Positions 1 to 64,000 of a stretch of 64,000 nucleotides of DNA are shown here, in pieces (the first letter of the stretch is position 1; the number at the start of each line of letters is the position of its first letter). The notes under the pieces are model-generated. The model made no database searches. It had not been told where the DNA came from and worked only from the letters and a program-made list of their open reading frames with translations. The stretch covers positions 62,001 through 126,000 of the forward strand of contig JADLGO010000034.1 of assembly GCA_020849275.1 (NCBI GenBank), in the 5' to 3' direction. The translations under genes and the position numbers were made by a program. The stretch comes from Chthonomonadales bacterium. Its GTDB lineage: Bacteria; Armatimonadota; Chthonomonadetes; Chthonomonadales; CAJBBX01.

Positions 1-906
1 ATAGGCCACCCATTTCGGCCCCTTCAGTCCGTCCCAGTAGAGGTTCAGGGCGTCCTGCGTCCAGTACCGGTCGTTGGTGCCCAGGATGAGCAGCTTGGGC
101 TGCGTGAGCCGGTCACGGTAGCTGTACGGGTCCTCGAGCGCCAGCAGCTTCTGGCCCTTGGGGCTCTGGAGGATGGGGATCAGCCCGGCGCTGGTGTAGT
201 CACCCACCTGCTCGCTCGGCTCGCCGTAGGCCTCCAGTTGGTGCTTGAGCTGCGCCGGCACGTTGAGGACGTCGATCACCATCGGGGCGATCGACTTCAC
301 GCGCGGGTCACGGCTGGCGCCGACCAGCCACGTGGTCCAGCCGCGCTTGGAGGCGCCGGTCACCATGAACCCTCCGACCGCGGGCATGTCGTTCTGGCGA
401 GCGAAGGCCTGCACCGTGTCCATCGCCTTCAGCACGGCCTTCGCCATCGGGAAGTGCAGCGGCCAGGACTCGTCCCCCGTCTCCAGGTATTTCAGCCAGG
501 TATAGACGACGAGCGCGTCCTCGGTCTTCCCGCCATAAAGCGGCTGGTTGGGGATGTTGTTCAGGACGGCAAACAGCGTGCCGGCCCGACTCGCGACAGC
601 CATGGCCAGCGCGTCATTCTCCTTGCTGCCGCTGCCTCCCGTGTTCAGGAGAGCGCAGAAGCGCGGGTTTGCCACGTTGTCGGGGCGGTAGATGCTCAGG
701 CGATGTTGCCAGACGATGCCCTGCCACGTCTGCGACACCATCTGCAGATCGTAGACTGTGCCGCCCGGCACAGACCGCTGGCCCGTCTTCTCCCATCGGT
801 AGGCGGGCTCGGGCTTCTTCAGATAGGCGTCCAGGTCGGCCAGCACGGGCGCGGGGACGCAGCACAGAGATGTGAGGACCACCAGCCACAACGCGCTTCG
901 TCGCAT
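1..906 (-). CDS. PhoPQ-activated pathogenicity-related (PqaA-like) protein, C-terminus cut by window edge
   Basis: An open frame of 302 codons runs from an ATG at 906 off the left edge with no stop. The first 23 residues look like a Sec signal peptide (MRRSALWLVVLTSLCCV, then PAPVLA before Asp), so the protein is exported. Features of the PqaA family are visible: a YRWEKTG start, the stretch GGFMVTGASKRGW (nucleophile-elbow-like GASKRG at about residue 185), then ILGTNDRYWTQDA and LYWDGLKGPKW, which match the late alpha/beta-hydrolase part. The family is related to alpha/beta hydrolases; its substrate is unknown despite the Salmonella-derived name. Two thirds or less of the usual length is visible. 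It lies 55 bp downstream of the next minus-strand gene, so the two could be cotranscribed. The family call is good; the activity is open. Confidence 0.85.
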   Translation of the reverse strand, partial: MRRSALWLVVLTSLCCVPAPVLADLDAYLKKPEPAYRWEKTGQRSVPGGTVYDLQMVSQTWQGIVWQHRLSIYRPDNVANPRFCALLNTGGSGSKENDALAMAVASRAGTLFAVLNNIPNQPLYGGKTEDALVVYTWLKYLETGDESWPLHFPMAKAVLKAMDTVQAFARQNDMPAVGGFMVTGASKRGWTTWLVGASRDPRVKSIAPMVIDVLNVPAQLKHQLEAYGEPSEQVGDYTSAGLIPILQSPKGQKLLALEDPYSYRDRLTQPKLLILGTNDRYWTQDALNLYWDGLKGPKWVAY

Positions 907-961
907 GCAGCACTCCTTCTTGCCAGATGTCAGTCCGGGCCGGCGCAACCACGCCGCCGCG

Positions 962-1300
962 TCAGGGCTTCCGGCCAGGCGCGTGGACAGGCCTCAGCAG
1001 GCTGTCATGATCGTGCCCGCCCCGTTCGGCGTCTCGCGAAGCCCGGTCCTCCGGCGCGGCCGAGGGACGCATCAGCCGGTGCTCCGGGCGCGGGCCAGGG
1101 GCATCAACGGGATCGATGGACCGGACGGCGGACATCGGGAGGCACAGGGCCTCGCCGGTCGGCCGGGTCAGATAGAGGAAGCCGTCGTCCGCGTCGTCGA
1201 GCACGCCGAACTCGACATGCCGGGTTCCGCCGACCACGCACGAGGAGATCAGCACCACCTGCACCCACTTGCCAATCAGGCTCTCGGTCCCTTCGGCCAT
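962..1300 (-). CDS. small protein of unknown function (112 aa)
   Basis: I chose the ATG at 1300 because GGAGGGAGG sits just upstream; an in-frame start at 1357 has no such site. The first 70 residues look like a compact beta-rich domain (GKWVQVVLISSCVVGG, then HVEFGVLDDADDGFLYL and LCLPMSAVRSI), the sort of pattern seen in small SH3- or Sm-like barrels. The last 40 residues are charged and low in complexity (many Arg, Pro and His). No signal peptide or membrane segment is visible. I do not recognise a named family. The gene is transcribed toward the PqaA-like gene and is divergent from the ThuA gene. Confidence 0.5.
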   Translation of the reverse strand: MAEGTESLIGKWVQVVLISSCVVGGTRHVEFGVLDDADDGFLYLTRPTGEALCLPMSAVRSIDPVDAPGPRPEHRLMRPSAAPEDRASRDAERGGHDHDSLLRPVHAPGRKP

Positions 1301-1403
1301 CGCAACCCTCCCTCCGGGACGGCACGCCGCGCCCTTCCGCGGTGATAGTTTCGACACCGCCTGCCCGTCTTCCGCGCCGCAACGCAGGCGGACGCGGCCG
1401 CCG

Positions 1404-1432
1404 TTGACAGCGCGTCACATCGCGGCTACACT
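1404..1432 (+). promoter_or_regulatory. sigma70-like promoter for the ThuA gene
   Basis: A perfect -35 TTGACA (1404-1409) and -10 TACACT (1427-1432) are separated by 17 bp. Transcription would start near 1439, about 34 nt before the ATG at 1473. In such GC-rich DNA a pair this close to consensus is unlikely by chance. Confidence 0.75.
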
Positions 1433-1472
1433 GAACGCGCAACCCCGGCCGACGAAAGGGGCCCTGAAAGCC

Positions 1473-2144
1473 ATGTCTTCGACCGCGCTTATCGTGGGCG
1501 GATGCCCCGCCCCCTACCACCGGCTCGAGCCCGCCGAGCCGCCGATCCGGGCCGCGCTGGAGGAACTCGGCCTCGCCGTGACCACCACGGGCATCTACCA
1601 CCCGGACGACCAGGAGGCGTTCGTGGGAGACTACGGCGCCATCTCCCGCGAGAGGCTCGCGTCCACCGGTGCGCTCGTGCTCTATACCACCGGCGTGGAG
1701 GCTCACGGTGCGGACGTGGCCGCCATCGCCAACTACGTGCGCCAGGGCGGCGCGCTCGTGGGTATCCACAACGCCGCCGACTCGTTCACGACCAATGAGG
1801 AGTATATTAGCCTTCTGGGCGGGCGCTTCCGGACCCATCCGGCCCAACTCCCGATCTCGGTCGAGTACACCGACGCCGCGCACCCGATCACCGAGGGCCT
1901 CGAACCCTTCACGGTCCTGGATGAGCTCTACCTGTTTGCCGACTACCACCCATCACGGGTGAGGGTGCTCGCGCAGACCCGCAGCTACGACGACGACGGC
2001 CCCGTCCCGATCTGCTGGGTTCGGGAGGAGGGCAGCGGCCGCGTGTTCTACCTCTCGCTCGGGCACAACCCGGCCACGCTCGAGGACGCGGCCTGGCGGG
2101 CACTGTTCCAGCGCGGGACGCAGTGGGCGATGAAGCGCCTCTGA
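1473..2144 (+). CDS. ThuA-like domain protein
   Basis: The protein has 223 residues, the size of a single ThuA domain, a class I glutamine-amidotransferase-like fold first named from trehalose utilisation genes; many members are of unknown activity. Visible features are TALIVGG at the start, LVLYTTGVEAHG, the conserved VRQGGALVGIHNAADSF turn, the H-P-[IL] stretch AAHPITEGL, and SLGHNPATLEDAAWRALF near the end, typical of ThuA. There is no signal peptide, so it is probably cytoplasmic. I chose the ATG at 1473 because it follows the promoter at 1404-1432 and begins the domain; the open frame extends further upstream only through the promoter. It appears monocistronic, ending before the hairpin at 2259-2301. 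No trehalose or sugar gene is adjacent, so the substrate cannot be inferred. Confidence 0.85.
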   Translation: MSSTALIVGGCPAPYHRLEPAEPPIRAALEELGLAVTTTGIYHPDDQEAFVGDYGAISRERLASTGALVLYTTGVEAHGADVAAIANYVRQGGALVGIHNAADSFTTNEEYISLLGGRFRTHPAQLPISVEYTDAAHPITEGLEPFTVLDELYLFADYHPSRVRVLAQTRSYDDDGPVPICWVREEGSGRVFYLSLGHNPATLEDAAWRALFQRGTQWAMKRL

Positions 2145-2258
2145 CCGCCGGCGCGAGGGCGATGGCCGATCGGGACCGCCGGACCGCCTCGGGTGCGAGG
2201 CCCTGGCGCTCCCGCGGGTCACCCTCGGCGAGTGGGCGCGCGGCGGGGGCGCGGCGGC

Positions 2259-2301
2259 AAGGCCGGGCGCGCGCGAGCGGCGATCGCGCGCGCCCGGCCT
2301 T
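2259..2301. terminator. perfect 18-bp hairpin, probable strong terminator
   Basis: The arms 2259-2276 and 2284-2301 are exact reverse complements over 18 bp, around a 7-nt loop (GCGGCGA). The stem starts AAGG and ends CCTT, so it carries only two T residues and no long U tract. It lies 115 bp after the ThuA stop and 196 bp before the SIMPL gene start. The remaining sequence between 2145 and 2496 is GC-rich and shows no gene; I see no clear promoter for the SIMPL gene there. Confidence 0.7.
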
Positions 2302-2496
2302 CAGATTCACGCGCCTGGACCACCTCACCGGCCCCATCGCCGGACGCGCACCGCAGTGCCGGTGCCACGCGATCGCCCCCGCCCGCGTACTAGGAAGTGT
2401 GCCGGACGCGTCCGGGCGCCTCCCTGACGCGGAACCCACGGCCCCGGCATCCCGTCTCCATTAGGCACGCGCCCTGAGGCGCGAGGAGGGACCCCC

Positions 2497-3264
2497 ATGC
2501 TGCGTTACCTGCTGATACCCATCACCTGCCTGACGCTGATGAGCGCGTCGACGATCTCCCTGGCCCAGGCCCGGCCCCGTGACGACCGCAAGACGCTGTC
2601 GGTCACAGGGACCGGGGAGTCGCAGTCGCGCCCCGACCTCGCATACGTCACGGTGGGGGTGTCGACGGAGGCGCGAACGGCCCACGAGGCCGCCCAGCAG
2701 AACGCGGAGGCCACCGCAAAGGTCGTGGCCGCACTGCGCGGGCGCGGTATCCCCGAGCGCGACATACAGACTTCCAACTACTCCGTACAGCCGCGGTATG
2801 ACAACCGACCCGGCTCCGAGCCCACCATCGTCGGCTACGTGGTCAACAACATGGTGCGCGCCACGATCCGCAAGCTCGAGCAGGTCGGCGCCGCCATCGA
2901 CACCGCCCTCTCTGCGGGAGCCAACAACGTGCAGGGCGTCTCGTTCGGCCTTGACGACGCGGATGCGGCGGAGGACGCTGCCCTGCGCGACGCGGTGCGC
3001 GACGCGCGGCGCCGGGCCGAGGTGCTGGCTACGGCGGCCGGGGTGCGCCTGCAGGGCGTGCGCCGCATCGAGGAGCAGTCCGATGCTCGCCCCATGCCGA
3101 GGATGATGGAGGCTCGTATGGCGATGGCGGGGGCAGCGACCCCGATCTCGCCCGGAGAGTTGACCGTCCGCGCCACCGTGAGCGTCGTGTTCGACATCGG
3201 TCCGGGCGCGGGACGCCAGGGAGCGACGCCGCGCCGACAGCGGACGGGCGCACGCACACCGTAG
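2497..3264 (+). CDS. SIMPL domain (DUF541) exported protein
   Basis: The protein has 255 residues with a clear Sec signal peptide (residues 1-24, ending SLAQA) followed by a SIMPL/DUF541 domain. Family hallmarks are LSVTGTGESQSRPDLAYVTV at the start of the mature part, the QQNAEATAKVVAALRGRGI helix, DIQTSNYSVQPRYD, and the C-terminal duplication containing DAVRDARRRAEVLA. SIMPL proteins are periplasmic or outer-membrane-linked and have been tied to oxidative or envelope stress; the molecular activity is not firmly known. The ATG follows GGAGGGACCCCC. It is first in a plus-strand set with an HtrA protease (26 nt downstream) and a BON protein, which supports an envelope-stress role. Confidence 0.88.
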   Translation: MLRYLLIPITCLTLMSASTISLAQARPRDDRKTLSVTGTGESQSRPDLAYVTVGVSTEARTAHEAAQQNAEATAKVVAALRGRGIPERDIQTSNYSVQPRYDNRPGSEPTIVGYVVNNMVRATIRKLEQVGAAIDTALSAGANNVQGVSFGLDDADAAEDAALRDAVRDARRRAEVLATAAGVRLQGVRRIEEQSDARPMPRMMEARMAMAGAATPISPGELTVRATVSVVFDIGPGAGRQGATPRRQRTGARTP

Positions 3265-3290
3265 GCGTTTGTGCCGAAGGAGCCTGAGCG

Positions 3291-4763
3291 ATGAGACACA
3301 CGGGCCCGCTCTCGATCGTGGCGATCCTGGTCATCGCGCTCGGGGGACTGGCCGCGATCGGCTGGTACACGCTGGGCGGCAGCGCCAGCCGCGCAGCGGG
3401 CGTCGTCACGCCTCCCGAGGAGCTGGTCGCGATGCAGCGGGCGTTCGTGGCGGTCGCCCGCGCCTGCCGGCCAGCGGTCGTGAGCATCACGGCGCGCAAG
3501 ACCGTGATGGCGCCCGGCCCCCGCGGCACCCAACTCGGACCGTTCGGAGAGCCAGGATTCCCCTTTCCTGGCCTCCAGGGACCGCCGGTTCCGCGCACGG
3601 CGGTCGGCACCGGCTCGGGCTTCATCGTGCGGCCGGACGGCTACATCCTGACCAACGACCACGTGGTGGCCGGGGCACAGGCCGTAACCGTTCAACTGGA
3701 TGATGGACGCGAGTTCGTCGGCCATGCCCGGCGCGACCCGCGCAGCGACCTCGCCATCGTCAAGATCGACGCGAAGGGCCTCCCCACCCTCGCCATGGCG
3801 GACTCCTCGCAGGTGAAGGTGGGCCACTGGGCCATCGCCTTCGGCAGCCCGTTCGGGCTCGAGGACACGATGACCGTCGGCATCGTGAGCGCCCTCGGCC
3901 GCGAGGAGGCGGCCGGAGGCGAGGGCGGTACGCCACGCTTCTACGCTAACCTGATCCAGACGGACGCGGCCATCAACCCCGGCAACTCCGGTGGGCCGCT
4001 CGTCGACATACAGGGCCGCGTCATAGGCGTTAACGTCGCGATCAGCACACCGACCGGCGGCAGCGTTGGCATCGGCTTCGCGATCCCGTCCAACACGGCC
4101 AAGTACGTTCTGGAGGAGCTATCGACGCATGGACGCGTGGTGCGCGGATTCCTCGGTCTGCTGCCGGACGACGTGCCGCCGGGCGATCGCAACCGCTACG
4201 GCACACAGAAGGGCGCGCTCGTGGCCTCCGTGACCGAGGGGTCACCGGCCGACAGGGCGGGGATCCGCGTCGAGGATGTGATCGTTTCCTTTGCGGGCAA
4301 GCCGATCGACAGCGCCCTCGCGCTGCGCGAGCAGGCGGCCCGCGCGACGCCCGGCACGAAGGCGTCGGTCGAGGTGATCCGTCAGGGCAGCCGAAGGACC
4401 CTGCAGGTGACGGTGGGCAAGGCCCCGGAGGTCGCCTCCGACACCGCGCCGCCGCCCAGCGGCAAGCCGCCTGCCCAGGGCCATCTCGGGGTCAGCGCGA
4501 CCGACCTGACGCCCGAGATCGCCGAGCAGCTTCGCCTTCCGTCCGATGCCTCGGGCGCGGCGATCGCGGCCGTGGAGCCCGGATCGGCGGCGGCTCGAGC
4601 GGGTCTGCGACCGGGCGACCTCGTGATGCGCCTCAACGACGCGCCCATCAAGAGCGCGAATGACCTCGCGAGCGAGGTTGCGAAGCTTCACGGGAAGGGC
4701 CAGGCTCGTATGGTGGTGCGCCGCGGCAACGCGCGAATCCTGGTGACTGCGACGCTGCGCTAA
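3291..4763 (+). CDS. HtrA/DegP-type serine protease with two PDZ domains
   Basis: The protein has 490 residues: an N-terminal membrane anchor or signal (residues 7-27), a chymotrypsin-like protease domain (about 50-275) and two PDZ domains (about 285-376 and 397-487). The catalytic triad is visible as His124 in LTNDHVV, Asp153 in RSDLAIVKI and Ser233 in NPGNSGGPL. All three are intact, so it should be an active envelope quality-control protease. The presence of two PDZ domains matches DegP/DegQ rather than single-PDZ DegS. An insert with Pro/Gly (residues 74-101) precedes the His loop, at the position of the LA loop of DegP. AAGGAG precedes the ATG. It is flanked by SIMPL and BON genes, all typical extracytoplasmic stress partners. 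Confidence 0.93.
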   Translation: MRHTGPLSIVAILVIALGGLAAIGWYTLGGSASRAAGVVTPPEELVAMQRAFVAVARACRPAVVSITARKTVMAPGPRGTQLGPFGEPGFPFPGLQGPPVPRTAVGTGSGFIVRPDGYILTNDHVVAGAQAVTVQLDDGREFVGHARRDPRSDLAIVKIDAKGLPTLAMADSSQVKVGHWAIAFGSPFGLEDTMTVGIVSALGREEAAGGEGGTPRFYANLIQTDAAINPGNSGGPLVDIQGRVIGVNVAISTPTGGSVGIGFAIPSNTAKYVLEELSTHGRVVRGFLGLLPDDVPPGDRNRYGTQKGALVASVTEGSPADRAGIRVEDVIVSFAGKPIDSALALREQAARATPGTKASVEVIRQGSRRTLQVTVGKAPEVASDTAPPPSGKPPAQGHLGVSATDLTPEIAEQLRLPSDASGAAIAAVEPGSAAARAGLRPGDLVMRLNDAPIKSANDLASEVAKLHGKGQARMVVRRGNARILVTATLR

Positions 4764-4792
4764 GGCGTCGCGCGCCCGATTGGGAGAGCGGA

Positions 4793-5293
4793 ATGAGCGA
4801 TTGGGATGACGCCGGCCTCGCGTTCCGGCTCAGGCAGCAGATCGACTCGGAGCTTGCGGAGCCTCGCGTCGTCGTCACGGTCGACGACGGCGTGGTGACG
4901 CTCGGTGGCGACGTGCGCAGCCAGGCGGTGGCCGACGCGGCCATGCAGCTCGCGCGGCGAAGCGGCGCGCACGGCGTGGTGGACGAGATGCAAGTCGCTC
5001 CGGGTCCGCCGGGCGGCGCGGTGCCGGGCGGCGACTCGATGCCCGGTGTCACCACCCCGGCCGGAGCTCCTGCAGTGATCGGCCCGTCGCTGGAGGAAGC
5101 CGTTCTGGCCGCGCTCGTCGAGGACCGCCGCGTGAACGAGCACCTCGTCGGGGTGCGGATCGACGAAGGCATCGTACACCTGGTGGGGCGGCAGGACAAC
5201 GTGGACGCGCGCGCGGCGGCCGGGGAGGTGGCCGCCCATGTGCCGGGCGTGGCCGGCGTATCGAACGAGCTCGAAGTGTTCCCGAGCGTCTGA
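4793..5293 (+). CDS. two-BON-domain protein
   Basis: The protein has 166 residues with two BON (OsmY/nodulation) repeats at about residues 8-65 and 100-165. Each shows the pattern of a charged helix, then VTVDDGVVTLGGDV (first) or VRIDEGIVHLVGRQ (second), then a helix ending in V-x-x-V-x-N/D-E-x-x-V. A Gly/Pro-rich linker (PGPPGGAVPGGDSMPG) joins them. BON domains bind phospholipid or attach to membranes in osmotic-shock protection. No signal peptide is visible, unlike OsmY, so location is uncertain. GGGAGAG precedes the ATG, 29 nt after the HtrA stop, so it is probably cotranscribed. Confidence 0.85.
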   Translation: MSDWDDAGLAFRLRQQIDSELAEPRVVVTVDDGVVTLGGDVRSQAVADAAMQLARRSGAHGVVDEMQVAPGPPGGAVPGGDSMPGVTTPAGAPAVIGPSLEEAVLAALVEDRRVNEHLVGVRIDEGIVHLVGRQDNVDARAAAGEVAAHVPGVAGVSNELEVFPSV

Positions 5294-5298
5294 GCGGC

Positions 5299-5316
5299 AG
5301 GCCGTCAGCGCGGCCT
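5299..5316. terminator. short hairpin between convergent genes
   Basis: AGGCCG (5299-5304) pairs with CGGCCT (5311-5316) across a 6-nt loop, exactly between the stop of the BON gene and the stop of the convergent ATPase gene. There is no T tract. It could act as a shared weak terminator. Confidence 0.35.
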
Positions 5317-8300
5317 ATCCGGGCAGGCCTGCCAGCATCTCCGCGATCCCGTCATGACCGATCCGCCCGACATCGAGGTCCTGCGATGCCGCCGCGAGCA
5401 CGCGCGCCGCCACCTCGTCCCGGCCGAGCGGAGCCCGCTCGTCCAGGTAGCCGTGCTCGGCCAGGTAGGCGCGCAGGCGCTCCGCCGACCGGCTCCGGAA
5501 CCAGGGCAGAGCGCCGTCCTGCAGCGCCGCGAGGAGCGCGCGCGCATCGCCGCCGAGCCTCTCGGCAAGCTCGCACACCGCCGGCTCGAAGCTCGGGCCC
5601 ACCGCGCCCGACGCGCGAACCGTCGCGGCATCCACGGGCCGACCGCGGCCCACGCGCCACAGGCCCCCCGCCGCCTCGAGAGCGCGCGCCCGCGCGGCCG
5701 CGCGCTCCAGGGTTCCTTCCGGCAGCCCCACGCATCCGCCGCACTCGACGAGGGTTCGAAGCTGCCCCCAGCTCTGGATGCCCACGCTGAGCAGCGCATG
5801 GAGCGCCGGCAGATCCGTCACCAAATGCCACAGGTGAGTCCCACCAGCGTCGTTCGCGGTCCAGTCGATGCCGGGCACACCGAGCGCTGCCGCGTACTCC
5901 TCGCGCGTGCGCCCGTCGGGAGCCGGCGGCGTGCCGCGCGGGCCCATCGGCGCCCTCGGAAGGCGCTCGCGCGCGGCCTGCCCGCGAGCGGCGCCAAGAT
6001 CCACGAACGCCGAAGCCACATCGGCGGCGCCGAGCGCCGTGCGCCACCGCTCCACCTCGTCGGACTGCGCCGTCAGGTAGATGACCTGGCGGCCGCCGCG
6101 GCACAGCGCGATCACCCCATCGATCAGTGCTGCCGCGCGCTCGTCGTCGCTGTTCGCCATCGCCTCATCGAGCAGCACAGGGAGGCGTGGTCCGCTCTCC
6201 TGTTCCTCGACGAAGGCCACTCGCACCGCGAGCAGGAGCTGCAGGCGGCTGCCGCTGGAGAGCTCGTCGAGCTCGTGAGACCGCCCCAGGGTCGTGTCGA
6301 CCGCCCGGAAGCGGGGAGGGTCACCGTCATCGAACTCGAGGCGATAGCGGCCCGCGGTGATGGCCGCGTAGAGGGAGCGGGCACGGTGGAACACGCGCGG
6401 CCGAGTGCCCTCGCGCGCGGCGGCGGCCACGCGCTGCGCCACCATCCAGCCAACGGCGTTGGCGCACGCAACGGCGCGCAGATCGCGCAGCGCGTCACGG
6501 CTGGCCTGAAGCCGCGCGAGCGCGGCCCCGGCGTCGGCGCCCGTGCGCGCGCGCTCCAGGTCGGCCTCGAGCTTCCCGATGCGACCTGCCAGGTCCGCAA
6601 GCTCCGCGGCAAGCGCCTCCTGCGTGGCACGGCGGCCGCGCAGTTCCTCCGGCGACAGCGCGAGCAGGTCCGGCCGGCCGACGGCGGCGTCGATGGCATC
6701 GTCCCGTGCGCGCTCTGCGTGGCGCGCGGCATCGACCGCTTCGCGGTACGCAGGCAGGTCACCGAGCAGCGCGCCAAGTCCGGCGCGATCGCCGTCCCGT
6801 AACGCGAGCGCCCTGTAGAGCTCGCGGCGTCGGCGGCGGGGCTCCCGGCATGATCGGGCGATGCGCGCGAGGGCGACCCGCGCCTCCGTGGCCGCGCGCT
6901 CCGCGGCGCCCAGGCGCGCCGCCAGCTCACATGCTTCGTCGACGGCGGGCGCGGCCGCCGCAGCATCCGGCGCGGGCGCCATGCCGGCCCGCGCGAGCTG
7001 TTCGTTCAGCGCCGCCAGGGCCGCGGCGGACTGCTCGTCGGCCCGCGAGGACCGCCCCGCGGCGCCGCGCTCGGCCGCCTCGGCATCCCGCAGCCGCGCG
7101 ATGCCCTCCACGAGTACCGACAGCGCGCCGTCGGCCTCGAGCGGCCCGGGCACGTACGCGCCATGCTGTCCCCGCAGATCCGCCCACCGATGGGCCAGCG
7201 CCTCCTCCTCCACCGCCAACGCCTTCTCGCGCGCCTCACAGGCCGCCAGCCGCGCACGGTGCTCGGCCGATACGGCCGCCGTGGCTGCCTGCGCTTCCAC
7301 GTCGCGGAGCCGGGCGCCCACCATCTGCTCGGTCCACCCGGCTGGCCCGGGCTCTCCGAGGCGCTCCACCTCGGTCCGCAGCGCCGCGCGTGGCGAGCTC
7401 TCGCCGCGCGGCCACCAGCCCCAGGCGAGCAGCGCCAGAGCCGGCAGCGCGAGCGCTGCCCAGGCCGCTCCGCGGTCCGCCGCCAGCGCGACGCCGGCAA
7501 TGAGGAGGGCGATCGCTCCGGCGGTCGCGGCGAGACGCCGCGCGACGCGCTCGCGGTCGCCGCCGTCGGGCGCGGCAAGCCAGCGGGCGAGCAGGCGATG
7601 CAACTCGCGCAGGCGCGCCAGGTCGACCTCCGGAGCTGCCAACCCGAGCCACGCGCGCATCGCCGCGGCGGCTTGCCGCTCGGCGCGCCACGCGCAAGCC
7701 CGCCGGGCGTAGGCGGCAATGTCAGCGACGTCGGCCTGTGTCAGCCCCCGATCCGCTGCGCCCACTGGCGCTCCGAGCACCGAATGGCGGGCGGACTGCA
7801 GCCGGCCGCGCGCCTCCGCGTGCGCGGCGCCGGCCGTGTCGGCGGCGGCGCGGAGCTCGGAGAGCCGATTCAGGCGAGCGGTCAGCGCCGGAGCGGCGCC
7901 GGGCGACAGCCGCGGCGCGAGGCGGCGGACGGCAGCCAGCGATTCGCGCGCCTGCATGAGCGCCGCGCGCTGCTCCCGGGCCTCCCGCAGCCGCGCGGCG
8001 CGCTCCGAGGCGAGCCCATCGGCCAGCTCGCCCTCATTGCCGAGGATGCGTGCCATCCCAGGCGGGAATCCGGCGAGCGCAGTCGCGGTGCGCTGTCTCG
8101 CCTCCCCGGCCGCGGCGCACGCAAGCGCGGCATCGAGCGCCCGCACCTCGCAGCCCGCCCCCTCGGCCGCGTCCCTGCGCTTCCGGAGGTCGGGCAGCTC
8201 CCGCTCATCGTCGGCGAGCGCGCGCTGCGCCCGCAGGGCGTCCTCGAGCGCCTGGCGCGCTGCCCTATGCTCCTCGATGAGCGCCGCGGGCCTGGGCGGC

Positions 8301-8749
8301 TGCGCGCGGAACCCCAATTCCGTCGCCGCGCCGGCCACGTCATAGCCGCCCGCCGTTTCGCGCAGGACGGCGTCCGCGAACGCGCGATCGTCGGCGGAGA
8401 GCAGCTCATGCAGCGACAGATAGTAGCGGTCGCGCGTGTGTGGCGCCGCCAGCAGCGGCGCAGCCGACGTGCCATCATCGCGGGTCCAGCGGACGGCGCG
8501 GTTTGCCAACTGGACTTGCCACGTCGCGCCGCCGACCCTGATCTCGGCGTCCAACTCCGCGTCCTTGGGAGCAGACTCCCGCCAGAGGAGCGCGTGCAGG
8601 GCCCTGCACAGCGTGCTCTTGCCGATCCCGTTCGGGCCGTGGACCACGTTGGCGCCAGGGCAGAGCCCATCCACGACGAAGCCGCCATCGACGATCCCCG
8701 GCATGCGCCGAACGCCGAGCCTGCTGACGGCGAGGGATGGGGCGCTCAA
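5315..8749 (-). CDS. YhaN-like SMC/Rad50-family ATPase, partner of the SbcD-like nuclease
   Basis: This large ATPase has 1144 residues. Walker A is GPNGIGKST at residues 38-46, the ABC signature SSGSRLQL is at about 827 and Walker B is LPVLLDEAMAN at about 855, all in the order of the Rad50/SbcC/YhaN family. The middle is Ala/Arg/Glu-rich coiled coil. It is interrupted near residues 405-445 by a hydrophobic pair of helices (GAIALLIAGVALA, then WAALALPALALLAWGWW), which suggests membrane attachment. About 200 residues after the ATPase core form a C-terminal extension. I chose a TTG at 8749 because it overlaps the SbcD-like stop (TTGA) and keeps the first beta strand; an ATG at 8704 is the alternative. 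The pair is expected to act in DNA double-strand-break end processing. Confidence 0.82.
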   Translation of the reverse strand: MSAPSLAVSRLGVRRMPGIVDGGFVVDGLCPGANVVHGPNGIGKSTLCRALHALLWRESAPKDAELDAEIRVGGATWQVQLANRAVRWTRDDGTSAAPLLAAPHTRDRYYLSLHELLSADDRAFADAVLRETAGGYDVAGAATELGFRAQPPRPAALIEEHRAARQALEDALRAQRALADDERELPDLRKRRDAAEGAGCEVRALDAALACAAAGEARQRTATALAGFPPGMARILGNEGELADGLASERAARLREAREQRAALMQARESLAAVRRLAPRLSPGAAPALTARLNRLSELRAAADTAGAAHAEARGRLQSARHSVLGAPVGAADRGLTQADVADIAAYARRACAWRAERQAAAAMRAWLGLAAPEVDLARLRELHRLLARWLAAPDGGDRERVARRLAATAGAIALLIAGVALAADRGAAWAALALPALALLAWGWWPRGESSPRAALRTEVERLGEPGPAGWTEQMVGARLRDVEAQAATAAVSAEHRARLAACEAREKALAVEEEALAHRWADLRGQHGAYVPGPLEADGALSVLVEGIARLRDAEAAERGAAGRSSRADEQSAAALAALNEQLARAGMAPAPDAAAAAPAVDEACELAARLGAAERAATEARVALARIARSCREPRRRRRELYRALALRDGDRAGLGALLGDLPAYREAVDAARHAERARDDAIDAAVGRPDLLALSPEELRGRRATQEALAAELADLAGRIGKLEADLERARTGADAGAALARLQASRDALRDLRAVACANAVGWMVAQRVAAAAREGTRPRVFHRARSLYAAITAGRYRLEFDDGDPPRFRAVDTTLGRSHELDELSSGSRLQLLLAVRVAFVEEQESGPRLPVLLDEAMANSDDERAAALIDGVIALCRGGRQVIYLTAQSDEVERWRTALGAADVASAFVDLGAARGQAARERLPRAPMGPRGTPPAPDGRTREEYAAALGVPGIDWTANDAGGTHLWHLVTDLPALHALLSVGIQSWGQLRTLVECGGCVGLPEGTLERAAARARALEAAGGLWRVGRGRPVDAATVRASGAVGPSFEPAVCELAERLGGDARALLAALQDGALPWFRSRSAERLRAYLAEHGYLDERAPLGRDEVAARVLAAASQDLDVGRIGHDGIAEMLAGLPG

Positions 8750-10029
8750 GCCTGCTCTCGCTGTGCGAGCAACGCCTCGAGGAGGGCACGGCATCCTCGC
8801 AGGACATCCTCCCGCGCGACCTCGCCGCCGGGCAGAGGGTCGTTCGCGACCGCCTGGAATGGCCCAGACCACCACACGCTCTCGTGGCAGCGCCGGGCGG
8901 CCTCGAGCGCCTCCGCCGCCAGCGCGTGCGCCGCGCCGCTCTCCAACGCCAACAGCAGGCGCGCGAGTTGGGCCGGCGCGTCGGCTCCCTGCGCGAGCGC
9001 TGCCAGCTCCACTGGAGGGCGCGTCGACAGCGCGATGTCGTCGATCCGGGCCCGTACCCCCGCGTGCTCGGTCACCTCGGTGTCGGAGGCCATCTCCCGG
9101 CAGAGCGAGCGGAGGCCGCGCACCTCGCAGCGCCCGATCAGAGTGACCCGGCAGCACAGGTGAACTGGCGTGTGCCCCTCGCCGCGTACCGCGTCGATGT
9201 GGTCACGCACGCCCACGAGCACGCGCGAGCGCACGTCCACGGCATCGAGAGCGCCGTCGAGGTCGACGGCGATCGAGTCGTAGCGTACCGTGGCGATCGG
9301 GAGCATCTCGGCGGAGAGAGGAGCGCCGCGCTTCAGGCGCAGCACCCACACGCCGTGTGGGCCGGCTTCGCCGGGATCGAGCGGCTGTGGCGAGCCCGGG
9401 TTGAGCAGGAGGGCGCCGCTCCCCGTCTCGAGGCGCGAGCGATGGACGTGCCCGGTCACCCACGCGCTGGGGCCCGCGCCCCGCAGGGAGGCGCCCGTCA
9501 CCGGGCCGTAGACACTGCCTGGCACGTCCAGGTCGCAGTGCAGCAGCCCGACGACAGGCAGGTTCCCGGGCGACATCTCGGGCCGATAGGCGTCCAGCGG
9601 CGAGTAGCGCACGTGCTCGGCCGGGAACGACCAGCCGGCGAGGCGCAGTGCCGGGATGCCGCCAACCGCCAGGGTGCGTTCCTCCCAGGCGCCGCCGGTG
9701 CCGAGAAGATGGAACGCGCCGGCCGGGACGTGATCGGCCAGACGCGGGAGGACGTCGAAGTCGTGGTTACCCGTAACGGCGAACAGGGGGATGCCCGCCG
9801 AAGCGAGCCGCCGGGCGCCGCGCTCGAGCGGGCCGAAGGCCTCAAAGAAGCAGTTGGCGCGGTCGACCACGTCGCCGGCAAGAAGGACCCCCGCCACGCC
9901 ACGGCGCACCGCGTGCTCGACGGCGGTCTCCCAGACAGCCCCTGCGGAGTGCTCACCCGCATCGACGGGAGGCAGCCGCGCCGGGCGTCGGCCGAGATGG
10001 AGATCCGCGGCACACAGCAACTCCAGCAC
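8746..10029 (-). CDS. SbcD/YhaO-like metallophosphoesterase (DNA repair exonuclease subunit)
   Basis: The protein has 427 residues. The phosphoesterase motifs are in order: ADLHLG (Asp9, His11), LLAGDVVDRAN (residues 50-59), VTGNHDFD (85-92), GLLHCDLD and VTGHVHRS. All metal ligands of the calcineurin-like fold are present. The C-terminal 150 residues form the capping region seen in Mre11/SbcD proteins. It forms a translationally coupled pair with the downstream YhaN-like ATPase (TTGA overlap at 8746-8749), which is the usual nuclease-ATPase arrangement. The length fits YhaO (about 400 residues). Whether the pair is SbcCD-like or YhaON-like is decided mainly by the partner's internal membrane helices, which favour YhaON. 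Confidence 0.87.
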   Translation of the reverse strand: MLELLCAADLHLGRRPARLPPVDAGEHSAGAVWETAVEHAVRRGVAGVLLAGDVVDRANCFFEAFGPLERGARRLASAGIPLFAVTGNHDFDVLPRLADHVPAGAFHLLGTGGAWEERTLAVGGIPALRLAGWSFPAEHVRYSPLDAYRPEMSPGNLPVVGLLHCDLDVPGSVYGPVTGASLRGAGPSAWVTGHVHRSRLETGSGALLLNPGSPQPLDPGEAGPHGVWVLRLKRGAPLSAEMLPIATVRYDSIAVDLDGALDAVDVRSRVLVGVRDHIDAVRGEGHTPVHLCCRVTLIGRCEVRGLRSLCREMASDTEVTEHAGVRARIDDIALSTRPPVELAALAQGADAPAQLARLLLALESGAAHALAAEALEAARRCHESVWWSGPFQAVANDPLPGGEVAREDVLRGCRALLEALLAQREQA

Positions 10030-10215
10030 AGGACACCCCTTCGCGGTAGGTCACGTCTCCATTCGCCGCCACACCCGGGCCGGCCCTTCCGACGCCCAAT
10101 CTGGCAACTCCGCCGCGACGAGCGCGGCTGGGCTCGCCGCATCAGCATGCGGAGAGAAGGAGCGACGGCGTACTGCCCCCCAGACGAGATGCGCCGGCGG
10201 GCTGTCTCCGGCGCG

Positions 10216-11025
10216 CTAGGCCATCTCCTCGCATCCACGAAAGGGCATGTGCTCTCCCGCCCGGTAGCGGGGCGTCGGGTTGTAGTCGTTGACGGCTGGA
10301 AGGGCGCTCCCGCGCAGCAGGAAGGCGCTAGGCCACCGCCCCTCGGGCGTCAGCCCGCTGTCGGCCACGATGCGTGTGCTCGTCGGGATGTAGCGGATCG
10401 TCAGGCCGCAGCGGCGCAGCGGCGAACGGTTCGGATTGGAGCCGTGGATGATGTTCGGGTGGTGGACGGATACGCCACCGGCGCGCAGCACCAGGTCTAC
10501 CGCACGGGACTCGTCAACGAGCGCCGGGTCGATCTCGGAGCTCAGCACGTTGGGTACGTCGGTGCGCGGGCGCAGGCTGCTCAGCTCCATCCGATGTGTA
10601 CCCGGGATCACGCGCATGCAACCGTTCTCGGGCAGCGAGTCGTCAATGGCGAGCCAGAGCGTTACGACCTCCATCGGCTCGAGCGGCCAGTAGCTGCCGT
10701 CCTGATGCCAGAGGACTGCCTGGCCGTCATACGGCGGCTTGCAGATGTAGTGCGAGGCGAACAGCGCGATGTCCGGCCCCACAAACTCCTGGGCCACGTC
10801 GAGCAGTCGGTCGTCGCGCACGAGCCGCACCCAGAACGGATCGTCGGTCATCAGCGTGTGCCCCAGGTGCTCCGACCGCAGCCCGGGGTTCCTCTCCCGT
10901 AGCCACGCGACGTGGTCGCTCGCTTCGCGCACCAGGTCCGCGTCGATCGCGTCCGGGATAAGGGCATAGCCGTCTCGCTCAAACTGGTCGCGCGCAGCGC
11001 TTCGCGGCGATCGCGCCGTTGTCAT
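10216..11025 (-). CDS. phytanoyl-CoA dioxygenase (PhyH) family protein, intact iron site
   Basis: The protein has 269 residues, a single PhyH double-stranded beta-helix domain. The Fe(II)/2-oxoglutarate site is visible: VLWHQDG gives His107 and Asp109, and HHPNIIHGSNPNRS gives the distal His194; Arg residues in the RCGLTIRYIP strand would bind 2-oxoglutarate. The start at 11025 is preceded by GGGGAGGAGTGACGAAG, better than the frame's first start at 11079. Bacterial members hydroxylate varied small molecules; the substrate cannot be read here. It lies upstream of, and on the same strand as, the SbcD-like gene, with a 186-bp gap, and 81 bp downstream of the UroD-like gene. Confidence 0.86.
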   Translation of the reverse strand: MTTARSPRSAARDQFERDGYALIPDAIDADLVREASDHVAWLRERNPGLRSEHLGHTLMTDDPFWVRLVRDDRLLDVAQEFVGPDIALFASHYICKPPYDGQAVLWHQDGSYWPLEPMEVVTLWLAIDDSLPENGCMRVIPGTHRMELSSLRPRTDVPNVLSSEIDPALVDESRAVDLVLRAGGVSVHHPNIIHGSNPNRSPLRRCGLTIRYIPTSTRIVADSGLTPEGRWPSAFLLRGSALPAVNDYNPTPRYRAGEHMPFRGCEEMA

Positions 11026-11106
11026 CTTCGTCACTCCTCCCCAACGAGCTCGGTTCTCGATGCTGTCTGCCTCGACCACCCGCGCGCCGGCCCCGCCGGC
11101 CCCGCC

Positions 11107-12381
11107 TCAACGGAGCGGGTAGCCGCGATGCTCGGCAACCGCTGTGTAGAGCGCCGCGAGGTTGGCGGGCGGCGTGCGTGCCTGCACGTTGTGTACGGGG
11201 TTGAAAACGAAGCCGCCACCCTGCCCGAAAACTCGGATTCGCTCCCGCACCTCCTCGCGCACCTGCTCGGGCGTCCCGAATGGCAGCGTCTGCTGGGTGT
11301 CGACTCCGCCGCCCCAGAACGCGATCCGATCGCCGTAGCGCTCCTTGAGCCCGCGCGCCCCCATGCCGCACGCCGAGCATTGCACGGGGTTGAGTGCGTC
11401 GAATCCGGCCGCAATGAAGTCGGGGATCAGCGCCTCTACCGCGCCACAGGAGTGAATGAACGTCTTCCACGCGGTGTTGGCGTGGATCCAGCCGTTCACC
11501 TCCCGGTGGAAGGGCATGTAGAGGTCACGATAGGCGCGCGGCGCGATGAACGGCCCGTTCTGCGTGCCGAAGTCGGTGCCCGTGACGAATACGGCGCTCA
11601 CGCGGTCGCCGACGACGCCGCTGATACGCTCCAGGTTGGCGATCCCCGTCGCGCACTGGCGCTCGAAGACGGCGTAGACGTAGTCGCGGCGCGTCTTCGT
11701 GCTGACGTACCACTCCTGCACATCGCGAATCCCTCGCGGGTTCTTCAGCCAGGGCGCGGGCACGAGCGCGATGTCGCCGAAGGCGGTCCCGCCGAAGCTC
11801 GCCAGGATCGCGCGGTCGGACTCCATGCTCAGGCGGTCCGCCTCGCGCCCCAGGTAGCTCAACTCCTCCTCGGTGATTGGCGGAAACTCCTCGAGGTTGT
11901 CCTCCACGTTGAGCGCGTCGTCGTCGATCGGAGGCTGGCGCACGATCGTGTCGAAGTACCAACCGCCCTGGGGCATCCGGCCGCTTGGGCGCGCCGAGCG
12001 GTCGCCCTCAGGATACATCAGGATGTCGCCGCCGGGCTCGGGCACGGTGTTGAAGGCCTCGGGCACCATGGCCGGCGTGCCGTCGAAAGTCGTCCACGGC
12101 TTCCAGCCCTCGTTGCGGAAACCAAAGAGGTTGCGCGGCCCACCCAGGCCGACCACATCGACGCCGAGGGCCGCGCACAGGTCCGGCGCGATCTCGCCGA
12201 GCATCTGGTAGGGCTCCACGACGCGCACGGGCGTGCCGGGCGCGTCCAGTCCGAGCCACTGCCGAAGCTGGTATACCGAGCTCACGTGCATGCCCGTGAC
12301 GGCGCTCCCCCCGAGGTCGAGGGGCACGAGATCGGGCTCGCAGTGAGACAGCGCGGTGTCCACGCGCTCACGGGAGGTCAT
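11107..12381 (-). CDS. uroporphyrinogen decarboxylase (UroD) family protein, non-HemE type
   Basis: The protein has 424 residues, longer than HemE (about 350). It begins MTSRERVDTALSHCEPDLVP, the standard opening of UroD-like methyltransferase-type proteins. It lacks the N-terminal Arg-rich HemE signature. Further family marks are FVTGTDFGTQNGPFIAPRAY, YMPFHREVNGWIHANTAWK, FIHSCGAVEALIPDFIAAGFDALNPVQ (the HSCG motif, with Cys as a possible zinc ligand) and FNPVHNVQARTPPANLAAL. Many such proteins in this group of bacteria act on methylated or corrinoid substrates, or are of unknown function. AAGGAG precedes the ATG at a good distance. It neighbours a PhyH dioxygenase gene on the same strand; a shared catabolic role is possible but not shown. 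Confidence 0.85.
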   Translation of the reverse strand: MTSRERVDTALSHCEPDLVPLDLGGSAVTGMHVSSVYQLRQWLGLDAPGTPVRVVEPYQMLGEIAPDLCAALGVDVVGLGGPRNLFGFRNEGWKPWTTFDGTPAMVPEAFNTVPEPGGDILMYPEGDRSARPSGRMPQGGWYFDTIVRQPPIDDDALNVEDNLEEFPPITEEELSYLGREADRLSMESDRAILASFGGTAFGDIALVPAPWLKNPRGIRDVQEWYVSTKTRRDYVYAVFERQCATGIANLERISGVVGDRVSAVFVTGTDFGTQNGPFIAPRAYRDLYMPFHREVNGWIHANTAWKTFIHSCGAVEALIPDFIAAGFDALNPVQCSACGMGARGLKERYGDRIAFWGGGVDTQQTLPFGTPEQVREEVRERIRVFGQGGGFVFNPVHNVQARTPPANLAALYTAVAEHRGYPLR

Positions 12382-12526
12382 AGTCGGCCGCTCCTTCGAG
12401 GGCGTCCGCGCAAGGGGCGCCTCGGAGACGGTTCGCGAAACGCCGGGCGGGCTCCTTCAAGAAGGCCTCCATGCCGCCCTGCTCGCGCGGCACCCGCCGC
12501 GTGCCGCGCGAGCAGGACGTCGAAGG

Positions 12527-15500
12527 TCAGGGGAGACTCGCGGGAGGTGTCAGTACGGGTCGCTCGTCGAACGCGGGCATCACGGGCGGGTGCTCCTCGA
12601 GAAGACGAACGACCTCGGCGATCCCGCGGTCGAGCTGTGGATCGCGGCCGGCCGCGTAGTCCTGCGGCGCCACGTCCACCTCGATGTCCGGGTCGGTGCC
12701 GTGGTTCTCCACGCCCCACCCCACATCCGTGAACCAGAACGAGAACTCGGGTTGCGTCGTCAGCGACCCGTCGGCCAGCGCGTGACGGGGCGAGATGCCG
12801 ATCACGCCGCCCCATGTGCGGGTGCCGATCAGCGGCCCGAGCTTCATCAGCTTGAACACATGGCTGAAGATGTCGCCGTCCGATCCGGCCCACTGGTTGG
12901 TCAGGGCCACCATGGGCCCGGCGACCGAGTAGCTCGGGTAGGGGTCCGGCTTGCCCCAGCGCGGCACGTCGTAGCCGACGCGCTTGCGCGCCAGCTTCTC
13001 GATGAGAAGCTGCGAGACGTGCCCACCGCGGTTGTAGCGGACGTCCACCACGAGGCCCTCGCGCGCGACCTCGGTCAGGTAGAGCCGATGGAACTCCGCG
13101 AAGCCGCGCGCCCCCATATCGGGGATGTGGACATAGCCGATACGGCCCCCGGTAGCCTCGACGACCTTCCGACGATTGGCCTCAACCCACTCGCGGTAAC
13201 GCGCCAGTGCCTCGGAGCGCCGCGCCCGAACGGTGACGACGCGCGGAGCCGCGTCACCCCGCCGCACCGTGAGGGCCACCTCCGCGTCGGCCTGATTGAC
13301 GAGGAGCTCCTGCGGGAGCGTGGCGCCCGTCACGCTTCGCCCGTTCACCGCCAGCAGGTGGTCGCCGGGCAGAACGTCAACACCAGGCGCGTTGAGCGGC
13401 GAGTCGGCCTCCGGATCGCCTGCGGTGCCGCGCACCACTCGCGCGAAGACGTAGCAGTCGGCCCCCCGGTCGTAGGCATAGTCGGCGCCGAGGACGCCCA
13501 GCGAGTATGCCGGCTCGGGTCGGTAGTCGCCGCCCATCTCATAGGCGTGCGATGTGCCGAGCTCGCCCTGCATCTCCCACATCAGGTCCGAGAACTCGCC
13601 GCGCGTGCCGACGCGGTCGATCAGCGGCGCGTAGCGCTCCCACACGCCCGCCCAATCGACGGCCGACATGTTCGCGGTCCAGAAGTTCTCGCGCTGCAGG
13701 CGCCAGGCCTCGCGGGCCATCTGACGCCACTCCACGCCCGGCTCAACCGATACCTTGATGCGCCCGAGGTCGATCCAGCCACTGCGCCGTCCCGGCGGCT
13801 CCGAGGCGGCTTTCTCGTCGGGCCTGGACCCCGCGCGCACCACACGCAGCCGATTGGCCGACCGGTAGAGCATCGTCTTGCCGTCGCGCCCAATGTCGAA
13901 GTCGTTCAGGCCGCTGATCAGCGGCTCATGGCGCTGCGTCTCGAAGTCGAAGGCCTCGAGCACGCCCTTCGCCTCCGGTGGGGAGGGCCCGAACCCGCGC
14001 CCCAGCGCGCCCTCCACCGGAAAGCTCGTGAAGAGCGCCTTGCCCTTCACGCCGGCGATCTGCCCGTAGATGCCCTCGGGCACCGGGAATCCGGCGATGC
14101 GTCCCGCGATGCCCTCCAGGTCGATCCGCACCTCGGGCGGGCCGGCCGGCGGCGCCGGCTCCCCCCCGGCCTTCTCACCCTGCCCCTCGCCGTCGGCAGC
14201 GGGCTTGCCATCGCCATCCGGCCTCGCGGGCTTGCCGCCCTCCTTCAGCGCGTGCGGCACCGGCGCGAACGGTGAGAGCGTGTCACGCTGAAGCGTGAGC
14301 AGGTAGGGGCGCGTGCCGCGCGGGAACGACAACTCGAAGTGGAGCGCGTCGTTGACGGGATTCAGGTCGCGCTCGCCAAGGAAGTAGAGGAACCTGCCCT
14401 CCGGGTCGAACGCGGGGCTGTGGTCGGCCAGAACCGGCGACGTGGCATCGTGGCGCGCATCGGCGCGCCGGTCCCACAGCCGGATGCCCATCTGGTAGTT
14501 GCTTGTCGCCAACCCGTAGGCCACCCAGTTGCCGTCGGGCGACCAGTCGAAGCCGCCGACCCCGCGATAGTCGCTGCGGTCCACCACTCGGACCGCAACT
14601 TCGGCAAGGTCGACGTGCAGAAGCTCGTTGCGGTGGTTGGAGAGGAGCACGCAGTCGGCGGTTGGCGACACCTGGAGCGCGACTGCGCGCCCAATGTCGA
14701 GCGATGCCAGCCGCACCGGTGGCGCGGCGGTCACCGTCGAGTGCACCTCCAGCGCCTCCTCGCCCCCTGCGTCCGCGATGGTGACGAACCGCTGGCCGTC
14801 GTTCAGCCACGAGGTGAGGCGGTAGCGAACGGCGCGCTCCGCGCGCACATCGCCCGGCCCACGTGTGGACGGGTCGGCGCCCTCGCCGCCCACCGGCATC
14901 ACGGCGCCCTCCCAGTTGCCCATCGCGTAGCTCTTGCCGCGCGTGGTGACCACGAGCGAGTGCCCCTCCGGGTGCAGAGAAACGCACTGCAGGTGGCGCG
15001 CGGAGTCCGCGAAGCGCCTCTGCCGCTGGACGCGCGGACTGGGATAGTCGACGGCCACCCGCGTCTCCTCGCCGGTTGCCGGGTCGAGCACAAAGAGGTC
15101 CCCGCCCGCGTGATAGGCGATGCGGCGACCGTCGCTGTTCGGGAAGCGCACGTAGTAGTCCGTGCGATCGGTGTGGCGCCGCACGTCGGCGCCGTCAGGG
15201 AGGCAGGAGTAGATGTTGCCGTAACCCTCGTGGTCGGAGAGGAAGAAGAGACGCTCGCCAATCCACATCGGGCGCGCCAGGTTGCCCGGCAGGCGGACCA
15301 GTCGGTGGAACTGGCCATCGCCCCGGGGATCTACCCAGATGTCGCCGGCGGTGCCTCCACGGTAGCGCTTCCACCGTGCCGGGTCGTTGTTGTTGCGGCC
15401 GATCGCCGAGCGCCCTCCCGGCCCGAACGTGATGCTGACGGCGTGGCCCACGGGCCAGGGCTCGGGAAGCCCGCCCTCCGGGCGCAGCGCGAACACGACC

Positions 15501-15844
15501 GGCACACGCTCGATGGGCTGCCCGGCATCGCTCGCGAAGAGAATGCGGTCCCCCTCGGGCGTCCAGCCGACGACCGAAGTCGCGGCTCCCAGGTAGGTCA
15601 GGCGCCGGGCGGGGCCGCCCTCCGAGTCCATCACGTAGACCTCGGCGTGTCCCTCCTCGCGGCCGGTGAAGGCGAGCGCCGCGCCATCCGGCGAAAAGAA
15701 GGGCGCGGATACCGCGCCCAGACTGGCCGTGAGTCGGCGGGCGAAGCCGCCCTCCGCCGAGACCTCCCAGAGATCGTCCTCCGACACGAACACGACCCGA
15801 TCGGCGTGCAGCGTGGGAAAGCGGTAGTAGCCGGGGGCGGCCAT
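12527..15844 (-). CDS. tricorn protease homologue (S41 family)
   Basis: The protein has 1105 residues, close to archaeal tricorn (about 1070). The N-terminal two thirds consist of beta-propeller repeats (for example SPDGAALAFTGREEGHAEVY and WSPDGNWVAYGL). A PDZ domain follows at about residues 780-860 (LNAPGVDVLPGDHLLAVNG), then an S41 catalytic domain. His at about 765 (TSHAYEMGGDY), Ser at about 985 (NQWAGSDGD) and the GVENHGTDPDIEVD loop match tricorn's catalytic positions. A low-complexity Gly/Pro/Lys linker occurs near residues 530-560. No signal peptide is visible, so it is a cytosolic peptidase that probably degrades oligopeptides left by upstream proteases. AAGGAG lies 7 nt before the ATG at 15844; the open frame starts at 15877 without such a site. 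Confidence 0.92.
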   Translation of the reverse strand: MAAPGYYRFPTLHADRVVFVSEDDLWEVSAEGGFARRLTASLGAVSAPFFSPDGAALAFTGREEGHAEVYVMDSEGGPARRLTYLGAATSVVGWTPEGDRILFASDAGQPIERVPVVFALRPEGGLPEPWPVGHAVSITFGPGGRSAIGRNNNDPARWKRYRGGTAGDIWVDPRGDGQFHRLVRLPGNLARPMWIGERLFFLSDHEGYGNIYSCLPDGADVRRHTDRTDYYVRFPNSDGRRIAYHAGGDLFVLDPATGEETRVAVDYPSPRVQRQRRFADSARHLQCVSLHPEGHSLVVTTRGKSYAMGNWEGAVMPVGGEGADPSTRGPGDVRAERAVRYRLTSWLNDGQRFVTIADAGGEEALEVHSTVTAAPPVRLASLDIGRAVALQVSPTADCVLLSNHRNELLHVDLAEVAVRVVDRSDYRGVGGFDWSPDGNWVAYGLATSNYQMGIRLWDRRADARHDATSPVLADHSPAFDPEGRFLYFLGERDLNPVNDALHFELSFPRGTRPYLLTLQRDTLSPFAPVPHALKEGGKPARPDGDGKPAADGEGQGEKAGGEPAPPAGPPEVRIDLEGIAGRIAGFPVPEGIYGQIAGVKGKALFTSFPVEGALGRGFGPSPPEAKGVLEAFDFETQRHEPLISGLNDFDIGRDGKTMLYRSANRLRVVRAGSRPDEKAASEPPGRRSGWIDLGRIKVSVEPGVEWRQMAREAWRLQRENFWTANMSAVDWAGVWERYAPLIDRVGTRGEFSDLMWEMQGELGTSHAYEMGGDYRPEPAYSLGVLGADYAYDRGADCYVFARVVRGTAGDPEADSPLNAPGVDVLPGDHLLAVNGRSVTGATLPQELLVNQADAEVALTVRRGDAAPRVVTVRARRSEALARYREWVEANRRKVVEATGGRIGYVHIPDMGARGFAEFHRLYLTEVAREGLVVDVRYNRGGHVSQLLIEKLARKRVGYDVPRWGKPDPYPSYSVAGPMVALTNQWAGSDGDIFSHVFKLMKLGPLIGTRTWGGVIGISPRHALADGSLTTQPEFSFWFTDVGWGVENHGTDPDIEVDVAPQDYAAGRDPQLDRGIAEVVRLLEEHPPVMPAFDERPVLTPPASLP

Positions 15845-15933
15845 GAGCGGCTCCTTGAGGAATGGTGCGCCGCGCATGTTCGGTGCGAGGCGAGGCGAAT
15901 CCTGCGCACCCAGCCGACCCGATTCCTGCGCGG

Positions 15934-17688
15934 CTAACCGAGGAGCCCGGCCAGTGCCTCCTCCTGCGCGCTCTTGAACTGCTCGTCGTACAGGCTCCGG
16001 TAGACGCCGGGTCGCGCGACCAGCTCGGCGTGCGGGCCGACGTCCACGGTGCGACCCTGATCCATCACGATGATCCGGTCAGCATCGAAGATGGTGGACA
16101 GCCGGTGAGCGATCACGAAGTTGGTACGCCCCCGCATCACGCGCTCGAGGGCGCGCTGCACGTTGGCCTCCGTCCCGGAGTCGAGCGCGGAGGTTGCGTC
16201 GTCCAGGATCAGGATGCGCGGATCCGTCAGCACGGCCCGCGCGATGGCCAGGCGCTGCTTCTGGCCGACGGAGAGCTTGATGCCGTCCTCGCCGATCTTC
16301 GTGTCGTAGCCGTCAGGCAGCGACATGATGAAGTCGTGAAGGTTGGCGTCGGTCGCCGCCCGCACGATCTGCTCCTCCGTCGCGTCATGGTAGCCGTAGG
16401 CGATGTTCTCGCGGATCGTCACCGAGAAGAGGAGCGACTCCTGGCTGACGTAACCGATCTGGCGGCGGATCGCCTCGAGACGAATGCCCCGAACGTCGAC
16501 GCCGTCGATCGTCACCACCCCGTCGGTCACGTCATAGAAGCGCGCGATGAGATTGACGAGCGTCGTTTTGCCCGCGCCCGACGGCCCGACGATCGCGATC
16601 ACCTCGCCGGGTTCCACGCGAAAGCTGATGTCGTGCAGCACCATCGTCTCGGGCGAGTAGCCGAAGCTGACGTCCTGAAACTCCACCGCGCCCAGCATGT
16701 CGCGCATGGGGACGGCGCCGGGCGCGTCGGTGATCTCCGGCCGGGTGTCCAACGTCTCAAAGACGCGGTCGATGGCCGCGCCGGCCCACTGCGCCTGGAT
16801 GTTGAAGTCTACCAGGCGTACCGAGGGGTCGTACAGATAGCCGATGTAGCCCGTGAACGCGATGAGCTCGCCCGGCTTCATCGAATACCCGAACACCAGG
16901 CGCGCTCCCACCCAGTAGACGAGGCCGGTGCCGGCCGCGCGAATGATCGTCGCCAGAACGCCGAGCGTGCGGTTCATCTTCGCCTGGCGCATGCCGAGGG
17001 TGAAGTTGTCCTGCACCGTTTGCATGAAGTGCTCGGTTTCGTAGTCCTCGCGCACGAAGGCCTTCACGACGGTGATACCGCTAATCTTCTCCTGGAGCGC
17101 CCCGATCAGCGCGTCCCACTTCTCGCGAAGCTGCACGCTGAGCGGGCGGATCTTGCGCAGAAAGAGCTTGTAGTTCACCACGTAGAGCGGCACGACGGCG
17201 ATCGCGATCCAGGCGAGCCGGGCGTCCATCAGGAAGATGACCGGCACGACCACCAGCAACGTGAGGATGTCGGTGATGAGCGTTACGAAGCCGCCGGTGA
17301 TCATGTACTGGATCACGTTGATGTCGTCGACCACGCGCGCCATGATCTTGCCGGTCTGACGCTTGTCGTAGTATGCGAGCGACAGGCGGTTAAGGTGCCG
17401 GTAGCACTGAAACCGCAGGTCGAACACGACGCGCTGGCCAAGCCAGCCGATCAGGTAGTTCAGCGAGAACGAGATGGCGCCGCGGGCGGCGTAGAGGCCG
17501 ACGATCGCCCAGAAGACGAGGGTGAGCGCGTGCGTGAGCTTCTGAGGCAGCACCACGTCGATCACGTATTGCGTGATCTTCGGCATCGGCAACGCCGAGA
17601 GCGTGACCATCAGCATCCCGCCGACCGCCATCGCGACGCGCATCCGGTAAGGCTTCAGGTAGGTGAGCAGGCGCAGGAAGTTCCTCAT
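15934..17688 (-). CDS. ABC exporter half-transporter (permease-ATPase), degenerate catalytic Glu
   Basis: The 584-residue half-transporter has six membrane helices in the first 320 residues and an ATPase domain after that. Walker A is GPSGAGKTTL and the H-loop is VIAHRLST. Two consensus changes stand out. The signature reads LSVGQ rather than LSGGQ, and Walker B is followed by Asp (LILDDATSALD) instead of the catalytic Glu. The gene overlaps the preceding exporter gene by 4 nt (ATGA at 17685-17688), so the two products very likely form a heterodimer. An Asp at this place is the hallmark of the degenerate site of heterodimeric exporters such as TM287/288 and BmrCD. The cargo (lipid, drug or peptide) is unknown. 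Confidence 0.9.
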   Translation of the reverse strand: MRNFLRLLTYLKPYRMRVAMAVGGMLMVTLSALPMPKITQYVIDVVLPQKLTHALTLVFWAIVGLYAARGAISFSLNYLIGWLGQRVVFDLRFQCYRHLNRLSLAYYDKRQTGKIMARVVDDINVIQYMITGGFVTLITDILTLLVVVPVIFLMDARLAWIAIAVVPLYVVNYKLFLRKIRPLSVQLREKWDALIGALQEKISGITVVKAFVREDYETEHFMQTVQDNFTLGMRQAKMNRTLGVLATIIRAAGTGLVYWVGARLVFGYSMKPGELIAFTGYIGYLYDPSVRLVDFNIQAQWAGAAIDRVFETLDTRPEITDAPGAVPMRDMLGAVEFQDVSFGYSPETMVLHDISFRVEPGEVIAIVGPSGAGKTTLVNLIARFYDVTDGVVTIDGVDVRGIRLEAIRRQIGYVSQESLLFSVTIRENIAYGYHDATEEQIVRAATDANLHDFIMSLPDGYDTKIGEDGIKLSVGQKQRLAIARAVLTDPRILILDDATSALDSGTEANVQRALERVMRGRTNFVIAHRLSTIFDADRIIVMDQGRTVDVGPHAELVARPGVYRSLYDEQFKSAQEEALAGLLG

Positions 17689-19445
17689 GCGGCCGCTCCT
17701 TCCGCGGCCTTCGCCTCCAGAGCCACCTTGAACTGCTGGTGGTAGAGTCCGGCGTAGACGCCACCCGCCGCCAGAAGCGCCGCATGGCTGCCCGCCTCCT
17801 GGACCACCCCCTTGTCCATCACCACGATCAGGTCGGCCTTCACGATGGTGGAGAGCCGGTGCGCGATCACGAAACTGGTGCGCCGCTGCATCAGGCGCTC
17901 GAGCGCCTCCTGGATCAGCGTCTCGGTCTCGGAGTCAAGCGCCGACGTCGCCTCGTCAAGGATCAGAATACGCGGGTCGCTCAGGATGGCGCGCGCGATG
18001 GCGATGCGTTGCTTCTCGCCACCGGAGAGCTTGATGCCCTCCTCGCCGATGCGCGTCGCGTAGCCGCGCGGTAGAGCCTCGATGACGTGCGCGATGTTGG
18101 CGGCCGCCGCAGCCTCCCGCACCTCCTCCTCGGTGGCCTCGAGACGTCCGTAGCGGATGTTCTCGAGGATCGTGGCGTTGAAGAGGATCGTCTCCTGGAT
18201 GACGACGCCCACCTGCCGCCGCAGCGACTGCAGCGTCACGTCGCGGATGTCGCGCCCGTCCACGAGCACGGCCCCGGAGGTCACATCGTAGTGGCGCGAG
18301 AGCAGGTTGATCATCGTGGTCTTGCCCGAGCCCGACTGGCCAACGAGCGCGACCATCTGCCCCGGCCTTACGTCCAGCGTGACCCCCTTGATGACCGGCT
18401 GCCCGGGCTCGTACTCAAACCAGACGTTGTCGTAGCGCACCGCGCCCTCGATGGGCGGCAGCGTCGCGGCCAACGGGCGGTCCTCGATGTTGGGCCGCGT
18501 GTCGAGCGTCTCGAAGATGCGTGTCAGAGCGGCGTTCGTGCGCGCGATCTGGTCGTTCAGCTGGATCAAGCGGACGATCGGGCCGTACATGTAGCCCGTG
18601 ATGAACGAGACGAAGGCGATCAGTTCTCCTGGCGTCAGGTCGCCCTGCATCACCTGCCGGCCGCCGACGTACATGATGATCGCCACACCGAGGCCACTGC
18701 CGATGAACTCGGCGAGCGTCCACAGCCGCGTGCCCATCATGCCCTGGTGCACGTTCAGGCCGAGCAGCGTGCGGTTCTGACCCACGAACTGGCGCACCTC
18801 GAACCGCTCCTTGGCATAGGACTTCACCACGAGCGCCCCGGCCAGTTTCTCCTGAAGGTCACCGAGCATCACGTCGCGCTCCTCGCGGATCTCGGTGGCG
18901 GCGCGCTTGATCCGGCCGATGTGCAGGAGATAGTTGGCGACGTAGAGCGGGAACACGGCGAGCGACCAGGCCGCCAGGTACCAGTTCATATGGAAAACGA
19001 TGAAGAGCACGGCGGACAGCGTGACGAGGTCCGAGATCAGCGTGACGAACCCGCCACTGATGAGCTGATCAAGCGTGGCGACGTCGTTGGTGATGTTCGA
19101 CATCAGCTTGCCGGTCTGGTTCTTCTCGAAGAACCCGAGCGACAGCGTCTGCATGTGCGCGTAGAGCTTGCGGCGCATGTCGTACTTGAAGCGCTGCCCC
19201 AGGTACGTGACGCACATCGTGAGGGCGAAGCCGACGAGGCCCGCCGCGGCGGCGACGCCGACGAGAGCCAGAAACACGAGGAAGACGTTGAAGGGCTTGT
19301 GGTCGACGAGGTGGTCAACGAGGTACTTGACGATCAGGGGCCCCGGCAGTCCGAGCCCGGCGGTCGTCAGGGTCAGAACACCGATCAGAAGCAGGACGCG
19401 CCAGTACCGTCGAACTTCGTTCAGGAGGCGCAGGAGGTTTCGCAT
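17685..19445 (-). CDS. ABC exporter half-transporter (permease-ATPase), canonical Walker B
   Basis: The 586-residue protein has six membrane helices followed by an ATPase domain. Walker A is GQSGSGKTTM, the signature is LSGGEKQR (Glu in place of Gln), Walker B is ILILDEATSALD with the catalytic Glu present, and the H-loop is VIAHRLST. It is the first gene of a two-gene operon and overlaps the second by 4 nt. I chose the ATG at 19445, which begins MRNLLRLLNEVRRYW; the sister protein begins MRNFLRLLTYLKPY, supporting both starts. Just upstream is a large inverted repeat (19474-19534) in the presumed leader. Together with the downstream gene it probably makes a heterodimer with one consensus and one degenerate ATP site. 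Confidence 0.9.
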   Translation of the reverse strand: MRNLLRLLNEVRRYWRVLLLIGVLTLTTAGLGLPGPLIVKYLVDHLVDHKPFNVFLVFLALVGVAAAAGLVGFALTMCVTYLGQRFKYDMRRKLYAHMQTLSLGFFEKNQTGKLMSNITNDVATLDQLISGGFVTLISDLVTLSAVLFIVFHMNWYLAAWSLAVFPLYVANYLLHIGRIKRAATEIREERDVMLGDLQEKLAGALVVKSYAKERFEVRQFVGQNRTLLGLNVHQGMMGTRLWTLAEFIGSGLGVAIIMYVGGRQVMQGDLTPGELIAFVSFITGYMYGPIVRLIQLNDQIARTNAALTRIFETLDTRPNIEDRPLAATLPPIEGAVRYDNVWFEYEPGQPVIKGVTLDVRPGQMVALVGQSGSGKTTMINLLSRHYDVTSGAVLVDGRDIRDVTLQSLRRQVGVVIQETILFNATILENIRYGRLEATEEEVREAAAAANIAHVIEALPRGYATRIGEEGIKLSGGEKQRIAIARAILSDPRILILDEATSALDSETETLIQEALERLMQRRTSFVIAHRLSTIVKADLIVVMDKGVVQEAGSHAALLAAGGVYAGLYHQQFKVALEAKAAEGAAA

Positions 19446-19473
19446 TGGGCCAGCCGCCTTCGCTTGCGCGCGT

Positions 19474-19534
19474 AGGCGCCGCACAGGCACGCGGGCGGGG
19501 CGCGCGAGCGCCCCGCGTGCCTAGCGCGGCGCCT
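19474..19534. promoter_or_regulatory. large three-segment inverted repeat in the leader of the ABC exporter operon
   Basis: Three nested paired segments share one axis: 19474-19482 with 19526-19534 (9 bp, AGGCGCCGC), 19485-19493 with 19514-19522 (9 bp, AGGCACGCG) and 19498-19503 with 19508-19513 (6 bp, GGGCGC). They are separated by small bulges and a 4-nt loop. The structure ends 29 nt before the ABC start codon on the minus strand. It could be a terminator for the upstream DUF309 gene, an attenuator, or an RNA-stability element. It has no T tract on either side. The 366-bp gap 19446-19811 otherwise shows only a weak promoter candidate. Confidence 0.6.
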
Positions 19535-19754
19535 GTCGTTCGGTCGATTCGGCGCAGTTCGCCGTGATATCGGTCCGGCGCGCCGGCCTCGCCATGCTCT
19601 CGTTCAACGCCACTCACCCTGCCTTTCCACGCGGAGCTCCGGCCGGACGACCGGGCCCGAGAAAACGAACGCCTCTGCCAGACGTGGCCCCAACGCCACG
19701 CCAGCAAAGGCTGCGAACCGGCTCGTAAGGTTGTGTCGGGTGCAAAACGCCATG

Positions 19755-19763
19755 AGTGTACCA
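19755..19763 (-). promoter_or_regulatory. possible extended -10 promoter for the ABC exporter operon
   Basis: On the minus strand TGG-TACACT (19763 to 19755) resembles an extended -10 element. No good -35 is seen. It would give a leader of about 300 nt that includes the hairpin at 19474-19534. Weak evidence. Confidence 0.3.
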
Positions 19764-19811
19764 CACACCGTACCCGGATCGGCCGCGCCCACCGAATCGC
19801 ACGCGCTTGCG

Positions 19812-20222
19812 TTAAGTGCCCGCTGCATTCCCGCCCTCGTCGACAGCCCGGATCCGCGGCAGGAGGGTCTGGTCCCAGGGCGCTCGCAACCCGGCCTGCG
19901 GCGTCGGCAGCGAAGCCCGAAGCCGGTCGGCGTCCGCGATCAGTGCGCGCAGGTCGACGCCTCGAAACGACCGGCCGTGTGGCTCCAGACGGCGCGCCCC
20001 CGCCTCGAGCTTGTTGTGCGCGCCGACCAGGTTGCTCCGCGCCATCAGGTGGTAGCAGCCCACGGCGATCTGCAGGATCCCCTGGTACACCGCGCGCACC
20101 GCGCCCGGCTCCTCGCGCCAGAGCTCCTCGAGCAACTCGTGGCACGCGAAGTACCGTCGCTCGTTGAACGCCTCCACGGCTTCCGCAAACCGCTCACCCT
20201 CGCGATCTCCAGGGGCTGTCAT
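19812..20222 (-). CDS. DUF309 domain protein
   Basis: The 136-residue protein carries the DUF309 signature YFACHELLEELWREE followed by YQGILQIAVGCYHL and N-x-x-GA-x-x-K-L. The domain is a small all-helical fold of unknown activity that is widespread in Armatimonadota, cyanobacteria and Firmicutes. I chose the ATG at 20222 (MTAPGD), which is preceded by GCGAAGGGCG; an ATG four codons upstream (20234) is possible. It starts 18 nt after the MoxR stop at 20241, so it is probably the third gene of the DUF4350-MoxR operon. The last 40 residues are unremarkable. Confidence 0.8.
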   Translation of the reverse strand: MTAPGDREGERFAEAVEAFNERRYFACHELLEELWREEPGAVRAVYQGILQIAVGCYHLMARSNLVGAHNKLEAGARRLEPHGRSFRGVDLRALIADADRLRASLPTPQAGLRAPWDQTLLPRIRAVDEGGNAAGT

Positions 20223-20240
20223 CGCCCTTCGCATCGCCCG

Positions 20241-21209
20241 CTAGCGCGGCACGTCCACGCTCTCGAGCACCATGTCCAGCACGCGGTCCGCCGTGTAGCC
20301 CTCGATCTCGCTCTCGGGGCGCAGCAGCACGCGGTGACGCAGCACGGGGTGAGCGAGGCCCTTCACGTCGTCCGGCGTCACGAAGGCGCGGCCGCGTACG
20401 GCGGCCAGCGCCCTGGCCGCCAACATCAACGTGATGGCGGCGCGCGGCGACGGCCCGAGCGTCAGGTGGCGATTCGACCGGCCGACCCGCGCGACATCGG
20501 CAATGTACTTGCGTACCGGCGGCGCCACGTCGACGGCCTCCACCTGCTTCCACAGCGCCGGCAGATCGGTCAGGGAGAGGACCGCCCGCAGGCCGGCCGT
20601 GTCCAGGTCCTGCGCCCGGAAGCCACTCTGGTAGCGCGCAAGGATCGCGATCTCCTCGTCCTCGCTGGGGTAGTCAACCACCACCTTGAGCATGAAGCGG
20701 TCGAGTTGCGCCTCGGGGAGCGGGTAGGTGCCCTCGTACTCCACCGGGTTCTGGGTGGCGCACACCATGAACGGCTCGGGCATCGGATGCGAGACGCCGT
20801 CGATCGTGGCGCGCCGTTCCTCCATCGCCTCCAGGAGCGCTGCCTGCGTCTTCGGCGGCGTGCGGTTCACCTCGTCGGCCAGCACGAGCCCGGCGAACAG
20901 CGGCCCGGGCCGGAAGGCGAAGACGCCCGCCCGCGGGTCATAAACGTTCGTTCCGAGCACGTCGGAGGGCATGAGGTCGGGAGTGAACTGGATGCGGGCG
21001 AAGGAGACGCTGCACAGCCGGGCGAAGGTGCGCACCGCGAGCGTCTTGGCGGTGCCCGGCACCCCCTCCAGCAGCACGTGCCCACGGGAGAGCAGCGCGA
21101 CCGCCAGCATCTCAACGAGCTCCTCCTGGCCGACGATCGCCTTGTGCATCTCGGCGGCCAGTCGCTTCGCCACCTCCGCCAAGGGCGCGCCGCCCGCTGG
21201 GGCAAGCAT
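20241..21209 (-). CDS. MoxR-family AAA+ ATPase
   Basis: The protein has 322 residues. Walker A is GVPGTAKT (residues 49-56) and Walker B is VLADEVNRT at about 118; ATQNPVEYEGTYPLPEAQLDRF and the C-terminal lid ending in VTPDDVKGLAHPVLRHR are diagnostic of MoxR (RavA/MoxR group). These ATPases usually help mature or assemble a protein complex together with a VWA or DUF58 partner. Here the only neighbour is a DUF4350 membrane protein, 13 nt upstream; no DUF58, VWA or transglutaminase gene is in view. The ATG at 21209 begins the domain; the longer open frame upstream is the shadow of the DUF4350 gene. Cytosolic. Confidence 0.92.
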   Translation of the reverse strand: MLAPAGGAPLAEVAKRLAAEMHKAIVGQEELVEMLAVALLSRGHVLLEGVPGTAKTLAVRTFARLCSVSFARIQFTPDLMPSDVLGTNVYDPRAGVFAFRPGPLFAGLVLADEVNRTPPKTQAALLEAMEERRATIDGVSHPMPEPFMVCATQNPVEYEGTYPLPEAQLDRFMLKVVVDYPSEDEEIAILARYQSGFRAQDLDTAGLRAVLSLTDLPALWKQVEAVDVAPPVRKYIADVARVGRSNRHLTLGPSPRAAITLMLAARALAAVRGRAFVTPDDVKGLAHPVLRHRVLLRPESEIEGYTADRVLDMVLESVDVPR

Positions 21210-21222
21210 CCCACCATCCTGA

Positions 21223-22404
21223 TCAAGCAGATCGGGCAATGTCGGCTTTCCTCCGGTACCCGTGGATGTCCCTCGCGAGCCGCAAGATGTCCGCGTCGGT
21301 GAGTGGGGCGCTCGTGACGGCGCCGTCGCACCGCTGAAGCAGCTCGGCGACCTCCGTCGCCGGCAGTCCAAGATGGCGCTCTGCCGCGCGGGCGATCTCC
21401 TCGCGCCGGGCGTCCGGCGCGACGCCGACGCGGGCGGCCAGATCGCGCTCGAACGCGCTCGACAGAAACTCCAGCGCGGTGCCGAGGGCCCCGGCGCGAC
21501 GGTAGAGTCTGGCCATCGACTCGATGTACTCCGTGACCGGCCGATCACGCCCTGTCTGCAGGCGCAGCGGCGCCCCGAACCGCCGATTGGCGTTGTAGAC
21601 CACGAAGAGAACGCCGACCAGAAGGTACCAGAACGCCGCCCGCGTCGCCGGGCCGACCGCCTCCCACAGCGAGCGCCCGCCGCCACCCTCGCCGCCGAAG
21701 CCCTGGTGGTACTCATCGAAGAGGATCGGCCTGTCGCCGTTGGCCAGGCCGGAAGCGAGGTTGGCCAATAGGACGGCGTTGTCCGCGTCGGCGAGGCGAC
21801 CATTGCGGGGCGAAAGGGCATCCGCAACCACCACGGTTCGGCCTGGCCCCGGGCCACGCACCACGAGCGCGCCGTAGCGATCCGCCGCCAGCACGCCTGC
21901 GTGCTTGTTCACCGTTAGCGTGAGTCGCTGTTGCCCCCGGAGCCGCACCGTGCGCACGCCGCGGAGCACCGAACCACGCGCGCCTCGCGGCCTCTCCTGG
22001 GAGGTCGCGGCGCCCGTACTCTCGACGGCAACGCCTTCCACCGGCACGCCAGGCAACGCCGGGCTGCCCGAGGCGAACAAGAGCAGTCGACCGCCTGCCG
22101 CCTGCCAGCGCCGAAGGGCCTTGCTCCCGTCCTGGTCCATAGGCCGCGCGAGCGGCTCCATCACGATGAGGACCGCATCGGCGGGGAGCTCTCGAATCGG
22201 CCGTTCCCATCGGCCAACGGACAGACCCTGCCGACCGAGAAGCTCGTAGAGCCCCTTGACGCCGGAGGGTCCCGCGCTGTAGCTCGTGGGCTGTGCGCGC
22301 TGGCGGTCATCGAGGCCGGCGCTCGTGAAGTAGGCCGTCGCGGCGACGAACACGAGGACCATCGCACCGAGCACGAGCACCTCGAGGCTCGGACGGCGTC
22401 TCAT
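21223..22404 (-). CDS. DUF4350 membrane protein
   Basis: The protein has 393 residues, with a membrane helix at about residues 8-26 and a second at about 268-285 (FWYLLVGVLFVVYNAN). Between them is a DUF4350 domain: SYSAGPSGVKGLYELLGRQGLSV, ALRRWQAAGGRLLLFA and FDEYHQGFG (the EYHQGFG motif is a family mark). This part is GATase-like and probably lies outside the membrane, leaving the C-terminal 100 residues inside. DUF4350 genes usually sit beside MoxR and DUF58 genes, as here with MoxR 13 nt downstream; the process served is not established. The ATG at 22404 has no strong ribosome site. Confidence 0.85.
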   Translation of the reverse strand: MRRRPSLEVLVLGAMVLVFVAATAYFTSAGLDDRQRAQPTSYSAGPSGVKGLYELLGRQGLSVGRWERPIRELPADAVLIVMEPLARPMDQDGSKALRRWQAAGGRLLLFASGSPALPGVPVEGVAVESTGAATSQERPRGARGSVLRGVRTVRLRGQQRLTLTVNKHAGVLAADRYGALVVRGPGPGRTVVVADALSPRNGRLADADNAVLLANLASGLANGDRPILFDEYHQGFGGEGGGGRSLWEAVGPATRAAFWYLLVGVLFVVYNANRRFGAPLRLQTGRDRPVTEYIESMARLYRRAGALGTALEFLSSAFERDLAARVGVAPDARREEIARAAERHLGLPATEVAELLQRCDGAVTSAPLTDADILRLARDIHGYRRKADIARSA

Positions 22405-22572
22405 CGCGGCACGCTAGCGGGCCCGCTCACCGGCGGCCTCCGGCGCCCCGGCGCCCCCCAGGCGGCTCTTGCCAGCGGGGCCTGGCCGAGCAGAGCGCGA
22501 CGCCGGCCGTGCAGATCCGGTCACCGCCCGTGAGCCCGACGTGCGCCGCGAGCGCCGGCGCCGTGCTTGCGC

Positions 22573-23979
22573 TCAGACTACCGCCCCCAGCGCCGCCCGA
22601 GCGCGCGCAAGTTGCTCGCGCACGGCATCGGGCGCCGTGCCGCCGCGCACGCGCCGCGCGGCGACGCTCGCGGCGACGGTGGCTGCCCCGGCGTCGACGC
22701 GGGCAAGCTCCGGAGCGGCCCGCGCCATCGCCTGCGCGTCCATCTCATCGAGCGCCGTGCCCGTCTCCACGCAGTGGCGGACCAGGCGGCCAACCGCGCC
22801 GTGGGCGTCGCGGAACGCCATGCCCCCGCGCACCAGGGAATCCGCAAGGTCGGTGGCCGTCGAGAAGTCGCCGCGCAGCGCCCGCGCCATCCGCTCGCGG
22901 CCGAAGGAAGCCGTCTCCAGCATCCGGCGAAAGGCCGGCAGCACGACGAGCAGCGTGTCCACGGTATCGAACAGGGGCTCCTTGTCCTCCTGCATATCCT
23001 TGTTGTAGGAGAGGGGGAGGCCCTTCATCACCGTCAGCAGGGCCATCAGGTTGCCGAACACGCGCCCGCTCTTGCCGCGCGCCAACTCCGCGACGTCGGG
23101 GTTCTTCTTCTGCGGCATCATGCTGCTGCCGGTCGTCACCGAATCGTCGAGCTCGACGAATCCGAACTCGAGGGTGTTCCAGAGCACAAGGTCCTCGGCG
23201 AAGCGCGACAGATGCATGGCGAGGATCGCGGCATCGGCCAGCGTCTCGATCGCGAAGTCGCGATCCGACACCGCGTCCAGGCTGTTCTCCAGGATGCCTC
23301 CAAAGCCCAGGATCTCGGCTACGCGCTCGCGGTCCACCGGGTACGGGCTGCCCGCCAGCGCTCCGGCGCCGAGCGGCAACAGGTCGATCCGCTTGCGCGC
23401 GTCGGCGAGCCGCTCGCGGTCTCGCTGCAACATCCAGAAGTAGGCGAGAAGGTGATGGGCCAGAAGGATCGGCTGGGCGTGCTGCATGTGGGTGTAGCCC
23501 GGCATCGTGGTTGCCGCCTCACGCTCCGCGAGCTCGAGAAGCACGCCCTGCAGGGCGACGATCTCCTCGGCGATGGTGTCGACCGCGGAGCGCGCGAAGA
23601 GCCGGGCGTCGGTGACCACCTGATCGTTGCGGCTGCGCGCGGTGTGCAGCTTGCCGGCCAGCGGCCCGATCCGCTGGCGCAGCAGCGCCTCGACGGCTGT
23701 GTGGACGTCCTCGGCATCCGGGTCAAGGTCGACGGCGCCCGATGCCAGGTCGGCCTCAATCTCCCGTAGCGCCTCCACGATGGCCTCGGCTTCCGGCGCC
23801 GGTAGGATGCCGGCCTCACCGAGCATCGTGGCGTGCGCAACGCTGCCGGCCAGGTCCTCTCGCCACAGGCGCCGGTCGAACGGGAGCGAGTTGTTCAGGC
23901 GCGCGACCGCGGCATCGGTGCCTCCATCGAATCGGCCGCCCCACAGGCGCGGCCCGCCGCCGGGTCCCTCAGGCGCCAT
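22573..23979 (-). CDS. argH: argininosuccinate lyase
   Basis: The protein has 468 residues, normal for ArgH (about 460). It cleaves argininosuccinate to arginine and fumarate, the last step of arginine synthesis. The fumarase/aspartase signature GSSMMPQKKNPD is intact, as are LWGGRFDGGTD near the N-terminus, the HTARSRNDQV loop and TMPGYTHMQHAQPI. It overlaps the end of argG by 11 nt (23969-23979), so translation is coupled. It is the last gene of an argF-argG-argH operon. A 168-bp gap separates it from the DUF4350 gene start. Confidence 0.96.
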   Translation of the reverse strand: MAPEGPGGGPRLWGGRFDGGTDAAVARLNNSLPFDRRLWREDLAGSVAHATMLGEAGILPAPEAEAIVEALREIEADLASGAVDLDPDAEDVHTAVEALLRQRIGPLAGKLHTARSRNDQVVTDARLFARSAVDTIAEEIVALQGVLLELAEREAATTMPGYTHMQHAQPILLAHHLLAYFWMLQRDRERLADARKRIDLLPLGAGALAGSPYPVDRERVAEILGFGGILENSLDAVSDRDFAIETLADAAILAMHLSRFAEDLVLWNTLEFGFVELDDSVTTGSSMMPQKKNPDVAELARGKSGRVFGNLMALLTVMKGLPLSYNKDMQEDKEPLFDTVDTLLVVLPAFRRMLETASFGRERMARALRGDFSTATDLADSLVRGGMAFRDAHGAVGRLVRHCVETGTALDEMDAQAMARAAPELARVDAGAATVAASVAARRVRGGTAPDAVREQLARARAALGAVV

Positions 23980-25198
23980 CGGCCTTGCGACTCCGCAGCA
24001 GCCAGTACATCCGCGACTGCATGCCGTGCGTCTTCACCATGCCAGCACTGTCGGCCTGATCGAACGTCTTGCTGTCGAAGGAGGCCAGGTCCTCGCTGTA
24101 GAGGGCCCACGGACTACTGCGACCCACCACCACGCACGAGCCGCGCGCGAGCCTGACGGTGACCGTACCGCTCACGCGCTCCTGGATGGGAGCGATGAAG
24201 CCCTCGAGGTCCTCCTTGAGCGGATCGAACCAGAGCCCCCGGTAGGCGATCTCTCCCCACTCGCGGTCCACCGCCGCCTTGAATTTGATCTCGGCCTGCG
24301 TGCAGACCAGTGCCTCCAGGGCGCGGTGCGCGAGGAGCAGGACGACGGCGGCAGGGCACTCATAGTTCTCGCGGACCTTCAGCCCCAGCATCCGGTCCTC
24401 CATGATGTCCACGCGCCCGACGCCATGCTCGCCCGCGACCGCGTTAAGCTCGGTCACCAGGTCGAGCCCGGCCATCGCGCACCCGTCCAGCGACACCGGC
24501 ACGCCGTCCGCGAAGCCGATCGCGAGCGTCCGCGGCCTGGCGGGCGTCTCGTCGAGGCTCCGCGTCCAGCGGAAGATCTCCTCGGGCGGAGCGTAGTCGG
24601 GCTCCTCGAGCCTGCCACCCTCGATGCTGCGCCCCCAGAGGTTCTCGTCGATGCTCCAGATGCGGTCCTTCGTCTGGCCGACCCGCAGCCCGTGCGCGGC
24701 CGCGTAGTCGATCTCCTCGGTGCGCGTCCATGGCTCCCTGCTGCCGTCGGGCAGCATCCGGCCCTCGCGCATCGGAGCAAGGATCGGTAACTCCGGCGTC
24801 AGGGTTCGCATGACGTACTCGATGCGGAACTGGTCGTTGCCCTTGCCCGTGCATCCGTGCGCGTAGGCCTGCGCGCCGACGCGCCGTGCCGCCTCGACGG
24901 CCTTGAGCGCGATCAGCGGGCGTGCGATCGAGGTCGAGATCGGGTAGCCCTGGTAGTCGCCGTTGGCCCGCACGGCCGGCCAGCAATAGCCACGCACGAA
25001 CTCGTCGCGTGCATCCACCGTGTAGTGCTCCGTGGCGAGCGCGCGCGCGCGCTCCTCCGCCTGCTCGATGTCCTCACGCGGCTGCCCCACGTCGACGGTG
25101 ACGGTCACGATGTGGTCGAACCCGTACTCCTCGCGCATCAGCGGTATGCACACGGAGGTGTCGAGCCCTCCGCTGTAGACCAGCACCACGGTTCGCAT
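23969..25198 (-). CDS. argG: argininosuccinate synthase
   Basis: The protein has 409 residues, normal for ArgG (about 400). It joins citrulline and aspartate using ATP. The N-terminal P-loop VLVYSGGLDTSVCIPLM is present, followed by VTVDVGQ and AYAHGCTGKGNDQFR, the substrate-binding part of the family. It starts 45 nt after the argF stop, with AAAGGA a little far upstream (about 13 nt), and overlaps argH by 11 nt. The gap to argF holds a 14-bp GC palindrome (GCCGGCGCGCCGGC), possibly a processing or attenuation hairpin. Cytosolic. Confidence 0.96.
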   Translation of the reverse strand: MRTVVLVYSGGLDTSVCIPLMREEYGFDHIVTVTVDVGQPREDIEQAEERARALATEHYTVDARDEFVRGYCWPAVRANGDYQGYPISTSIARPLIALKAVEAARRVGAQAYAHGCTGKGNDQFRIEYVMRTLTPELPILAPMREGRMLPDGSREPWTRTEEIDYAAAHGLRVGQTKDRIWSIDENLWGRSIEGGRLEEPDYAPPEEIFRWTRSLDETPARPRTLAIGFADGVPVSLDGCAMAGLDLVTELNAVAGEHGVGRVDIMEDRMLGLKVRENYECPAAVVLLLAHRALEALVCTQAEIKFKAAVDREWGEIAYRGLWFDPLKEDLEGFIAPIQERVSGTVTVRLARGSCVVVGRSSPWALYSEDLASFDSKTFDQADSAGMVKTHGMQSRMYWLLRSRKADGA

Positions 25199-25243
25199 GT
25201 CTGGGAACAGGTCCTTTCGTCGCGCCGGCGCGCCGGCCGGCCA

Positions 25244-26206
25244 TCAGTAGCCGATCAAGGCGAGCATGACGGCCTTCTGCGCATGCAGGCGGTTCTCGGC
25301 CTGATCGAACACCACCGACGAGCCACCGTCCATGACCTCGTCGGTCACCTCCTCGCCACGATGCGCCGGCATGCAGTGCATGAACAGCGCATCCGGCTTC
25401 GCCTGGGCCATCGCGGCCGCGTTCACCTGATAGGGAGCGAACACCCGCAGTCTCGCCGCGCGCTCCTCCTCCTGCCCCATGCTCACCCAGGTATCGGTGT
25501 AGACCGCGTCGGCGGCGGCGAGCGCGACGGCCGGATCGGCGGTTAGCACGATCCGCGCCGGGTCGCCCGCGAGCCCGCGCGCCGTCTCCACGATCTCCGG
25601 TGCGGGCCAGTAGCCCTCCGGACATGCCGCAGCCACGCTCATCCCGGCCATCGCGCCAGCCAGCATGAGCGAATGCAGCACGTTGTTGCCGTCGCCGAGC
25701 CAGGCCAGCCGCAGCCCGTCGAGGGCGCCGCTGCGCTCGCGCAGCGTCAGCAGGTCGGCCAGCGCCTGGCAAGGGTGCTCGCGATCGCTCAGGGCATTCA
25801 GGACCGGGATCCGGCAGTTGTCACGCAACTCCTCCAGCGTCGCATGGGCGAAGACGCGGGCCACGATGGCGTCGACGAAGCGGTTGAGGTTGCCAGCCAC
25901 GTCCCTCGCGGCCTCGCGCGTGCCGAGGCCCACTTCCGCCGGCCCAAGGACCACCGGGTGCCCACCGAGTTGCCGCACGCCGAGGTCGAACGTGACACGG
26001 GTCCGGAGGCTGGGTTTCTGGAAGAGGATGGCGACGGAGCGCCGGCCCTCCCAACTCGGGCGATCCTCCTCCGCCTTCAGCCGGAGAGCCAGGGCGAGTA
26101 ACTCATCGAGCTCCCGTGGTGACAGGTCGTCGGTGCGCAGCAGGCTTCGGCCCTCCAGGCTGGCGCACAGCCGCTCGTCGCTTCCGGCATAGTCGCTGTC
26201 GTGCAT
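25244..26206 (-). CDS. argF: ornithine carbamoyltransferase
   Basis: The protein has 320 residues, normal for anabolic OTC (about 310). It makes citrulline from ornithine and carbamoyl phosphate. The carbamoyl-phosphate motif appears as KPSLRTRVTF (SxRTR). HPCQALADLLTL, LAWLGDGNNVLHSL and the ornithine-site HCMPAHRGEE follow in order. I chose the ATG at 26206, which sits behind ACGAGGTG; an ATG two codons earlier is also possible, and the longer open frame to 26338 is not supported. It heads the argFGH operon. I saw no convincing promoter or ARG-box on the minus strand in the 336-bp region 26207-26542, and no other arg gene in the window. Confidence 0.94.
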   Translation of the reverse strand: MHDSDYAGSDERLCASLEGRSLLRTDDLSPRELDELLALALRLKAEEDRPSWEGRRSVAILFQKPSLRTRVTFDLGVRQLGGHPVVLGPAEVGLGTREAARDVAGNLNRFVDAIVARVFAHATLEELRDNCRIPVLNALSDREHPCQALADLLTLRERSGALDGLRLAWLGDGNNVLHSLMLAGAMAGMSVAAACPEGYWPAPEIVETARGLAGDPARIVLTADPAVALAAADAVYTDTWVSMGQEEERAARLRVFAPYQVNAAAMAQAKPDALFMHCMPAHRGEEVTDEVMDGGSSVVFDQAENRLHAQKAVMLALIGY

Positions 26207-26447
26207 GGCCATCACCTCGTCACGGACCGGCCCGACGGGCAGATGCTTCGCTCCGCTTGCCGCTGAGCGGGATGCGCGCACGGTCGTCTCGGGTCCGCGA
26301 GCCTCCATCGCGTGGCGGGCGCCCCGGGCGGCGCGCACAACACGTCACGGCCCCGAGCCTTTCCCCGTTCGTCGAGCACCGTCCCGACTCCTGCCGCCCG
26401 ACGTGCGGCAGGGCCCGCCCGGTCGGCGCAAGGGGTGACACGAGGGG

Positions 26448-26476
26448 TTGACATGGCATGGTATAACTCGTACGAT
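26448..26476 (+). promoter_or_regulatory. sigma70-like promoter for the ANTAR response regulator
   Basis: A perfect -35 TTGACA (26448-26453) is followed after 17 bp by TACGAT (26471-26476). TATAAC also occurs inside the spacer but at the wrong distance. The start would be near 26483, giving a leader of about 60 nt before the ATG at 26543. The leader can form GCGG(CAGA)CCGC (26508-26519) and CCTC(CAA)GAGG (26519-26529); the second would cover the start of the ribosome site. Confidence 0.7.
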
Positions 26477-26542
26477 TCCGGCATCTGTATGAGCCGGTTG
26501 CGCCCTTGCGGCAGACCGCCTCCAAGAGGGGAAAGGCCGAAC

Positions 26543-27121
26543 ATGGAGTCGTTGCGCGCCCTGATCGCCGAGGATGAGTCGCTCACCCGAACCATCCTGC
26601 GAGCACGCCTCGAGAAGCTGGGCCACGAGGTCGTCGCCGAGGCGGAGAACGGTGTCCAGGCCGTGGAAGCTGCCCGCGCCCATCATCCGGAGGTGATCAT
26701 CATGGACATCCAGATGCCGGAGATGGACGGGATCGAGGCGGCCCGGCGCATCATGACCGAGAACCCGTGCGCCATCCTCTTCCTCACTGCCTTCAGCGAC
26801 CAACCGCTTGTGGAGAGCGCGAGTGAGGTGGGCGCGATCGCCTACCTGATGAAGCCGTTCCGCAAGGACGATCTCTCGCCCGCTCTGGAGGTGGCGGTCC
26901 GCCGCTACCGCGAGTTGCAGGGCCAGATGCAGGAGATCTCCGCGCTGAAGGACGCGCTCGAAACGCGCAAAGTGGTCGAGCGCGCGAAGGGGATCCTGAT
27001 GCAGCGGCACGGCCTCACCGAGGACGAGGCCTTCAAGAAGATTCACTTCCAGGCCCGCAACCAGAACAAGAAGATGCGCGAGATCGCCGAGAGCATCATC
27101 ACGGCCTCCGAGCTCATCTGA
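26543..27121 (+). CDS. orphan response regulator with ANTAR RNA-binding output domain
   Basis: The protein has 192 residues: a receiver domain (1-120) and an ANTAR domain (about 132-188). The phosphoacceptor is Asp55 in VIIMDIQMPEMDG, with acidic Glu10-Asp11 and the Lys in YLMKPF. ANTAR hallmarks are the coiled linker ALKDALETRKVVERAKGILM, QRHGLTEDEAF and the last helix. ANTAR proteins bind paired RNA hairpins and prevent transcription termination, often for nitrogen genes (NasR, AmiR, EutV). No histidine kinase gene is adjacent. The start follows AGAGGGGAAAGG. It lies divergent from argF, 336 bp away, with a strong promoter. Its targets in this genome are unknown; the short leader could itself be a target, but I see no clear dual hexaloop motif. 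Confidence 0.92.
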   Translation: MESLRALIAEDESLTRTILRARLEKLGHEVVAEAENGVQAVEAARAHHPEVIIMDIQMPEMDGIEAARRIMTENPCAILFLTAFSDQPLVESASEVGAIAYLMKPFRKDDLSPALEVAVRRYRELQGQMQEISALKDALETRKVVERAKGILMQRHGLTEDEAFKKIHFQARNQNKKMREIAESIITASELI

Positions 27122-27124
27122 CCC

Positions 27125-27139
27125 CGCCGCCCGGCGGCG
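27125..27139. terminator. short GC hairpin after the ANTAR gene
   Basis: CGCCGC (27125-27130), a 3-nt loop, then GCGGCG (27134-27139), directly after the ANTAR stop at 27121. It has no T tract. It may terminate the ANTAR transcript before the next gene at 27156, or simply be GC-rich spacer. Confidence 0.35.
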
Positions 27140-27155
27140 CGCCCGAGCGTCCACC

Positions 27156-28025
27156 ATGGATCGCACCGATCACCGGCTGCCCGGCCTCCGTGCCGGGCAG
27201 TCGCCCATAGGGCCCCTTCGTCGCGGCGGCCCCGTGCTTGCCGCAGCCCTCGCCGTCGCCGGCCTCGGAGCGGCTCTCGCCGGTCCGAGCACGACCGACG
27301 GCTTCCGAACGCTCGCTCCGCGCGGCGCCGCACGGAGCGGCTCCCTGCGCGCCACCCTGTCGCGCCTCGGCATCGGCGGCGATGTCTCGGCGCGCTACGT
27401 GCTGGCCCGCGTGAGGGCCACCGACGCACACGGCGCCCCCCTGCCGGTCGTGCGCGGCGCGCGCATCGGCCTTCTGCCGGCGCCGAGGCCGGCGGCGTCG
27501 CCCCCCGAAGAGGACCCCCCCGACGGCGAGCTCTACCTCTCGCTCTCCAACGTGCCGGAGGCGACGCTACGCGCCGCCACGGGAGTGGTGGTGGAGCTCG
27601 ACGCGGCGGCGCTCGCGCCCAGCGCCCTGTGGGAGCGCGTACCGGTTCCGGCTTCCGCCGCGGCCGTCGCCGCGCTCAAGCCCTGGCGGTCGGCCGACGG
27701 CGCCGCCCGGGTGGTCGCCGCCGGCCGCGCCACTGTGGCGGCGGTTCTGGGCGGGGCGCCGCTCCGCACCGTCACGCTGACCGTCGTTGAGCGGAGCCGG
27801 CGCCGCATGCCGACACCGGGCCACGTGGCCCTCGTGGCGCCGGGCCTGCGCCAAACGCGGTGCGCGGCGCGCAGGACCGCCACCGACTGGCGGTACGACG
27901 CGTCCGGCGTGGTGGCCGAAGGCGCACCCGCCCCGGCGTCGGTCACCGTGCGCTTCTACGCGGCCGCCGCGGTGCGACGCGCGCTCAGGCACCACCGGTT
28001 CGCGTTCAAGGACGTGCGCTTCTGA
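27156..28025 (+). CDS. exported or membrane-anchored protein of unknown function
   Basis: The 289-residue protein is of no family I recognise. Residues 24-42 (GGPVLAAALAVAGLGAALAG) form a signal or membrane anchor after a 23-residue charged leader. The rest is rich in Ala, Arg and Val and beta-like: ARYVLARVRATDAHGAPLPV resembles a secreted beta-sandwich, and SVTVRFYAAAAVRRAL occurs near the end. Plus-strand coding is favoured by G/C-rich third positions and by the fit between the neighbouring plus-strand genes, but an opposite-strand frame (27567-28424) is also open, so the call is moderate. The start at 27156 has no strong ribosome site. Confidence 0.5.
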   Translation: MDRTDHRLPGLRAGQSPIGPLRRGGPVLAAALAVAGLGAALAGPSTTDGFRTLAPRGAARSGSLRATLSRLGIGGDVSARYVLARVRATDAHGAPLPVVRGARIGLLPAPRPAASPPEEDPPDGELYLSLSNVPEATLRAATGVVVELDAAALAPSALWERVPVPASAAAVAALKPWRSADGAARVVAAGRATVAAVLGGAPLRTVTLTVVERSRRRMPTPGHVALVAPGLRQTRCAARRTATDWRYDASGVVAEGAPAPASVTVRFYAAAAVRRALRHHRFAFKDVRF

Positions 28026-28061
28026 CCATCGCCCCACCCCGCTGAGGAGGCACCCGCTCCC

Positions 28062-28886
28062 ATGCGCTTCCCGTATCGGCTTGCCGCCATCGACCTCGAC
28101 GAGACGCTGCTTGGCCCCGACCATCGCATCGCCGCCCGCAACGCCGCGGCCATCCACGCGCTCGCCGCGCGCGGTGTGGAATGCGTGATCGCCTCCGGTC
28201 GCATGCATGTGGCCACCACGCGCTACGCCGAGGAGCTCGGCCTGGCCGGCCCGATCATCTCGTACAACGGGGCCATGGTGCGCCCTTCCACCGACACGAT
28301 CGCCTGGCGACATGTCCGCATGGCCCCCGGGCCCGCGGCCGAGGTCGCGCGTATGTGCGCGGACCGTGGCCTCCACCTGAACTACTACCTGGACGATCGC
28401 CTTCTCATCGCGCGCCGAACGCAATGGGGCGACCTCTACCTGCGGCGGACTGGCTCTCCTGTCGAGGTCGTCGGCGACCTGACGGCGCTGGAGGGCTCAC
28501 GGCCCACCAAGCTTCTCATCGTCGATTCCCCGGAGGCGACGGACGCCCTTATGGCGGAGTGCCGCTCGCGCTACGGGCCGGCGCTCTACATCACGAAGAC
28601 CAACGCCGAGTACCTGGAGTTCATGGACCCGACCGTGAGCAAGGCGGCGGCCCTGGCCTTCGTCGCCAGGCGATTTGGCATCGCGCGCGCCGAGTGCATG
28701 GCGTTCGGCGACGGCGCCAACGACGCGCCGATGATCGCGTGGGCCGGGCTCGGCATCGCGATGGCCGGTGGCAGCGCCCAGGCGCTCGCAGCGGCGGACC
28801 GGTTGGCGCCTGCCTACGAGGAGGACGGTCTTGGCCGGGCCATCGAGGAGCTTCTGGCCGTCCACGGGGCCAACCCACCTGCCTGA
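28062..28886 (+). CDS. Cof-type HAD-IIB phosphatase
   Basis: The 274-residue protein is typical of Cof/YidA-type phosphatases. Motif I is AAIDLDETLLGPDHRI (nucleophile Asp and second Asp), motif II is VIASGR, motif III is the Lys in VSKAAALAFV, and motif IV is AFGDGANDAPMI. The C2-type cap lies between motifs II and III (about residues 85-190). All catalytic residues are present. These enzymes dephosphorylate sugar phosphates or nucleotides such as pyridoxal phosphate or FMN; the specificity is not readable. GAGGAGG lies 12 nt before the ATG. Confidence 0.92.
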   Translation: MRFPYRLAAIDLDETLLGPDHRIAARNAAAIHALAARGVECVIASGRMHVATTRYAEELGLAGPIISYNGAMVRPSTDTIAWRHVRMAPGPAAEVARMCADRGLHLNYYLDDRLLIARRTQWGDLYLRRTGSPVEVVGDLTALEGSRPTKLLIVDSPEATDALMAECRSRYGPALYITKTNAEYLEFMDPTVSKAAALAFVARRFGIARAECMAFGDGANDAPMIAWAGLGIAMAGGSAQALAAADRLAPAYEEDGLGRAIEELLAVHGANPPA

Positions 28887-28890
28887 GGAA

Positions 28891-28906
28891 GGCGGCACGG
28901 GCCGCC
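28891..28906. terminator. short hairpin after the HAD gene
   Basis: GGCGGC (28891-28896) pairs with GCCGCC (28901-28906) around ACGG, starting 4 nt after the HAD stop. No T tract. A weak terminator candidate. Confidence 0.35.
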
Positions 28907-29009
28907 GATATGCCTACAAGGCCCCGGCCCGGTCACCCGATTCAGCGCCGCGCGGGCGGGAGCGTCCGGCATGGGCCGGGAGCCGGGACGTTGCGACCGG
29001 AGCGCCACG

Positions 29010-30386
29010 ATGAGTGAACAGCCACAGGACGGCCAACTCGAGCTAGCCTTCGACGCAGACCGGACGCTGGCATACGCCACCATCTCGCCGCCACGCCCGG
29101 GCGGGCGCGCCGTCACGGCGCAGGCCCTGATGGCCGCCCTCCGCGCGGAGGGCGTCGTCTACGGCATCCGCGAGGCAAACATCCTCAAGGCGGTTCGCCT
29201 GGCCGACGAGTCCGGCGTGACGGCCATCCGCGTCGTCGTGGCCCAGGGAGTTCTCCCCGTCAACGGACGCGACGCCCAGGTTCTCTGGAAGGTCGACGTC
29301 GCCGCCGCATCGGCGCCGCTCCCGCGTCTGGCCGAGCGAGTGCCCGACTTCGCGCTGCTTCCCGATAGCCGCCGCGTTGCCGCCGGCCAGATCCTGGCCA
29401 GTATCATCCCCGCCCGCCCGGGCACGCCGGGCCGCACGCTGACCGCGCCACTCCGGCGCGTGCCCCAGAGCGTTGGACGCGATTCCCCGCTGACGCCGGC
29501 GGGAGGGGTCCACGTCTCCGAGGACGGCCTGCAGTTAAGTGCCGCCGTCGACGGCTTCCTTGAGCTCCGCAACGATATCCTGACCGTTCACCCGGCACGC
29601 GTGGTGCGCGGCGACCTGGAACCGGGAGAGCACGAGGTTCCGTGCAGCCTGGCGGTCACCGGCTCCATGCGCCGCGGCGGCTACGTCCGCGCGCGCGGCA
29701 GCCTCACCGTCGCGGGCACCGCCATCTCGGCAGCTCTCCGGGCCAGCGGCGACATCTGCCTGGTCCGAGCCGGGCGCTGCACCATCGTGGGCGACGGCGA
29801 CGTGCACATCGGCGAGGCCGTGCAGCATTGCGACATCGTGGCGCGCGGGCGCATCCTCGCCCGCCCCGGCACGCGAATCGTGGGGGGAAACCTCTCGGCG
29901 AGCCGAGGGATCGCGGTCGCCAATGTCGGCACCAGCGGCTACGAGGCGACGCGGCTCCAGGTCGGCGTCGATGCCCACAGCGCGTACCGCCTGCGCGAGA
30001 TCGCGGACGAAATCGCGGCCTGCGAGGGTAGTATAGATAAGATCGCGCACTCGCTGCGGCCATTGGGCGTGGCGAGCGGCGCCTCGCTGCCTCCACGCAA
30101 ACTCGAGTTGGTGCAGCAGCTCGTCGAGCAGCGACGAACGCTCGAGGGTCGCGTCCGCAGTCTGCACGGCGAGCGGCGTCAGTGCCTGTTGAGCGCCAAC
30201 GCGTCGGTTGCGGCCCTCATCGTCGTCTCCGACACGGTTTTCCCGGGCGTGACGGTGAGCATTGGGGCGGCGACCCTGCTTGTGGAGGAGCCGCGGACCG
30301 GCATTGCGTTCCGGCCGTCGGCCTCGGGCCGTGGCGTGGAGACGGTCTCGCTGACGGCACGGGAGGGCGTCGCGAACGCTGCGTGA
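29010..30386 (+). CDS. FapA family (DUF342) polymer-forming protein
   Basis: The protein has 458 residues with the DUF342/FapA architecture: an N-terminal domain (about 1-130), then a right-handed beta-helix (about 150-320) with rungs such as GDICLVRAGRCTIVGDGDVH and DIVARGRILARPGTRIVGG, a coiled-coil pair (about 325-395, LREIADEIAACEGSIDKIA) and a C-terminal beta segment (VSDTVFPGVTVSIGAATL). FapA-type proteins influence flagellar, division or surface processes in several phyla; the role here is unknown. The ATG at 29010 is chosen because it begins MSEQPQDGQLEL. The codons near 30030-30043 (GGTAGTATAGATAAG) are unusually AT-rich for the gene. Confidence 0.8.
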   Translation: MSEQPQDGQLELAFDADRTLAYATISPPRPGGRAVTAQALMAALRAEGVVYGIREANILKAVRLADESGVTAIRVVVAQGVLPVNGRDAQVLWKVDVAAASAPLPRLAERVPDFALLPDSRRVAAGQILASIIPARPGTPGRTLTAPLRRVPQSVGRDSPLTPAGGVHVSEDGLQLSAAVDGFLELRNDILTVHPARVVRGDLEPGEHEVPCSLAVTGSMRRGGYVRARGSLTVAGTAISAALRASGDICLVRAGRCTIVGDGDVHIGEAVQHCDIVARGRILARPGTRIVGGNLSASRGIAVANVGTSGYEATRLQVGVDAHSAYRLREIADEIAACEGSIDKIAHSLRPLGVASGASLPPRKLELVQQLVEQRRTLEGRVRSLHGERRQCLLSANASVAALIVVSDTVFPGVTVSIGAATLLVEEPRTGIAFRPSASGRGVETVSLTAREGVANAA

Positions 30387-30415
30387 GCGGGCCTGCGTGA
30401 CGGGAGGATCCGGCC

Positions 30416-30748
30416 GTGGACAGCCGCTTCAGGGTGACCCGCCTTGTTCGGACGCACACCTCCGAGATCTACCTGATCTGGGAGGGCGAGCGGCGCGTCG
30501 GGCAGGTGGACGTCCACTTCGCCCACGACACGATCCACGCCACCATCATCTTCGAGGCCGACCTTCCCGTCTCGGACGAGGAGGAGTTGCTGGCCCACAT
30601 CGACGACGACATCGTCTCCTCGTACATGCCCCGTTTCGAGCGCGAGGACTTCGTCGCGCACGTCTTCCGCGGCGAAGAGATCAGCCGGTACACCGACTGC
30701 TCGGGCGCCGTCGACGACATGGAGGGCGACGAGGACCACGAGGACTGA
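30416..30748 (+). CDS. acidic small protein of unknown function
   Basis: The 110-residue protein starts at a GTG preceded by GGGAGGATCC. The first 45 residues are beta-rich (FRVTRLVRTHTSEIYLIW, then GQVDVHFAHDTIHATIIF) and the rest is markedly acidic, ending GDEDHED. There is no signal peptide or membrane helix. I recognise no family. It lies between the FapA gene and the VanX-like gene; the next gene begins 1 nt after its stop, so it is in an operon with the dipeptidase. Confidence 0.6.
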   Translation: MDSRFRVTRLVRTHTSEIYLIWEGERRVGQVDVHFAHDTIHATIIFEADLPVSDEEELLAHIDDDIVSSYMPRFEREDFVAHVFRGEEISRYTDCSGAVDDMEGDEDHED

Positions 30749-30749
30749 C

Positions 30750-31685
30750 GTGGGCCCCGGATCTCCGGAGCCGATCGCGGCGCTCAACCGCGTGAAGGTC
30801 CTGGAGAGCGGCGAGCCGCTGGTCGACATTCGCAACCACTGCCCACGCGTTCTTGTCGCCGACGCCTCCTGTGCCTACCTGCGCGCCACGGCGGCCACGA
30901 TGGTCGCGGCGGCGCAGGAGGGCCTGCCCGGGGGCCACCGGCTCCGCGTCACCACCGCACTGCGCACGCTCGGCATCCAGCGCGGCTACTACGAGGCCTA
31001 CTACCGGCGCCTCCAGGAGGAGCACCCGAGCTGGCCGCGCTCGGCCTTGCGCCGAGCGGCGAACCGCTTCTTCGCGCCCGTTGACCAGCCCGCGCCGCCC
31101 GGCCACTGCACGGGCGGCGCGGTCGACGTGCAGCTCGTGCTGCCGGATGGCGAGACGGCCGACCTGACGAGTCCCCTGGAAGGGTGGCGTGCCGCGCCAA
31201 CCTGGGTCAGCGGCCTCTCTGCGGCGGCGCGCCGCAGCCGGGACATGATGGTCGACGCCATGCTCTCCGTCGGCTTCTCCAACTGTCGGGATGAGTTCTG
31301 GCACTACTCCTATGGCGACTCGGCGTGGGCCGCTCGCACCGGCTCCCCTACCTGCCCGTACGGCCTCGTGGACGCGCCGATCGAGGTGGACGCGCTCGGC
31401 GATGGATGTGCCCCCGCGTCCGTGACGCGCGAAGGAAAGGCCGCATGGCGCTGCTATCCCGTTGCGACCGATGGGGGCCACGGACTGCAGGTACGCGTCC
31501 GCTGGGCCGCGGGTCGCGAGGTGACGTTGACCGTGGCCGCCGCGGGCGCCGGCGCCCTGTGGGGGAGCGCTGACCGGGCGGCCTGGAACCGACTCGAGGC
31601 GGTGCGCGACGGGGATTCGCTCGTCGCCACCCTCCGGCCCACCGTCGACTGCCTCTACGTGCGGCTCGCGAGTCCGGACGAGTGA
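30750..31685 (+). CDS. VanX/DdpX-type D-Ala-D-Ala dipeptidase with C-terminal extra domain
   Basis: The 311-residue protein starts at a GTG one nt after the previous stop. The M15D zinc motifs are visible: GHCTGGAVDVQL (His119, Asp126) and DEFWHYSYGD (catalytic Glu182, His185). VanX and DdpX are about 200 residues, so the last 120 residues (VDALGDGCAPASVTREGKAA onward, beta-rich) are an extra domain of unknown role. The enzyme would cleave D-Ala-D-Ala or a related dipeptide in peptidoglycan turnover. No vanH, vanA or ligase gene is near, so resistance is not implied. No signal peptide is seen. Confidence 0.85.
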   Translation: MGPGSPEPIAALNRVKVLESGEPLVDIRNHCPRVLVADASCAYLRATAATMVAAAQEGLPGGHRLRVTTALRTLGIQRGYYEAYYRRLQEEHPSWPRSALRRAANRFFAPVDQPAPPGHCTGGAVDVQLVLPDGETADLTSPLEGWRAAPTWVSGLSAAARRSRDMMVDAMLSVGFSNCRDEFWHYSYGDSAWAARTGSPTCPYGLVDAPIEVDALGDGCAPASVTREGKAAWRCYPVATDGGHGLQVRVRWAAGREVTLTVAAAGAGALWGSADRAAWNRLEAVRDGDSLVATLRPTVDCLYVRLASPDE

Positions 31686-31719
31686 CGGCGCCGCCTCGGC
31701 CTGGTGAAGGCGGAAAAGT

Positions 31720-31749
31720 GCGTCGTGCCGCGGGAGGACGGCACGACGC
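31720..31749. terminator. perfect 11-bp hairpin; reads as a terminator for minus-strand transcription
   Basis: GCGTCGTGCCG (31720-31730) and CGGCACGACGC (31739-31749) are exact complements around an 8-nt loop. Reading the minus strand, the stem is followed by ACTTTT, a short U run; the plus-strand side has no T tract. It lies 35 bp after the VanX-like stop. It may stop minus-strand read-through from the gene at 32747-33220. Confidence 0.55.
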
Positions 31750-31914
31750 CGAGGGTCTTGAGAGCGCTCAGACGATGGAGTACGACGGGGCGATGCGCGC
31801 CCTGAGAGCCGCTCGCCGCCGTCAGGGTAGAGTCTACACGCCAACGGCTTCGGCGGCTGTGACGCCGGTAACGGCCCGCGTGTCTGTTTCCGCACGGGCT
31901 CGGCGGCGCGACTG

Positions 31915-32799
31915 ATGGTGCGCGGAGCATGGCGCCGCGTCCACCGGGTCGCCTCGGCCTATGCGCGCCACTTCGGCAGTCTGGTGGCCGCCGCGGTATC
32001 CTTCCAGATGCTCCTCTCGCTCGTGCCCTTGCTGACCCTGGGCGTCGCGGTCACGGGGTGGCTGCTGGGGGGGTCCGAGCCCGCCGTCGAAGCCGTGCGC
32101 AGGGCGACGGAGGCTTCCCTGCCCGGGAGCGGCGACCTGGTCTACGGAGCGCTGCGCACGGTGCACCGCGACAGCGGGTGGCTGGGGCTGATCGGCGGGG
32201 CAGGCCTGGTCTTCACGGCCAGCACGATCTTCGCGATGCTCGAGAGCGCCTTCAACCTCATCTTCCACGTTGAGAAGCCCCGGCGATGGCTGGTGCAGCG
32301 CCTCCTTGCTCTCGGCACAGCGGCCCTCGCGCTGGTGCTGCTCCTACTGTCCATCGGCCTCACTTCGGCGACGGCCTACGTGCTCCGCGTGCGCATCCCG
32401 CTCCTGCGCCGCGCGGCCGGCGACTTCGAGCCACTCCTTCTAGCCTCCGGCGTCCTCGTTCCGCTGATCGTCTCGATCACGCTCTTCACTCTGCTCTACC
32501 GGATCGTGCCGAACACCACGATCTCCACGCGCGCCGCGGTGGCCGGCGGGGTCTTCGCCGGCACCGGTTGGGAGGTGGCCAAGCACCTCTTCACGATCTA
32601 CATTGCGCACTTCGCCAACTACGACCGCGTCTACGGCTCGCTCGGGGGGATCGTCGTGCTGATGGTGTGGGTCTACTTCTCGTCGAGCATCCTGGTCGTG
32701 GGGGCTGAGGTGGCCGCCGACGTAGCGTCGGAGGCCAGGGACTCACTCAGTCATCGTCCGTCGGCGCCAGCCGACAACGGGGAACGAGACGGGCGATGA
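31915..32799 (+). CDS. YihY/BrkB-family membrane protein
   Basis: The 294-residue inner membrane protein has six predicted helices, for example SLVAAAVSFQMLLSLVPLLT, ALALVLLLLSIGLTS and SLGGIVVLMVWVYFSSSILV. It carries the YihY hallmarks FQMLLSLVPLL near the N-terminus, the PNTTI-x-x-R-A-A-V-A-G stretch (IVPNTTISTRAAVAGG) and the YGSLGGIVVLMVWVYFSS ending. Older annotation calls this family ribonuclease BN, which is wrong; the true role is probably transport. The final 53 nt overlap the convergent Cys-cluster gene (32747-32799). No good ribosome site precedes the ATG. The 229-bp gap before it holds the hairpin at 31720-31749. Confidence 0.88.
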   Translation: MVRGAWRRVHRVASAYARHFGSLVAAAVSFQMLLSLVPLLTLGVAVTGWLLGGSEPAVEAVRRATEASLPGSGDLVYGALRTVHRDSGWLGLIGGAGLVFTASTIFAMLESAFNLIFHVEKPRRWLVQRLLALGTAALALVLLLLSIGLTSATAYVLRVRIPLLRRAAGDFEPLLLASGVLVPLIVSITLFTLLYRIVPNTTISTRAAVAGGVFAGTGWEVAKHLFTIYIAHFANYDRVYGSLGGIVVLMVWVYFSSSILVVGAEVAADVASEARDSLSHRPSAPADNGERDGR

Positions 32800-33220
32800 G
32801 CGCGGCGTGCGCGCGCTCCAGGTCGCGCACCATGCGGCGGACTCTGGCAAGCGTCTTGCGGTCGAGCTCGCGGTGCATCACCGGGCAGATGTGGGCCGTG
32901 CAGCCGAACGGGCGCAGGTCGCGCGGGAATGTGCAACCGCACGTGCCCAGGTACTCGCACGGCTCGGAGGGCCGCTGCGCGTCGTCCGGCCGCAGCGCGG
33001 CCCCGATCTGCCTGGCCGCCCGCGCCACCGGATCCTCGCCTGCCGTCGCCGGTGGGCGCCATCCAGCTCCCTGCGCGAGCAGGACGTCGGTCGGCGCGAT
33101 GCGGGCCGGGCGGACACAGCAGGGCTGCGCGCAGGTGGCGCAGTGGGTCGACGTGAAGGCGTCGAACTCCTGGCGCAGCGCGCGCTGCGCCTTCCGGTAC
33201 TCGTCGAGCGGACTGCTCAC
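32747..33220 (-). CDS. YkgJ-like Cys-cluster (iron/zinc-chelating) protein
   Basis: The 157-residue protein has a Cys-rich core: CATCAQPCC at about residues 24-32, then CEYLGTCGCTFPRDLRPFGC, followed by HICPVM. This pattern of CxxCxxxCC plus later cysteines resembles the YkgJ zinc/iron-chelating domain family, whose biochemistry is not known. I chose the GTG at 33220 (MSSPLDEY) because upstream frame sequence would overlap the plus-strand gene at 33314; the open frame itself runs to 33472 and no start has a strong ribosome site. Its 3' end overlaps the YihY gene by 53 nt in antisense orientation, so expression of the two could interfere. Confidence 0.65.
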   Translation of the reverse strand: MSSPLDEYRKAQRALRQEFDAFTSTHCATCAQPCCVRPARIAPTDVLLAQGAGWRPPATAGEDPVARAARQIGAALRPDDAQRPSEPCEYLGTCGCTFPRDLRPFGCTAHICPVMHRELDRKTLARVRRMVRDLERAHAALIARLVPRCRLAPTDDD

Positions 33221-33313
33221 GCCGCGCTGCGCCCGCGGTGCGCGCGCCGGGGGTAACGAGTCTCGAGCGGACCGCCGATGATTGAGATGAGACGCCACGG
33301 AAGGAGCCGCGCC

Positions 33314-33523
33314 ATGGACCACCGCGAGCCCGGCGACGTGCGGGTCGCCGCCCATCGGTTCGTCATCTCGGCCATCCTCTCTCTCGCCATACTCGCCGGC
33401 GGCATGGCCTGGACCTGGTCGATCGGGCAGCGCAACAACCGCACCGCGCACCAACTCGGCCACCTCAAGCACGCCATCGACGGCGGCGCCGTCGACGCCG
33501 CCGGACCGGGGACACAGCGATGA
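33314..33523 (+). CDS. single-helix membrane protein of 69 residues
   Basis: The start at 33314 follows AAGGAGCCGCGCC. A charged N-terminus (MDHREPGDVRVAAHR) is followed by one helix (FVISAILSLAILAGGMAWTW), then a polar tail rich in Asn, His and Gly. No family is recognised. It overlaps the next gene by 4 nt (ATGA at 33520), so the two are cotranslated small membrane proteins. Confidence 0.6.
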   Translation: MDHREPGDVRVAAHRFVISAILSLAILAGGMAWTWSIGQRNNRTAHQLGHLKHAIDGGAVDAAGPGTQR

Positions 33524-33732
33524 GCGCGCGCCGCCTGGTGCTCCTCTCGCTCGCCATGCCCGTGCTCTGCGCAGCCCTCGCCGCCGGCATCGTCGCGCAG
33601 CAGTACGCGCGCGGGCGCTCGCTGCGCCGGGACCTGAGCCGGTACCACCACATCGCGCGAGGCCTGGCCGCGGCGAGCCGCGCTTCCACGGTCACACACC
33701 CGCATGACCACCTGAACCACGGCGAGCACTGA
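33520..33732 (+). CDS. single-helix membrane protein of 70 residues with His-rich tail
   Basis: The start ATG overlaps the preceding stop (ATGA). Residues 5-26 (RLVLLSLAMPVLCAALAAGI) form a signal-anchor helix. The C-terminal end HPHDHLNHGEH holds five His in eleven residues, plus two Asp/Glu, a likely metal-binding tail. I know no family for it. With the preceding protein it forms a two-gene unit; a role in metal handling is only a guess. Confidence 0.6.
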   Translation: MSARRLVLLSLAMPVLCAALAAGIVAQQYARGRSLRRDLSRYHHIARGLAAASRASTVTHPHDHLNHGEH

Positions 33733-33798
33733 TCGTCCCGTCGGCGATCAGGTCCCGCTGCACCGACGCGCGCCAGCGCGCCCGGGTCCTAGCGTGCC

Positions 33799-35586
33799 TC
33801 AGGGCGCCGGCGGCTGGCTCTGGAGCCATCCGTCCCAGTCGGTTGCGCGGGCGAGCGCGAGGTTGGCGTACGAGGAGAGATAGCTGGCCGGCTCGGGCAC
33901 ATAGATCGCCAGACCGTGGGAGCCAGCGTTCAGCGAACCGTGCCGTTCCACGAGCACGGCGGCCTCGACGCTCGACTGCACGGCGGCGGCGGCCGACCGT
34001 AGGTCGGTAGACGGCGTGCCTGCCGCGACGATGCTCGCGTAGTCCCAGAGGTCCTTATTGTCCGGATAGGCGTAGCTCTCGGCCGTGCGACGCGCCGAGA
34101 CCATGACTGCGCGGCTGTCGGCAAGGTGGGCCTGCAGCGCGCCGGCGAAACGACCAAGCGCCGTCGCGACCGCCCCCATCCGCGAGAGGTCTACCGCGGA
34201 CTGCGTGTTGTTGCCACCGGGCCCGTAGGCCTCCAGGGTCCGATCCACGATGGCCCGGGCGAACGCAGGGGCGCTCATCGTCGGGCTGGCGGCAAGGTCC
34301 GCCAGGAACGCATTGTAGACGTACCCCTCGCCCGGCGGGCTCTCCTCGGACCCGACCATCAGCGATGCCGAGTTGCGGATCTCGTAGCCGACCTCCGTCA
34401 TCTGCATGAGCGAGGCGTCGAAGACCACCATGTCCAGCTTCGGCGTAACGTTGAGCGCCTGCGGGAGCTGCCATATCTGGATCTCGTTGCGCGTCTGCTC
34501 GTCGATCGAGACCGACCGCGGGAACGACGCGGGCAACCGGTCGCGCCCGGCGCGCGTTGGCCGCCAACCGGCGCCATGATTCCAGATCACGATCGCGTAG
34601 TGCTCGGCCGGGTAGTTCTGCTGCCCCCAGGCCACGAAGTCGCGCAGCACCTGCCAGCTTCCCATGTCGACGTTGGCGCCCAGATTCTGGATGAGCGCGG
34701 AACTGACCGCGCCGGTGTTGCTGTCCTTCGTCACGTAGTAGCGCCGGGTGCCGGTCCACGACGGGTTGCCGCAGTTGGCGCAGGCCGCCTGCTTCCACTG
34801 CACGACGATGTTAACGTCCTTCGTCGACCCCACCTGCTCCATCTGATTGACGTTGAGAGCGGCGAACTCCTGCAGGTCGTTGGCGGCGTTCAGGAACACG
34901 AGGACGGTCCACCGGGCGCGCGCGACGGCGTTCAGAGGGATCGTGGCGCTTGCGGCCTGCCCCGCGAGGGTCGAGATGGCGATTGAGTAGGCAGAGCCGT
35001 TGCGGACGAGCCTGGCGATGGTGTCGCCGCTGTCCGAGCGCAGCGTGCCGTCGGCGGCAACGTTTACGAGTCCGCCACCGACCTTCGCGCCCACCGTAGC
35101 CCAGAGCGTCGCGTGGCTGGTGTCATCGACGCTCAGATAGACCGAGTCGGGCCCGGAGGAGCCGGCGTATGAGCCGCGAAGGTCCGACGGCGTGGCGCTG
35201 GCCGGGGCCACCCTGTCGGCCGTAAAGGTGAGGACGACCTGACCCGCCTTGCGCACCACGCCGGACGCGGTGGCGCCCGTCAGGGTGCCGCTGACCTGCA
35301 CGGTGGCGTCACCCGACTGCGCGGAGAACTGGCCTCCGCTGGCCGCGTTGCCCTGCGCGCCGCCGGCGGCCGCGAGTTGACCCGCGTCCTGGGCAAGAAC
35401 CGTGAGCCGCCCGTTGGGGTCGACGGTTACGGCCACGCGCGCGGCCCCCGCCGTGCTGAGATACGACCCGGTGGTTCGCGCCGGTCCCGGCCCCGAGCCG
35501 CCACCCCCGCATCCGGCGAGCGCCAGCGGCAGCGCCAGCGCGCCGGCGAGCATGGCCGGAGCGCGCCACGACGATCGGCAAATCAT
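33799..35586 (-). CDS. clostripain-like (C11) lipoprotein with Ser in place of the catalytic Cys
   Basis: The 595-residue protein has a lipoprotein signal (LALPLALAGC, Cys26), then a Gly/Ser linker, two to three beta-rich repeats (about 40-210) and a C11 clostripain-like domain (about 215-595). The His motif VIWNHGAGW is intact (His337), but the family's DAC-L-M nucleophile motif reads DASLMQM, Ser at about residue 392. No frame error is needed to explain this; the codon is TCG. It may be a pseudoenzyme or a serine variant. The ATG at 35586 precedes the signal; the larger open frame upstream is spurious. It is the only gene on its strand here. Confidence 0.85.
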   Translation of the reverse strand: MICRSSWRAPAMLAGALALPLALAGCGGGGSGPGPARTTGSYLSTAGAARVAVTVDPNGRLTVLAQDAGQLAAAGGAQGNAASGGQFSAQSGDATVQVSGTLTGATASGVVRKAGQVVLTFTADRVAPASATPSDLRGSYAGSSGPDSVYLSVDDTSHATLWATVGAKVGGGLVNVAADGTLRSDSGDTIARLVRNGSAYSIAISTLAGQAASATIPLNAVARARWTVLVFLNAANDLQEFAALNVNQMEQVGSTKDVNIVVQWKQAACANCGNPSWTGTRRYYVTKDSNTGAVSSALIQNLGANVDMGSWQVLRDFVAWGQQNYPAEHYAIVIWNHGAGWRPTRAGRDRLPASFPRSVSIDEQTRNEIQIWQLPQALNVTPKLDMVVFDASLMQMTEVGYEIRNSASLMVGSEESPPGEGYVYNAFLADLAASPTMSAPAFARAIVDRTLEAYGPGGNNTQSAVDLSRMGAVATALGRFAGALQAHLADSRAVMVSARRTAESYAYPDNKDLWDYASIVAAGTPSTDLRSAAAAVQSSVEAAVLVERHGSLNAGSHGLAIYVPEPASYLSSYANLALARATDWDGWLQSQPPAP

Positions 35587-35715
35587 GTTGTCGCGATGTC
35601 CCCTCGCAAGACGGTCTCCGGGCCGCGCGCGGCTCGTGTCGTGACGTCCGCGTCCGGGCTCGTGCCTGGAGGGCTTGCGGCGGTCAGCGGGGAACCCCAT
35701 GGAGGAGACCATCTG

Positions 35716-35724
35716 TGCTATAAT
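35716..35724 (+). promoter_or_regulatory. extended -10 promoter for the diguanylate cyclase gene
   Basis: TGC-TATAAT (35716-35724) is a perfect extended -10. The -35 area shows no consensus. Transcription would start near 35731, about 70 nt before the TTG start at 35800. Confidence 0.6.
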
Positions 35725-35799
35725 GCGGTTTGTCACCTTCGTTACCGGCCCCGTGCCCGATGAAGTTCCCGGCACCGACGCCATGCGTTTGGAGGCCGA

Positions 35800-37479
35800 T
35801 TGAACCCACGCCCCCCCGGTATAGACGGACCACCGGGCTCCGCCGCTCAGCGTGTCGTTCGGGTCGCCGTGCACGCTGCCGCGTGGGCGGTCCTGGTCCT
35901 CGGCGCCCCCGCCGTGCTGGCTGTGCCGCCCGGCGCCCTTGCCGCCTTCTTCGCCCTCGTGCTCGCCGCGCGCCTGGCGCCGGTCGCTGTTCCACGTGAC
36001 CGGCCGATCCGCTTCGCTCCCGCTGCCGTCTTTGCGTGCAGCGTGATCGCCAACGGCCCCGCGGCCGGCTGGATCGGTCTGGCGGCGTGCGCCGTCGACG
36101 CGCAACTTCGCCACCGAGGACGCGCCGCTCTCCTCGGCGCACCGACTTACGCGCTCGCCGCCGCCGCGTCGTGGGGGCTCTTTCGGGCCATGCTCGGCGC
36201 TCAAGGACTTCCGCTGCGCCCAGGCCTCTGGCACGTCCTGGCGATGGTGGCGGCCGCCGCTGCGTTCTGCGCGGTTCAGGGGGCGGTCGCGCTTGCCGTG
36301 GCCCCGAGGCGCGCGCGGGTGCGCGAGGCCCTCCGGCGCGAGCCGGTCTCCGCCCAGGCGGTGAGCTTCACGGCCGCGATGGGCGTCGCCCTCGTCTCCC
36401 CCGCGCTCGGCCCCCTGACGGTGCCGGCCCTCGCGGTGCTCGGCGCCATTTGCGGCGGAGCGGTCCGAATGACGGTCGAGAGCGGCCTGCTCGCCCGGCA
36501 ACTGAGGGCCGTGGAGCGGCTCGCGGCGGCCGCGCAGAGCGGAACGCAGGCCGACGGACCACTTGCCCAGTTCCTTGCGCTCACGCGCGAGGTCGTGCCA
36601 TACGACCGTGGCTACCTGCTCCTGCCCGACGACGAAACGGGATGCCTGGAGGCCCGGTTTGCCTTCCCTTGCGACGAGGCGGTCACGCGAGTGTTCGAGG
36701 TTGCGCCGGAAGACATGGCCGCCCTCGTGCTGCGGAGGGGCCAGCCCATGGTCGTGGCCGACACCGGCCGCGATCCCCGGACGGCGCGGTTCCCCCCGGG
36801 CGAGTCCCTGCTGTTTTGCCCGCTACTCGTGCAGGGCAAGGCAGTGGGGCTCGCGCAGTTCGTGCGCAGCGCCGCCGCGCCGTTTCATCGATCGGACTCG
36901 CACCGCATCTCGCCGCTCCTCGCGCAGGCTGCCGTCGCCTCCGAGGGCGTCCACGTGCGCCAGATGATGCGCCATTTCGAGAACATGGCCACCACCGACG
37001 GGCTGACGGGCCTTCTCAACCACCGGCGCCTTCAGGAGGTCCTGCGCCTCGAGGTTGAGCGCGCCGTGCGCTATCGCCGCAGCCTGTCCATACTGATGCT
37101 GGACGTGGACGCGTTCAAGGCCTTCAACGACACGTACGGGCATCCCCAGGGGGATGTGCTGCTGAAAGCCATCGCGCGCATCCTGCGCACCGGAGTGCGC
37201 TCCGTCGACCATGTGGGGCGCTACGGCGGCGAGGAGTTCCTCGCCATCCTGCCGGAGACGAGCCGCGGTGATGCGGCGATCCTGGCCGAGCGGATCCGGT
37301 GCCGCGTGGCCGATGAGGGCTTCGCCACCGGCGACGGCCGCCGCGTGCGCAAGACGATCAGCATCGGGCTCTCGGCCTACCCCGAGAACGCCGCGAGCGC
37401 GACCGAGCTCGTGCAGGCCGCGGACGCCGCTCTCTACCGTGCCAAGCGCTCCGGCAAGAACCGCGTCCTAACTGCCTGA
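35800..37479 (+). CDS. membrane diguanylate cyclase, GAF-GGDEF
   Basis: The 559-residue protein has an N-terminal membrane region of about six helices (30-230), a GAF domain (about 245-390) and a C-terminal GGDEF domain (about 395-559). The active-site motif is GGEEF (residues 475-479), which is active in this form, and a product-inhibition RxxD (RSVD) precedes it. It would make c-di-GMP from two GTP in response to a signal read by the GAF or membrane region. The start is TTG at 35800 with GGAGG just upstream. Its stop overlaps the convergent HEAT gene by 12 nt. No EAL or PilZ gene is adjacent. Confidence 0.9.
   Translation: MNPRPPGIDGPPGSAAQRVVRVAVHAAAWAVLVLGAPAVLAVPPGALAAFFALVLAARLAPVAVPRDRPIRFAPAAVFACSVIANGPAAGWIGLAACAVDAQLRHRGRAALLGAPTYALAAAASWGLFRAMLGAQGLPLRPGLWHVLAMVAAAAAFCAVQGAVALAVAPRRARVREALRREPVSAQAVSFTAAMGVALVSPALGPLTVPALAVLGAICGGAVRMTVESGLLARQLRAVERLAAAAQSGTQADGPLAQFLALTREVVPYDRGYLLLPDDETGCLEARFAFPCDEAVTRVFEVAPEDMAALVLRRGQPMVVADTGRDPRTARFPPGESLLFCPLLVQGKAVGLAQFVRSAAAPFHRSDSHRISPLLAQAAVASEGVHVRQMMRHFENMATTDGLTGLLNHRRLQEVLRLEVERAVRYRRSLSILMLDVDAFKAFNDTYGHPQGDVLLKAIARILRTGVRSVDHVGRYGGEEFLAILPETSRGDAAILAERIRCRVADEGFATGDGRRVRKTISIGLSAYPENAASATELVQAADAALYRAKRSGKNRVLTA
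35988..36003. other. possible degenerate parS-like site inside the cyclase gene
   Basis: TGTTCCACGTGACCGG matches the first 12 of 16 bases of the common parS form (TGTTCCACGTGAAACA). It is read in frame as GTT CCA CGT GAC, where three consecutive codons have T or A in the third position, unusual in this GC3-rich gene. A parB-like gene is 11.6 kb away. It is one site only, so low confidence. Confidence 0.25.
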
Positions 37480-39102
37480 TGCCGCCACGTGATCGACCCC
37501 CAGCTTCTTCAGTCCGAGCTCGGCCGCCGCGCGCGTCTCCCCTGTCCCACTCCGTGCAAGGTCCTGCAGCGCCGTTGTCGCCTCGGGGCCGCCAATGGAC
37601 GTGAGCGCGATGGCCGCCCACCGGCCGGCGGCAGGCTCCGCCGAGGCCGCCTGGCGCGCCGTCGAGACCGCCGCGGCGCCCTGGCGGCCGAGCGCCTGGG
37701 CGGCGAAGTAGGCGCGTGTCGCCTCGCCGGACAGCGCCTTCGCCAGCGCGGGACGCGCCGGCGCGCCGATCGTGGCAAGCGCCTCCGAGGCGGCGGCGGC
37801 GAGCGAGCCGTCCGGGTTGGCGAGCCGCGCCACGAGCGCCGGCACCGCGCCCGCGTTCCCCTCGAAGCCCATCGCGTGCGCCGCTGCGACGCGCACCTCA
37901 CGGACCGGGTCGTTGAGCGCGGCCGAGAGGGCGGCGTTCGACGCCGGGCTGGCGATGCCCTCGAGCGCCTGCGCCGCCCGCACCCGCAGCCGCGGATCCG
38001 GCGCGCGCAGCGCCACGAGCAGCGGCCGCACCGCCGGCTGCCCCGCGCGCGCGAGCGCGTTGACCGCCGCCGTCTGCACCTTCAGGTCGTCGTCCTGGAG
38101 CGCCTTCACGAGGGTGGCGATCGCCGTCGGCGTCGCAATCCGGCCCAGCCCGGTCGCCGCCTGAGCGCGCGCCTCATTGTTGTCATCCGGGCGGTTGAGC
38201 GCCTCGGTGAGTGCCGCCTCGCCGGAGCGGTCGGCGATCAGGGCGATGGCGCCAATGGCCACCCGGCGCACCTGGGCGGTGTCCTTGTGCATCATCTGAA
38301 CGAGTTGCGGGACCGGCGTCTTGCTGCCGACCTTGCCCAGAGCGTTCACGGCGCCCGAGCGCACGCCCACATCGGCGTCCTTCAGGAGGGGCGCCAACTC
38401 CGCGACGCTTCGCTCGCGCTGGTCCTCGAAGGCAGCCAGCACGTCGCCGCCGGTGCCGCGCGCCGCCGCGTCGGCCTTCATCAGGGCGACCACCTTGGGG
38501 ATGATCTGCTCAGCCACCTCAGGCTTGCGCCGCGCCATGGCGCTCTCCAGCGCCGCCTGGTCGTAGTCGGGCAGCGTCGCCTTCAGGAGCGCGAGGCCGG
38601 TCGCGGGGTCCTTCTGACCGAGCGCCTGCAGAACCGTGATACACACCTTGCGCGCGTTCCCGTCGCCGTCCTTAATGCCATTGACCAGTTCCTGCAGGTT
38701 CTCGGGCGTCAGGGTGCCGACCTGGATCAGCCCGACGAGGAGGGCGTCGCGCACGGGCTTGTCGGTGTCCTTGAGGTAGGCCACCATCTGCGTGACGGCG
38801 CTCTTGGGCCCGAAGGTCTTCTTCGGATCCGACGGATCCGGCCCGTTCGCCTCGCCCGAGGCCGCCCAGTCGACCAGCGCCTGAACGATGCGGACGCGCG
38901 TGGGCGTCTCCTCCCCCGTGATCGAGTCCATGAACTGCTCGCCACGCACGAGCTCCTTGGCGGCCGCGATGCGCGCTACGCGGTCGGGGCCGGCCATCGA
39001 GGAGACCACATAGGCCATGTGGCGGCTGTGGTTGATGGCGAGGCCGACAACCAGCCCGACGATGGCGATGAAGATGGCGTAGTTGATGTACTTCCTGTTC
39101 AT
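37468..39102 (-). CDS. HEAT-repeat protein with N-terminal membrane anchor
   Basis: The 544-residue protein has a membrane helix at residues 7-24 (NYAIFIAIVGLVVGLAINHS), then many HEAT/PBS-lyase-type repeats (for example DADVGVRSGAVNALGKVGS and DDDLKVQTAAVNALARAG), each about 31 residues, to the end. HEAT arrays are scaffolds for protein binding. The N-terminal anchor would hold it at the membrane, with the repeats either cytosolic or exported. It is the last gene of the FHA-PP2C-kinase operon, 73 nt after the kinase, so it may be a substrate or scaffold of that signalling set. GGAGGG precedes the ATG at 39102; two in-frame codons upstream a TTG also occurs. Confidence 0.82.
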   Translation of the reverse strand: MNRKYINYAIFIAIVGLVVGLAINHSRHMAYVVSSMAGPDRVARIAAAKELVRGEQFMDSITGEETPTRVRIVQALVDWAASGEANGPDPSDPKKTFGPKSAVTQMVAYLKDTDKPVRDALLVGLIQVGTLTPENLQELVNGIKDGDGNARKVCITVLQALGQKDPATGLALLKATLPDYDQAALESAMARRKPEVAEQIIPKVVALMKADAAARGTGGDVLAAFEDQRERSVAELAPLLKDADVGVRSGAVNALGKVGSKTPVPQLVQMMHKDTAQVRRVAIGAIALIADRSGEAALTEALNRPDDNNEARAQAATGLGRIATPTAIATLVKALQDDDLKVQTAAVNALARAGQPAVRPLLVALRAPDPRLRVRAAQALEGIASPASNAALSAALNDPVREVRVAAAHAMGFEGNAGAVPALVARLANPDGSLAAAASEALATIGAPARPALAKALSGEATRAYFAAQALGRQGAAAVSTARQAASAEPAAGRWAAIALTSIGGPEATTALQDLARSGTGETRAAAELGLKKLGVDHVAASGS

Positions 39103-39175
39103 GCACAAGCCCTCCAGGACCTCGATTCGCCGAGGGCGCCGCCCGATCCTACGCCCGCGCGGCGCTCCGTGCCGC

Positions 39176-40918
39176 TCAGAACGCCCCCCGCATGACGCCA
39201 GCGAAGGCCGCCGACGCCGCGACGCTCAGGGCGGCCAACACGGCGGCCCATGCCTTCCATCGAGCGCGCGAGAGCACCTGCGCGGCGAGCAGCGCGCCGA
39301 TGGGCAGCCCCGTCCGTAGGGCCGCCGACAGGTTGCGGCCGCCGGCCTCCCCGCCGTCGGCGCCCACCACGACCCCCAGGACCATCGCCATCACCACCAT
39401 CAGGGTCCCGGGCGCCAACCGCTCGCCCACCCCCAGGTCGGCGGCCGACGTGACGAGCAGCAGCATCGCCGCGAGGAGCCCGGACGTGGTGGCCGCCGGC
39501 GCCACCATGTGCCGGGCCGAGGCCGGCGTGCCGAACACGACGACCGTGAGCGCCGGCAGAAGCGACAGCACGATGAGCGGGACGAGCCACGGGGCGACCT
39601 GCGCGAACCGTGGCCGTGCCGGCAGCACCGTGGCGGCCACGGGGATCCGGACCGGCCCGGCCTCCGTCTCCAGCTCCACCGCGTCGCGAAAGCACCCCGT
39701 CTGCCAGGCCGCGCCGGAGCGCAAGGTGACCGTCAGGCTCTCCCGCCGACGCACCAGGGCGCGTGGGTTGACCTCCACCCACGCCGGCACGCTGACCACC
39801 CGGCCCCCGCCGGTGACGCCACCTCGCAGCCGAACCACCACGCGCGCCTGCCGGTCGTCGCCCTTGCGGACGCTGCCGAAGTCGATGGCGGCCGGCGCCA
39901 CATCGACCGTCGCCGGCAGCGGCGCGCGCGCGCGGCCAGGAAGCGCAAGGCGCCTGCCACGGCGGGCGTCCGGCGCCGATTCCGGCGTGTCGGCGCGCGT
40001 GCCGGCAGCCCCGGCCGACGAGCGCGCCGGCTGCAACGCCCCAACGACGGCCACGCCCTGGAGCGCAGGGGCCTCGACCACGCGCGCCGCGGGCGTGGCC
40101 GGGGCGCAACCGGCGAGTATGGCGAGCAGGTCGTCGCGGAAGGAGCCCGCGCTCGCGTAGCGATCGCTCTTCTCGCGGGCGAGAGCGCAGTCCAGCACGC
40201 TCTGAAGGCGATCCCGCACGTCGGCCGGCGCTCCCTCCAGCGCGAGCGCCTCGGGCCGCTCCTCGAGCAGCACGCGGCGCCAGGCGAACGGATCGCGAGC
40301 GTTCGGGCAGGCGAACGGACGCCGGCCGGTCAGCATCTCATAGAGCATCACGCCGACGGCCCATATGTCGCTGCGATGGTCCGATTGCCGCTCCTCGGCG
40401 AAGTCCTCGGGCGCCATGTAGGCGTAGGTCCCGGCACCGCCAGCGTAGGCGTTCGTGGCCAGGATCTCCGCCAGCCCGAAGTCCAGCAGCCGCGCCTGGC
40501 CGCTCCGGGTGACAAGGATGTTCGCCGGCTTCACGTCGCGGTGCACCGTGCGCATCGTGTGGGCGTAGTCGAGCGCGCCGAGCACCTGCGCCGTAATCTC
40601 CATGGCCCGCGTGAACGGCAGGCGGCCCTCGGCGCGCAGCATCTCCTGGAGGTTGTCGCCCTTAACGTACTCCATGTCGATGACGACGTGGCCCTCGATG
40701 CGGTCGACCCCGTTCACGCGCACGATGTTCGGGTGGCGCAGGCGGTCCATCACGCGCGCCTCCTCCAGGAAGCGCTCGACGTCGGGGGCCTGAATGTCGA
40801 TCTCCTTCAGAGCGACCTGCTTCTTGAGCAGCGTGTCCCAGGCGAGATAGACGATGCCCGACGCGCCGTGGCCAAGCACGTCGACGCGATCGTACTTGCC
40901 CAGCCTACCCAGTGCCAT
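39176..40918 (-). CDS. Ser/Thr protein kinase with Hydin-like beta domain and C-terminal membrane helices
   Basis: The 580-residue protein has a eukaryotic-like kinase domain (residues 8-270). The Gly loop is GHGASGIV (16-23), Lys38 is in VALKEI, the catalytic loop is HRDVKPAN (Asp128) and DFG is at 146-148, so it should be active. A Pro/Ala linker follows, then an immunoglobulin-like stretch (about 335-435, PAAIDFGSVRKGDDRQARVV) resembling ASPM-SPD2-Hydin domains, then about five membrane helices to the end. Unlike PknB, the extracellular PASTA repeats are absent. It overlaps the phosphatase gene by 14 nt, in an operon with FHA proteins. The Hydin-like domain is on the cytosolic side if the kinase is. 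Confidence 0.88.
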   Translation of the reverse strand: MALGRLGKYDRVDVLGHGASGIVYLAWDTLLKKQVALKEIDIQAPDVERFLEEARVMDRLRHPNIVRVNGVDRIEGHVVIDMEYVKGDNLQEMLRAEGRLPFTRAMEITAQVLGALDYAHTMRTVHRDVKPANILVTRSGQARLLDFGLAEILATNAYAGGAGTYAYMAPEDFAEERQSDHRSDIWAVGVMLYEMLTGRRPFACPNARDPFAWRRVLLEERPEALALEGAPADVRDRLQSVLDCALAREKSDRYASAGSFRDDLLAILAGCAPATPAARVVEAPALQGVAVVGALQPARSSAGAAGTRADTPESAPDARRGRRLALPGRARAPLPATVDVAPAAIDFGSVRKGDDRQARVVVRLRGGVTGGGRVVSVPAWVEVNPRALVRRRESLTVTLRSGAAWQTGCFRDAVELETEAGPVRIPVAATVLPARPRFAQVAPWLVPLIVLSLLPALTVVVFGTPASARHMVAPAATTSGLLAAMLLLVTSAADLGVGERLAPGTLMVVMAMVLGVVVGADGGEAGGRNLSAALRTGLPIGALLAAQVLSRARWKAWAAVLAALSVAASAAFAGVMRGAF

Positions 40919-42377
40919 CCAGGCCTCCCCCGAAGCCCGCCCGGGGGGTCCGCGCCTTCAGGACCTTCAGCCGGTTGCCGTCCACCACGAGCACGTTGCC
41001 CTCTCCGTCCACCGCGACCGCCTCCGGCCGCGTGAGCTGGCCGGCGCCGATCACGCCCCGGCGCGTTCCCGACGCGTCGTAGCGCAGAATGCAGCGCTCC
41101 GCGCGCACCGACACGTACAGATAGCCCTGGCCGTCCGCGGCGAGGTAGGCCTCGGCAGCCGGCTGCTCCGGAGGCAGCGGCGCGGGGATCGGCTGGCTCG
41201 CTGCGCCGTTCGGGTCCACGCGCAGCGTTTTGCCCGTCAGCGTGACGACGAAGGCATTGCCGGCGGGATCGCAGGCGAGCATGGCTCCGCGAACCGGCTT
41301 GGCGAGCAACAGGACCGGCGCCTCGTAGGTGAGCGCGCCGAAGTCACGGGCCGGGGCCAGCGGCCCGGCGGCGGCGTGCGGCCGGGGCGCGGCCGCCAGC
41401 GCATAGTAACGTGCCGCGTACCAGGCGAGGGCGCCACCGAGCGCGACCACCATGCACACTAGCATTGCAACGGCCCATCGCCCACCCTGTCCGGCAGCGG
41501 CGCGCGACGGCGCCGAGATCGCCAGGTCAAGGTCGGTTTCGTAGCCCTCGTCCTCCTCGGCCAGACCGTCCGACGATGGCCCCCGCGGCGCTAGATGCTC
41601 GTAGGCGACGAAGGCGCCGCTCCGCGCGAGGGCGACGGTCACGTTGTCGTCGCCACCGGCCTGCAGGGCGGCGTCCACGAGCAGCCGACAGGTAGCATCA
41701 ACGTCGGCGTCCACCGCCAGCAGGCGGGCGATCTCGCGGTCGGACACCATGTTGGTAAGGCCGTCCGTGCACAGAAGAAGCGTATCGCCCTCGCGCAACT
41801 CGACGACCTCCACGTCGGGCTCCACGTCGTGCCGGATGCCGATGGCGCGCGTAATCACGTTGCGAAAGCGGCTCTGGCGCGCCTGCGCGGCGCTCATCTC
41901 GCCGGCCCGAACATACTCCTGAACGAGCGAATGGTCCTGGCTGAGCTGGGTCAACGCCCGGTCGCGCAGCAGGTAGATCCGGCTGTCGCCCACGTTGCCG
42001 ACCACGGCGGCCCCCCGGCACAGCGCTGCCGCGACGCAGGTGGTTCCCATGCCCCGCAAATCCGGCCGCTCCACGCCCTCGCGCCATACAGCCGAGTTCG
42101 CCGCCTTCAGCGCCCTGGAGAGCGCGTCCGCCAACTCCTCAAGCATCTCGGGTCCCGAGCCGGCCGGAAGCGAGGAGCGCATCGTGTCCAGCACGGTCTC
42201 GACCGCGATGCGACTGGCGATGCCGCCTCCCCTGTGGCCGCCCATGCCGTCCGCGACCACCAGGAGCGCCTCGATCGGACCGCCGAGGGCCTGCGGACCC
42301 AGCACCGTCGCGCTGTCCTGGTTCTCCTTGCGCACGCGGCCGACGTCGGTCAACGAGCCGCAGCGAATCTCCGTCAC
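40905..42377 (-). CDS. PP2C-type Ser/Thr phosphatase with C-terminal repeat domain
   Basis: The 490-residue protein has a PP2C domain (1-240) with TDVGRVRKENQDS, the metal motif VVADGMGGHRGG (Asp43), LLCTDGLTN and DDNVTVAL, all intact. A membrane helix follows at about residues 300-325. A C-terminal part (about 340-490) looks like NHL-type repeats (QLTRPEAVAVDGEGNVLVVD) and would lie outside the membrane. It would dephosphorylate targets of the kinase encoded next (14-nt overlap). I chose the GTG at 42377, with GGGAGAT upstream, rather than the frame's earlier start. The N-terminal phosphatase part matches Stp1/PstP. Confidence 0.88.
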   Translation of the reverse strand: MTEIRCGSLTDVGRVRKENQDSATVLGPQALGGPIEALLVVADGMGGHRGGGIASRIAVETVLDTMRSSLPAGSGPEMLEELADALSRALKAANSAVWREGVERPDLRGMGTTCVAAALCRGAAVVGNVGDSRIYLLRDRALTQLSQDHSLVQEYVRAGEMSAAQARQSRFRNVITRAIGIRHDVEPDVEVVELREGDTLLLCTDGLTNMVSDREIARLLAVDADVDATCRLLVDAALQAGGDDNVTVALARSGAFVAYEHLAPRGPSSDGLAEEDEGYETDLDLAISAPSRAAAGQGGRWAVAMLVCMVVALGGALAWYAARYYALAAAPRPHAAAGPLAPARDFGALTYEAPVLLLAKPVRGAMLACDPAGNAFVVTLTGKTLRVDPNGAASQPIPAPLPPEQPAAEAYLAADGQGYLYVSVRAERCILRYDASGTRRGVIGAGQLTRPEAVAVDGEGNVLVVDGNRLKVLKARTPRAGFGGGLDGTG

Positions 42378-42438
42378 AGGCGATCTCCCTCGCCGCCGGA
42401 CGCCCGACGACGACCACGCGGCGCCGCGCAAGACGGCG

Positions 42439-42537
42439 CTACTCCAGGTCGCGGCGGACCAGCCACGTGACGTAGAGGACGAACAGGACGAGGAGCCCGA
42501 GGAACGCGAATCGCGCCAGGCCGAGCACCACGTTCAT
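42439..42537 (-). CDS. 32-residue FhaB-like membrane stub
   Basis: A very short gene between fhaA and the phosphatase: MNVVLGLARFAFLGLLVL, then FVLYVTWLVRRDLE. Its ATG overlaps the fhaA stop (ATGA at 42534-42537). The single helix with an RRDL end is like the N-terminal membrane segment of FhaB/FipA proteins of actinobacteria and Chloroflexota, which normally continues to an FHA domain. Here it stops after the helix, at TAG. I saw no FHA remnant in the 61 bp before the phosphatase start. So it is a bare membrane segment; a remnant or a dedicated small protein. Confidence 0.55.
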   Translation of the reverse strand: MNVVLGLARFAFLGLLVLFVLYVTWLVRRDLE

Positions 42538-43691
42538 CCTGCCGGCTCCTCGTACCGGAGCGCGAGCGAGCCGAGCGTGAGGCGGTCGCCGGCGCGCAAC
42601 GGAACGGGAGGGCCGGGGACGACTTGCTCGCCGTTCAGACACGTCTCGTGCTCCGCGTCGAGCGCCTCAAGCGTTGACGGACGGCCGCGCACCACACGCG
42701 CGTGCCGCGTCGCGACCGTTCGGTCGGAGAGCACGATGTCGTTCGTGATGGCCCGGCCGATGACCGTCTCGCTGCCAAGCAGGTAGTCGTCCACGTCCTC
42801 AACGCCATCGGTCAGGACGAGTCTGGGCGCGGCACCGCGCTCCACGGCCTGCCGCGCACGGGAGGGCCGGTTGGCGTCGGCGTCCACGAGCCTGTGAAAG
42901 AGGATGCGAGTGCCGCCAACCGCGATCTCGTCGCCGTCGCGCAGCGTGCGGTTGGTCACCCGGCGCCCGTTCACCCAGGTCCCGTTCGTCGTGTCCAGAT
43001 CGTAGACGGTGAACTCTCCGTCCGCGTCCATCTCGATCCGCGCATGCCGCCGCGAGACCATGCCGTCCTCGACAAGCACGACGTCGTTGCCCGCCCGCGC
43101 CGAGCGCCCCACGAGCGTGACGGCGGCGTTGACAGCCACCTCGAACGAGGGTTTGCCGGCTGGCTGCACCACGAGGCGCGCGGCGGCGACCGCCGGAACG
43201 GTCCCGGCGTCGCGCTCGTCGGGGCGAGCGGCCTCGTACACCGTCCGAAGCTCCTCGGGCTCCTCGCGGGGCGGGGAAGACGGCGGCGGAGACGGCGCGG
43301 GGGCGGCGCCGCGCGGGGTGTAGCGGCAGCGCACGCGCACCTTCTCGCGGCGCGGGGCGCCGGGCGCGCTCTCGACCTCCTTCACCGTGAAGTCGAGCGT
43401 GCCACGAATGTGGTAGTTGTTCTGCTGGCAGTAACGGCGGATGGCCGCCTCGAGCTCGTCGCGATCAAGGAAGGAGAGCAGGTACTCTTTCTCCTCCTCG
43501 TCGTTGACGGCGATCTCGAGGATGTACTGGTTCGGCACGTAGGTCTTGTTGTCGAACCCTTCCTTGCGATGCTCCTCGAGGGCGGCCAGGATCCGGCGCA
43601 GGATGTCGCGCGGCCGCACGTCGTCGGCGCCTCCGAAGAGGCCCTCGTACCATCCGCCGAACGCCCGGTTGATCTTCTCGAAAAGGTCCAC
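42534..43691 (-). CDS. FhaA-like protein: DUF3662 plus two FHA domains
   Basis: The 385-residue protein starts at a GTG (43691) with GGAGG upstream. Residues 1-120 form a DUF3662 domain (FEKINRAFGGWYEGLFGG), the N-terminal part of FhaA. A Pro-rich linker (PSPPPSSPPREEPEE) follows, then an FHA domain (about 170-265) with GRSARAGNDV, MVSRRHARI and TTNGTWVNG intact, then a second FHA domain (about 290-380) that is less canonical (TVATRHARV, HETCLNGEQV). FHA domains read phospho-Thr, so this is expected to bind phosphorylated targets of the operon kinase. It heads an operon of five genes. Confidence 0.85.
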   Translation of the reverse strand: MDLFEKINRAFGGWYEGLFGGADDVRPRDILRRILAALEEHRKEGFDNKTYVPNQYILEIAVNDEEEKEYLLSFLDRDELEAAIRRYCQQNNYHIRGTLDFTVKEVESAPGAPRREKVRVRCRYTPRGAAPAPSPPPSSPPREEPEELRTVYEAARPDERDAGTVPAVAAARLVVQPAGKPSFEVAVNAAVTLVGRSARAGNDVVLVEDGMVSRRHARIEMDADGEFTVYDLDTTNGTWVNGRRVTNRTLRDGDEIAVGGTRILFHRLVDADANRPSRARQAVERGAAPRLVLTDGVEDVDDYLLGSETVIGRAITNDIVLSDRTVATRHARVVRGRPSTLEALDAEHETCLNGEQVVPGPPVPLRAGDRLTLGSLALRYEEPAG

Positions 43692-43761
43692 GTGCGGGAG
43701 CCTCCACCCTCGGCGGCAGGGCCCCGTGCGGTCGGAACCGCCATCGAGCGCCCTCCGCCCC

Positions 43762-43767
43762 ATTATA
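43762..43767 (-). promoter_or_regulatory. -10 element for the FHA-PP2C-kinase operon
   Basis: A perfect TATAAT on the minus strand (43767 to 43762) lies about 70 nt upstream of the fhaA GTG. No consensus -35 is visible. The window between the divergent fhaA and redoxin genes is 196 bp. Confidence 0.5.
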
Positions 43768-43887
43768 CACGTATGGCGCGACGCGCCTCGCGTTCCGGCG
43801 TCGACGGCCGGGAACGCACGGCCGCGCACGTCGTACGATCGATGGAACGCGCCGCCCGTTCGCTTGCCGGCGCGCCAGGAGGATCCA

Positions 43888-44382
43888 ATGGCGAACCCGC
43901 ACAGCGCAGGCCAGCCGATGATCGACTTCCGGCTGCCCGCCACCGACGGCTCCATGCGCGACTCGGCCGAGGCGCGCCGCCGTGGGCCGCTCCTCTTGGT
44001 GTTCTGGAAGCGAACGTGCAGCGTGTGCCGGTACACGTTCCCGTTCATCGAGCGGCTCCACTCCTTCTACGGCCCCAGGGGGCTTCAGGTTTGGGGTATC
44101 GCGCAGGAGTCCGCGGGGGACGCCGCCGTCTTCGCCAACGAGACCGGCGTCACTTTCCCGCAACTCCTGGACGCCAGCCTCGAGGTCACCGAGCAGTACG
44201 ACCTCGCCGCCGTGCCGGCCGTTTATCTAGCGGAGTCGTCAGGGCAACTCCTCCACGGCAGCGCCGGCTTCAGCAGGGACGGCCTGAACGACATCGCCAC
44301 CGAGGTCGCGCGGCTCCTGCGCGCTCCCGATCACCCCGCCGTGCAGGAGGAGGACGCGGCCCCGGCGCGGAAACCCGGCTGA
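43888..44382 (+). CDS. thioredoxin-like (TlpA/ResA-type redoxin) protein
   Basis: The 164-residue protein has a redoxin fold with CSVC (Cys44 and Cys47) in VFWKRTCSVCRYTFPFIERL, close to the thioredoxin CxxC, and the later GVTFPQLLDASLEVTEQYDL and AVPAVYLAESSGQLLH (cis-Pro loop). There is no signal peptide, unlike TlpA or ResA, so it may be cytosolic. GGAGGATCCA precedes the ATG. It would reduce disulfides or peroxide; the partner is unknown. It is divergent from the FHA operon and followed by an amidohydrolase 71 nt downstream. Confidence 0.82.
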   Translation: MANPHSAGQPMIDFRLPATDGSMRDSAEARRRGPLLLVFWKRTCSVCRYTFPFIERLHSFYGPRGLQVWGIAQESAGDAAVFANETGVTFPQLLDASLEVTEQYDLAAVPAVYLAESSGQLLHGSAGFSRDGLNDIATEVARLLRAPDHPAVQEEDAAPARKPG

Positions 44383-44453
44383 GGGAGCCGCAGGCGCGCC
44401 CAGGCTGGGCGCGCGCCGAGCCAGACGCCGTAGTCGCCTGCTGGAGGGAGCCG

Positions 44454-45791
44454 ATGGTGCTCGACACCGCCTACCGCGGCGTGCCCGGCGAGATCCGGGA
44501 CGCCGTGCAACAGACGCCGTTCGTGGACACGCACGAGCACCTCGTGGAGGAGGAGCGCCGCACGCGGTGGGAGCCCTCGCCGCTCGTGCCCTCTAGCGAC
44601 TGGGCACTGCTCCTCAGCCACTACATCGACTCGGATCTCCTCGTCGCGGGCATGCCGCCCGAGCACCGCGCGCGCCTGCTTGCCGACGGCCCCTCACCGC
44701 GCGAGAAGTGGGACCTGGTGGCTCCCTGGTGGCCCTCCGTGCGCGGAACCGGCTACGGCCTTTGCGTGCGCGCCGCCGTCAGGCGCCTGTACGGCATCGA
44801 CGACCTCTCCGCCGACACGGTGGACGAGCTCGCGCAGCGGTTCCGCGAGGCGGTGCGGCCGGGCTACTATGAGCGTGTGCTCCGGGAGGCTGCGCGAATC
44901 GAGAGCTGCCAGGTGAACTCGCTGGAGAGCACCTTCGTCCGTTCGCGCCAGCCATCGCTGCTCATGCAGGATGTCTCCATTCTGAACCTTGGCGATCCCG
45001 GTCAGTGGCGGGCGCACGCTGAGGCGGCCGACATCGCGGTGCGCGACCTGTGCGACTACCACCGGGTGCTCGACTGGTGGTTCGAGACCTGCGGGCGGTA
45101 CGCGGTCGCTGTGAAGAGCCAGGCGGCCTACGGCCGGCGACTCGACTTCGCCGACGTGCCGGCGGAGCGCGTGGCGGGCGCTTTCGCCCGCGTCGTCGAC
45201 GGCCTGCCGCTCGGCGCCGACGAGGGCAAGGCGCTGGAGGATCACCTGTTCTGCGAGTGCGTGCGGCGCGCAACCGCGATCGACCTGCCCGTCAAGCTCC
45301 ACACCGGGTACTACGCCGGCCAGAACGGCATGCCGCTCGAGCGGGTGCGGCACAACCCATCGGACGCGGCCGAGCTGATGCGCCGCTCGCCGGACACGCG
45401 ATGGGTCCTGATGCATATCGGCTACCCTTACCAGGACGAGATGATCGCGCTCGCCAAGCACTGGTCAGGAGCGTACATCGATATGTGCTGGGCCTGGATC
45501 ATCAACCCGGCGGCCGGGGCACGGTTCCTGCGCGAGCTTCTCGTGTGCGCCCCCGCCAACAAGGTGCTCACGTTCGGCGGCGACTTCATCCCTGTGGAGC
45601 TCGTGGCCGGCCACGCCGAGGTGGCTCGCCACGGCCTCGCCGGCGCGCTGGGCGGTCTGGTGGCCGATGGGTATCTCAGCCTGTCCGACGCGCTGGACCT
45701 GGTGGAGCCGCTGATGCGGGGAAACGCGCGCGCCCTGTTCCGGCTCGACGCGAAGGAACGGGCGCTCGCCGTCGCACCGTGGGCAACTTAG
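44454..45791 (+). CDS. amidohydrolase (metal-dependent hydrolase) family protein
   Basis: The 445-residue protein is a TIM-barrel amidohydrolase. The first metal motif is VDTHEHL (His27, His29), followed by KLHTGYYAGQNG, a later LMHIGYPYQDEMIALAK and GGDFIPV with the Asp. It is closest in style to the uronate-isomerase-like or amidohydrolase-2 type, not to dihydroorotase or urease. The substrate is not known. GGAGGGAGCCG precedes the ATG at 44454; the longer frame upstream is spurious. It ends beside the convergent serA gene with a hairpin between. Confidence 0.82.
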   Translation: MVLDTAYRGVPGEIRDAVQQTPFVDTHEHLVEEERRTRWEPSPLVPSSDWALLLSHYIDSDLLVAGMPPEHRARLLADGPSPREKWDLVAPWWPSVRGTGYGLCVRAAVRRLYGIDDLSADTVDELAQRFREAVRPGYYERVLREAARIESCQVNSLESTFVRSRQPSLLMQDVSILNLGDPGQWRAHAEAADIAVRDLCDYHRVLDWWFETCGRYAVAVKSQAAYGRRLDFADVPAERVAGAFARVVDGLPLGADEGKALEDHLFCECVRRATAIDLPVKLHTGYYAGQNGMPLERVRHNPSDAAELMRRSPDTRWVLMHIGYPYQDEMIALAKHWSGAYIDMCWAWIINPAAGARFLRELLVCAPANKVLTFGGDFIPVELVAGHAEVARHGLAGALGGLVADGYLSLSDALDLVEPLMRGNARALFRLDAKERALAVAPWAT

Positions 45792-45792
45792 G

Positions 45793-45830
45793 GCGGAGCG
45801 TGGAGCCGGCCGACGCCGAGCCCGCTCCGC
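45793..45830. terminator. hairpin between convergent amidohydrolase and serA genes
   Basis: GCGGAGCG (45793-45800) and CGCTCCGC (45823-45830) are exact complements around a 22-nt loop that itself contains GCCGGC. No T tract on either side. Its place right between two stops fits a bidirectional terminator. Confidence 0.4.
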
Positions 45831-45862
45831 AGCGCGGCACATGGAGGCGCGCGGAGGCGGCG

Positions 45863-47461
45863 CTAGAACCGCACCAGGCGGGCAGTCTCCATTCCCGGCA
45901 GCGCGCGGATCTGCTGGAGGAGATCAGCGCCAATCTCGTCGTCCACCATCAGCACCATGAGCGCGCGCCCACCCACCTTCTCGCGCCCCACGTTCATCCC
46001 CGCGATGTTCACGTGGTTGCTGCCGAGCAGCGTGCCCACCGCCCCGATCATGCCGGGGCGGTCGATGTGCTGAGTCAGCAGCATCGTGCCCTCGGGCGCG
46101 ATGTCGACGCGGTAGTCGTCGATATGCACGATGCGCAGATCACCACGCGCGAAGACCGCGCCGCACACCTCGCGCTGGCCGGCGGGAGTGCGTGCGCGAA
46201 CCGTGACAAGCGCGACGTACTCGTGGTGCGCCGTCGTATGGCTCTCGGTGACGCGAATGCCGCGCTGCGCGGCCAGCACCGGAGCGTTCACCAGGTTCAC
46301 CGGGTACGAGAGCGTGGGGGCCAGCATTCCGGCCAGCACCGCGCGGGTCAGGGGGCCCGTGGGAACGACGCCGAAGTCGCCCTGGTAGAGCACCTCGACG
46401 GCCTCTATCGGCCGCCCCCGGCCGTCGAGGTCGCGGGCGAGCTGTGTGTGCAGGCTGCCGATGCACTCGGCCAGCTTCAGGTACGGCCGCGCCGCGTCCA
46501 GCGCCTCGGCCGAGAGCGAGGGCATGTTCACGGCCGATCGGGCCGGACGCCCGCGCAGCACATCGCCGATCTGCTCGGCGATGTCGACGGCCACGTTCAC
46601 CTGGGCCTCCTCGGTGGAGGCGCCAAGATGCGGTGTCACGATCACGTTCGGCAGCCCCAGGAGCGGATTGGCCGGCGCCGGAGGCTCCTGCGAGAAGACG
46701 TCGAACGCGGCGGCGGCCACGTGGCCGCCGCGAATCGCCTCGGCCAGGGCCACCTCGTCGATGAGGCCGCCGCGCGCGCAGTTGACAATACGCACGCCCG
46801 GTTTCATCCGCGCGATCTGCTCTGCTCCGACCATGCCGCGCGTCTCGTCGTTCAGTGGCACGTGTACGGTGATGAAGTCGCCGGCCGCGTACAACTCATC
46901 GAGCGACACGAGCGAGGCCCCGCACTGCCGGGCGATCTCCTCGGTCGCGTACGGATCGTAGGTCATGACCGTCATCTCGAGGCCGCGCGCCCGACGCGCC
47001 ACCTCGGCGCCGATCTTGCCGAGCCCCACGATACCGAGCGTCTTGCCGTAGACCTGGGTGCCCAGGAACCGCTTGCGCTCCCATCTGCCAGAGCGCAAGC
47101 TGGCGTCCGCTTGCGGGATGCTGCGGGCGAGGGCGAGCAGCATGGCCACCGTGAGTTCGGCGGCGGCGATCGTGTTGCCCTGGGGCGAGTTGACCACGAG
47201 GATCCCGGCCTCCGTGGCCGCCCGCACGTCGATGTTGTCAACGCCGACCCCGGCCCGGCCAATGATGCGGAGGCGCGTGGCCCGCGCGAGCACCTCCGCG
47301 GTGACCTTCGTCTCGCTGCGCACGGCGAGCGCGTCGTAGCTGGCGATGGCGTCCGCAAGCTCCCGCGCCGAGAGCCCTGTCCGCACATCCACGTCCGCGT
47401 ACCCGCGCATGCGCTCGATCCCGGCCTCCGCGATCGGGTCGCTCACCAACACCCTGGGCAT
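45863..47461 (-). CDS. serA: D-3-phosphoglycerate dehydrogenase
   Basis: The 532-residue protein is the long form (type I) of PGDH. It oxidises 3-phosphoglycerate with NAD, first step of serine synthesis. The NAD-binding motif is GIVGLGKIGAEVARR, the catalytic Arg lies in NCARGGLIDE, and the His in PHLGASTEEAQ. After the catalytic core (about 1-320) come the allosteric substrate-binding domain (about 330-450) and an ACT domain (about 455-532, MLLTQHIDRPGMIGAVGTLL). The latter implies serine feedback. The ATG at 47461 follows GGAGGAGGGGAG; its own promoter is at 47489-47518. Divergent from the parB-like gene. Confidence 0.95.
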   Translation of the reverse strand: MPRVLVSDPIAEAGIERMRGYADVDVRTGLSARELADAIASYDALAVRSETKVTAEVLARATRLRIIGRAGVGVDNIDVRAATEAGILVVNSPQGNTIAAAELTVAMLLALARSIPQADASLRSGRWERKRFLGTQVYGKTLGIVGLGKIGAEVARRARGLEMTVMTYDPYATEEIARQCGASLVSLDELYAAGDFITVHVPLNDETRGMVGAEQIARMKPGVRIVNCARGGLIDEVALAEAIRGGHVAAAAFDVFSQEPPAPANPLLGLPNVIVTPHLGASTEEAQVNVAVDIAEQIGDVLRGRPARSAVNMPSLSAEALDAARPYLKLAECIGSLHTQLARDLDGRGRPIEAVEVLYQGDFGVVPTGPLTRAVLAGMLAPTLSYPVNLVNAPVLAAQRGIRVTESHTTAHHEYVALVTVRARTPAGQREVCGAVFARGDLRIVHIDDYRVDIAPEGTMLLTQHIDRPGMIGAVGTLLGSNHVNIAGMNVGREKVGGRALMVLMVDDEIGADLLQQIRALPGMETARLVRF

Positions 47462-47488
47462 CTGCACTCCCCTCCTCCGGGTGGCTGA

Positions 47489-47518
47489 AGCATACTCCAG
47501 CCCTCGCCGGCGAGTCAA
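47489..47518 (-). promoter_or_regulatory. sigma70-like promoter for serA
   Basis: On the minus strand TTGACT (47518 to 47513), an 18-bp spacer and TATGCT (47494 to 47489). The transcription start would be near 47482, giving a leader of only about 20 nt. Confidence 0.6.
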
Positions 47519-47578
47519 CCGCGGGGCGCGGGCCGGAGGAGCGTAGCCCCCCCTGCCGCGCCCCTGCCGCGCCCCTCA

Positions 47579-47607
47579 TTGACTCCGCACCATCTGTCTG
47601 CTACAAT
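47579..47607 (+). promoter_or_regulatory. sigma70-like promoter for the ParB-like gene
   Basis: TTGACT (47579-47584), a 17-bp spacer and TACAAT (47602-47607). This overlaps a TTG that might be mistaken for the gene start, so the true start is downstream. The transcription start would be near 47614, about 37 nt before the GTG at 47651. Confidence 0.75.
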
Positions 47608-47650
47608 CGACGCCGAAAGACCCCCAAACGCTGCCCCGGAGGAACCGCGC

Positions 47651-48556
47651 GTGGAGATCGAGCTCATCGAGGTCAGCCGAATCGTGGAGGACCCGGACCA
47701 ACCCCGAAAGCACCATGATGAGGAGAGCTTGCGCGGCCTGGCCGACAGCATTCGCCAGCACGGAGTGCTCCAGCCACTGACGGTCATCGCGCTCGCCAAC
47801 GTGAACATGTATCGGATCGTTACCGGCGAGCGCCGGTGGCGCGCGGCGCAGACGGCCGGTCTCGACGTGGTCCCGTGTGTTGTCAAGGAGGTCGCCGCCG
47901 ATGACGCCCTCACCGAGCAACTCGTCGAGAACCTGCAGCGCGAGGACCTTCAGCCGCTGGAGAAGGCACAGGCGATCCGGCATGTGAGGGAGCGCCTCGG
48001 CGCCACGAACCGGGAGATCGCCGGCCGCCTCGGCATCTCCGAGCGCTCCGTTGCCTACCTCGTGGACCTGCTCTCGCTCCCCGATGCGATCGGCGAGCAG
48101 GTGGTCTCCAGCCCCAACCGCCCCGCCGATGGCCAGTTGACTGAGAAGCACGCGCGCTTCCTTAAGCAGCTCAACGATCAACCTGACCTGCAGGCCGCCG
48201 TGGTTGAGAAGATCCGGGATGACCGCATCAACAGCGACGAGACCGGCCGGTTGGTGAAGGCGCTCCGCCAGCGACCGGAGCAGACAGAGGAGATCCTCAA
48301 GTCGCCGCCCGGCTCGTTCGACGAGTTCCTGCGCGTGGCGCGCGAGGTGGCGGACCTGCCGTTCGAGCCTGACCCGGCCGGGCCCGCCGCGACCGCACAG
48401 CGCATCTACGGGTTGATCGAGGCGCTCGACGCCGTCCGGCCGATGAACCTGCCGCACCCGGAGGTCCGGCAGGTGCAGGACGCGCTGAGCTCGCTGAAGA
48501 TGGCGGTTGAGGGGCTACTGCGCGAGTGCCGGCTTGAGCTCGGCGAGGCCGGGTAG
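47651..48556 (+). CDS. ParB/RepB/Spo0J-family protein
   Basis: The 301-residue protein starts at a GTG preceded by CGGAGGAACCGCGC. The N-terminal CTPase domain has VEDPDQPRKHHDEESLRGLA, DSIRQHGVLQPLTV and the Arg patch TGERRWRAAQTAG (box II). A helix-turn-helix follows (about 125-180, LGATNREIAGRLGISERSVA). The C-terminal dimerisation part is unrelated. No parA gene is adjacent, so it may be a Noc- or Spo0J-like chromosomal or solo regulator. It has its own strong promoter and ends 60 bp from a convergent PhyH gene. Confidence 0.88.
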   Translation: MEIELIEVSRIVEDPDQPRKHHDEESLRGLADSIRQHGVLQPLTVIALANVNMYRIVTGERRWRAAQTAGLDVVPCVVKEVAADDALTEQLVENLQREDLQPLEKAQAIRHVRERLGATNREIAGRLGISERSVAYLVDLLSLPDAIGEQVVSSPNRPADGQLTEKHARFLKQLNDQPDLQAAVVEKIRDDRINSDETGRLVKALRQRPEQTEEILKSPPGSFDEFLRVAREVADLPFEPDPAGPAATAQRIYGLIEALDAVRPMNLPHPEVRQVQDALSSLKMAVEGLLRECRLELGEAG

Positions 48557-48616
48557 CGGCGTCTCCCGGCGCTCGGGGCGAGGCGTTCCGGCGCTACCTT
48601 GCGCCGCGTCGGCAGC

Positions 48617-49468
48617 TCAGTCGGCGAAACGCAGCGGAAGGTCGCGCCAGTAGTGCTGGAGGTTGGCCGACTGCCAGCCCGAATAGAGCTCGTCCCACGC
48701 GACCCCCCCATGGTGCGGCTCGAACGAGGCGCGCGCCACCGGGCGCGATACGGCCTGGTAGCGGAAGTCGACCGATAGGCGTAGCAGGCGACCGGAGAGG
48801 TTCGGGAGCGCCCGGTGCACCGTGAGACTATGGAACGCGAGCAGGTCGCCGGCGGCGTACTCCGGCTCGGCCCAGTCGAAGGGGAGCGCCCTGGCCTCGA
48901 CACCCTTGCCGCCCGGGCCATAGGCAACCTGAGTCGGCAAGACACCCGCGCGGTGTGAGCCGGGCATCACGGCGAGGCTCCCCAGCGTGCGGGGGCAGTC
49001 GCCCAGCGGGATCCAGGTGGTCCAGGTCTCCTCGGTGCCTCCGATGTGGATGTGGCCCTGGTGGGCTGGCGTCGTCCAGGCCTCGAAGTTCGGGAACACG
49101 ACGCGCGCGATGTTCCGCGCGTGGGGTACGATGGGTTCACCGAGCAGGCGCCCAAACACCGCGAGCAACTCGGGCCGGTGCGCGAGAGCGTGGAAGGCCT
49201 CGCAGGCCTGGATACGGCGGTAGACGCGCATGAAGGCCGGCTCACCGGGCCGATGCGCCTGGCCCGGAGCCGCCGCGCCAGCCATCGGATCGGCGCCCGG
49301 CGCGGTCCATCCTGCCTCGGCGCAGATGCCGAGGACGGCGGCGCGGACCCGCGCCAGCGCGTCGCGGCTCACGAAGTCGCGCAGGAGGAGCACGCCGTCG
49401 GCCGCCGCGCGCTTACGCAGCGCCGCTCCGTCGCCAAGCAGGGAGTTCGCGGGCTCGAGGTTGGTCAT
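48617..49468 (-). CDS. PhyH-family protein with HxG in place of HxD
   Basis: The 283-residue protein has the PhyH double-stranded beta-helix fold. The region TTPAHQGHIHIGGTEETWTT aligns with HQD-x-x-H-I of related proteins, but the iron-binding Asp (residue 138) is Gly. The distal ligand is intact (AFHSLTVHRALPN, His218) with Arg in RLLRLSVDFRYQ for 2-oxoglutarate. Such HxG or HxA sites are known in Fe/2-oxoglutarate halogenases, where the open coordination site takes a halide; alternatively the enzyme is inactive. The length is typical. It is divergent from another PhyH gene 123 bp away. The start at 49468 has a weak ribosome site. Confidence 0.82.
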   Translation of the reverse strand: MTNLEPANSLLGDGAALRKRAAADGVLLLRDFVSRDALARVRAAVLGICAEAGWTAPGADPMAGAAAPGQAHRPGEPAFMRVYRRIQACEAFHALAHRPELLAVFGRLLGEPIVPHARNIARVVFPNFEAWTTPAHQGHIHIGGTEETWTTWIPLGDCPRTLGSLAVMPGSHRAGVLPTQVAYGPGGKGVEARALPFDWAEPEYAAGDLLAFHSLTVHRALPNLSGRLLRLSVDFRYQAVSRPVARASFEPHHGGVAWDELYSGWQSANLQHYWRDLPLRFAD

Positions 49469-49591
49469 CGCGTCGTTCCCGACGCGCCGCGGGGTTGCCC
49501 GCTTCCGAGCCCCGGAGCGCTCGCTGCGCCGCGTGCGCCGGCGGCCCGCCGGCTCACGCGCCCTCGCAGCCCGCGGAGGGGAGAGGTCATC

Positions 49592-50287
49592 GTGAGCGAT
49601 TCCGCTCGATTGTTCGCCGAGCAGGGCTTCATCGTGGTCCCTCGTCTTCTTGACGCCGGCGAGGTGCCGGGGATCAAGGAGGAGATCGGGCGCATCCTGT
49701 CCGCCGCTGGCCCAGGAGTCGCCGAGACCGGCGTCTTCGTGGGCCTGGCCGCCAGCAGCGCCGCTCTCCGCGCGCTCGCTGCCGACGCGCGCATCCTCGA
49801 CGTGCTGGAGCCACTGATCGGACCGGACATCGAGTTCCTCAGCGACAAGGTCGTGTATAAGTCGGCCGCGACAGCCTATGGCTCGCCCTGGCACCAGGAC
49901 TGGCCCTACTGGAAGGGCGCGCACAAGCTCAGTGTATGGATCGCGCTCGACCGGGCCACGCCGGAGAACGGCTGTCTGAAGCTGCTGCCCGCAAGCCATC
50001 GCACCGTCGCCGAGCATACCGGCGCCATCGCTGCAGGCGCAGTTCCCGCCTTCGTTCACCGGCTCGACGAGGATGCCGTCGACGAGAGCCAGGCCGTGAC
50101 CGCCCCCCTGGAGCCAGGGGGCGCCGTCGTGTTCCACGATCTGCTGCTGCACGCCTCGCACCCCAACCGCAGCGGCGCCGATCGCTGGGCCCTGATCAGC
50201 ACCTATCGCAGCGCCGCGGAGGCCGACCTGGACTACGAGTGGTCGGTGGCCGCCGCCGTCGTGCGGGGCGAGCGCCGGGCGCCATGA
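49592..50287 (+). CDS. PhyH-family dioxygenase, intact iron site
   Basis: The 231-residue protein starts at a GTG with GGAGGGGAGAGG upstream. It has SPWHQDWPYW (His101, Asp103), IALDRATPENGCLKLLPASH and VVFHDLLLHASHPNRS (distal His186), with Arg197 or Arg205 as possible 2-oxoglutarate ligand. All residues for Fe(II)/2-oxoglutarate chemistry are present. It is shorter than the divergent partner, which lacks the Asp. Its stop overlaps the next start (ATGA at 50284-50287), coupling it to a membrane protein. The substrate is unknown. Confidence 0.85.
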   Translation: MSDSARLFAEQGFIVVPRLLDAGEVPGIKEEIGRILSAAGPGVAETGVFVGLAASSAALRALAADARILDVLEPLIGPDIEFLSDKVVYKSAATAYGSPWHQDWPYWKGAHKLSVWIALDRATPENGCLKLLPASHRTVAEHTGAIAAGAVPAFVHRLDEDAVDESQAVTAPLEPGGAVVFHDLLLHASHPNRSGADRWALISTYRSAAEADLDYEWSVAAAVVRGERRAP

Positions 50288-50772
50288 AGCCGCGTCCTGC
50301 CGTTCGCGCCGCGCTCCTCGTCATCGCCGTACTCGTGCTGGTGACGCTCGCCACGTTCTGGCGGTGGGTGGACAGCCTGCGCCCACCTCCGGGATGGACT
50401 CGCGCAGCCTACGAGACCCTCCAGGCCGACCTCGAGGCGCTCCCGGCGGACACCGTCGTCCCGCCCGCCGTCGTGGAGCGCGCGCACGGCCTCGGCGTGA
50501 ACCCGGCTCCAGATATGGCGGCGATCACCGAGGAGCAGCACGGCACTACGCGCCCCCTGGCGAGTGCCGGCGTCTGGCGCAGGGCCGTCGCTCGGGCGGC
50601 CGCCGCCGCCGATACCGCGCGCATCGCCTACGAGCGCATGCGCTCCTGGCGGCTCGCCGTCGCGGCGGCCACGCTGTCGGTCGCCGCGTTGCTCGCGGCG
50701 CTCGCCCTGCTGCCGCCCCCCGGCCGGCCCGAGCCGCCCTCCGCCGCCGAGCCGCCCGAGCCCGGTACCTGA
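50284..50772 (+). CDS. two-helix membrane protein of unknown function
   Basis: The 162-residue protein has two membrane helices, at about residues 6-26 (AVRAALLVIAVLVLVTLATF) and 123-143 (AVAAATLSVAALLAALALL). The loop between is helical and probably outside the membrane. A Pro/Glu-rich tail ends the protein (PPSAAEPPEPGT). No family is recognised. It overlaps the PhyH stop by 4 nt, so it is cotranslated. It ends 7 bp before the convergent ceramidase-like gene. Confidence 0.6.
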   Translation: MKPRPAVRAALLVIAVLVLVTLATFWRWVDSLRPPPGWTRAAYETLQADLEALPADTVVPPAVVERAHGLGVNPAPDMAAITEEQHGTTRPLASAGVWRRAVARAAAAADTARIAYERMRSWRLAVAAATLSVAALLAALALLPPPGRPEPPSAAEPPEPGT

Positions 50773-50779
50773 CGCCCGA

Positions 50780-52117
50780 TCACAGGCTGTAGGGCGTCAG
50801 GTCCGGCTCCCCCACGCCGAGCAGGCGGTAGGCGGCCTCACGCACGATGCGCTCGGACTCCGGGGCGAACATGAGCAGGCCGTAGTAGCGGTAGGCATCG
50901 GTAACCTCGTACCCGCCGATCGCGTGGTCGGCGGCCGTCGGCAGGTAGTTGAGGATACCGTTCGTGTAGCCCATCGGGAAGACCGGGCCGTCCGTCTGCC
51001 GGTCGAAATCCAGAGCGTACTGCACGACGGTCTCGGCCGGCATCGCGAGGAAGCGCGCGCCGCCCACCTCCAGGCACTGGAGAGTGAAGGGATGGCGCAG
51101 GTCGGTCTCGTCCCGCGCCGCGATGTCGCGCTCATACTCGGCGTAGTCGCGCATCCCCTCGGCGTGCATCGCGTGCCCCACGTCGCCTCGCTCCCGCGCG
51201 GCCTTCGCCTCCGCTTCCCAGCGCCGCATGCGCTCCTCGCACTCCACCACCGGTGGCGGCGGCAGCAGCGGCAGCATCACCTCGTCCACCGCATGCGCGA
51301 TCGGGTCGTCGTAGAGCGGCGTCGCGGCGCGCATGGCGGTCACCGCGGCGGCGCCGAGCGTGCGGCCGTTCTGGATAGCCGCGGAGAAGCTGGAGCGCTT
51401 GAGCGGGTTGATGTTGCCGCAGCAGCCCTGGAGAAACAGTGGCACCACGGCGCCGTCCGTCTCACGGCGCACGGTCTCGCACGCGTAGCCGGCGAAGTCG
51501 GCCGTGATGCGCAGGTTCTCGCCGGTCAGCGTCGTGCCGTGGCAGGCGTGGCTGAAGAGCAGCGCGAACGGATGCCCGGCCGGGTCGGCCAGCACAAGCA
51601 CGTCGACATACGGCGCCACCGGACCGGCGTAGTTGCGCCCCAGGACCGTGTTGCCGCCGGTGTTGCGCGTCTGGCGGCGATTCACGCCGATCTGCACAGG
51701 CGCGCGGCCGTAGGCGAGCGAGGCCGGCTGCAGGTTGTCCCATGCTTGCTTGATGATGCCGACGAGCTTGCGAACCATCACGTCGGTGTAGGCGGCGTCG
51801 CGCGCGCCCATCGAGTGGTAGGCGCGCACCGACGGGCCGCCGTGCGTGTGGCTGGCGTTGAGGAGGATGGCCTCTGGCGCCATACCGGTGAGCGCGGCGG
51901 CCTCGCCGCGCACGCGCTCCACCAGGTCGAGGTCCAGGCCGATCAGGTCCATCCCGACGATCGCCACGGCGTCGTGGCCGTCGTCGAACACAGCGGCGCG
52001 CGCGTGCAGCTCGTCGTGGACCGCGACGCATCCGGACGGCCGAAACGCGTACCCCGACATCCAAACGCCGAGCGGCGGCGTGATGTTCGTCTCGCAGACA
52101 CCGGCGTAGAGCGGCAT
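50780..52117 (-). CDS. neutral/alkaline ceramidase-like (N-terminal domain) protein
   Basis: The 445-residue protein matches the N-terminal domain of neutral ceramidases: YAGVCETNITPPLGVWMSGY, NASHTHGGPSVRAY (zinc-binding His motif), SHACHGTTL, then LQGCCGNINPL. In true neutral ceramidases the last motif holds the nucleophile Ser (G-N/D-x-S-P); here the place is Asn (GNINP), so amide hydrolysis by that mechanism is unlikely. The C-terminal immunoglobulin domain of ceramidase is absent. Many Armatimonadota and Planctomycetota carry such proteins with unknown substrate. No signal peptide is seen. AGGAGG precedes the ATG at 52117. Confidence 0.85.
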   Translation of the reverse strand: MPLYAGVCETNITPPLGVWMSGYAFRPSGCVAVHDELHARAAVFDDGHDAVAIVGMDLIGLDLDLVERVRGEAAALTGMAPEAILLNASHTHGGPSVRAYHSMGARDAAYTDVMVRKLVGIIKQAWDNLQPASLAYGRAPVQIGVNRRQTRNTGGNTVLGRNYAGPVAPYVDVLVLADPAGHPFALLFSHACHGTTLTGENLRITADFAGYACETVRRETDGAVVPLFLQGCCGNINPLKRSSFSAAIQNGRTLGAAAVTAMRAATPLYDDPIAHAVDEVMLPLLPPPPVVECEERMRRWEAEAKAARERGDVGHAMHAEGMRDYAEYERDIAARDETDLRHPFTLQCLEVGGARFLAMPAETVVQYALDFDRQTDGPVFPMGYTNGILNYLPTAADHAIGGYEVTDAYRYYGLLMFAPESERIVREAAYRLLGVGEPDLTPYSL

Positions 52118-52309
52118 GGCAGCCTCCTGGTGGTTCGGCGCTCTGCGGCGAGCGGCCGCATGGCTACCGGGACGTTTCGCGCCGCGCGCGCGGCCTTCCT
52201 CCACCGCGCTCTGGCCACGGAATCCGGGCCGCTAGCGTGCACACACGGCGCGGCCGCCGCGTGCTCCCGTGGGAGTGGGGGACGGCCCGTTCGCCCCGAA
52301 CGTATGGGG

Positions 52310-52315
52310 TATAGT
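52310..52315 (+). promoter_or_regulatory. possible -10 for the menaquinone cluster
   Basis: TATAGT (52310-52315) lies 111 bp before the ubiD-like ATG, with no recognisable -35. The 308-bp region 52118-52425 shows nothing else I can support. Confidence 0.35.
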
Positions 52316-52425
52316 GAGTGTGCCGGCCGGCTCCGAGGGCCGGCAGAGGGGCGCCAGGGGCCACCGCGCCGCGCCCGGGCCTCCCGCCACCAACCAGCGC
52401 CGCCTGCAAACGGGGTCCCGCGCCG

Positions 52426-53877
52426 ATGCCATACGACAGCTTTCAGGACTTCCTGCGCCGTCTGGAGCGGGAAGGAGAGCTCCGCCACATCGCGCAGCCC
52501 CTCAGCCCGCACCTCGAGATCACCGAGGTCGCCGACCGCGCCATGAAGAGTCCGGACGGCGGCAAGGCCCTCGTGATCGACCGCCCCACCGGACACAACA
52601 TCCCGGTAGCCATCAACACGATGGGCTCGCGCCGGCGCATGTCCCTTGCCCTAGGTGTGGACGACTACGAGGAGGTCGCCGCCGAGTTGGCCGACCTGCT
52701 CAAGCCTGACGTGCCGGCCGGCCTCCTCGGCAAGCTGGCCGCCCTGCCGAAGCTGGCGCGGCTCGCCTCGGCGCCGCCGCGCATGGTGGGCTCCGGCATC
52801 TGCCAGGAGATCGTGCGCACGGGAGATGAGGTCGACCTGGGCGCCCTGCCCGTGCTCCACTGCTGGCCGCAGGATGGCGGGCCGTTCATCACTTTGCCCC
52901 TCGTCTTCACCCACGATCCGGCCGACGGCCGCCGGAACGTCGGCATGTATCGCATTCAGGTCTACGACCGCCGCACGACGGGCATGCACTGGCAGCTCCA
53001 CAAAGTGGGAGCCGAGCACCACCGCAGGAGCGAGGAGGCGGGCCGCCTGATCGAGGCCGCGGTCGCGCTCGGCGGCGACCCGGCGTGCATCTTCAGCGCG
53101 CTCGCCCCGCTCCCTCCCGGGATCGACGAGATGCTCTTCGCCGGCTTCCTGCGCCGCAAGCCCGTGAGCCTCGTCGCGTGCAAGACCGTCGAGGTCGCGG
53201 TGCCGGCCGACGCGGAGATCGTGATCGAGGGCCATGTCGACCCCCTGGAGCGTCGACCCGAGGGCCCCTTCGGCGACCATACCGGTTACTACACGCCACG
53301 CGAGCCCTACCCCGTGTTCCACGTCACGGCCGTCACCCACCGCCGCGCTCCGGTCTACCCGGCCACCATCGTGGGCAGGCCGCCCATGGAAGACGGCTGG
53401 ATGGGCAAGGCCGTCGAGCGCATCTTCCTGCCGCTCATTCGCTTGATGGTGCCGGAGCTCGTGGACATGAACCTCCCGGTGGAGGCCTGCTTCCACAACA
53501 TGGCGCTCGTGTCGATCCGCAAGCGCTATCCCGGCCACGCGTTCAAGGTCATGAACGCCCTGTGGGGCCTGGGCCAGCTCATGTTCACGAAGATGATCTT
53601 CGTGTTCGACGCCGACGTGGACGTGCAGAACGTGGGCGAGTGTGTCTGGCGCCTCTCGAACAATATCGACCCTGAGCGCGACATGCTGTTGACGCGCGGA
53701 CCGATCGACGTGCTGGACCACGCGTCGCGAGCGCAGGGGTACGGATCCAAGGTCGGCTTCGACTGCACGCGAAAGCTCGCTGCCGAGGGCTACGCGCGCG
53801 AGTGGCCAGACGCGATCGAGATGACCGCGGAGGTGAAGCAGCGGATCGACGCGCTCTGGCCGGAGCTCGCCGTTTGA
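52426..53877 (+). CDS. UbiD-family prFMN-dependent decarboxylase (probable menaquinone branch)
   Basis: The 483-residue protein is a full-length UbiD. Features are YDSFQDFLRRLEREGELRHI at the start, the prFMN-binding part with NVGMYRIQVYDRRTTGMHW, VVIEGHVDPLERRPEGPFGDHTGYY (Glu and Arg of the active site), and HNMALVSIRKRYPGHAFKVMN later. UbiD enzymes decarboxylate an aromatic acid with prenylated FMN from UbiX. In the futalosine route such a UbiD (MqnL) acts on a dihydroxynaphthoate derivative. The neighbours ubiX, ubiA and mqnA support this assignment; MqnL is inferred from context, not residues. It overlaps the PAP2 gene by 4 nt (TTGA). Confidence 0.9.
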   Translation: MPYDSFQDFLRRLEREGELRHIAQPLSPHLEITEVADRAMKSPDGGKALVIDRPTGHNIPVAINTMGSRRRMSLALGVDDYEEVAAELADLLKPDVPAGLLGKLAALPKLARLASAPPRMVGSGICQEIVRTGDEVDLGALPVLHCWPQDGGPFITLPLVFTHDPADGRRNVGMYRIQVYDRRTTGMHWQLHKVGAEHHRRSEEAGRLIEAAVALGGDPACIFSALAPLPPGIDEMLFAGFLRRKPVSLVACKTVEVAVPADAEIVIEGHVDPLERRPEGPFGDHTGYYTPREPYPVFHVTAVTHRRAPVYPATIVGRPPMEDGWMGKAVERIFLPLIRLMVPELVDMNLPVEACFHNMALVSIRKRYPGHAFKVMNALWGLGQLMFTKMIFVFDADVDVQNVGECVWRLSNNIDPERDMLLTRGPIDVLDHASRAQGYGSKVGFDCTRKLAAEGYAREWPDAIEMTAEVKQRIDALWPELAV

Positions 53878-54749
53878 TCGCCGCGGCCGGGGGAGCCCTC
53901 GCGGCATGGGACCGCTCGCTCTTCCTGGCCGTGAACCAGGACCTGCGCGCGCGGGCGCTCGATCGCCTGATGCCGCTCGTCAGCGACATGGGCGTCGGCT
54001 GGGTTCAGGTGCTCTTTGTGCTCGGGCTGGCCGTGTTGGTCGGCACGCGGGCGCGCGAGGTGCGCGTTCGCGCCATGCCGGCCAGCCTTATGGGCGCGGT
54101 ACGCTCGCGGGCCGGCTGGGTGGGCGCGCTGCTGACGGCGTTCGCGCTCGCCGGCCTGGCGTCCACCATCATCAAGAACACGACTGCGCGCGACCGCCCC
54201 TGGTGGTTCTACCACCACGAGCACCTTGCCGGCCGACATCTGGACGTGAAGGTACGGACGATCGAGACCAGGCGGCCGCTGCGCGTGCGCGGGTTCCCGT
54301 CGGGCCATACGAGCACGTCGGTCGCGCTCGCGACGGCGCTCACCATCCTGGCGGCGGGCCAGCGCCGACGCCGCTGGGCGGTTGCGGTCGCCTGGGCGAT
54401 GGCGGCGCTCATCGGGTTCTCGCGGGTCTACATCGCCGATCACTGGCCGCTCGACGTGCTGGGCGGCATCGCCATCGGCCTCGCGGCCGGCGCCACCGGG
54501 GGCCCGCTGTGGCGGGCGCTGGCCGTCCGGCCGCGATGGGCTCGGCGCGCTGGCGCGGGAGGGACCGACAGTGACAGGCCGCCTCGTAGTGGCCATGACG
54601 GGAGCCAGCGGGGCGATCTACGCGACCCGCTTCCTGGCGAGAGCCGTCGAGCGGTTCGAGACGATCTACCTGGCCGTGTCCGAGCAGGCGATGCAGGTTG
54701 CGAGCACGGAGCTCGGCCTCGATGTGAGCCCGGCCACGCTGAGCGTTGA
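53874..54749 (+). CDS. PAP2-family phosphatase with a long out-of-frame overlap into ubiX
   Basis: The 291-residue protein has multiple membrane helices and all three PAP2 motifs: KNTTARDRP (KX6RP), FPSGHTS (PSGH) and SRVYIADHWPLD (SRX5HXXXD). It would dephosphorylate a lipid phosphate, perhaps undecaprenyl or another polyprenyl diphosphate. The fold is complete by about residue 225. The frame then runs on for about 65 Arg/Gly-rich residues to 54749, overlapping the ubiX gene (start 54571) by 179 nt. The start is a TTG overlapping the ubiD stop (TTGA at 53874-53877), an unusual coupling. The long overlap may mean a missing stop from a sequencing error, or a true extension. Confidence 0.75.
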   Translation: MIAAAGGALAAWDRSLFLAVNQDLRARALDRLMPLVSDMGVGWVQVLFVLGLAVLVGTRAREVRVRAMPASLMGAVRSRAGWVGALLTAFALAGLASTIIKNTTARDRPWWFYHHEHLAGRHLDVKVRTIETRRPLRVRGFPSGHTSTSVALATALTILAAGQRRRRWAVAVAWAMAALIGFSRVYIADHWPLDVLGGIAIGLAAGATGGPLWRALAVRPRWARRAGAGGTDSDRPPRSGHDGSQRGDLRDPLPGESRRAVRDDLPGRVRAGDAGCEHGARPRCEPGHAER

Positions 54750-55173
54750 GCGGCTGCTCGGGCGGCCCGCCCCCAACGTCGTCCTGCTCGACCGGCGCAG
54801 CTTCTTCTCGCCGCCGGCGAGCGGCTCGTTTCGCCACGACGGCATGGTGATCGTTCCCTGCTCGATGGGGACCGCGGGCCGGATCGCGCACGGCGTGTCG
54901 GACGACCTGGTGACGCGCGCCGCCGACGTCTGCCTCAAGGAGCGTCGGCGGCTCGTCCTCGTGGTGCGCGAGACACCCTGGAGCCTGGTGCACCTGCGAA
55001 ACATGACGGCGCTCGCCGAGGTCGGCGCCACGATCATGCCGGCCGCGCCGGGCTTCTACTTTCGGCCCCGGACGATCGAGGACCTTGCGGACCACCTGGT
55101 GGCCCGCATTCTGCAGCATCTCGGCGTGGAGCAGGAGTTGGTGCCGCAGTGGCAGTTCGCCGAGGAGCCCTAG
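54571..55173 (+). CDS. UbiX-family flavin prenyltransferase
   Basis: The 200-residue protein matches UbiX (about 190). It makes prenyl-FMN for the UbiD enzyme. MTGASGAIYATRFL is the Rossmann-like FMN site, followed by VIVPCSMGTAGRIAHGVSDDL and RRLVLVVRETPWSLVHLRNM, both standard. The GTG at 54571 has GGGAGGG upstream at a good spacing, strong support for the start. The gene overlaps the PAP2 frame by 179 nt and the next prenyltransferase frame by 25 nt. Confidence 0.93.
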   Translation: MTGRLVVAMTGASGAIYATRFLARAVERFETIYLAVSEQAMQVASTELGLDVSPATLSVERLLGRPAPNVVLLDRRSFFSPPASGSFRHDGMVIVPCSMGTAGRIAHGVSDDLVTRAADVCLKERRRLVLVVRETPWSLVHLRNMTALAEVGATIMPAAPGFYFRPRTIEDLADHLVARILQHLGVEQELVPQWQFAEEP

Positions 55174-56066
55174 CGGGCGCGGTCGCCGCCTGGAGGCGGC
55201 TCCGAACCATCCTGGAGATGATCAAGTTCGAGCACACGCTGTTCGCGCTGCCCTTCGCGCTCATCAGCGCGGTACTGGCGGCGGGACGGCTCGGCCGTCC
55301 GCACAGCCTGCCCGCCGGGAGCACGCTCGGCTGGATCCTGTTGGCGATGATCGGCGCGCGCAGCGCCGCCATGGCGTTCAACCGCATCGTTGACGCTCGC
55401 TACGACGCCGCCAACCCGCGCACCGTGGCGCGCGCCATACCGGCCGGGGCGCTCACGGTGCGCCAGGTCGGCGCGTTCACGGCCGGCGCAGTCGCGCTGT
55501 TCCTCTATGCCGCCTACCGGCTGAACCCGCTCTGCATGGCGCTCTCGCCGCTCGCGCTCGCCGCCGTCCTGGGCTACTCCTACACCAAGCGGTTCACCTC
55601 GCTCTCTCACCTGGCGCTCGGGTTCGCCATCGGCATCGCGCCGATCGGAGCGTGGCTGGCGGTCACCGGGCACTTCGCCCCCGAGCCGCTGCTCCTCGGC
55701 GCGGCGGTGATGCTCTGGATCGGCGGCTTCGACGTCATCTATGCCCTGCAGGATGTCGACTTCGATCACCGCGCCGGCCTGCACTCGCTGCCCCGCGCCA
55801 TCGGCATGGGGCCGGCGCTGCTCGTCTCGCGCCTGGTGCATGTGGCCATGCTCGGGCTGCTGGCCGTGGTGGGTGTGCTCGCCGGTCTACACACGATCTA
55901 CTTCGCCGGCCTCGTGGCCGTCGCGGCGCTGATCGCGTATGAGCACGCGCTGGTGTCGCCGGGCGATCTGAGCCGGCTGAACGTCGCCTTCTTCACGCTC
56001 AACGGCTGGGTGAGCGTGTCGCTCCTCGTGTTCGTCGTGCTCGATCGCTGGATGACACCGCGGTGA
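55149..56066 (+). CDS. UbiA-family prenyltransferase (probable menaquinone branch)
   Basis: The 305-residue integral membrane protein has about eight helices. The two Asp-rich motifs for the prenyl diphosphate are NRIVDARYDAANPRT and YALQDVDFDHRAG. The N-terminal LEMIKFEHTLFALPFAL is typical of UbiA and MqnP. It attaches a polyprenyl chain to the aromatic ring. Its place between ubiX and mqnA suggests MqnP. I chose the GTG at 55149 (25-nt overlap with ubiX); an ATG at 55218 is the alternative. The 3' end overlaps mqnA by 4 nt (GTGA). Confidence 0.88.
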   Translation: MAVRRGALAGAVAAWRRLRTILEMIKFEHTLFALPFALISAVLAAGRLGRPHSLPAGSTLGWILLAMIGARSAAMAFNRIVDARYDAANPRTVARAIPAGALTVRQVGAFTAGAVALFLYAAYRLNPLCMALSPLALAAVLGYSYTKRFTSLSHLALGFAIGIAPIGAWLAVTGHFAPEPLLLGAAVMLWIGGFDVIYALQDVDFDHRAGLHSLPRAIGMGPALLVSRLVHVAMLGLLAVVGVLAGLHTIYFAGLVAVAALIAYEHALVSPGDLSRLNVAFFTLNGWVSVSLLVFVVLDRWMTPR

Positions 56067-56857
56067 GCGCGCTTCGAATTGGGTCAGTTCCCTACCTCAA
56101 CGCCAAGCCGCTGGTGGACTGGTTCCACGAGCCGGAGTGTGACGCCGACGCCGAGGTGACCTATGCCGTGCCGGCGGAGCTTGCGGCGAGGCTGCGCGAC
56201 GGAGAGCTCGACGTGGCGATGGTCTCGGTCTTCGAGTTGTTTCGGGGTCCCGGGCTGAGGATGGTGCCCGGCGTCTCGGTCTCGGCCGACGGCCCCGTGG
56301 GTAGCGTCCGACTCCTGTCCCGCGTGTCGCCGCGCCGTATCGGCAGCGTCGCGCTGGACACGAGCTCGCTCACCTCCGCCGCGCTGACGCGCGTGCTGCT
56401 GAGCGAGGTCTACGGCCTCCAGCCGCGCTACGTACCGCATTCACCGGACCTTCCCGCGATGCTCGCCGTCTGCGACGCGGCGCTCATCATCGGCGATCTG
56501 AGGCTGTTCGCCCGCCCCGCGAGCCACGTGATCGACCTCGGTGCGGAGTGGAAGGCGCACACCGGCCTGCCGTTCGTCTACGCCGGCTGGCTCGCGCGCG
56601 AAGACGGGCCGGCCGCGGCCGCCGCGCAGATCCTGACGCGTGCGCGCGACTGGGGCGTGTCGCACCTTGAGGCGCTGTCGACACGGTGGGCCGAGCGCAT
56701 GGGCCTGCCGCTGGCGCGCGTGCGCGACTACTTCCTCAACGTGATGCGCTACGGCCTGGACGAACCGGCGTGGACCGGCCTGCGCACCTTCCAGGAGCGC
56801 TGCGTGGCGCATGGGCTGGTGGAGGCGCGGGTCCCGCTCCGGATGGTGGGAGAGTGA
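56063..56857 (+). CDS. mqnA: menaquinone biosynthesis protein MqnA (chorismate dehydratase)
   Basis: The 264-residue protein has the MqnA/MqnD substrate-binding-like fold. It begins RIGSVPYLNAKPLV and continues with PAELAARLRDGELDVAMVSVFELFR, ALDTSSLTSAALTRVLL and LIIGDLRLF, and in LPFVYAGWLARE. These match MqnA more closely than MqnD. It dehydrates chorismate to 3-enolpyruvylbenzoate, the first step of the futalosine pathway. The start is a GTG at 56063, in the GTGA overlap with the prenyltransferase stop. MqnB, MqnC, MqnD and MqnE genes are not in this window. Confidence 0.88.
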   Translation: MSALRIGSVPYLNAKPLVDWFHEPECDADAEVTYAVPAELAARLRDGELDVAMVSVFELFRGPGLRMVPGVSVSADGPVGSVRLLSRVSPRRIGSVALDTSSLTSAALTRVLLSEVYGLQPRYVPHSPDLPAMLAVCDAALIIGDLRLFARPASHVIDLGAEWKAHTGLPFVYAGWLAREDGPAAAAAQILTRARDWGVSHLEALSTRWAERMGLPLARVRDYFLNVMRYGLDEPAWTGLRTFQERCVAHGLVEARVPLRMVGE

Positions 56858-56864
56858 GACGGCG

Positions 56865-57425
56865 ATGAACGCGGAGATCGCCACGTGGCGCGACCCGCAG
56901 GGCAGGACCATCACGCTGGTTCAGGGCGACATCACCGAGGAGCGTGTCGACGCGATCGTGAACGCGGCGAACTCGCACCTTCGGCACGGCGGCGGCGTGG
57001 CCGCGGCCATCGCGCGCAAGGGCGGCCCCGCGATCCAGCAGGAAAGCGATCGCATCGGGTTCGTGGAGGTCGGCGGCGCGGCGGTCACGGGCGCGGGTCG
57101 CCTGCCATGCCGCTACGTGATCCACGCGGTCGGGCCGATGTGGGGCGCCGGCGGCGAGGACGCGAAGCTGGGGAGCGCCGCGCGCGGAAGCCTGGCGCGG
57201 GCCGAGCAGCTCGGCCTAGCGAGCGTGAGCCTGCCGGCTATCAGCAGCGGCATCTTTGGGTTCCCGAAAGAGCGGTGCGCCGAGATCCTGCTCACGGAGG
57301 CGCGGAGGCACTTCGCGGAGGGCGCCGATACGCGCCTGCGGACCATTCGGTTCTGCCTGTTCGACGAGCCGACCGTGCGCGCGTTTCGCGAGGCCTGGGA
57401 CCGCGCGATGCAAGGCGGCGACTGA
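56865..57425 (+). CDS. macrodomain protein (ADP-ribose or O-acetyl-ADP-ribose hydrolase type)
   Basis: The 186-residue protein is a single macrodomain. It has LVQGDITEERVDAIVNAANS, the HGGGVAAAIARKGG loop, YVIHAVGP and ISSGIFGFP, all in the order of the MacroD/YmdB type. It would bind ADP-ribose and may remove it from Glu/Asp or O-acetyl esters. The Asn in NAAN is the likely catalytic residue. It is 7 nt downstream of mqnA and before a HAD phosphatase. The start at 56865 has GGGAGAG somewhat upstream. Confidence 0.9.
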   Translation: MNAEIATWRDPQGRTITLVQGDITEERVDAIVNAANSHLRHGGGVAAAIARKGGPAIQQESDRIGFVEVGGAAVTGAGRLPCRYVIHAVGPMWGAGGEDAKLGSAARGSLARAEQLGLASVSLPAISSGIFGFPKERCAEILLTEARRHFAEGADTRLRTIRFCLFDEPTVRAFREAWDRAMQGGD

Positions 57426-57480
57426 GGCCTGGTCCGGCGCGTCGGCGGCGGCTCACCCGGCCGCTGCCAGGAGGAAGCAG

Positions 57481-58284
57481 ATGGCGGAGGAGATCTACCT
57501 GTTCATCGACTTCGACGGCACGATCAACGACGGCGACCTCCTCCTTGAGCGACACGTCCGCGAGCTGGCGGCTCTTCTGGCCGTGTCGGCGGGCGGCGGC
57601 GTGGCCGCCTGGGAAGCGGTGCTCCCCGGCGCCTGCGCGCGGTCGGAGACACGCTACCGGGAGCGGTTCGTGGGCGCGCCGCTGGCGGGCTACACCGCCT
57701 GGCTGAACGAGGAACGCGACCGCATGACGCGCGAGGTGTTCGCGGAAGCTGGCGTTCCGCTCCCGCGCGACGAGAGCCCGGCAGACTTCGGCAAGCGCAT
57801 GCAGTTCGATGCTCTCACTGGCGTCAGCGCGGCCTACCCGGGCGCGTTGAGCGCGCTTCGAAGCCTCTTCGAGGACGGCGTGCGGACGCAGCTTGCCTCG
57901 GGTCACAACTCCGAGTACCTGCTGGCCGCGCTCATCGGGGCCGGAGTCGAAAGCTACACCGAGAGCAAGTTCGGCCCGGACCTGGTGGACTGCGCCAAGG
58001 AGGGTCCGGAGTACTACCGGCGCATCATGGACGCCTGCGGCGCGGATCCGCAGCGCTCCGTGGTGGTGGACGACCTGCCGGCCTGCCTGGAATGGGCCCG
58101 GGAGGCCGGCGCTTCCGTCATTCAGGCGCGCATCCGCCCGTCCGCGCCAGAGCAGACCGAGCATACCGTCATGGCGGACCTGGCCGACCTCCCCCGGCTC
58201 GTCCGAGAGGTGGTGGAGGGCCGAACGGGCGCCGTGGCGCGCGGCCAGTGCGAGCCACGGCGCTCGCCGGGGGGAACGGGATGA
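57481..58284 (+). CDS. HAD-family phosphatase, MtnX/phosphoserine-phosphatase-like
   Basis: The 267-residue protein has motif I YLFIDFDGTINDGD, motif II TQLASGHNSE, motif III about Lys near ESKFGPDLVDCAKEGPEYY and motif IV VVVDDLPACLEWA. The cap is small and helical (residues 25-115). The motif II and IV forms are not those of phosphoserine phosphatase, so the substrate is open. CAGGAGGAAGCAG precedes the ATG. Its stop overlaps the M20 peptidase start (ATGA). It is 55 nt after the macrodomain gene. Confidence 0.82.
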   Translation: MAEEIYLFIDFDGTINDGDLLLERHVRELAALLAVSAGGGVAAWEAVLPGACARSETRYRERFVGAPLAGYTAWLNEERDRMTREVFAEAGVPLPRDESPADFGKRMQFDALTGVSAAYPGALSALRSLFEDGVRTQLASGHNSEYLLAALIGAGVESYTESKFGPDLVDCAKEGPEYYRRIMDACGADPQRSVVVDDLPACLEWAREAGASVIQARIRPSAPEQTEHTVMADLADLPRLVREVVEGRTGAVARGQCEPRRSPGGTG

Positions 58285-59459
58285 CCAACGAGCTTCGTGA
58301 CGAGATCGCCGCGGTGGAGCCCGACCTGATCGCCCTCCGCCACGACCTGCACCGCCACCCGGAGCTCAGCGGGCGCGAGGAGCGCACCGCCGGACGCGTA
58401 GCCGAGCGGCTGCGCGCGCTCGGCCTCCAACCGCGGACCGGCGTTGGCGGCCACGGCGTGGTGGCCGACCTCGACGGCGCGGCGCCCGGACCGACCCTGG
58501 CGCTCCGCGCCGACATGGACGCCCTGCCGATCGCCGAACGGAGCGAGCTCCCGTACCGCTCCGATGAGCCCGGAGTGATGCACGCGTGCGGCCACGACGG
58601 TCACACCACGGTGCTCCTTGGCGCGGCGCACATACTGTCCGGGCGACGCGACCGCCTGGCGGGGCGCGTTCGACTCCTCTTCCAGCCGGCGGAGGAGACG
58701 GTCGGCGGCGCGGTCGACATGTGCGCTCAGGGAGCGATGGACGGGGTGGACGCGATCGTGGCACTGCACGGGTGGCCGGGTCTGCCGATCGGTCAGGTGG
58801 GGCTGCGGATCGGCCCGATGATGGCCTCGGCCGATACGTTCGACATCCTGGTGCGCGGCCACGGGACCCACGCGGCCTACCCGCACCTTGGTGTCGACCC
58901 GGTGATCGCGGGCGCGGAGATCGTGCTTGCGCTGCAACGCATCGTGAGCCGGGAGGTCGACCCGCTCGAGTCGGCGGTGCTCACCGTGGCGCGCTTCCAG
59001 GCCGGCACCGCCTACAACGTCATACCGGAGACCGCCGGGCTCGGCGGCACGGTGCGCACACTGTCGCCCCACGTGCGCGACGCCATGCCCGAGCGCATTC
59101 GTCGCATCGCCGAGTCGGTGTGCGCGGCGAGCGGGGCGACGTGCGAGGTCGTCTACCGGCACGGGACCGCGCCCGTCGTCAACGATGCCGGCATCGTCGC
59201 GCTGGTGCGGCGCGTGGCCGGGACGGCGCTGGGGCCCGGGAACGTCATCGATCTAGCGGGCCCATCGATGGGCGCCGAGGACTTCGCCGCATACCTGGCC
59301 CACGCGCCGGGCGCCATTTTCCGCCTGGGTGTCGGCGACACGTCCGCGCTACACACCCCGACCTACGACTTCGCCGATGGAGCGCTCCCGGTCGGCGTCG
59401 AGCTCTTCTGCCGGATCGCCGAGGCCTACTGCCGCGCGCCCGCCGCTGGTCCCGCCTGA
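58281..59459 (+). CDS. M20 amidohydrolase (hippuricase/N-acyl amino acid hydrolase type)
   Basis: The 392-residue protein has the M20D pattern [22 protein letters not shown] (Cys103, His105), [10 protein letters not shown] (Glu138, Glu139) and [10 protein letters not shown] near the end. It resembles hippurate hydrolases and N-acetyl- or indole-3-acetyl-amino acid hydrolases, and so cleaves an N-acyl amino acid. A lid domain is at about 180-300. It is coupled to the HAD gene by ATGA and followed by the sugar-nucleotide epimerase 35 nt later. The exact substrate is not readable. Confidence 0.9.
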
Positions 59460-59494
59460 GCGCGGTCCGAGCCCCCAACCTGGAGGACATGCCC

Positions 59495-60439
59495 ATGCCT
59501 CGTGCCGTCGTCACGGGTGGAGCTGGTTTCCTGGGCTCCCACCTGTGCGATCGCCTGCTCGCGGAGGGGATGGAGGTCGTCGCCTTCGACAACCTCATCA
59601 CCGGTAGCACGGACAACATCGCCCACCACGTCGACAACCCGCGGTTCCGATTCATCCACTACGACGTCACGGACTACCTCTACCTGGACGGGCCCGTGGA
59701 CTATGTTTTCCATCTGGCCTCGCCTGCGAGCCCCATCGACTTCCCCACCAAGCCGATCCAGATCCTGAAGGTGAACGCCCTCGGAACGCACAAGGCGCTC
59801 GGCCTGGCCCGAGCAAGGAACGCGCGCTTCTTCCTGGCCTCCACCTCGGAGGTCTACGGCGACCCGCTCGTGCACCCGCAGACCGAGTCCTACCTGGGAA
59901 ACGTGAACCCGGTGGGTGTGCGGGGGGTCTACGACGAATCCAAGCGGTTCGCCGAGGCGATGACGATGGCTTACCACCGCTACCACGGCGTCAAAGTGCG
60001 CATCGTGCGCATCTTCAACACGTATGGGGAGCGCATGCGCCTCAACGACGGCCGCGTGGTGCCCAACTTCGTGGGGCAGGCGCTCCGTGGCGACCCCATC
60101 ACGGTCTACGGTACGGGCCAGCAGACGCGCTCCTTCTGCTACTGCTCCGACCTGATCGAGGGGTTCTGGCGGCTGATGAGGTCGGACCACACCGGCCCGA
60201 TGAACATCGGCAACCCGACCGAGCGCACGATGCTGGAGTTCGCGCGCCTCATCAAGGAGCTGACCGGCAGCGCCAGCGAGATAGTGTTCGAGCCGCTCCC
60301 ACAGTCGGACGACCCGAAGCAGCGCAAGCCGGACATCTCGCTCGCCCGCGAGGCGCTCGGCTGGGAGCCGGTGGTGCCGATCGAGGACGGCCTGCGGCGC
60401 ACGATTGCCTACTTTCGCTCCCGGCTCCGAATGGCCTGA
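59495..60439 (+). CDS. UDP-glucuronate decarboxylase-like NAD-dependent epimerase
   Basis: The 314-residue extended SDR has [17 protein letters not shown] (NAD motif), [21 protein letters not shown] with Tyr146 and Lys150, and [14 protein letters not shown], the pattern of UDP-xylose synthase (UXS) enzymes. The C-terminal [16 protein letters not shown] matches too. It would convert UDP-glucuronate to UDP-xylose, or a related sugar. The ATG at 59495 lies 8 nt after GGAGG, better than an ATG at 59489. A hairpin follows the stop. Confidence 0.9.
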
Positions 60440-60441
60440 CA

Positions 60442-60462
60442 CCGCCGGCCCGGCGCCGGCGG
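60442..60462. terminator. hairpin after the epimerase gene
   Basis: CCGCCGGC (60442-60449) pairs exactly with GCCGGCGG (60455-60462) around a 5-nt loop, 3 nt after the stop at 60439. No T tract. Confidence 0.45.
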
Positions 60463-60600
60463 CTCGCGGCCGCCAGCCCGTACGCGCACCGCGTCGCCCT
60501 AACGCGCACCTCCGATCTGAAGACGGTGAACGCCGCCACACGGCCGAGCGTGACCGTCTCGCCGGCATCGAAGGCCGGCCTGGTCGGCGCGGCGCCCGGC

Positions 60601-60630
60601 TTGACCCGCCGGCGCGCGCGCCGCTATAAT
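60601..60630 (+). promoter_or_regulatory. sigma70-like promoter for the NIL-metX operon
   Basis: TTGACC (60601-60606), an 18-bp spacer and a perfect TATAAT (60625-60630). The start would be near 60637, about 49 nt before the NIL ATG. I see no SAM riboswitch fold in the 246-bp gap 60440-60685. Confidence 0.75.
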
Positions 60631-60685
60631 ACGGGGCGTCCGCCGCGAAGGCCGCGCGCGCCCTCCGGGCGGTCAGGAGGCCGCG

Positions 60686-60952
60686 ATGACCCCCGACACC
60701 GAGACTGTCCGCGTTCAGCTCAACTACCCGCTTCAGCGCGTGCGCGAGCCCATCCTCTACCACCTGGTGGCCGATTTCGCGCTCGTGCCGAACATCCGCA
60801 GCGCCAGCTTCGACCTGGCGAGCGGCGGGTTCATCTACCTGGAGCTGAGCGGGGCGCGGGCGGCGCTCCGGCGCGCGCTTGCCTGGCTCGACGAGCAGGG
60901 CATCGGCGTGAGCGCCATCGGGCTCGACGGCACGCAGGAGTGGGCAATCTAG
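60686..60952 (+). CDS. NIL domain protein
   Basis: The 88-residue protein is a single NIL domain: VRVQLNYPLQRVREPILYHL, FALVPNIRSASFDLASGGFI and ALAWLDEQGIGVSAIG. NIL domains (named after the motif) are ligand-binding, found at the C-end of MetN methionine importers and next to methionine genes. Its place 2 nt before metX supports a methionine-sensing or allosteric role. AGGAGG precedes the ATG. It may regulate MetX or another step; no partner is proven. Confidence 0.82.
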   Translation: MTPDTETVRVQLNYPLQRVREPILYHLVADFALVPNIRSASFDLASGGFIYLELSGARAALRRALAWLDEQGIGVSAIGLDGTQEWAI

Positions 60953-60954
60953 CG

Positions 60955-62109
60955 ATGGCGGAAAGCATGGAGGCCCTCGACGATGGCCAGAGCGTCGGCC
61001 TGGTCGAGAAGCGGCTGTTCACGTTCGGCAGCGCGGAAGACCCCTTCGTGCTGGAGAACCGCCAGGCGCTGCCGGGCTTCACGACGGCCTACGAGGTCTA
61101 CGGCGAGCTCAACGCCACGGCGGACAACGCCATCCTCGTCGAGCATGGGTTGACGGGCAGTTCCCACGCGGCCGGGCGCTACAAGCCGGACTCGCCTTAC
61201 GCCGGCTACTGGGAGATGCTGATCGGCCCGGGCAAGGTGCTGGACACGACGCGCTACTGTGTGATCGCCCCGAACGCCCTGGGCGGCTGCCGCGGCACTA
61301 CCGGCCCCTCCAGCATCGACCCGCGCACCGGCAAGCCCTACGGCCTCACCTTCCCGATCCTGACGATCCGCGACATGGTGCGCGCGCAGAAGCCGCTTCT
61401 CGATCACCTCGGCGTCCGGCGCCTGCGCATGGTGCTCGGCGGCTCGATGGGCGGCATGCAGGCGCTGGAGTGGGCGATCACCTACCCGGAGATCGTGGAC
61501 TCCATCTGCCCGATCGCCTCCAGCCCGCGTACCTCGGCCCAGGCGATCGCCTTCAACGAGTGTATGCGGCGCGCCATCATGCTGGACCCGGCCTGGAACC
61601 GTGGCGCCTACTACGAGGGCTCGCCCCCCAACGGCGGCCTCGCCCTGGCGCGCATGATCGGCACGATCACCTACCTGTCCGACCCCATCATGCAGGGCCG
61701 GTTCGGGCGCATGCCCGCCGAGCTGGAGAGCCCGCGAGAGCACGACCTGCACGTGCGTTTCGATGTGGAGCGCTACTTGCACGAAGAGGGCCGGCTGCTC
61801 GTCAGACGCTTCGATGCCAACTCATACCTCTACGTGACGCGCGCCATCGATCTGCACGACATCAGCCGCGGGTTCGGCTCTCTGGAGGAGGCGTACCGAC
61901 GCATTCGGGCGAAAGTGATCCTGATCGGGATCCGCTCGGATATCCTCTTCTATCCCGAGCACATTCGGGCCATGCACGCCCAGCTCAGCGCGCTCGGCGT
62001 CGACTCCACCTACTGGGAGATGGACTCCGACTACGGTCACGACGCATTCCTGGTGGAGCAGGCCAAGATGGTCGAGCCGCTCCGCGGCTTCCTCGCGCGC
62101 CTTGGATGA
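60955..62109 (+). CDS. metX: homoserine O-acetyltransferase
   Basis: The 384-residue alpha/beta hydrolase has the catalytic triad Ser164 (GGSMGGMQALEW), Asp329 (IRSDILFYP) and His362 (YGHDAFL). The N-terminal AYEVYGELNA and HGLTGSSHAAG, and NALGGCRGTTGPSSIDP, are standard. It transfers acetyl (or succinyl) from CoA to homoserine, first step in methionine synthesis. Whether acetyl or succinyl is used cannot be decided here. The ATG at 60955 or 60967 is the start; neither has a strong site, but the coupling to the NIL gene supports the first. Confidence 0.94.
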   Translation: MAESMEALDDGQSVGLVEKRLFTFGSAEDPFVLENRQALPGFTTAYEVYGELNATADNAILVEHGLTGSSHAAGRYKPDSPYAGYWEMLIGPGKVLDTTRYCVIAPNALGGCRGTTGPSSIDPRTGKPYGLTFPILTIRDMVRAQKPLLDHLGVRRLRMVLGGSMGGMQALEWAITYPEIVDSICPIASSPRTSAQAIAFNECMRRAIMLDPAWNRGAYYEGSPPNGGLALARMIGTITYLSDPIMQGRFGRMPAELESPREHDLHVRFDVERYLHEEGRLLVRRFDANSYLYVTRAIDLHDISRGFGSLEEAYRRIRAKVILIGIRSDILFYPEHIRAMHAQLSALGVDSTYWEMDSDYGHDAFLVEQAKMVEPLRGFLARLG

Positions 62110-62214
62110 GTGGCGGGACCCCGCGCGCGGGCCGCGATCGCTAGTCGCGCCGGGCGCGCTCCGCCTGTGCAATCTCCGCGACCGGGCGAACCTCGCCACG
62201 GTATGGGAGTAGAC

Positions 62215-62610
62215 ATGTCGACATGCGTACGGCCGTTTCTGATGTTCCAGGGCGCCGCCGAGGAGGCGATGCGCTTCTACGTGTCGCTGTTCGCGGACGG
62301 TGAGGTGCTGGACGTGGCGCTCTACGGGCCCGGCGAGGCGGGTGCGCCGGGTTCGGTGAAGCTCGCCACCTTCCGCGTGGCCGGCCAGGAGCTGCTCTGC
62401 ATCGACAGTCCGGTGCGGCACGCGTTCACCTTTACGCCGGCGGTCTCGCTGTTCGCCGAGTGCGGCTCGGAGGCGGAGTTCGATCGGCTCGCGGCCGCTC
62501 TTGCGAACGATGGCGGCTGGCTCATGCCTCCGGACAACTACGGGTTCAGCCGCCGATTCGGCTGGCTCAACGACCGCTTCGGCGTGTCGTGGCAGCTCAA
62601 CCTGGCGTAG
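62215..62610 (+). CDS. VOC/PhnB-like glyoxalase-fold protein
   Basis: The 131-residue protein has RPFLMFQGAAEEAMRFYVSL at the start and FAECGSEAEFDRLAAAL, LMPPDNYGFSRRFGWLNDRF and SWQLNL at the end, typical of the PhnB-like 3-demethylubiquinone methyltransferase-type VOC proteins. The real function is usually unknown; the family name is misleading. The ATG at 62215 is preceded by GGGAGTAGAC. It is 106 nt after metX and 44 nt before the PIG-L gene. Confidence 0.82.
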   Translation: MSTCVRPFLMFQGAAEEAMRFYVSLFADGEVLDVALYGPGEAGAPGSVKLATFRVAGQELLCIDSPVRHAFTFTPAVSLFAECGSEAEFDRLAAALANDGGWLMPPDNYGFSRRFGWLNDRFGVSWQLNLA

Positions 62611-62653
62611 CCTGGCCGCGCCCGCGCGCCGATCACCAACCGAGGAGGGGCTC

Positions 62654-63436
62654 GTGCCCACGGAGAACCGGCGCGTGCTGGCGCTGATGCCGCACCCCGA
62701 CGACATGGAGATCCTGTGCGCTGGCACCCTGATACGCCTGCGCGAGGCCGGCTGCGAAATACACGTCGCCACCATGACGCCGGGCGACCAGGGCTCGGCC
62801 GTTCTGCCGCGCGACGAGATCGCCGCGATCCGACGCGCGGAAGCCCGCCGCGGCGCCGAGAGCATCGGCGCCGCGAGCTACACCTGCCTGGAGTTCGCGG
62901 ACGTGCAGTTCGGCTTCGACGTGCCGGCGCGGCGCCGTGTCGCCCGAATGCTGCGCGAGGTGGATCCCTTCCTTGTCTTCACGACGCCGCCCTCCGACTA
63001 CATGGTCGACCACGAGATCACATCGCGGCTGGTGCGCGACGCCTGTTTCAACGCGCCCATCCGAAACTACGAGACGGAGGGGTCCGCCGGGCCGTCGTCG
63101 GGCATCCCCTACCTCTTCTACACCGATGCCATCGAGGGGCACGACATCTTCGGCGCCGCCTCGCCCGTGACCTGCATCGTCGACATCTCGGAGGTCATCG
63201 ACCGGAAGGCGGCGGCGCTTGCGTGCCACGACAGCCAGCGCGCGTGGCTCCTGAGGCAGCACGGCATCGACGACTACATCGATACGATGCGCTCCTGGGC
63301 CGCGCGGCGCGGAGCCGCCATCGGCGTCCAGTCTGGCGAGGCGTTCCGCCAGCACCGTGGACACCCGCACCCCACGGGTAATCCGCTCGTTGAGATGCTG
63401 CACGCCGTCATACCCGGCGCCGACACCGGCCGCTGA
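62654..63436 (+). CDS. PIG-L family deacetylase
   Basis: The 260-residue protein has the zinc motif MPHPDDMEILCAG (His14, Asp16, Asp17) and a third ligand in MVDHEITSRLV. It resembles MshB, BshB and LmbE proteins, which remove an N-acetyl group from a GlcNAc-linked molecule. GAGGAGGGGCTC precedes the GTG at 62654. The following gene, 16 nt on, is a glucosamine-6-phosphate-deaminase-like protein, suggesting a small amino-sugar unit. No signal peptide is seen. Confidence 0.9.
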   Translation: MPTENRRVLALMPHPDDMEILCAGTLIRLREAGCEIHVATMTPGDQGSAVLPRDEIAAIRRAEARRGAESIGAASYTCLEFADVQFGFDVPARRRVARMLREVDPFLVFTTPPSDYMVDHEITSRLVRDACFNAPIRNYETEGSAGPSSGIPYLFYTDAIEGHDIFGAASPVTCIVDISEVIDRKAAALACHDSQRAWLLRQHGIDDYIDTMRSWAARRGAAIGVQSGEAFRQHRGHPHPTGNPLVEMLHAVIPGADTGR

Positions 63437-63451
63437 GGAGGAGGAACCGCC

Positions 63452-64000
63452 ATGGCCCGCCCGTTGAGCAAGATCGCCCCCGGATGGTGGGACTACACGA
63501 CGCTGGGGCCGGACCTGCCCCGCGACGCCGCCAACCTCTCCGTGGAGGACATCGAGACGCTGGGGCGACCGGGCTTCACCGTCACGATCTACGATTCGCT
63601 CGAGGAGTTTTACCTGGCCGAAGCGCTGGAGTACGTCGCCGCCTGGCGGCAGGCGACGCCGGACAACCCGGTCGGCATCTGCGGCCCGATCGGGCCCACG
63701 GAGCAACTCCCGCTCGTGGCCCGGCTCGTAAACGACATGGGGATCGGGCTGCGCCACGCGCACTTCTGGGGTATGGACGAGTGGTACATCGATGGGCGCG
63801 AGGTGCCGACCGACCATCCGCTCTCATTCGAACGCGCCGACATGGAGCTCTGCTTCCATCGGATCCGGCCGGAGCTGGCGATGCCCGGGGAGAACCTGCA
63901 CTTCCCGAAGGCCGACACGCGTGCGTATGAGGCGTCCTGGCAGGGCGTGCGGTGCGTCGTCATGCAGGGCGGACAGGGCGAGGTCAAACACTGGGCGTTC
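63452..64000 (+). CDS. glucosamine-6-phosphate deaminase-like protein, C-terminus cut by window edge
   Basis: 183 codons are visible from the ATG at 63452 (GAGGAGGAACCGCC upstream) to the right edge, with no stop. It has [40 protein letters not shown] and [20 protein letters not shown], the last matching the MDEY/W active-site part of NagB-type enzymes. NagB converts glucosamine-6-phosphate to fructose-6-phosphate and ammonia. The rest of the protein, including further active-site residues, lies outside the window, so a divergent isomerase is possible. Confidence 0.75.

What the first reader, a model, noticed from the sequence alone, without database searches (positions are those of the whole stretch)
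48617..49468. PhyH protein with HxG instead of HxD: possible halogenase-like site or inactive enzyme
The iron site reads AHQGHIHIGG where close relatives have HQD; residue 138 is Gly (codon GGC on the minus strand), while the distal His218 and the Arg of RLLRLSVDFRYQ remain. Loss of the carboxylate ligand is the hallmark of Fe/2-oxoglutarate halogenases (SyrB2 HxA, WelO5 and BesD HxG). The rest of the fold is intact, so decay is not obvious. A divergent PhyH gene 123 bp away keeps its Asp, giving an internal comparison.
Basis: partly seen in the sequence, partly recalled or inferred. Interest (0 to 1): 0.7.

Follow-up and report, generated by a model that had tools for sequence, protein, structure and literature searches.

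The report
Oxygenase missing one iron-binding residue
One bacterial iron enzyme has glycine where every examined relative has the iron-holding aspartate, while the rest of its active site is preserved; this may mark an unusual two-histidine enzyme, but nothing found singles it out as a chlorinating enzyme.

Summary
Window 48617-49468 (minus strand) encodes an intact 283-aa PhyH protein, closest in sequence and predicted fold to the hydroxylase PtlH. Its iron site reads H136-Q-G138 (codon GGC, 49057-49055). The distal His218 and Arg230 remain. In 43 relatives covering this region, including one from the same bacterial family and the nearest own-genome paralogue (50% identical), residue 138 is always Asp. 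Of 20 columns invariant in all other rows, G138 is the only one this protein breaks. No new acidic residue sits nearby, so the ligand has not simply shifted. The HxG variant was not found elsewhere: 0 hits in 84,980 species genomes (narrow pattern), and nothing above chance in the phylum's 291 genomes except the window.

So this is a change on one lineage, seen in one assembly, not a conserved halogenase clade. HxG alone does not identify a halogenase: AspH is a natural HxG hydroxylase, FIH keeps some activity with Gly, and most engineered D-to-G/A oxygenases gained no halogenation. The protein scores 11 bits against the chlorinating-enzyme model (cut-off 226) and lies among unrelated genes. 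Preserved iron and 2-oxoglutarate residues slightly favour a working two-histidine enzyme over a recently dead one. Halogenation stays possible (about 15%).

The parts
48617..49468 (-). P0001, 283-aa PhyH-family Fe(II)/2OG oxygenase of the PtlH/AgnC6 type
   Evidence: intact ORF; Pfam PF05721 E=6.7e-17; PDB best match PtlH 2rdn E=1.7e-14; AF2 model pLDDT 78.7, best fold match PtlH E=8.6e-19
49061..49063 (-). codon of H136, first iron-binding His (invariant in family)
49055..49057 (-). codon GGC of G138, in place of the Asp iron ligand found in all 43 relatives covering the site
49040..49042 (-). codon GGA of G143; Q, E or R in 41 of 41 core relatives, but Gly at the aligned position of PtlH and of Granulicella WP_157478274
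48815..48817 (-). codon of H218, distal iron-binding His (invariant)
48779..48781 (-). codon of R230, predicted 2OG C5-carboxylate Arg (invariant in family; aligns with the RMS Arg of PtlH)
   Evidence: role inferred from PhyH/PtlH
49592..50287 (+). divergently transcribed second PhyH gene (231 aa) with HQD intact; about 23% identical to P0001, not a recent duplicate

Best explanation
P0001 descends from a PtlH/AgnC6-type Fe(II)/2-oxoglutarate oxygenase with the usual His-x-Asp...His triad. On its own terminal lineage it lost the Asp ligand (one GAC to GGC change). I think it most likely still binds Fe(II) through H136 and H218 and 2OG through R230, with water or a small anion in the vacant third site, and works as a two-histidine oxygenase on an unknown small molecule. 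Hydroxylation or another oxidation, as in AspH and FIH D201G, is somewhat more likely than halogenation. Shown here: the missing ligand, its invariance elsewhere, the preserved remainder of the site, the PtlH-like fold, and the absence of a substitute acidic residue. Inferred: metal binding, activity, reaction type and substrate.
For: Of 20 columns invariant in the 44 other rows (30 in the 41-row core set), P0001 breaks only D138 and keeps H136, Q137, W152, D208, H218, R230, D234 and R236. If the gene had drifted neutrally at the branch's average rate, at most 12-18% of its terminal branch could have been neutral at P>=0.05 (a rough bound). The ORF is intact, with normal codon-position GC of 0.75/0.54/0.88. 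The AF2 model has pLDDT 78.7, with the core mostly above 90 and PtlH as best match. No P0001-specific acidic residue lies in the iron strand. [quoted passage not shown]
Against: The HxG state is seen in one genome only and no other member shares it, so there is no conservation of HxG itself to prove selection for it. P4H D414G, with neither hydroxylase nor halogenase activity (PMC2767507), and most plant 2ODD D-to-G/A mutants show that the change often kills activity (PMC12346261). P0001 has the longer branch of its pair (0.86 against 0.56) and the most departures from conserved columns in its clade, 20 against 6-19, which hints at some relaxation.
Confidence: 0.42

Rival explanations
1. A recently inactivated enzyme or pseudoenzyme: the D138G change destroyed catalysis and the gene has not yet decayed, or the protein keeps a binding role only.
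For: Single-base, single-lineage change with no HxG relatives; longer branch and more departures from conserved columns than its neighbours; P4H D414G is dead (PMC2767507); eight of ten plant 2ODD D-to-G/A mutants gave no halogenation and FLS D230G showed no activity (PMC12346261). The genome has about 30 other PhyH genes, so loss of one may be tolerated.
Against: All other invariant residues, including both His and the 2OG Arg, are kept, and the ORF is intact. Dead genes are usually lost quickly in bacteria (general knowledge).
Confidence: 0.37
2. An Fe(II)/2OG halogenase: chloride or bromide takes the vacated site and is rebounded to a substrate radical, as in SyrB2, WelO5 and BesD.
For: HxG with both His and the 2OG Arg kept; PhyH fold shared with SyrB2 and CytC3; DAH shows that a single late D-to-G change can complete such a switch (PMC12346261). 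Most characterised natural HxG/A members are halogenases (general knowledge).
Against: No halogenase among the closest sequence or fold matches; 11 bits against the chlorinating-enzyme cut-off of 226; no member of that family above cut-off in 291 genomes of the phylum; no carrier protein, NRPS or other biosynthetic gene found among the neighbours scanned; HxG not conserved. Second-shell chloride contacts could not be tested.
Confidence: 0.15
3. A base error in the assembled genome; the real codon is GAC (Asp) and the enzyme is ordinary.
For: One base separates GGC from GAC; one assembly only; no reads were available.
Against: Assembly is 99.92% complete with 0.69% contamination; no homopolymer or frameshift at the site. 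Consensus base errors are rare compared with real substitutions (general knowledge).
Confidence: 0.06

Closest known systems
PtlH, 1-deoxypentalenic acid 11-beta-hydroxylase (PDB 2rdn/2rdq/2rdr/2rds)
   Same: Best PDB match by sequence (E=1.7e-14; profile 5.9e-25) and by fold (E=8.6e-19, TM 0.68-0.75); His136, His218 and Arg230 align with its His, His and Arg
   Different: PtlH has Asp where P0001 has Gly138; about 25% identity, so the substrate is probably different
AgnC6 of plasmid pAgK84 (agrocin 84 cluster)
   Same: 39.6% identity over 96% of P0001; same PhyH subfamily
   Different: AgnC6 reads TPAHQDYW (Asp present) and sits in an antibiotic cluster; P0001 does not
Fe/2OG halogenases SyrB2, CytC3, WelO5, BesD, DAH
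   Same: loss of the carboxylate ligand (HxG/A) with both His kept
   Different: no close sequence or fold relation found; no family-level conservation of HxG; no biosynthetic context; CytC3 only E=0.06 and biotin halogenase BtnX E=1.3 to the family profile
AspH (natural two-His HXG hydroxylase) and FIH D201G
   Same: HXG...H site without carboxylate that still hydroxylates (PMC10947486)
   Different: other 2OG oxygenase families (general knowledge); AspH acts on EGF-like domains

Membership tests
PhyH (Pfam PF05721) | profile score above curated cut-off | tested here: met
   62.9 bits against cut-off 22
PhyH (Pfam PF05721) | His-x-Asp/Glu...His iron triad | tested here: not met
   HQG138; Asp in all 43 relatives covering the site; halogenase members of the superfamily also lack it
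PhyH (Pfam PF05721) | 2OG-binding Arg after distal His | tested here: met
   R230 present and invariant; aligns with the PtlH Arg
Fe/2OG halogenase | Gly or Ala in place of Asp/Glu ligand | tested here: met
   G138
Fe/2OG halogenase | membership of a known halogenase family (TIGR01762 chlorinating enzyme) | tested here: not met
   11 bits against 226.3
Fe/2OG halogenase | HxG conserved among orthologues | tested here: not met
   all relatives HxD; 0 hits in 84,980 genomes for the exact TTPAHQG...IxG context; phylum hits other than the window are at control level
Fe/2OG halogenase | biosynthetic context (carrier protein, NRPS, tailoring genes) | tested here: not met
   neighbours: ParB, phosphoglycerate dehydrogenase, PhyH, ceramidase-like, UbiD, PAP2; some halogenases act outside large clusters
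Fe/2OG halogenase | halide binding and C-halogen bond formation | not testable with these tools
   needs purified protein
PtlH-type hydroxylase | closest solved relative and same fold | tested here: met
PtlH-type hydroxylase (NF045813) | equivalog cut-off | tested here: not met
   56.2 bits against 550: same kind of enzyme, not the same enzyme

The most novel reading that the evidence does not exclude
P0001 is an independently evolved Fe/2OG halogenase (or another anion-rebound enzyme) that arose by a single Asp-to-Gly change inside the PtlH/AgnC6 hydroxylase group, in a phylum where no genome held here has a chlorinating-enzyme family member above cut-off, with close HxD relatives as a natural before-and-after pair.
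Probability: 0.14. Interest if true: 0.65.

Novelty: new variant of a known kind. Interest (0 to 1): 0.33.

Why it matters
If the protein is active, it adds a natural two-histidine Fe/2OG enzyme in a subfamily where none was found here, and offers HxD relatives at 50-57% identity for testing what beyond the lost carboxylate decides between hydroxylation, halogenation and inactivity. If it is dead, it is an ordinary case of recent loss of function in a genome with about 31 PhyH genes.

Tried and rejected
1) The search for related loci with P0001 in genome contigs found no relatives, and a family alignment found none in viral contigs. 2) A global scan for the HxG context TTPAHQG...IxG found nothing. 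It covers only that exact context: the matching HxD pattern hits 13 of the family's relatives among the fetched loci, so it misses members with TTPPHQ or TTPSHQ. 3) A looser pattern in the 291 phylum genomes found the window plus four hits, about equal to the backwards-pattern control, and taken as chance. 4) Ligand shift to another acid: rejected, no lineage-specific acid in the iron strand. 5) Ligand shift to H139 or H141: weakened, because relatives with intact Asp also carry His at those positions. 6) G143 as a co-adapted change: PtlH and a Granulicella relative have Gly there with Asp intact, so it carries little weight. 7) A first AF2 run with three window rows was useless (pLDDT 34); viral PhyH rows fixed this. 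No coordinates were delivered, so metal-site distances were not measured. 8) dN/dS was not attempted, as relatives are at most 57% identical.

Full report
What is there. The coordinates, strand and motif are right. Window 48617-49468 minus translates to a 283-residue protein with H136-Q137-G138 at the iron site and H218 as the distal histidine. Pfam assigns PhyH (E=6.7e-17). The nearest solved structure by sequence is PtlH, the 1-deoxypentalenic acid 11-beta-hydroxylase (E=1.7e-14; with the family profile 5.9e-25). Its four best PDB matches are the PtlH entries, followed by SnoN and SnoK; no halogenase is among the first 50.

Is the Gly unusual? I collected the family from the own genome and from the 291 held genomes of the phylum. 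In all 43 rows that cover the site, residue 138 is Asp, including L016 from the same bacterial family (52%), L014 (57%, the closest) and the own-genome paralogue L002 (50%). The family's members on plasmids, AgnC6 of the agrocin 84 cluster (39.6%) and a Granulicella protein (41.8%), also have HQD. All viral PhyH rows used for the model have HxD, as do all the other own-genome PhyH sites that I read. A scan of 84,980 species genomes for the same context with Gly gave no hit. It is a narrow pattern: the Asp version finds 13 of the fetched relatives. A looser pattern in the phylum gave the window and four chance-level hits.

Where did it arise? A maximum-likelihood tree places P0001 beside L016 (support 81/60, weak), inside a clade whose other members are all HxD. 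The Asp-to-Gly change therefore lies on the terminal branch of P0001. It needs one base change, GAC to GGC.

Decay or function? Of 20 columns invariant in the other 44 rows, P0001 departs only at D138. In a 41-row core set the figure is one of 30. The kept residues include both iron histidines, R230 and W152. If the gene had been evolving neutrally at its own average rate, zero further hits would limit the neutral period to about 12-18% of the branch. This is a rough bound, and a recent inactivation remains compatible. On the other side, P0001 has the longer branch of its pair (0.86 against 0.56) and 20 departures from well-conserved columns against 6-19 for others of its clade. Relative-rate counts against L016 are not significant.

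Could another residue replace the Asp? No acidic residue in the iron strand is specific to P0001. His at 139 and 141 occurs in relatives that keep Asp, so neither is an obvious replacement. Gly at 143 is unique within the core set but is found in PtlH and in the Granulicella relative. I could not measure distances because the model's coordinates were not delivered.

Is it a halogenase? The missing carboxylate is needed for the known Fe/2OG halogenases but does not suffice. AspH is a natural HXG hydroxylase, and FIH keeps some activity with Gly, though not with Ala or Glu (PMC10947486). P4H D414G has neither hydroxylase nor halogenase activity (PMC2767507). Of ten plant oxygenases changed D to G or A, two gave alternative outcomes and still preferred hydroxylation, and in the natural history of DAH the D-to-G change came late, after other changes (PMC12346261). 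P0001 scores 11 bits against the chlorinating-enzyme model with a cut-off of 226, and no genome of the phylum has a member above the cut-off. The neighbours are ParB, phosphoglycerate dehydrogenase, a second PhyH gene, a ceramidase-like protein, UbiD and a PAP2 phosphatase, not a biosynthetic cluster. The family's contexts vary: L014 lies next to genes that look by sequence like leucine biosynthesis genes, and L016 next to a gene resembling an ABC-transporter permease (by eye).

Conclusion. I give a working two-histidine oxygenase 0.42, a recently inactivated enzyme or pseudoenzyme 0.37, a halogenase 0.15 and a base error 0.06. It is a new variant within a known kind, of moderate interest because close HxD relatives make it testable.

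Noticed in passing
own genome G000: 31 PhyH matches in one 4.8-Mb genome, a large expansion of the family; three lie in the window (10219-11079 minus, 48617-49468 minus, 49592-50287 plus).
   Followed up: partly
L095:8977-10002: AgnC6 of the agrocin 84 cluster on pAgK84 is a 39.6%-identical member of this PhyH subfamily, with HQD intact; it may hint at the chemistry of the group.
   Followed up: partly
L003 (G000:C6:4155-5759): Two divergent members of the same subfamily (38-39% identical to P0001) sit in tandem; both keep HxD but depart from many conserved columns.
   Followed up: no
G225:C50:15124-15840: A relative of P0001 in another genome of the phylum has an in-frame TAA, a possible pseudogene of this family.
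   Followed up: no
L105-L184 (viral contigs): At least 113 viral contigs encode a PhyH family recognised by a YISKFFP motif; the rows aligned keep HxD.
   Followed up: partly
L185 (G042:C3:288244-288669): The only weak chlorinating-enzyme (TIGR01762) match in the phylum, 77 bits and below the 226-bit cut-off.
   Followed up: no
L085: The closest relative of P0001 (L014, 57%) lies next to genes that look like isopropylmalate dehydrogenase and isopropylmalate/citramalate synthase; judged by eye only.
   Followed up: no
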